From assembly GCA_002337545.1 (NCBI GenBank), contig DDGE01000051.1, positions 1 through 14,112 on the forward strand: a stretch of 14,112 nucleotides of DNA, given 5' to 3'. Positions 1 to 14,112 of the stretch are shown here, piece after piece (position 1 is the first letter of the stretch; each line of letters opens with the position of its first letter). Made by a program: the position numbers and the translations under genes. Below the pieces are notes generated by a model. It was given only the letters and a program-made list of their open reading frames with translations, did no database searches and had not been told where the DNA came from. Source of the stretch: Phycisphaerales bacterium UBA1910. GTDB taxonomy: Bacteria; Planctomycetota; Phycisphaerae; Phycisphaerales; UBA1924.

Positions 1-225
1 ATCCCCGACATGCCCAACCTCTCGCCAGACACCGTCTTCTTCGACACCGTCTACAACCCCATCGAAACCCCCATGCTCAAAGCCGCCAAAGAACGCGGCT
101 ACCGCACCATCGACGGCGTCCAGATGTTCGTCAAACAAGCCACCGCCCAGTTCGAAATCTGGACCGGCCAACCCGCCCCCGAAGACCTCTTCGACCAACT
201 CGTCCGCAACAAACTCTCCGAGTGA
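1..225 (+). CDS. aroE: Shikimate dehydrogenase, C-terminal end (partial)
   Basis: This is the last 74 codons of a gene that begins before the window; the frame is open from base 1 to the TGA at 223-225. The residues DTVYNPIETPMLKAAKERG, then TIDGVQMFVKQATAQFEIWTG, match the conserved end of shikimate dehydrogenases (DxxYNPxxTPLL...G...xxGxxMLxxQAxxxFExWTG). That family makes the NADPH-dependent reduction of 3-dehydroshikimate to shikimate in cytoplasmic aromatic amino-acid synthesis. The catalytic and cofactor-binding N-terminal parts are outside the window, so activity cannot be judged, and a bifunctional AroDE protein is possible, as found in some planctomycetes. Codons end overwhelmingly in C and the coding strand is very poor in G, unlike the plus-strand genes further right. 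The first REP-like repeat begins 15 bp after the stop. Confidence 0.85.
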   Translation: MPDMPNLSPDTVFFDTVYNPIETPMLKAAKERGYRTIDGVQMFVKQATAQFEIWTGQPAPEDLFDQLVRNKLSE

Positions 226-240
226 CCCAATCTGGGTGCC

Positions 241-276
241 GGGTGCCCGTAATCGCCGTCTTCGGCGCATTGCGGC
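241..276 (+). repeat. REP-like repeat R1
   Basis: A 36-bp element starting GGGTGCCC and ending GCGGC. Its core is a perfect 5-bp stem, CGCCG / CGGCG, closing the loop TCTT. All five copies in the window have the same length, head and stem, with the loop varying. It sits 15 bp after the aroE stop codon. A 7-bp tandem duplication of GGGTGCC lies at its left edge (234-247). Confidence 0.8.
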
Positions 277-325
277 AAATACCCAACCCCACCGACAAAC
301 ACAAGCCACCCAAACGCCCTCTTCC

Positions 326-361
326 GGGTGCCCGTACTCGCCGTCCCCGGCGCAGTGCGGC
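326..361 (+). repeat. REP-like repeat R2
   Basis: Second 36-bp copy in the same orientation as R1, with stem CGCCG / CGGCG and loop TCCC. It ends 18 bp before the TACACT hexamer proposed as the transposase promoter, so it could affect transcription of the gene. Confidence 0.8.
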
Positions 362-379
362 CAAACTCCATCCATCTGA

Positions 380-385
380 TACACT
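380..385 (+). promoter_or_regulatory. Candidate -10 element for the RAYT gene (leaderless)
   Basis: TACACT lies exactly 6 nt upstream of ATG 392, so transcription would be expected to begin at or next to the A of the start codon. No Shine-Dalgarno sequence precedes the ATG (CCACCC), which fits a leaderless mRNA. No convincing -35 hexamer is visible; the expected position falls at the end of REP R2. Confidence 0.4.
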
Positions 386-391
386 CCACCC

Positions 392-949
392 ATGTCACGC
401 ACGCCGAAGATGAAGCGAATCGAAGCGCCCAACCACATCCGATTCCTCACATTCTCCTGTTACCAACAACTCCCGCTCTTCAACAACGACCGCATCAAAG
501 ACGCGTTTGTCGATCACATACACAACACACGCATCAACACGAACTTCCATCTCATCTCCTGGGTCATCATGCCCGAACATGTGCACCTGCTCATCTGGCC
601 GGACATCGAGAGAGCACCGGTCTCGAAGATCGTCTGGCGACTCAAGCGAGATTTTGCGAAAATGGTTATCGGCAGATGGAATGAACTCGATGCCCCGATC
701 CTGACAAAGCTCCGCACGACGCAAGGCAAGATTCGATTTTGGCAGCACGGCGGTGGATACGACCGCAACATCATTTCCCGGCTTGAGCTGGAAGAAAAAC
801 TTCACTACATACATCAAAACCCGGTCAAACGCGGACTCGCACCGACCCAGACCGACTGGCCATGGTCATCGGCAAGCTGGTACGCAGGATGCAGAGAGCA
901 CACGATCCCGATCGACCCGCCCACAAAGCCAAAGTCACACAATCAGTGA
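392..949 (+). CDS. REP-associated tyrosine transposase (RAYT, Y1/HUH family)
   Basis: This 185-aa protein belongs to the IS200-like Y1 transposase superfamily, in the single-copy 'domesticated' branch that processes REP hairpins. Visible hallmarks: the metal-binding HUH motif as MPEHVHLL (His63, His65); the likely nucleophile Tyr123 in FWQHGGGYDRNI; and the RAYT-type ending YIHQNPVKRGL (139-149) followed by WPWSS (156-160). The known family cleaves and joins single-stranded DNA at hairpins through a 5'-phosphotyrosine intermediate. The length is normal and all key residues are present, so the enzyme is probably active. ATG 392 is chosen because a -10-like hexamer sits 6 nt before it; Met7 (410) is an alternative. 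Two REP-like repeats lie upstream and three downstream, the nearest 4 bp after the stop. This is the expected RAYT context and suggests these repeats are its substrates, though that link is inference. Confidence 0.93.
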   Translation: MSRTPKMKRIEAPNHIRFLTFSCYQQLPLFNNDRIKDAFVDHIHNTRINTNFHLISWVIMPEHVHLLIWPDIERAPVSKIVWRLKRDFAKMVIGRWNELDAPILTKLRTTQGKIRFWQHGGGYDRNIISRLELEEKLHYIHQNPVKRGLAPTQTDWPWSSASWYAGCREHTIPIDPPTKPKSHNQ

Positions 950-953
950 TTTC

Positions 954-989
954 GCCCGACTGCGCCGAAGACGGCGAGTCGGGGCACCC
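954..989 (-). repeat. REP-like repeat R3 (inverted)
   Basis: A 36-bp copy in the opposite orientation, starting 4 bp after the transposase stop. Read on the minus strand it starts GGGTGCCC and has the stem CGCCG / CGGCG with loop TCTT, the same loop as R1. It is the only inverted copy in the window. Lying right behind the gene, it could also stabilise the 3' end of the mRNA or end transcription. Confidence 0.8.
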
Positions 990-1011
990 AAACACCAAAC
1001 TCCCCCCCTCT

Positions 1012-1047
1012 GGGTGCCCGTAATCGCCGTCATCGGCGCATTGCGGC
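1012..1047 (+). repeat. REP-like repeat R4
   Basis: A 36-bp copy with loop TCAT, differing from R1 at a single position. Its head faces that of R3 across 22 bp, so R3 and R4 form a head-to-head inverted pair. Confidence 0.8.
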
Positions 1048-1096
1048 GAATACCCAACCCCACCGACAAACACAAGCCGCCCAAACGCGCTCTTCC

Positions 1097-1132
1097 GGGT
1101 GCCCGAAATCGCCGTCTCCGGCGCAATGTGGC
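1097..1132 (+). repeat. REP-like repeat R5
   Basis: A 36-bp copy with loop TCTC. Five positions differ from R2, its counterpart in the left module, but none fall in the stem CGCCG / CGGCG. From here to 1228 I see no further repeat or gene, only C-rich sequence leading to the next gene. Confidence 0.78.
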
Positions 1133-1228
1133 CTGTCACCAACCCCAAAATCTCACGCGCATCTCACGCTCTGTGCGCAGAATCATGTCACTACCCCACT
1201 TCCCGCTTGTGCCACGCAAACACACGCA

Positions 1229-1234
1229 TACATT
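1229..1234 (+). promoter_or_regulatory. Candidate -10 element for the 1241 gene (leaderless)
   Basis: TACATT lies 6 nt before ATG 1241, the same geometry as at 380 and 8087. A weak -35 candidate, TTGTGC (1207-1212), is 16 bp upstream. There is no Shine-Dalgarno sequence between the hexamer and the ATG. Confidence 0.35.
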
Positions 1235-1240
1235 CGTCGC

Positions 1241-1768
1241 ATGACACACACGCAACTCACAACCGAACTCGTCCACGACCTCGTCGTCGAACCCATCCCA
1301 ACCCTCGACATCTGCGCCAAGCACGAGCTCAACCTTACGCAACTCCGACAACTCCTCGAGTCCGAAGAGTTCGCGGCCATCATCACCGAGCTCGAAACGA
1401 TCGACCGCCTCAGAACGCCCATCTTCCGCAGACGCGCCACTAGCACGCTCGAAGCCATCATGCTTCAGCAACCCACAGGCCCAACCCACGCCGAAACCGT
1501 CCGCAAGGCCGCCGCGTTCTACCTCCGCAGCACCGCGCCCATCGAGCCAAACCCCACGGAACCAGAGAACGAGACAACCTCGCAACCCGAGCCGGATCCC
1601 GCCCCCTCGATTGACGACCCCCATCCCGCGCACAACCCACCAACACACAGAGCACCACCACCACCCGATCACACCGCCACAGCCGACGCCCATGCCAACA
1701 CAATCAGGAACGCAGCAGGCCAACCAACTTCGCATCACCCACCACCGACCAGACGACAGAGCGCATGA
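1241..1768 (+). CDS. Unknown protein with possible N-terminal helix-turn-helix and proline-rich tail
   Basis: I do not recognise this 175-aa protein. Residues 1-98 are predicted mostly helical; TLDICAKHELNLTQLRQLLES (21-41) could be a helix-turn-helix of the kind seen in small DNA-binding or phage terminase small-subunit proteins, which is a loose resemblance only. From about 99 to the end the sequence is low-complexity, rich in Pro, Thr, His, Asp and Glu, and probably disordered. No signal peptide or membrane segment is visible, so it is likely cytoplasmic. ATG 1241 follows a -10-like hexamer by 6 nt. Codon choice is strongly C-ending like the aroE end, suggesting long residence in the same genome region rather than recent transfer. 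It converges on the lipoprotein gene. Confidence 0.7.
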   Translation: MTHTQLTTELVHDLVVEPIPTLDICAKHELNLTQLRQLLESEEFAAIITELETIDRLRTPIFRRRATSTLEAIMLQQPTGPTHAETVRKAAAFYLRSTAPIEPNPTEPENETTSQPEPDPAPSIDDPHPAHNPPTHRAPPPPDHTATADAHANTIRNAAGQPTSHHPPPTRRQSA

Positions 1769-1793
1769 AAAAGGGCTCCGTTGTGGAGCCCTT
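1768..1793 (-). terminator. Intrinsic terminator of the lipoprotein gene
   Basis: A perfect 9-bp inverted repeat (AAGGGCTCC at 1771-1779 and its complement at 1785-1793) with a 5-nt loop. On the minus strand the stem runs into a T-rich stretch ending at 1768. It lies 22 bp after the lipoprotein stop codon. There is no T-run in the plus direction, so it serves the minus-strand gene; its last base coincides with the end of the convergent 1241 gene. Confidence 0.85.
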
Positions 1794-1815
1794 CGGGATT
1801 CGCTTTGCGTTGATC

Positions 1816-2379
1816 TTACTGATCCTGCTTCTCGATCTGGCGGTCGTAGACCTTACGGCCAACAGGGTGGAAGAAGGTGCTCCACTCCGCGTCGTGGTGC
1901 TCGTACTCGTGCAGGTCGCGATACTCTTCCTGGTTCTTCAAGGCGAGCTTCGGCGAGGGCTTGCGCATCTCCTTGTCGGTATACGCGGCCATGAAGTCCT
2001 CGTCCTCGGGGTACAGGTCGAGGAAACGGTCCCAGTAACGGTCCATCTCGGTGCGGTGCCAGGTCATCCGCTGGAGGTTCGCCAGGCACCACTCGATGTC
2101 GTCGCTGAACTCAGCGAGGTCGGAAGCGAGTTCCTGGGCCTCGAGCAGCGTGTCCGGGTCCACCGTGCCCGCGTCACGCAGGGCCTTGGCGTAGCGGTCG
2201 GCTCGGTAGGCGAGGTTGTTGGCCTCGTTGTAGGTCAGGACCAGACGCTTGAACGCGGGGCCGCGCATCGCGGTGTGCGGGCGGCGCTCCGTGCGGTCGA
2301 TCTCGCGGACCGTGCCGCATCCGCTGAGGACAACAGCAACGAGCGAGCAGGCAATCAGTGACTTCATCATCTTCGGCAT
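1816..2379 (-). CDS. Predicted lipoprotein, function unknown
   Basis: A 187-aa protein with a lipoprotein signal: basic start (MPKMMK), hydrophobic core, then the lipobox LSGC with Cys21 as the lipid-modified residue. It should be exported and anchored to a membrane. The mature part is charged and mostly helical, with many acidic and aromatic residues (for example DRYWDRFLDLYPEDEDF); no known domain is evident to me. The first ATG (2379) is supported by GGAG 7 nt upstream; the ATG of Met4 would be too far from it. It is a single gene with its own likely promoter (TATACT, 2418-2423) and an intrinsic terminator. The ACP/FabZ pair lies upstream on the same strand but with a 66-bp gap containing that promoter. 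Confidence 0.82.
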   Translation of the reverse strand: MPKMMKSLIACSLVAVVLSGCGTVREIDRTERRPHTAMRGPAFKRLVLTYNEANNLAYRADRYAKALRDAGTVDPDTLLEAQELASDLAEFSDDIEWCLANLQRMTWHRTEMDRYWDRFLDLYPEDEDFMAAYTDKEMRKPSPKLALKNQEEYRDLHEYEHHDAEWSTFFHPVGRKVYDRQIEKQDQ

Positions 2380-2417
2380 CTTCTATCTCCACCACGGTTC
2401 GGGGGGTATCTCTATGC

Positions 2418-2423
2418 AGTATA
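2418..2423 (-). promoter_or_regulatory. Candidate -10 element for the lipoprotein gene
   Basis: On the minus strand the sequence reads TATACT, one change from the TATAAT consensus, 38 bp ahead of the ATG at 2379. A -35 is weak: TGAACA at 2443-2448, with a 19-bp spacer, overlaps the end of the upstream gene. It suggests the lipoprotein is transcribed separately from the ACP/FabZ pair. Confidence 0.4.
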
Positions 2424-2445
2424 CGGCGAAACCGGGGTTCCTTGT

Positions 2446-2973
2446 TCAGAAATCCGCATCGATCCCGCTCGTCTGCATCAGCGTTTTAAAGCTCTCGCTG
2501 AAGACGAAGTTCTCTTCCGGGTACTGCACACCCCCCATGTTGTTGTCCAGATGGGAGAAAAGCAGATCGATATGCCCGATAACTTCCGCTTCGCCACAAC
2601 CATCAGCCGCCGGCTCGATCAGCTCAACCACGCCCTTGGTCGATGCGCCGACCGGTGTGAACTGCTCGATCGTCGCCGTATACCGCAGCGTGCACCCCGG
2701 CGTCGCATCACGCGTGACCTGGGCCTTGGACACCTTGGCGAGCACAACCTTTTCCTTGAACCCCTCCGCGTGCCCAACAAGCACGCCCGCGGTCTGGGCC
2801 ATGCCCTCGACGATCAGCGACATCGGCATGATCGGCATCGCTTTGCGGCGCGATGTGCTCGGGAAGTGGTCGTGCAGATGTTCCTCGGCCATCGAGACAT
2901 GCTTGATGGCAACCATGCGTTCACGCGGCACAAGCTCCACGATGCGATCGATCCACATCCAACGCATGAGCAT
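2446..2973 (-). CDS. FabZ-like 3-hydroxyacyl-ACP dehydratase (hot-dog fold)
   Basis: The 175-aa protein carries the FabZ/FabA-type active-site region: HDHFP with the likely catalytic His36, then MPMSLIVEGMAQTAGVL with the likely catalytic Glu56. FabZ enzymes remove water from 3-hydroxyacyl-ACP during fatty-acid elongation in the cytoplasm. Odd point: classical FabZ has 14 positions from the His to the Glu (HFPGxPxxPGVLxxE), whereas here there are 20, so about 6 extra residues (STSRRKAMP region) sit between HFP and the helix. It may therefore act on an unusual substrate or be a dedicated paralogue. The first ATG (2973) has GGGGGA directly against it; Met3 (2967) sits 6 nt from that purine run and may be the true start. 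It lies 25 bp after the acyl carrier protein gene on the same strand, so the two are probably co-transcribed partners. Confidence 0.82.
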   Translation of the reverse strand: MLMRWMWIDRIVELVPRERMVAIKHVSMAEEHLHDHFPSTSRRKAMPIMPMSLIVEGMAQTAGVLVGHAEGFKEKVVLAKVSKAQVTRDATPGCTLRYTATIEQFTPVGASTKGVVELIEPAADGCGEAEVIGHIDLLFSHLDNNMGGVQYPEENFVFSESFKTLMQTSGIDADF

Positions 2974-2998
2974 TCCCCCAATCGGTTGGAAATCAGAT

Positions 2999-3385
2999 TC
3001 AGGCCGTCTGCAGCTTCTGCTCGCAGAAGGTCACGAGCGCATCGACCGTGAAGATCTTGGAGACATTCTCGACGCTGGGGTCGTTTTCAAGCTGGGTGAA
3101 ATCAAAGTGAGGCACGCGCTCCTTGAGCGTCGCGAGCCCCTTCTCTGTCACCTTGCCGTCCTGCACATACTCCGGATCCTGCGTCACGCCCTCGGGGAAG
3201 AGCTCGCCTTGGGCGATCTTGAACCCGAACTCCTGCTCGAGCTTGAACGAGATATCAAGGATGTCGATCGACTCAGCGCCCAGATCCCCGATGAGCTTGG
3301 CTTCGGGCGTGACCTCGTCGTCATCAACCGCGAGGGCGTCGACAAGGATTTCCTGGATCTTCTCAAAGATTTCGCTTCGTTCCAT
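2999..3385 (-). CDS. Acyl carrier protein, extended form
   Basis: A 128-aa protein whose first 60 residues match the acyl carrier fold; DLGAESIDILDISFKLEQEF is the helix II region, with Ser39 as the expected 4'-phosphopantetheine attachment site. Here the usual DSL is ESI, a variant seen in secondary carriers. Ordinary AcpP is about 78 residues; this one has about 45-50 more, including GELFPEGVTQ (60-69) and a later stretch resembling the ACP last helix (SKIFTVDALVTFCEQKL). The insertion therefore lies between helix II and the final helix. No Shine-Dalgarno stronger than GAGAG (8 nt from the ATG) is visible. A perfect TATAAT lies about 90 bp upstream. Pairing with a FabZ-like gene suggests a specialised lipid or polyketide-like path alongside primary fatty-acid synthesis; no ketosynthase is in the window. 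Confidence 0.88.
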   Translation of the reverse strand: MERSEIFEKIQEILVDALAVDDDEVTPEAKLIGDLGAESIDILDISFKLEQEFGFKIAQGELFPEGVTQDPEYVQDGKVTEKGLATLKERVPHFDFTQLENDPSVENVSKIFTVDALVTFCEQKLQTA

Positions 3386-3476
3386 GGAGCGGCTCTCAAT
3401 CTTTCACTCGGGTTCTTGCCCCGTCGTGCGTGTGTTCGGGCTCGGTCAGGGCGTGTGTTCAAATGGATAGGCAGAG

Positions 3477-3482
3477 ATTATA
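3477..3482 (-). promoter_or_regulatory. Candidate -10 element for the ACP/FabZ-like operon
   Basis: A perfect TATAAT on the minus strand, in an otherwise GC-rich stretch, 91 bp ahead of the ACP start codon. It would give a 5' leader of about 85 nt. No good -35 hexamer is found at 16-18 bp. The rest of the 252-bp divergent region (3386-3637) shows no other clear site. Confidence 0.45.
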
Positions 3483-3637
3483 GCCGTGAACCCCGTTCCG
3501 TCGCGTCCCATTCCCGCTGACCCGGAATGCCCCCAAAGATCCTCGAAATCGCGGTTCAAAAGATCATTGCATTGAATAAACAACCGTTTACCATGGTGTG
3601 TAGAGCGTACACCAACTCAAACGACACGAGAACTGAT

Positions 3638-4465
3638 ATGAATCGCATGACTTCCGCCGTTGCATTGCTCGCATTCACGATCACCTCCCACATCTCACTC
3701 GCGCAAGATCAGGTCGAGTATGCATTTGCGTTCCACGCGGAGTGGAGCCAAGCTACCCACCCGACGGCGTTTCCTTCAAACCCCCACTTTTCGCCGATCA
3801 TCGGCGCGACACATACCGACGCGCTGTCTCTCTGGGAGCCCGGCGGGATCGCAACCAACGGGATCGAGGTGATGGCTGAAACGGGATCACCCTCCCCATT
3901 GAGTTCAGAAGTCTCGGGGCACATCAACGCAGGTCTCGCGAACCAGTTCATCAATCTCGGAGGCGTTGCGTTGTCCCCCGACACCCGCACGGGGACCATC
4001 ACTGTGGACGCGGACTTCCCGCTGCTCTCGCTTGTCACCATGATCGCGCCCAGCCCGGACTGGTTCGTCGGAATTCATGGTGTCGATCTGCGCCCCAATG
4101 GGATCTGGGCACGCGAGCTCGTGTTCGATCTCGACCCGTACGACTCGGGGACGGATTCGGGCGTGAACTACACATCCGGGAACGCGAATGTCACGCCGCA
4201 TCTTCCGATCGCAAACCTGAGCGACACTTTCCCGTTCACCGGCTCGGGTCGCATCGGGACCTTTACGATCACCCTCGTCTCAGATGCGAGTTGCTCACAC
4301 GCGGATCTTGCGAAGCCGTTTGATTCATTGGACTTCTTCGATGTGTCCGCCTTCATTAGCGCATACAACGCACAGGACGAATCGGCAGACTTCACGAACG
4401 ACGGCGTATTCGATTTCTTCGATGTCTCCGCGTTCATCAACGCATACAGCGCCGGGTGCCCGTAA
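3638..4465 (+). CDS. Secreted Spondin_N-domain protein with GC-type dockerin-like tail
   Basis: With the start at 3638 the protein has 275 aa and begins with a Sec signal peptide (MNRMTSAVALLAFTITSHISLAQ, cut after Gln23 likely). The open frame continues upstream to 3527, but those 37 codons would bury the signal peptide. Residues 26-200 match the Spondin_N fold: EWSQATHP, FPSNPHFSPIIGATH (45-59), SPDWFVGIHGVDL (139-151) and YDSGTDSGVNY (168-178). The domain is known from animal F-spondin and from bacterial secreted proteins of unclear function. Residues 219-275 hold two LDFFDVSAF/FDFFDVSAF repeats with EF-hand-like Asp-rich segments (DFTNDGVFDFFD), opening with Cys219 and ending in GCP. I read this as the dockerin-like terminal module of Phycisphaerae, probably calcium-binding and used for surface anchoring. 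The same tail occurs on the protein at 12635. Confidence 0.85.
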   Translation: MNRMTSAVALLAFTITSHISLAQDQVEYAFAFHAEWSQATHPTAFPSNPHFSPIIGATHTDALSLWEPGGIATNGIEVMAETGSPSPLSSEVSGHINAGLANQFINLGGVALSPDTRTGTITVDADFPLLSLVTMIAPSPDWFVGIHGVDLRPNGIWARELVFDLDPYDSGTDSGVNYTSGNANVTPHLPIANLSDTFPFTGSGRIGTFTITLVSDASCSHADLAKPFDSLDFFDVSAFISAYNAQDESADFTNDGVFDFFDVSAFINAYSAGCP

Positions 4466-4466
4466 C

Positions 4467-4484
4467 CACTCTCTGATCAGAGTG
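4467..4484. terminator. Weak hairpin between convergent genes
   Basis: CACTCT and AGAGTG form a 6-bp stem around CTGATC, just after the dockerin-tail stop and over the prfA stop codon (4477-4479). There is no U-run on either strand, so it is at best a weak bidirectional terminator. Confidence 0.3.
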
Positions 4485-5571
4485 ACGCGAGGCGGCGGGC
4501 GGTTTCCTGCTCGATCAGCGCGTCGAACATCGGACCGAGATCCGCTTCGTCGACGATCTTGCTCTTGTTGAACTTCTGATCGAGGCGTTGATCCGCCACG
4601 ATGTTGTCCTGATACCGATAGACCCGGATCTTCTCCGAACGAGCACCCGAACCGATCTGGGCGTTGCGGTCCTTCGCCCGCTCGGCCTCGATCTTCTGTC
4701 GTTCGATCTCATAGACCCGTGCGATCAGCAGGCGGCGGGCCTTTTCCCGGTTCTGCGCCTGCGACTTGGTCTCCTGCATCCGCACCTCGACCCCGGTGGG
4801 CTTGTGGATCAGGTGCACCGCCGTCGCGACTTTGTTGACATTCTGCCCGCCGGGCCCTTGGGCGGTCGTGATGTGCTCCTCGACATCGTTGCCCCAATCG
4901 ATCGCGACCTCGACCTCCTCGGGCTCGGGCAGCACCGCGACGGTGCAGGTGCTCGTGTGCACCCGCCCCTGGGTCTCGGTCTCCGGAACGCGTTTGACGG
5001 AATGCACGCCGGACTCGAAGTTGAGCTGATGCCAGACGCCCTCGCCCTTGAAGTTCAAGACCGCGTGCTTGATGCCGCCGAGACTCGGATCCGTCGTCAT
5101 GTCGAGTTCCTCGACGCTCCAGCCCTTGGTGCTCGCGTATCGGGTGTAGACGCTGAGCAGGTCCCGGGCCCACAGCGCGGCTTCGTCGCCGCCGGTCCCG
5201 GCGCGGATCTCCAGAATCACCGACCCGATCGCGAGATCATCGCTCGTGACGAGGGTCTGCTTGATTCGCTCGATCATCTCGCTGGCGCGATCGACCACCG
5301 TCTGCAGCTCATCGCGTGCGAACTCCGCCAGTTCCGCGTCATCGCCGTTGATCGCCTGCTCCAGCTCATCGGCCTCGGTGGCGAGGTCCATATACCCGCG
5401 GTACCCCTCCACGACCGGCTCGATCGCTGCCCGCTTGATCGAGAGCGACGCGACCTGTCGATGGTCCGCGAGGACCGCGGGGTCCTCAAGCCGCCTGGTC
5501 AGCTCGGCATAGCTCTCATCGAGTTCTTCGAGTTTGGTGCGGAGGTTGGGATCGATCTCAGCGAGTGCCAT
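4477..5571 (-). CDS. prfA: Peptide chain release factor 1
   Basis: The 364-aa protein (E. coli RF1 has 360) ends translation at UAA and UAG by hydrolysing peptidyl-tRNA in the ribosome. The peptidyl-hydrolysis motif GGQ is present in GPGGQNVNKVATAVHL. RF1-type sequence also appears in IRAGTGGDEAALWARDLLSVY and in RVPETETQGRVHTSTCTVAVLPE; the PxT position reads PET in place of the usual PAT or PVT, and the context is RF1, not RF2 (SPF). The open frame extends to 5655, but ATG 5571 (MALAEIDPNL) gives the family's normal length and start. Upstream of that ATG lies only the weak TTGGTG; a TACGCT hexamer 7 nt before it could be a leaderless -10. The gene is divergent from the ABC cluster across 104 bp. 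prmC is not next to it, at least within the window. Confidence 0.95.
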   Translation of the reverse strand: MALAEIDPNLRTKLEELDESYAELTRRLEDPAVLADHRQVASLSIKRAAIEPVVEGYRGYMDLATEADELEQAINGDDAELAEFARDELQTVVDRASEMIERIKQTLVTSDDLAIGSVILEIRAGTGGDEAALWARDLLSVYTRYASTKGWSVEELDMTTDPSLGGIKHAVLNFKGEGVWHQLNFESGVHSVKRVPETETQGRVHTSTCTVAVLPEPEEVEVAIDWGNDVEEHITTAQGPGGQNVNKVATAVHLIHKPTGVEVRMQETKSQAQNREKARRLLIARVYEIERQKIEAERAKDRNAQIGSGARSEKIRVYRYQDNIVADQRLDQKFNKSKIVDEADLGPMFDALIEQETARRLASL

Positions 5572-5640
5572 GACACCAAGCGTATGCGTCAATCCTGCCC
5601 GGCTGCAACCTTCGTCGCGGGTTCCCCAATACAAGGTGCA

Positions 5641-5646
5641 TACACT
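5641..5646 (+). promoter_or_regulatory. Candidate -10 element for the ABC transporter cluster
   Basis: TACACT, the same hexamer as ahead of the transposase, lies 29 bp before ATG 5676. With transcription starting near 5653 the leader would carry the Shine-Dalgarno AGGGG (5666-5670). No convincing -35 is visible. Confidence 0.3.
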
Positions 5647-5675
5647 CGTGCTCACGAATCACTACAGGGGTTTCC

Positions 5676-6659
5676 ATGTCTCAAGCTGTCTCGATGCAAG
5701 GCGTCCGGAAGACCTTCGGATCCAAGGTGGCCGTCGAAGGGATCGATCTCTCGATCCCCGAGGGCGCGATCTATGGGTTCATCGGTCCCAACGGCGCGGG
5801 CAAGACCACCACCATCCGCATGATCATGTCGATCCTCTTCCCGGACCGCGGCGAGCTGTCCGTGCTGGGCAAGAAATCGGCCGTCGAGTCCAAGGACCGG
5901 ATCGGGTACCTGCCCGAGGAACGCGGGATCTATAAGAAGATGAAGGTCGGCGCCTTCCTGATGCACATGGGACGGCTCAAGGGTCTCGATCGCAGCGGGC
6001 TCAAGCCGCGTGTGATGGAGTGGCTCGATCGCGTGGACCTCGCGGATGTGCACAAGAAGAAGTGCGAGGAGCTCTCTAAGGGGATGCAGCAGAAGGTGCA
6101 GTTCATCGCGTCCGTGCTGCACGACCCCGATCTGATCATCCTCGATGAACCCTTCTCCGGGCTCGACCCGGTGAATATGCGTCTGCTTCGCAATCTGATC
6201 GATGATGAGAACAAGCGTGGAAAGACCGTGATCTTCTCGACCCATGTCATGCATCAGGCCGAGCAGAACTGCGACCATGTTGTCATGATCCATCAGGGCA
6301 AGAAGGTCCTTGACGACACGCTCGACGACATCCGCAAGCGGTTCGATCCGCGGGCGCTGCATGTCGATCCGATCGGGGGCGTCGGTCGATCGCACGATGT
6401 CTCGGTGGTTCCGGGTGTCGCGCATGTTACCCCGATCGATGGGTCGCTCGAGGTTGTTCTTGACGAGGGCATCGATCCGCAGCAGGCGATGAAGTCGCTG
6501 CTCGACGCGATGCCGATGAATCGGGTGGAGATCAAGCGTCCGACGCTGGAAGATGTGTTCATCGAGATCGTGACCGGCGGCAAGCGCGGTGCGGACGCGG
6601 AACAACTCCGAGCAGAGCTGCTCGCGGGGAACACGGACGACGAGGAGGTCGAGTCATGA
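5676..6659 (+). CDS. ABC transporter ATP-binding protein (NatA-like, ABC-2 type)
   Basis: A 327-aa ATPase that should power the permease encoded next. Visible motifs: Walker A GPNGAGKTT (37-45), YLPEERGIY at the Q-loop position (a form usual in this NatA/EcsA-like group), signature LSKGM (133-137, for the common LSGGQ), Walker B LIILDEP (153-159), D-loop SGLD (161-164) and switch His190 in FSTH. A C-terminal domain of about 100 residues follows, ending with the family-typical RPTLEDVFIEIV and an acidic tail. The start has a good ribosome binding site (AGGGG, 5 nt before the ATG). Its stop overlaps the permease start by 4 bp (ATGA), pointing to translational coupling. NatAB-type exporters move Na+ or other substrates outward; the substrate here cannot be told. 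Confidence 0.93.
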   Translation: MSQAVSMQGVRKTFGSKVAVEGIDLSIPEGAIYGFIGPNGAGKTTTIRMIMSILFPDRGELSVLGKKSAVESKDRIGYLPEERGIYKKMKVGAFLMHMGRLKGLDRSGLKPRVMEWLDRVDLADVHKKKCEELSKGMQQKVQFIASVLHDPDLIILDEPFSGLDPVNMRLLRNLIDDENKRGKTVIFSTHVMHQAEQNCDHVVMIHQGKKVLDDTLDDIRKRFDPRALHVDPIGGVGRSHDVSVVPGVAHVTPIDGSLEVVLDEGIDPQQAMKSLLDAMPMNRVEIKRPTLEDVFIEIVTGGKRGADAEQLRAELLAGNTDDEEVES

Positions 6660-8074
6660 ATATTTCAAAGATCTCCCGTGTCGCGGGGCGTGAGTTCGCG
6701 TCGACCGCGATCACCAAGGGGTTCATCATCGGCGCGTTGGTTCTCCCGGCGGTGATTGCGGCGATCATGCCGCTCGTGATCCTGCTGACGATGAGCGCTC
6801 AGCCACCGGCTGATACCGGAACGGTGTACATACTGGATCGCTCCGCGGATGTCTCCGAGACCCTTGTGGATCGCCTTGCACCCGAAGCGGTCGAAGCCCG
6901 CTGGAAAGAACGCTTCGACGATGTCAAGGAGTTCGCGAAGAACGCGATCCCGATGGCCGACGATCAGAAGGATCAGATCGATCAGCGCATCGATCAGGCG
7001 TCCAAGACCATCCGTTACCCCGAGTTCCGGGTGATCCCCGCGGGCCCGGATGCGAGCATCGAAGAACTCAAAGCGGAGATGCAGGATCAGGTCGCGTCCG
7101 GTGCGAAGGGCAAGGGCGATCTGGAGACCATTCTCGCGATCGTGGACATCGACACGGATTCCACCCGCAAGGTCAACGAGGAGGAAGGGTACGGCGGGTT
7201 CCAGGTGTTCCTCCGCCCCAAGCTCAACGACGAGACCGTCTCAGAGATCAAAGACGGCGTCCGCTGGTCCATTCGTCAGCGCCGATACGAGAACGCGGGT
7301 ATTAATCGCACGCAGGTGCTCGAGATCTCCGATGTCGACGAACGCGCGAGCCAGGAAATTACTGAGGAAGGCGAGAAGAAGGCCTCCACCGGGATCACGA
7401 CCTTCATCATACCCGTTGTCTCGATGATCCTGCTTCTCATCGCATCGATGACGGGCGGGCAGTACCTCCTTACGACCACGATCGAGGAGAAATCGAACCG
7501 AGTCGTCGAGGTCCTGCTTTCCGCGTGTTCGCCGATGGAACTGATGACGGGCAAGATCATCGGTCAGATGTGCGTCGGGCTTTCGCTGCTCATCGTGTAC
7601 AGCTGGCTGGGCATCTTTGCGCTCTTCTTCATGGAGCGCATGGACCTGATCGATTGGACGACCATCGTCCTGATCTTCGTGTTCTTCATCCTCGCCTACT
7701 TCATGTTCGCGTCGCTCATGGCCGCGATCGGTTCCGCGGTCAACGACATGCGTGAAGCCCAATCGCTCATGACACCCGTGATCATGATGATGATGCTCCC
7801 CTACTTCTTCTTCACGCCGGTGATCCGTGCCCCGAACTCGATGCTCTCAACGATCACGAGTTTCATCCCGCCGATCTCGCCGTTCATCATGATTATGCGG
7901 GTCGCGTCCAACGACCCACCTCCGGTCTGGCAGACGGGGCTGGTGATCCTTGTGAACGCGGTCGCCGTGGTGGTCTTCCTGTGGTTCGCCGCGAAGGTGT
8001 TCCGTGTCGGGTTGCTGATGTTCGGCAAGCCGCCGAATCTTCGTACACTGATTAAATGGGTCCGCATGGCCTGA
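6656..8074 (+). CDS. ABC-2 type transporter permease (NatB-like)
   Basis: A 472-aa membrane protein, partner of the preceding ATPase. An N-terminal membrane helix (about 22-47) is followed by a large hydrophilic domain (about 50-243) expected outside the cytoplasmic membrane, then five further hydrophobic segments (about 246-266, 303-325, 335-358, 371-391, 427-447). The stretch EEKSNRVVEVLLSACSPMELMTGKIIG after the second helix is the hallmark of the NatB/COG1668-like ABC2_membrane_3 family. The gene starts inside the ATPase stop (ATGA), so the two are translated together. The extracytoplasmic domain is rich in Asp and Gln with possible helical repeats (DDQKDQIDQRIDQ) and has no match I can name. 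Substrate unknown; an export role is likely. Confidence 0.9.
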   Translation: MNISKISRVAGREFASTAITKGFIIGALVLPAVIAAIMPLVILLTMSAQPPADTGTVYILDRSADVSETLVDRLAPEAVEARWKERFDDVKEFAKNAIPMADDQKDQIDQRIDQASKTIRYPEFRVIPAGPDASIEELKAEMQDQVASGAKGKGDLETILAIVDIDTDSTRKVNEEEGYGGFQVFLRPKLNDETVSEIKDGVRWSIRQRRYENAGINRTQVLEISDVDERASQEITEEGEKKASTGITTFIIPVVSMILLLIASMTGGQYLLTTTIEEKSNRVVEVLLSACSPMELMTGKIIGQMCVGLSLLIVYSWLGIFALFFMERMDLIDWTTIVLIFVFFILAYFMFASLMAAIGSAVNDMREAQSLMTPVIMMMMLPYFFFTPVIRAPNSMLSTITSFIPPISPFIMIMRVASNDPPPVWQTGLVILVNAVAVVVFLWFAAKVFRVGLLMFGKPPNLRTLIKWVRMA

Positions 8075-8086
8075 CTAAAATTGGGG

Positions 8087-8092
8087 TATACT
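8087..8092 (+). promoter_or_regulatory. Candidate -10 element for the DUF4190-like gene (leaderless)
   Basis: TATACT, 6 nt before ATG 8099, in the short gap after the permease gene. It could give a second, leaderless transcript for the 3' half of the cluster. GGGG (8083-8086) is 12 nt from the ATG, too far for a normal Shine-Dalgarno. No clear -35. Confidence 0.4.
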
Positions 8093-8098
8093 CCGCAC

Positions 8099-8485
8099 AT
8101 GGACCAACAAGCACCACAAACACCCGGCCCTCAGTACACCCCGCAGCAGCAATCGAGCGGCAAGGCGATCACTTCCATGGTCACCGGCATCTGCTCGCTC
8201 GTGTTGTGTTTCTCTTACGGTATCCTCGGCTTACCGTGTGCCATCGTCGCGATCGTGTTCGCGAAGAAGGCGCGTAACGCGGTTGCCGCCGGAGATGCTC
8301 CTGAGTCGTCACTTGGCATGGCCAAGGCCGGGGCGGTGTGCGGATGGGTTGGGATTGTGCTCAACTCGCTCGCGCTGATCTACCTTATCTTTATGATCCT
8401 AATCGCGGTTGGTGTGGTCGCGGCCGGTGCCGCTGGTGCCGCGAGCAACCCGACGCTGCTTCCGTTTGGTCTTCTGCCGTTCTGA
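8099..8485 (+). CDS. Small membrane protein, DUF4190-like
   Basis: A 128-aa protein: a Gln/Pro-rich cytoplasmic start (about 1-22), a hydrophobic hairpin (SMVTGICSLVL...GLPCAIVAIVFAKKAR, about 26-59), a short polar loop, then MAKAGAVCGWVGIVLNSLAL leading into a long hydrophobic segment. The pattern 'GI.SLV...GLP.AIVAI.F..KA....SG.AKAG...GW' is that of DUF4190 membrane proteins, whose function is unknown. ATG 8099 is preferred; the frame also allows TTG at 8081, but a promoter hexamer lies between them. It starts 24 bp after the permease and ends 2 bp before the methyltransferase. The zinc-ribbon protein at 10706 carries a recognisably related domain. Confidence 0.78.
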   Translation: MDQQAPQTPGPQYTPQQQSSGKAITSMVTGICSLVLCFSYGILGLPCAIVAIVFAKKARNAVAAGDAPESSLGMAKAGAVCGWVGIVLNSLALIYLIFMILIAVGVVAAGAAGAASNPTLLPFGLLPF

Positions 8486-8487
8486 GC

Positions 8488-9258
8488 ATGGATTACAACA
8501 AGCACGATCTGTATGAGCTGTCCGTGCAGTCCCCCAAGGACCTGGTGCCGCTGCTCCGCGCGATCCACGGCGATCATCCGAAGGTGCTCGGCGAGGACTT
8601 CGCGGGGACCGCTGCCGTCTCGCACCTCTGGGTTGAACGGGACGGGTGCCGCGCCGTGGCGGTGGACTTCGACGAGGAAACCCTCGCGCGACGCGGTGAG
8701 CACGAACGCATCACCAAGCACCTCTGTGATGTGCGCGAGATCGATGACCCGTGCGATCTGGTATTCGTCGGGAACTTCTCGATCGGGTACCTGCACACCC
8801 GCGCGGAGCTTGTCGAGTATCTGATGCATGTCCGCGAGCGACTCGAAACATCAAAGGGCGTCTTCGTCTGCGACACCTACGGCGGCGAGTCGGCCTACAC
8901 CCTCGGCGGCGTGCACCGCGCCCACCCGATGCTCGGCGGCAAGCTGTGCCGCTACACCTGGGAGCAGCACGCGGCCGACCCCACCACCGGGATGGTCACG
9001 AACCTGATCCATTTCCGCGTTGAGCGGGCGGGCGTGATCGAGTTCGAGCTTGAGGACGCGTTCGTGTATGAGTGGCGTCTGTGGTCGATCCCGGAGCTGC
9101 GCGACGCGATGGAAGACGCTGGGTTCAGCGAAACGCTGGTGTACACCAAGCTCGCCGATGCGGTGGATGACGAAGGCAACGCGTATGTGATGCCCGTTGA
9201 TGATGGCGAAGAGGAGCTCGAAGAGAGCTTCATCGTCTTAGTAGCCGGGCGTATGTGA
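8488..9258 (+). CDS. Class I SAM-dependent methyltransferase, substrate unknown
   Basis: The 256-aa protein has the Rossmann-type methyltransferase core: motif I as VLGEDFAGTAAVSHLW (33-48), an acidic residue ending the second strand (AVAVDFDEETLARR, Asp60), a CDLVFVGNFSIGYLH strand near 89-103, and a following strand KGVFVCDTYGG. Motif I lacks the classical GxGxG and reads DFAGTA, a form common in the Methyltransf_25-type group. The frame is open upstream to 8338, but that part runs inside the preceding gene; ATG 8488, 2 nt after the previous stop, is the natural start through translational coupling. No leader or membrane segment, so it is cytoplasmic. A small-molecule or protein target cannot be told. 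Confidence 0.83.
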   Translation: MDYNKHDLYELSVQSPKDLVPLLRAIHGDHPKVLGEDFAGTAAVSHLWVERDGCRAVAVDFDEETLARRGEHERITKHLCDVREIDDPCDLVFVGNFSIGYLHTRAELVEYLMHVRERLETSKGVFVCDTYGGESAYTLGGVHRAHPMLGGKLCRYTWEQHAADPTTGMVTNLIHFRVERAGVIEFELEDAFVYEWRLWSIPELRDAMEDAGFSETLVYTKLADAVDDEGNAYVMPVDDGEEELEESFIVLVAGRM

Positions 9259-9295
9259 TTCCCAAGGTTGACTGGGTATACAGCGAATTGAGCAC

Positions 9296-9301
9296 TACGA
9301 T
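9296..9301 (+). promoter_or_regulatory. Candidate -10 element for the aldehyde dehydrogenase gene
   Basis: TACGAT lies 6 nt before ATG 9308, repeating the leaderless geometry. An alternative is TATACA at 9277-9282, giving a leader of about 20 nt. A TTGACT at 9268-9273 resembles a -35 but its spacing fits neither hexamer (22 bp and 3 bp). No Shine-Dalgarno precedes the ATG. Which hexamer is used is open. Confidence 0.3.
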
Positions 9302-9307
9302 CTAAGC

Positions 9308-10705
9308 ATGACCACCCTCAATACCCCCACCGCGACCGACACCCTCAACTCCTACAACCCCTCCACCGGCGATCTGGTCGGCTCCGTTCCCGTCACGCCC
9401 GCCGATCAGGTCGATGGCGTCATTGCCAAGGCCCGGGCGGCTCAGCCGGCTTGGGCTGCGTTGAGTGCCCAGGAGCGGGCGGACATGCTCAAGCCCGCGG
9501 GCGAGGCGTTGGTGGCCAAGGCCGAGGAGCTGGGGCGGATCCTGTCGCTGGAGCAGGGCAAGCCGCTGGCGGAGGGGGTTGGCGAGGTCAACGCGTGCGG
9601 CGCGGGGATGGCGGAGACGGCGGACGAGGTGGCGCAGGCCGTGCAGCCCGAGGAGCTGACTGGCGACGGGGCGAAGTCGATCCTGAACTATGACCCGTTC
9701 GGGGTGTGCGCGGCGATCACGCCTTGGAACTTCCCGATCCTGATGCCGCACTGGGCGGTGGTGCCGGCGCTGGTAGCGGGGAACACCTGCGTGCTCAAGC
9801 CGAGTGAGCAGACGCCGCTGATCGCGGACGCGTATTTGAAGGTGCTCAACGAGTTCCTGCCCGAGGGCGTGCTGCAGATCATCCACGGCGAGGACGACCA
9901 GGGCAAGGCGCTGGTCGCGGGCGATGTGGACATGATCGCGTTCACCGGGTCCAAAAACGCCGGGCAGCACATCATGGCCGCTGCGGCACCGGGGCTCAAG
10001 CGACTGATCCTTGAGCTGGGCTCGAAGGACCCGTGCATCGTGCTTGAGGGCGCGGACCTGGAGCAGGCGGCGGCGTTTGCGGCGCGGAACTCGTTCCGTA
10101 ACTGTGGGCAGGTGTGTGTCTCGACCGAGCGCATCTATGTGCAGGATTCGATCAAGGACGCGTTCATGGACAAGCTGCTGGAGCAGACGAAGGAGTTCAC
10201 GATCGGTGACTGCCTCGATGAGAACGCGAACATCGGGCCGATGGTCATGCGTGAGCAGAAGGAGCATGTGCTGCGGCAGGTCGAGGACGCCAAGGCCAAG
10301 GGTGCCAAGGTGCTCTTCGGCGGCGGCGAGCACGAGGGCAACTTTGTGGAACCCACCATCCTTGACGGCGTGGATCACGACATGGACATCATGGTCACCG
10401 AGACCTTTGGCCCGATCGCCTGTGTTGCCACGGTGAAGGACGCCGACGAGGCGGTCAAGCTGGCGAATGACACGGAGTATGGGCTGGGGGCGGTGGTCTT
10501 CGGCGAAGAAGAGGTCGCACGCAAGGTTGGGCGACGATTGACCGCGGGCATGATCGGCGTGAATCGCTCGATGGGCGGGACTGGTGGCGCGCCGTGGGTT
10601 GGGGCGCGCAAGTCCGGTATCGGGTACCATTCGGGCCCGCTGGGGCACCGTCAGTTCTGTCAGCTGCGGGTGGTGACGACCAACGAGCCGAGTGATTCCG
10701 AGTAA
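9308..10705 (+). CDS. NAD(P)-dependent aldehyde dehydrogenase
   Basis: A 465-aa member of the aldehyde dehydrogenase superfamily, which oxidises aldehydes to carboxylic acids in the cytoplasm. Key residues are visible: PWNFP (139-143), cofactor-binding Lys164 in KPSE, FTGS (212-215) of the Rossmann fold, general base Glu236 in LELGSKDP, nucleophile Cys270 in NCGQVC, and ETFGP (365-369). Length is slightly shorter than the common 480-500 residues. The LGxKDP form and overall pattern recall the succinate-semialdehyde, glycolaldehyde and betaine-aldehyde branches, but the substrate cannot be fixed from this. The end (PWVGARKSGIGYHSGPLGHRQFCQ) keeps the family's KxSGxG segment. Codon choice is G-rich (many GCG, CTG, GTG), in contrast to the left end of the window. 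The next gene starts right at its stop codon (TAAATG), implying one transcript. Confidence 0.93.
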   Translation: MTTLNTPTATDTLNSYNPSTGDLVGSVPVTPADQVDGVIAKARAAQPAWAALSAQERADMLKPAGEALVAKAEELGRILSLEQGKPLAEGVGEVNACGAGMAETADEVAQAVQPEELTGDGAKSILNYDPFGVCAAITPWNFPILMPHWAVVPALVAGNTCVLKPSEQTPLIADAYLKVLNEFLPEGVLQIIHGEDDQGKALVAGDVDMIAFTGSKNAGQHIMAAAAPGLKRLILELGSKDPCIVLEGADLEQAAAFAARNSFRNCGQVCVSTERIYVQDSIKDAFMDKLLEQTKEFTIGDCLDENANIGPMVMREQKEHVLRQVEDAKAKGAKVLFGGGEHEGNFVEPTILDGVDHDMDIMVTETFGPIACVATVKDADEAVKLANDTEYGLGAVVFGEEEVARKVGRRLTAGMIGVNRSMGGTGGAPWVGARKSGIGYHSGPLGHRQFCQLRVVTTNEPSDSE

Positions 10706-11272
10706 ATGACCATGAGTGATGAACGCCCTGTTGATGAGCACATCCCACGCGATCCGGATCGTGATGATTCGCACAACTCCGGAGAGTCTGAGGCGGCGGG
10801 CATACAGCTTGAGCGTTCGGCTCCGCACGCGTTCTGTGGGCGTTGTGGCCATAGCCGCGACGGGCTCGAGATCAGCACGCCTTGCTTGAAGTGTGGTGCG
10901 TTGCCCAATGATCCCAAATGTACTTTTTGCGGGTACATCCTCACGGGGCTGAGCGTCAACGAAAAGTGTCCGGAGTGCGGCAAGCCCATCTGGGATTCGA
11001 ACATCAACCCGCCGACCTCGGGGCTCTCGATCGCCTCGATGGTTCTGGGGATTGTTTCGCTGATCAGTTGTGTGATGTACGGCTTGCCCGGGATTGTGCT
11101 GGGCCCACTGGCGATCATTTTCGGGGAGCTGTCTATTCGTCAGTTCAAGCGGGGTGAGCGTGCGGGGAGCACCCGCGGGTTCTCGATGACGGGTCGCATC
11201 TGCGGATGGATCAGCTTTTCCGTGAGTCTCACGGTGATCGGGATCATCGTCTGGTTCATGATGACTTCATGA
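10706..11272 (+). CDS. Double zinc-ribbon protein with C-terminal DUF4190-like membrane domain
   Basis: A 188-aa protein. After an acidic start, four CxxC pairs appear: CGRC (44-47), CLKC (60-63), CTFC (72-75) and CPEC (88-91), enough for two zinc sites. CTFCGYILTGLSVNEKCPECG is the zinc ribbon widespread in planctomycetes (CxxCxYxLxGL...CPECG). From about 105 on lies a DUF4190-like membrane domain (SGLSIASMVLGIVSLISCVMYGLPG, GRICGWISFSVSL, then a last helix). It resembles the protein at 8099, so the two are probably paralogues. The ATG at 10706 abuts the TAA of the dehydrogenase gene; Met3 (10712) is an equal alternative and neither has a strong ribosome binding site, so reinitiation is plausible. 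Function unknown. The 3' end overlaps the convergent gene by 6 bp. Confidence 0.82.
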   Translation: MTMSDERPVDEHIPRDPDRDDSHNSGESEAAGIQLERSAPHAFCGRCGHSRDGLEISTPCLKCGALPNDPKCTFCGYILTGLSVNEKCPECGKPIWDSNINPPTSGLSIASMVLGIVSLISCVMYGLPGIVLGPLAIIFGELSIRQFKRGERAGSTRGFSMTGRICGWISFSVSLTVIGIIVWFMMTS

Positions 11273-12469
11273 CGCGGACGGGTCCTCTGGGACTCTGAAG
11301 GCGATGGTGTACTGGAAGCCGAAGACCGGGTACTGCACCCGCAGGCGATAGACGCGGATTGAATCGATCGATCGTCGGTTTTTCTCGCAGAGGTAGCGGA
11401 CCATATCGACATACTTGGGGAACTCGTTGATTTCGAGTTCTTCGAGCCCGCTGCCGAGTTCTACGAGTTCTTCTGAAACGGGGACCCGGTCGATATCGCG
11501 TTTTCTGTCTTCGACATCTGCGCCGCCGCGGGGCATGGTGTTGTAGACAAAGAGTTCGGGTTCGATGCCTTCGAAGATGTCGTCGCACAGGATGACATCG
11601 CTCACGAGTGTCACAACGGGGATATCCGGGATGACGGTGGTGCCTCGCTTCGAGCGTCCGTCTTTGGCGTACTTGTAGGAGCCCTTGGGGATGTAGACCT
11701 CTGAGAACATGTCGTAGAGGGCGTCCTTGCCGACCTGATCGGGTGAGAAGGTGTTGATGATCTGTCCGTTCTCTTCCTCGACCGTGATCGGCGCGGGCTC
11801 ATGGAGCATGAACGAGCTGACATCGAATGATTCGCGTTTCGGTGATTGGCGGTGGTCTTCGTATTCCGGGGGGATCCCGTATACGAAGCGGACGGGTGTG
11901 TCGGGTCGCAGTCTGCGGAGTCCGGATGTGCCGTGGATCGTGGAGACATCGACCCCCTTCGGGTCGTCCTTGTTTTCTGTGAGCATCATTGCGGTCAGCC
12001 AGAGGGAACTCTGTGCCCCCACGATCTGACTCATGCCCTTGAAGACCTGGTAGCGGCTGGACTGTTCGAACTTTTCGAGTGTCTGCTCGTTGGCGCTGCT
12101 GAGCGCGGCGTTCATGGCCGTGCGGGTTCCGTATTGATCACGGATGAGGTTGTCGAACTCGTCGATGCTGATGAGCGCGTCCTGGATTTCAGCTCTGGAT
12201 ACGCCGAACTTCGATGCGGCTCTGACGATGGATCGCAGTGTTTCGGGACCTGGGATGCGGGTGAGGGTCTCGATCGGGTTTGGTTTTCGGATCGCGTTAA
12301 GCAGCCTTGAGACCATGACGCGGGAGACATCGAGATGCCTTGCGATATCGGTTGGTCGTTGTGTGCAGCCGTCGATGTGTTTGAGCACGGCACCGAGCGT
12401 GAGCTGCAGGCGTGCTCCAAGCGCTTCCGGCTTTTCGCACTGACTCGTTATCTCCGCCGTTTGATTCAT
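11267..12469 (-). CDS. Predicted helix-turn-helix protein of unknown family
   Basis: A 400-aa cytoplasmic protein. Residues about 37-62 (QRPTDIARHLDVSRVMVSRLLNAIRKPNP) look like a helix-turn-helix: DIARHLDVS as the first helix and turn, RVMVSRLLNAI as recognition helix. The remaining 330 residues, starting with a helical region and passing into a mixed segment with ordered, acidic stretches (DVILCDDIFEGIEPELFVYN), match no family I know; they may be a sensor or effector domain. ATG 12469 is chosen over GTG 12493 because GAGGGG lies about 10 nt before it. The gene diverges from the propeller/dockerin gene across 165 AT-rich bases with three TGATTGAT copies, one just upstream of a TATTCT (12511-12516) on the gene's own strand. 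That suggests, but does not prove, control of itself and its neighbour. Confidence 0.72.
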   Translation of the reverse strand: MNQTAEITSQCEKPEALGARLQLTLGAVLKHIDGCTQRPTDIARHLDVSRVMVSRLLNAIRKPNPIETLTRIPGPETLRSIVRAASKFGVSRAEIQDALISIDEFDNLIRDQYGTRTAMNAALSSANEQTLEKFEQSSRYQVFKGMSQIVGAQSSLWLTAMMLTENKDDPKGVDVSTIHGTSGLRRLRPDTPVRFVYGIPPEYEDHRQSPKRESFDVSSFMLHEPAPITVEEENGQIINTFSPDQVGKDALYDMFSEVYIPKGSYKYAKDGRSKRGTTVIPDIPVVTLVSDVILCDDIFEGIEPELFVYNTMPRGGADVEDRKRDIDRVPVSEELVELGSGLEELEINEFPKYVDMVRYLCEKNRRSIDSIRVYRLRVQYPVFGFQYTIAFRVPEDPSAS

Positions 12470-12517
12470 CTTTGTGATTCCCCTCAAAGCCACAGCATGA
12501 AGAGTAGCACAGAATAA

Positions 12518-12597
12518 TGATTGATTCTGGTGTATTTTTCGAGATTTGTTATTTATTACAGATCAATCAGTTGGTATCCTCTATGCTCGTGATTGAT
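12518..12597. promoter_or_regulatory. Three TGATTGAT sites in the divergent intergenic region
   Basis: The 8-mer TGATTGAT occurs at 12518-12525 (plus), 12562-12569 (minus) and 12590-12597 (plus); the second and third share the 10-mer TGATTGATCT. They sit in an AT-rich island between the helix-turn-helix gene and the propeller gene. Possible -10 hexamers nearby are TATTCT (minus, 12511-12516) and TATCCT or TATGCT (plus, 12575-12580 and 12582-12587). The sites are placed as operators controlling both promoters would be. The binding protein is not known. Confidence 0.45.
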
Positions 12598-12634
12598 CTC
12601 TGATCACCGAATATGGAATACAGGAGCGATGAAG

Positions 12635-14112
12635 ATGAATACTTGCACCCGACACACATGCGCGATCGCCGCGGCGGCATTGTGCACATTGAGCTTTGGC
12701 GCGAACGCGCAATGGAGTGATGACTCGACCCAGCACCAGGTTGTTGCGCACGGCCCGGGCGAGCAGGTTCAGCCCAAGATCGTGGCGACGGATGACGGTG
12801 GCTGCTACATCAGTTGGTACACCAGCATCGATGGGTACGATGTGCGGCTACAGCGTCTGGATTCGTTGGGGAATCCGATGTGGGCCGACAACGGGATTCT
12901 GATCGCGGATCGTGGCTATTCCTCGACGCAGGATTACGACCTTGATGTTGATTCGAGCGGCTACGCTGTTCTGGCGTTCCGGGATGATCGTTTCGGCGCT
13001 GATCAGATTACGGCGCAGCGTGTTTCGCCTGATGGCACGCCTCAGTGGGGCGTTGACGGGTTGCAGTTTGGGAGTGAAACCGCGTTTCTGGCCACGCCTG
13101 ATGTTGCGACAACGACCGACGGCGGTGCGGTGATCGCCTGGGGCAGTGACAGCAGCACCCAGATGGTGAAGCTTGATTCCAGCGGGGCGGTCCAGTGGTC
13201 CCATGCGATCGAAGAGGACGGGCTGACGACGCTCGTGGCGTCGATGCACGGCACGGAGAATGGCTCTGTTGTTCTCTCCTGGATCCAGTACGCGTTCTTC
13301 CTTGGGCAGAAGACGCTGCACGCGCAGAAGATCGATGTGAACGGGAACGAGTCCTGGGCAAGCCGGGTCGCGGTGTATGACGGTGGTTCGCTGCAGTTTG
13401 GCAACTTCCCTGAGTTCCATGCTTCGGCGGATGGCTCGACGACCTTCTCGTGGTACGACACCCAGAACAGTTTGAATGTGTATGCCCAGCGGCTCGCTGC
13501 GGATGGTACAGAGCTGTTCCCGCACAATGGTGTGGCTGCTTCGGATCAGTTGGGAGAGCGGGTTTCGCCGACGGCTACCTATGACCCGATCACGGGGAAT
13601 ACCTATGTCGGCTGGGTTGAGCTTGCGAACAATCAGGGCTTTCAGGGTGTCTCGACGCAAGCGCTCGATGCATCGGGCAACAAGCTCTGGGGCAGCAGCG
13701 GGATGTCGCTGACCGCGCCGGATGCGAACACATCGGCAACGATCAATATGCAGGTTCTCGATGGTGAGCTTGTGACGATGTGGATCGAGGGCGGGGGCAG
13801 CATCGGCAACGATGTGATCCATGCGGTTCGACAGGGCACGGACGGGATGAGCGTTTGGAGCACCATGCTCGCGTCTGACCCGGCGTACCGCTCCCGGATG
13901 GTGTCCACGGTCTCGGGCGATCAGATCGTCGCGGCGTGGCAGGTCGGCGACTTCGGTGACGCGGATATTGAATCGCACAACCTGAACGCGGACGGTTCGC
14001 TTGGTGGGAGCGCGTCTTGCCCGGCAGACCTGACGGGCGATGGTGTGATCAACTTCTTTGATGTGAGCGCATTCCTGAACGCGTACAACGCCGGCGATCC
14101 GATCGCGGACTT
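12635..14112 (+). CDS. Secreted propeller-like repeat protein with GC-type dockerin-like tail (partial, runs off the end)
   Basis: The frame is open from 12635 to the window end (492 complete codons, no stop). ATG 12635 has AGGAG 8 nt upstream; ATG 12629 is only 2 nt from it and less likely. A Sec signal peptide covers about 1-26 (core IAAAALCTLSFG, cleavage after GANA likely). Residues about 45-455 hold eight repeats of 47-57 residues, each with a strand such as GGxxhxW (Trp/Phe at 61, 115, 169, 216, 273, 327, 383, 435). Seven also carry a unit like AQRLxxxGxxxW (aromatic at 83, 138, 188, 241, 295, 352, 408). This looks like a seven- or eight-bladed beta-propeller. From Cys462 the dockerin-like tail begins (CPADLTGDGVINFFDVSAFLNAYNAGDPIADF), cut off in its second half. 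Likely exported or surface-bound; ligand unknown. Confidence 0.82.
   Translation, partial: MNTCTRHTCAIAAAALCTLSFGANAQWSDDSTQHQVVAHGPGEQVQPKIVATDDGGCYISWYTSIDGYDVRLQRLDSLGNPMWADNGILIADRGYSSTQDYDLDVDSSGYAVLAFRDDRFGADQITAQRVSPDGTPQWGVDGLQFGSETAFLATPDVATTTDGGAVIAWGSDSSTQMVKLDSSGAVQWSHAIEEDGLTTLVASMHGTENGSVVLSWIQYAFFLGQKTLHAQKIDVNGNESWASRVAVYDGGSLQFGNFPEFHASADGSTTFSWYDTQNSLNVYAQRLAADGTELFPHNGVAASDQLGERVSPTATYDPITGNTYVGWVELANNQGFQGVSTQALDASGNKLWGSSGMSLTAPDANTSATINMQVLDGELVTMWIEGGGSIGNDVIHAVRQGTDGMSVWSTMLASDPAYRSRMVSTVSGDQIVAAWQVGDFGDADIESHNLNADGSLGGSASCPADLTGDGVINFFDVSAFLNAYNAGDPIAD

Follow-up and report, generated by a model that had tools for sequence, protein, structure and literature searches.

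Described REP and RAYT systems

Among the described systems closest to the locus reported here is the REPtron of E. coli (TnpAREP, structure 4er8; Quentin subclass 2.2), in which an HUH/Y1 protein is accompanied by a bulged REP hairpin with an unpaired guide at its 5' foot, and the repeats form inverted doublets. The E. coli guide is GTAG, and TnpAREP is described as tolerating no change in it (PMC8266576). Repeats are reported to be more numerous in E. coli genomes that have the gene (PMC8049555). GT[AG]G is treated as a hallmark of REPs; because a GT[AG]G guide was required by the automatic search in PMC6006769, systems with other guides can be missed.

Several further groups are relevant. 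Short tagged palindromes have been placed in GTAG and CGTC super-families of REPs (Di Nocera 2013, PMC3733652), and GTAG repeats are known in planctomycetes too, as in R. baltica (PMC3733652). RAYT-like genes with a foot other than GT[AG]G are described as class 3 and subclass 2.6 (Quentin 2018, PMC6006769); class 3 is found mainly in Planctomycetes and has the foot CnGA (PMC6006769). TIRYTs, or TIRtrons (subclass 2.1, PMC3733652), also combine a Y1 transposase with flanking repeats and have moderate repeat families. A connection between guide and cut site has been described for the Mb REPtron of Marinomonas, where cross-complementarity directs cutting at CT and CA for GTAG, at CA and CC for GTGG, and at GA and GT for GTAC (PMC8266576); among the RAYTs of that study, this rule was shown for one flexible enzyme only.

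A RAYT gene among five hairpins

The window, a stretch of 14,112 nucleotides from Phycisphaerales bacterium UBA1910, carries at 392..949 on the forward strand a gene for a RAYT-family HUH/Y1 protein. The 185-residue product has the HUH motif (H63, H65), Tyr139, and the motif FWQHGGGYDRN. It scores 96.6 bits against model NF047646 (cut-off 80), Y1_Tnp is the sole domain found in a Pfam scan, and the best match among the structures aligned was 4er8, TnpAREP of E. coli. The HUH motif and the tyrosine are invariant in all 25 aligned rows. The first-pass annotation had described a complete HUH/Y1 transposase gene amid five 36-bp elements with a constant head and stem and differing loops, and each part of this description holds in the window, where all five copies have the head GGGTGCCC and the stem CGCCG/CGGCG.

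Copies 1 (241..276, loop TCTT, 60.5 bits) and 2 (326..361, loop TCCC, 60.1 bits) precede the gene on the forward strand. Copy 3 (954..989, loop TCTT, 57 bits) is inverted, with lower stem pairs that are compensated relative to the other copies, and copies 4 (1012..1047, loop TCAT, 60.5 bits) and 5 (1097..1132, loop TCTC, 51.1 bits) are again on the forward strand, so that the RAYT gene is flanked by REPs in inverted orientation. All five lie between genes, as judged by eye. All five carry GTGC at the foot (at 243-246 in copy 1), in place of the GT[AG]G of canonical REPs, and a second GGGTGCC at 234-240 adjoins copy 1. Four of the copies fold into a 12-pair hairpin that has a single bulged C (z from -2.3 to -4.3 relative to shuffles); the 5-bp stem originally proposed is present in them as part of this longer structure. 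The copy at 1097 has a mismatched lower stem, folds poorly (z -1.18, with 23 of 200 shuffles equally good), and is probably decaying. The first REP pair and its spacer (241..373, forward) recur downstream of the gene at 1012..1144 on the same strand, as a 133-bp direct duplication whose members are 89% identical.

Elsewhere in the window, at 4451-4474, the REP head is matched over 15 bases (GCCGGGTGCCCGTAA); the match supplies the final codons and the stop (AGCP, TAA) of a Spondin_N protein encoded at 3527-4465. This may be a decayed REP, or a chance match with a conserved C-terminus.

The repeat family in the genome

The repeats are not confined to the window. A strict search for the 36-mer (at least 27 fixed bases, up to 3 mismatches) gave 10 copies in the genome, 5 of them in the window, and a head-and-tail pattern with the stem opened gave 26, with 0 matches to the reversed control pattern in both cases. 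Copies outside the window are 36-39 bp long. A covariance model gave at least 57 genome matches at E 0.01, of which 26 reached 51 bits, with 150 of 5511 first-look candidates scored. REPs usually number more than 100 per genome (PMC2817692); the copy number here is modest, in an assembly that is 88% complete and divided into 71 contigs, with several copies at contig ends.

The weaker covariance-model matches, among those examined, belong mainly to a sister REP family, GGGTGCCACTACTCG...AGTAGTG (e.g., L171, C10:20801-20890), which often forms compact inverted doublets about 55 bp apart. No cognate RAYT for this family was found among the RAYT matches of its own genome. GC-rich palindromes of the forms CCTCCCC...GGGGAGG and TCCGCCT...GGCGGA adjoin several REPs of the own genome (L011-L013, L018, L227); these look like separate repeat families and were left out of the REP counts.

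The forms of the apical stem in the genome include CGCCG/CGGCG, CGCGGC/GCCGCG, CGCTGC/GCAGCG, and CGCGTC/GACGCG. Over 20 distinct copies, two of them from the related loci L078 and L079, pairing is maintained in 98.3% of cells and 5 of the 12 pairs change on both sides; the covariation score of 0.221, compared with 0.040 for shuffled data, was reached by 0 of 500 shuffles. The fixed stem with a free loop that had been proposed is thus true of the window and not of the genome, where the stem varies with paired changes. The case for selection on the hairpin, which had been suggested on this basis, is strengthened.

In a hand count from the covariance-model matches, 9 of 14 neighbours within 150 bp were inverted with heads outward, and these are inverted doublets, as in REPINs; 4 of the other 5 had the same direction and 1 was head to head, 3 of these 5 being in the window. 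Two other sites inspected by eye have the REP between genes, and an ORF-cover test for intergenic placement gave a non-significant p of 0.12 (21 copies of three repeat types, in a GC-rich genome with long spurious ORFs). A C directly follows the hairpin in 23 of 26 own copies, and the 5' flank favours TC[TC], with C at -2 in 20 of 26.

A second RAYT, 45% identical to that of the window, lies on C11 of the same genome. Its flanks carry GGGTGCCCTGCTTTGACCCGAAGGGCAAAGCAGG, which has a different stem and the same GGGTGC head as the window REPs; copies of this type number 12 in the genome, against 0 for the control. Each RAYT of this genome is therefore flanked by a stem type of its own, and both types are dispersed.

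The guide across RAYT loci

The foot was compared across 111 RAYT loci, mostly planctomycete, consisting of L020, 30 loci from 150 genomes of the family, and 80 named loci. The 30 are the best loci of 30 genomes out of the 150 searched (85 of which had a RAYT match), the 80 are the best of at least 517 confirmed, and both sets lean to near relatives. Of the 111 genes, 97 are distinct, while 14 loci repeat another locus's gene because the same assemblies were reached via two collections; counts of 7-mers, tetranucleotides, scrambled words, residues with lead-ins, and tree changes use all 111 loci or their groups. Hairpin scans can count a doubled head twice, such as the one at 234 and 241. The loop in this RAYT lineage is mostly WQxGGG[YF]DRN, and the proteins are accordingly divided here into a Y group and an F group.

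When all tetranucleotides immediately 5' of strong hairpins were compared, GTGC was the commonest within 350 bp of the gene in both groups (131 near vs 75 far, ratio 8.1, in the Y group; 53 near vs 29 far, ratio 8.5, in the F group). GTAG before hairpins showed no enrichment (ratios 0.9 and 0.7 in the two groups), GTGG had ratios of 3.4 (Y) and 0.6 (F), and CGTC did not figure among the top 14 tetranucleotides of the Y group or the F group. In the Y group, GGTG and GGGT show enrichment as well, and the guide may start one or two bases sooner; the GTGC register is preferred because it is common to both groups. The core of the guide shared across these loci is thus GTGC, at the position that GT[AG]G takes in the foot of canonical REPs. 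What precedes it differs: GG in 91 of 141 hairpins of the Y group (GGGTGC), and CC or TC in 39 of 63 of the F group.

Independently of any hairpin assumption, GGGTGCC was found near the gene (300-bp flanks) at 67 of 111 loci, and at 18 of 111 in the far flanks, some of which run off short contigs. Followed by a stem, it has a density of 2.05/kb within 350 bp of the gene vs 0.10/kb beyond 700 bp, about 20-fold (97 distinct genes); four scrambled control words had densities of 0.03-0.08/kb near the gene (all 111 loci). A GGGTG[CG]C hairpin lies within 350 bp in 58 of 72 distinct Y-type loci and is lacking, at the threshold used, in 36 of 97 distinct loci (22 of F type, 14 of Y type). A GTGC hairpin, mostly with another lead-in, is present in 19 of these 22 F-type loci.

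The cross-complementarity rule of the Mb REPtron implies that GTGC should direct cutting to GC or GA. A C directly after the hairpin, giving GC, was considered as a cut-site signature (74 of 141 Y and 30 of 63 F hairpins for GTGC, vs 12 of 42 for GTGG) and given little weight, the copies being related and the hairpin mostly ending in G.

Among the 93 distinct loci whose flanks were long enough, inverted repeats of at least 25 bp without a direct repeat of 60 bp were found in 52. Direct duplications of at least 60 bp bracket the gene in 27, that of the window among them, and 12 show neither kind at 25 bp. The direct duplications could have arisen when a circle of gene plus REP inserted next to a REP unit already in place, or by local duplication.

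With regard to the systems described above, the tag is neither GTAG nor CGTC, and the GTGC of the window, which also leads the counts in relatives, differs from the CnGA foot of Quentin class 3. TIRYTs are described as having long TIRs as flanks, some with GGGGWSAS, and a protein with an added C-terminal domain; here the flanks are short self-complementary hairpins with an unpaired tag, and Pfam shows Y1_Tnp as the one domain in the 185 residues. GGGTGCC does occur in two Stenotrophomonas REPs (PMC2817692, PMC3686654); in our reading these have a GTGG head, and their stem opens with GTGCC. In the text passages of the REP/RAYT literature that were searched, no REP guide of the sequence GTGC was found. 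The suggestion that this is an undescribed lineage is retained provisionally.

A candidate reading loop

Residues W94, Q95, E100, H101, and R104 of E. coli TnpAREP have been discussed in connection with the guide, and E100 and H101 are replaced by D and R in other subclasses (PMC6006769). In our own alignment the E. coli sequence WQPRFWEHAIR corresponds to WQxGGGYDRN here, and D124 and R125 are placed opposite E100 and H101 by counting from the catalytic tyrosine, in a region where HMMER puts a gap. GGGTG[CG]C hairpins accompany 67 of the 81 loci whose proteins have GGGY[DE], and 0 of the 23 with GGGFD. This one residue was nevertheless rejected as a demonstrated cause of the lead-in. In a tree built with the residue masked, the 74 rows that carry both labels require two changes of the lead-in and three of the residue, L102 has Y within the F clade yet an F-type lead-in, and the independent pairs on starred branches number two, too few for a test; over all labelled rows, the residue label needs 8 changes. 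It is conceivable, at slightly worse than even odds, that a Planctomycetota RAYT lineage has recoded its guide to GTGC (GG-led in one group, mostly led by CC or TC in another) and reads it through the WQxGGG[YF]DRN loop.

Such a lineage would constitute a natural experiment on the choice of cut site by HUH enzymes, and would offer single-strand cutters that have a new address. A near-constant, non-canonical guide combined with freely changing stems separates the enzyme's reading of the foot from its reading of the hairpin. With GTGC, GTGG, and two lead-ins present in related proteins, the rule connecting guide and cut site becomes testable on natural pairs.

Gene and repeats in relatives

The nearest among the named loci listed are those of the Phycisphaerales MAGs HXMU1422-10 (L078, 91% protein identity) and HKST-UBA15 (L079, 89%). 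In these and the own genome, the RAYT occupies the same site with the same neighbours, and the three orthologous genes are open throughout, with dN/dS of 0.12-0.19. The number of REPs before and after the gene, counted by eye, is 2 and 3 in the own genome, 3 and 3 in L078 (the last decayed), and 2 and 2 in L079. The gene has therefore been inherited in place and kept, while the repeats turn over.

Two further REP sites differ between species. At an orthologous site (L237 vs L227:13681-13719), the own genome has a repeat of the GGGTGCCCGTACTCG type and G161 one of the GGGTGCCACCACTCG type, which may reflect conversion, replacement, or paired change. A candidate empty site in G155 was rejected as such: G155 has no repeat there, but G160 keeps a fragment resembling the 3' half of the repeat, so that gain and loss are indistinguishable at that site.

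In a comparison of 21 genomes of the genus, including the own genome, repeats were counted at E 1e-4 and genomes were grouped by best RAYT score. Repeats were present in 14 of the 21. The eight genomes with a RAYT above 170 bits have 27, 35, 30, 16, 6, 16, 0, and 32 repeats, the six with a RAYT of 60-170 bits have 17, 1, 0, 15, 18, and 9, and the seven with no RAYT match above 60 bits have 0, 5, 0, 0, 0, 0, and 6. The first and last groups differ with p 0.0035 in a one-sided rank test, which ignores kinship and completeness. In relatives in which no RAYT was found, the repeat is thus usually rare, and it is frequent where a close RAYT is present, a pattern like that in E. coli. Exceptions are G158, with a RAYT 51% identical and zero repeat matches; G155, with 15 copies, some at full score, and RAYTs that are only distant; and the two genomes that have 5 and 6 repeats with no RAYT match above 60 bits.

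Interpretation and alternative explanations

The first-pass interpretation of the locus as a RAYT/REP system is supported by the NF047646 score, the flanking hairpins, their dispersal in the genome, and the inverted doublets. The locus is a RAYT/REP system with a GTGC guide: it has the RAYT-family protein, the inverted flanking hairpins, the dispersed repeats with doublets, and the single-copy, vertically kept gene under purifying selection, and it departs from such systems in the foot; a high copy number and a mainly intergenic location are possible further features. The gene, the hairpins with their covariation, dispersal, and doublet order, the differences between species, and the guide as recognised by comparison argue for a REPtron, with a probability of about 0.88: a domesticated, vertically inherited HUH/Y1 RAYT with cognate REP hairpins, in which a lineage guide GTGC replaces GT[AG]G. 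A repeat often seen next to planctomycete genes annotated 'transposase' thereby receives a name.

By analogy with E. coli TnpAREP and its relatives, the gene product would carry out binding, cleavage, and strand transfer, and would be responsible for the spread of the repeats. Most likely, the RAYT protein binds the single-stranded REP, with the unpaired guide at the hairpin foot read by the WQxGGGYDRN loop and the bulged hairpin by the HUH core. Tyr139 would then most likely cut near the foot, the ends would be rejoined, and REP units would be copied or moved at a low rate.

The alternative that survives best, improbable as it is, holds that the repeats and the gene are neighbours by history only and that copying occurred through local slippage, gene conversion, or the second RAYT. 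At the locus, pairs of REPs spaced 85 bp apart have been duplicated and copy numbers differ between species, and both the 15 copies of G155 and the GGGTGCCACTACTCG family, for which the RAYTs found in the genome include no cognate one, are consistent with it. Nevertheless, a history of this kind does not account for the roughly 20-fold higher density of the tag-plus-hairpin near RAYT genes, nor for the two RAYTs flanked by different stems that are both dispersed.

It is very unlikely that the locus is an insertion sequence of the IS200/IS605 type, of which gene and flanking hairpins would move as a unit and leave lone hairpins as left-over ends. The HUH/Y1 fold is common to the IS608 and ISDra2 transposases, and the direct duplications on both sides of the gene, found in the window as in 27 of the 93 loci, would suit such an element. 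However, the protein scores 20.9 bits against the IS200 model, below the cut-off of 55, and a single copy of the gene was found in the genome, the next RAYT being 45% identical, where several whole-element copies would be expected; 26 strong repeat matches stand against this one gene, and the gene has stayed at the same site in three species under the low dN/dS given above.

Equally slim is the chance that the hairpins are transcription terminators or mRNA-end hairpins that crowd the locus and are selected for an RNA function: copy 1 starts 15 bases past the upstream ORF's stop codon, and at two other sites (in the own genome and G161) a REP starts 10-18 bases after an apparent stop codon, but there is no T run after the hairpin (the third base after the 36-mer is A in 20 of 26 own copies), a promoter and terminator scan gave nothing clearly above chance (2 terminators vs 1.3 expected, neither with the REP hairpin stem), no Rfam family reached its gathering score in 1-2500, and the conserved unpaired GGGTGC, the RAYT neighbours in many species with different stems, and the doublets would be left unexplained. 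The hairpins of the REPtron may have a secondary RNA use.

Y1 domains within a tRNA synthetase

Separately from the RAYT loci, a Y1/HUH domain was found in frame inside a class I tRNA synthetase in three genomes of the genus, at L022 (own genome, C68, 180480-183791), L198 (G132), and L212 (G159). From our own reading of its sequence, the synthetase is probably valyl-tRNA synthetase. Pfam identifies tRNA-synt_1 in L022 and L198, with Y1_Tnp within the insert. The inserts of L198 and L212 are alike, while L022 has a clearly different Y1 domain in the same place. Around the insert of the L022 synthetase gene are several short repeats centred on GAGCCGCGACCGTCAGGGAGCGG, in both orientations.
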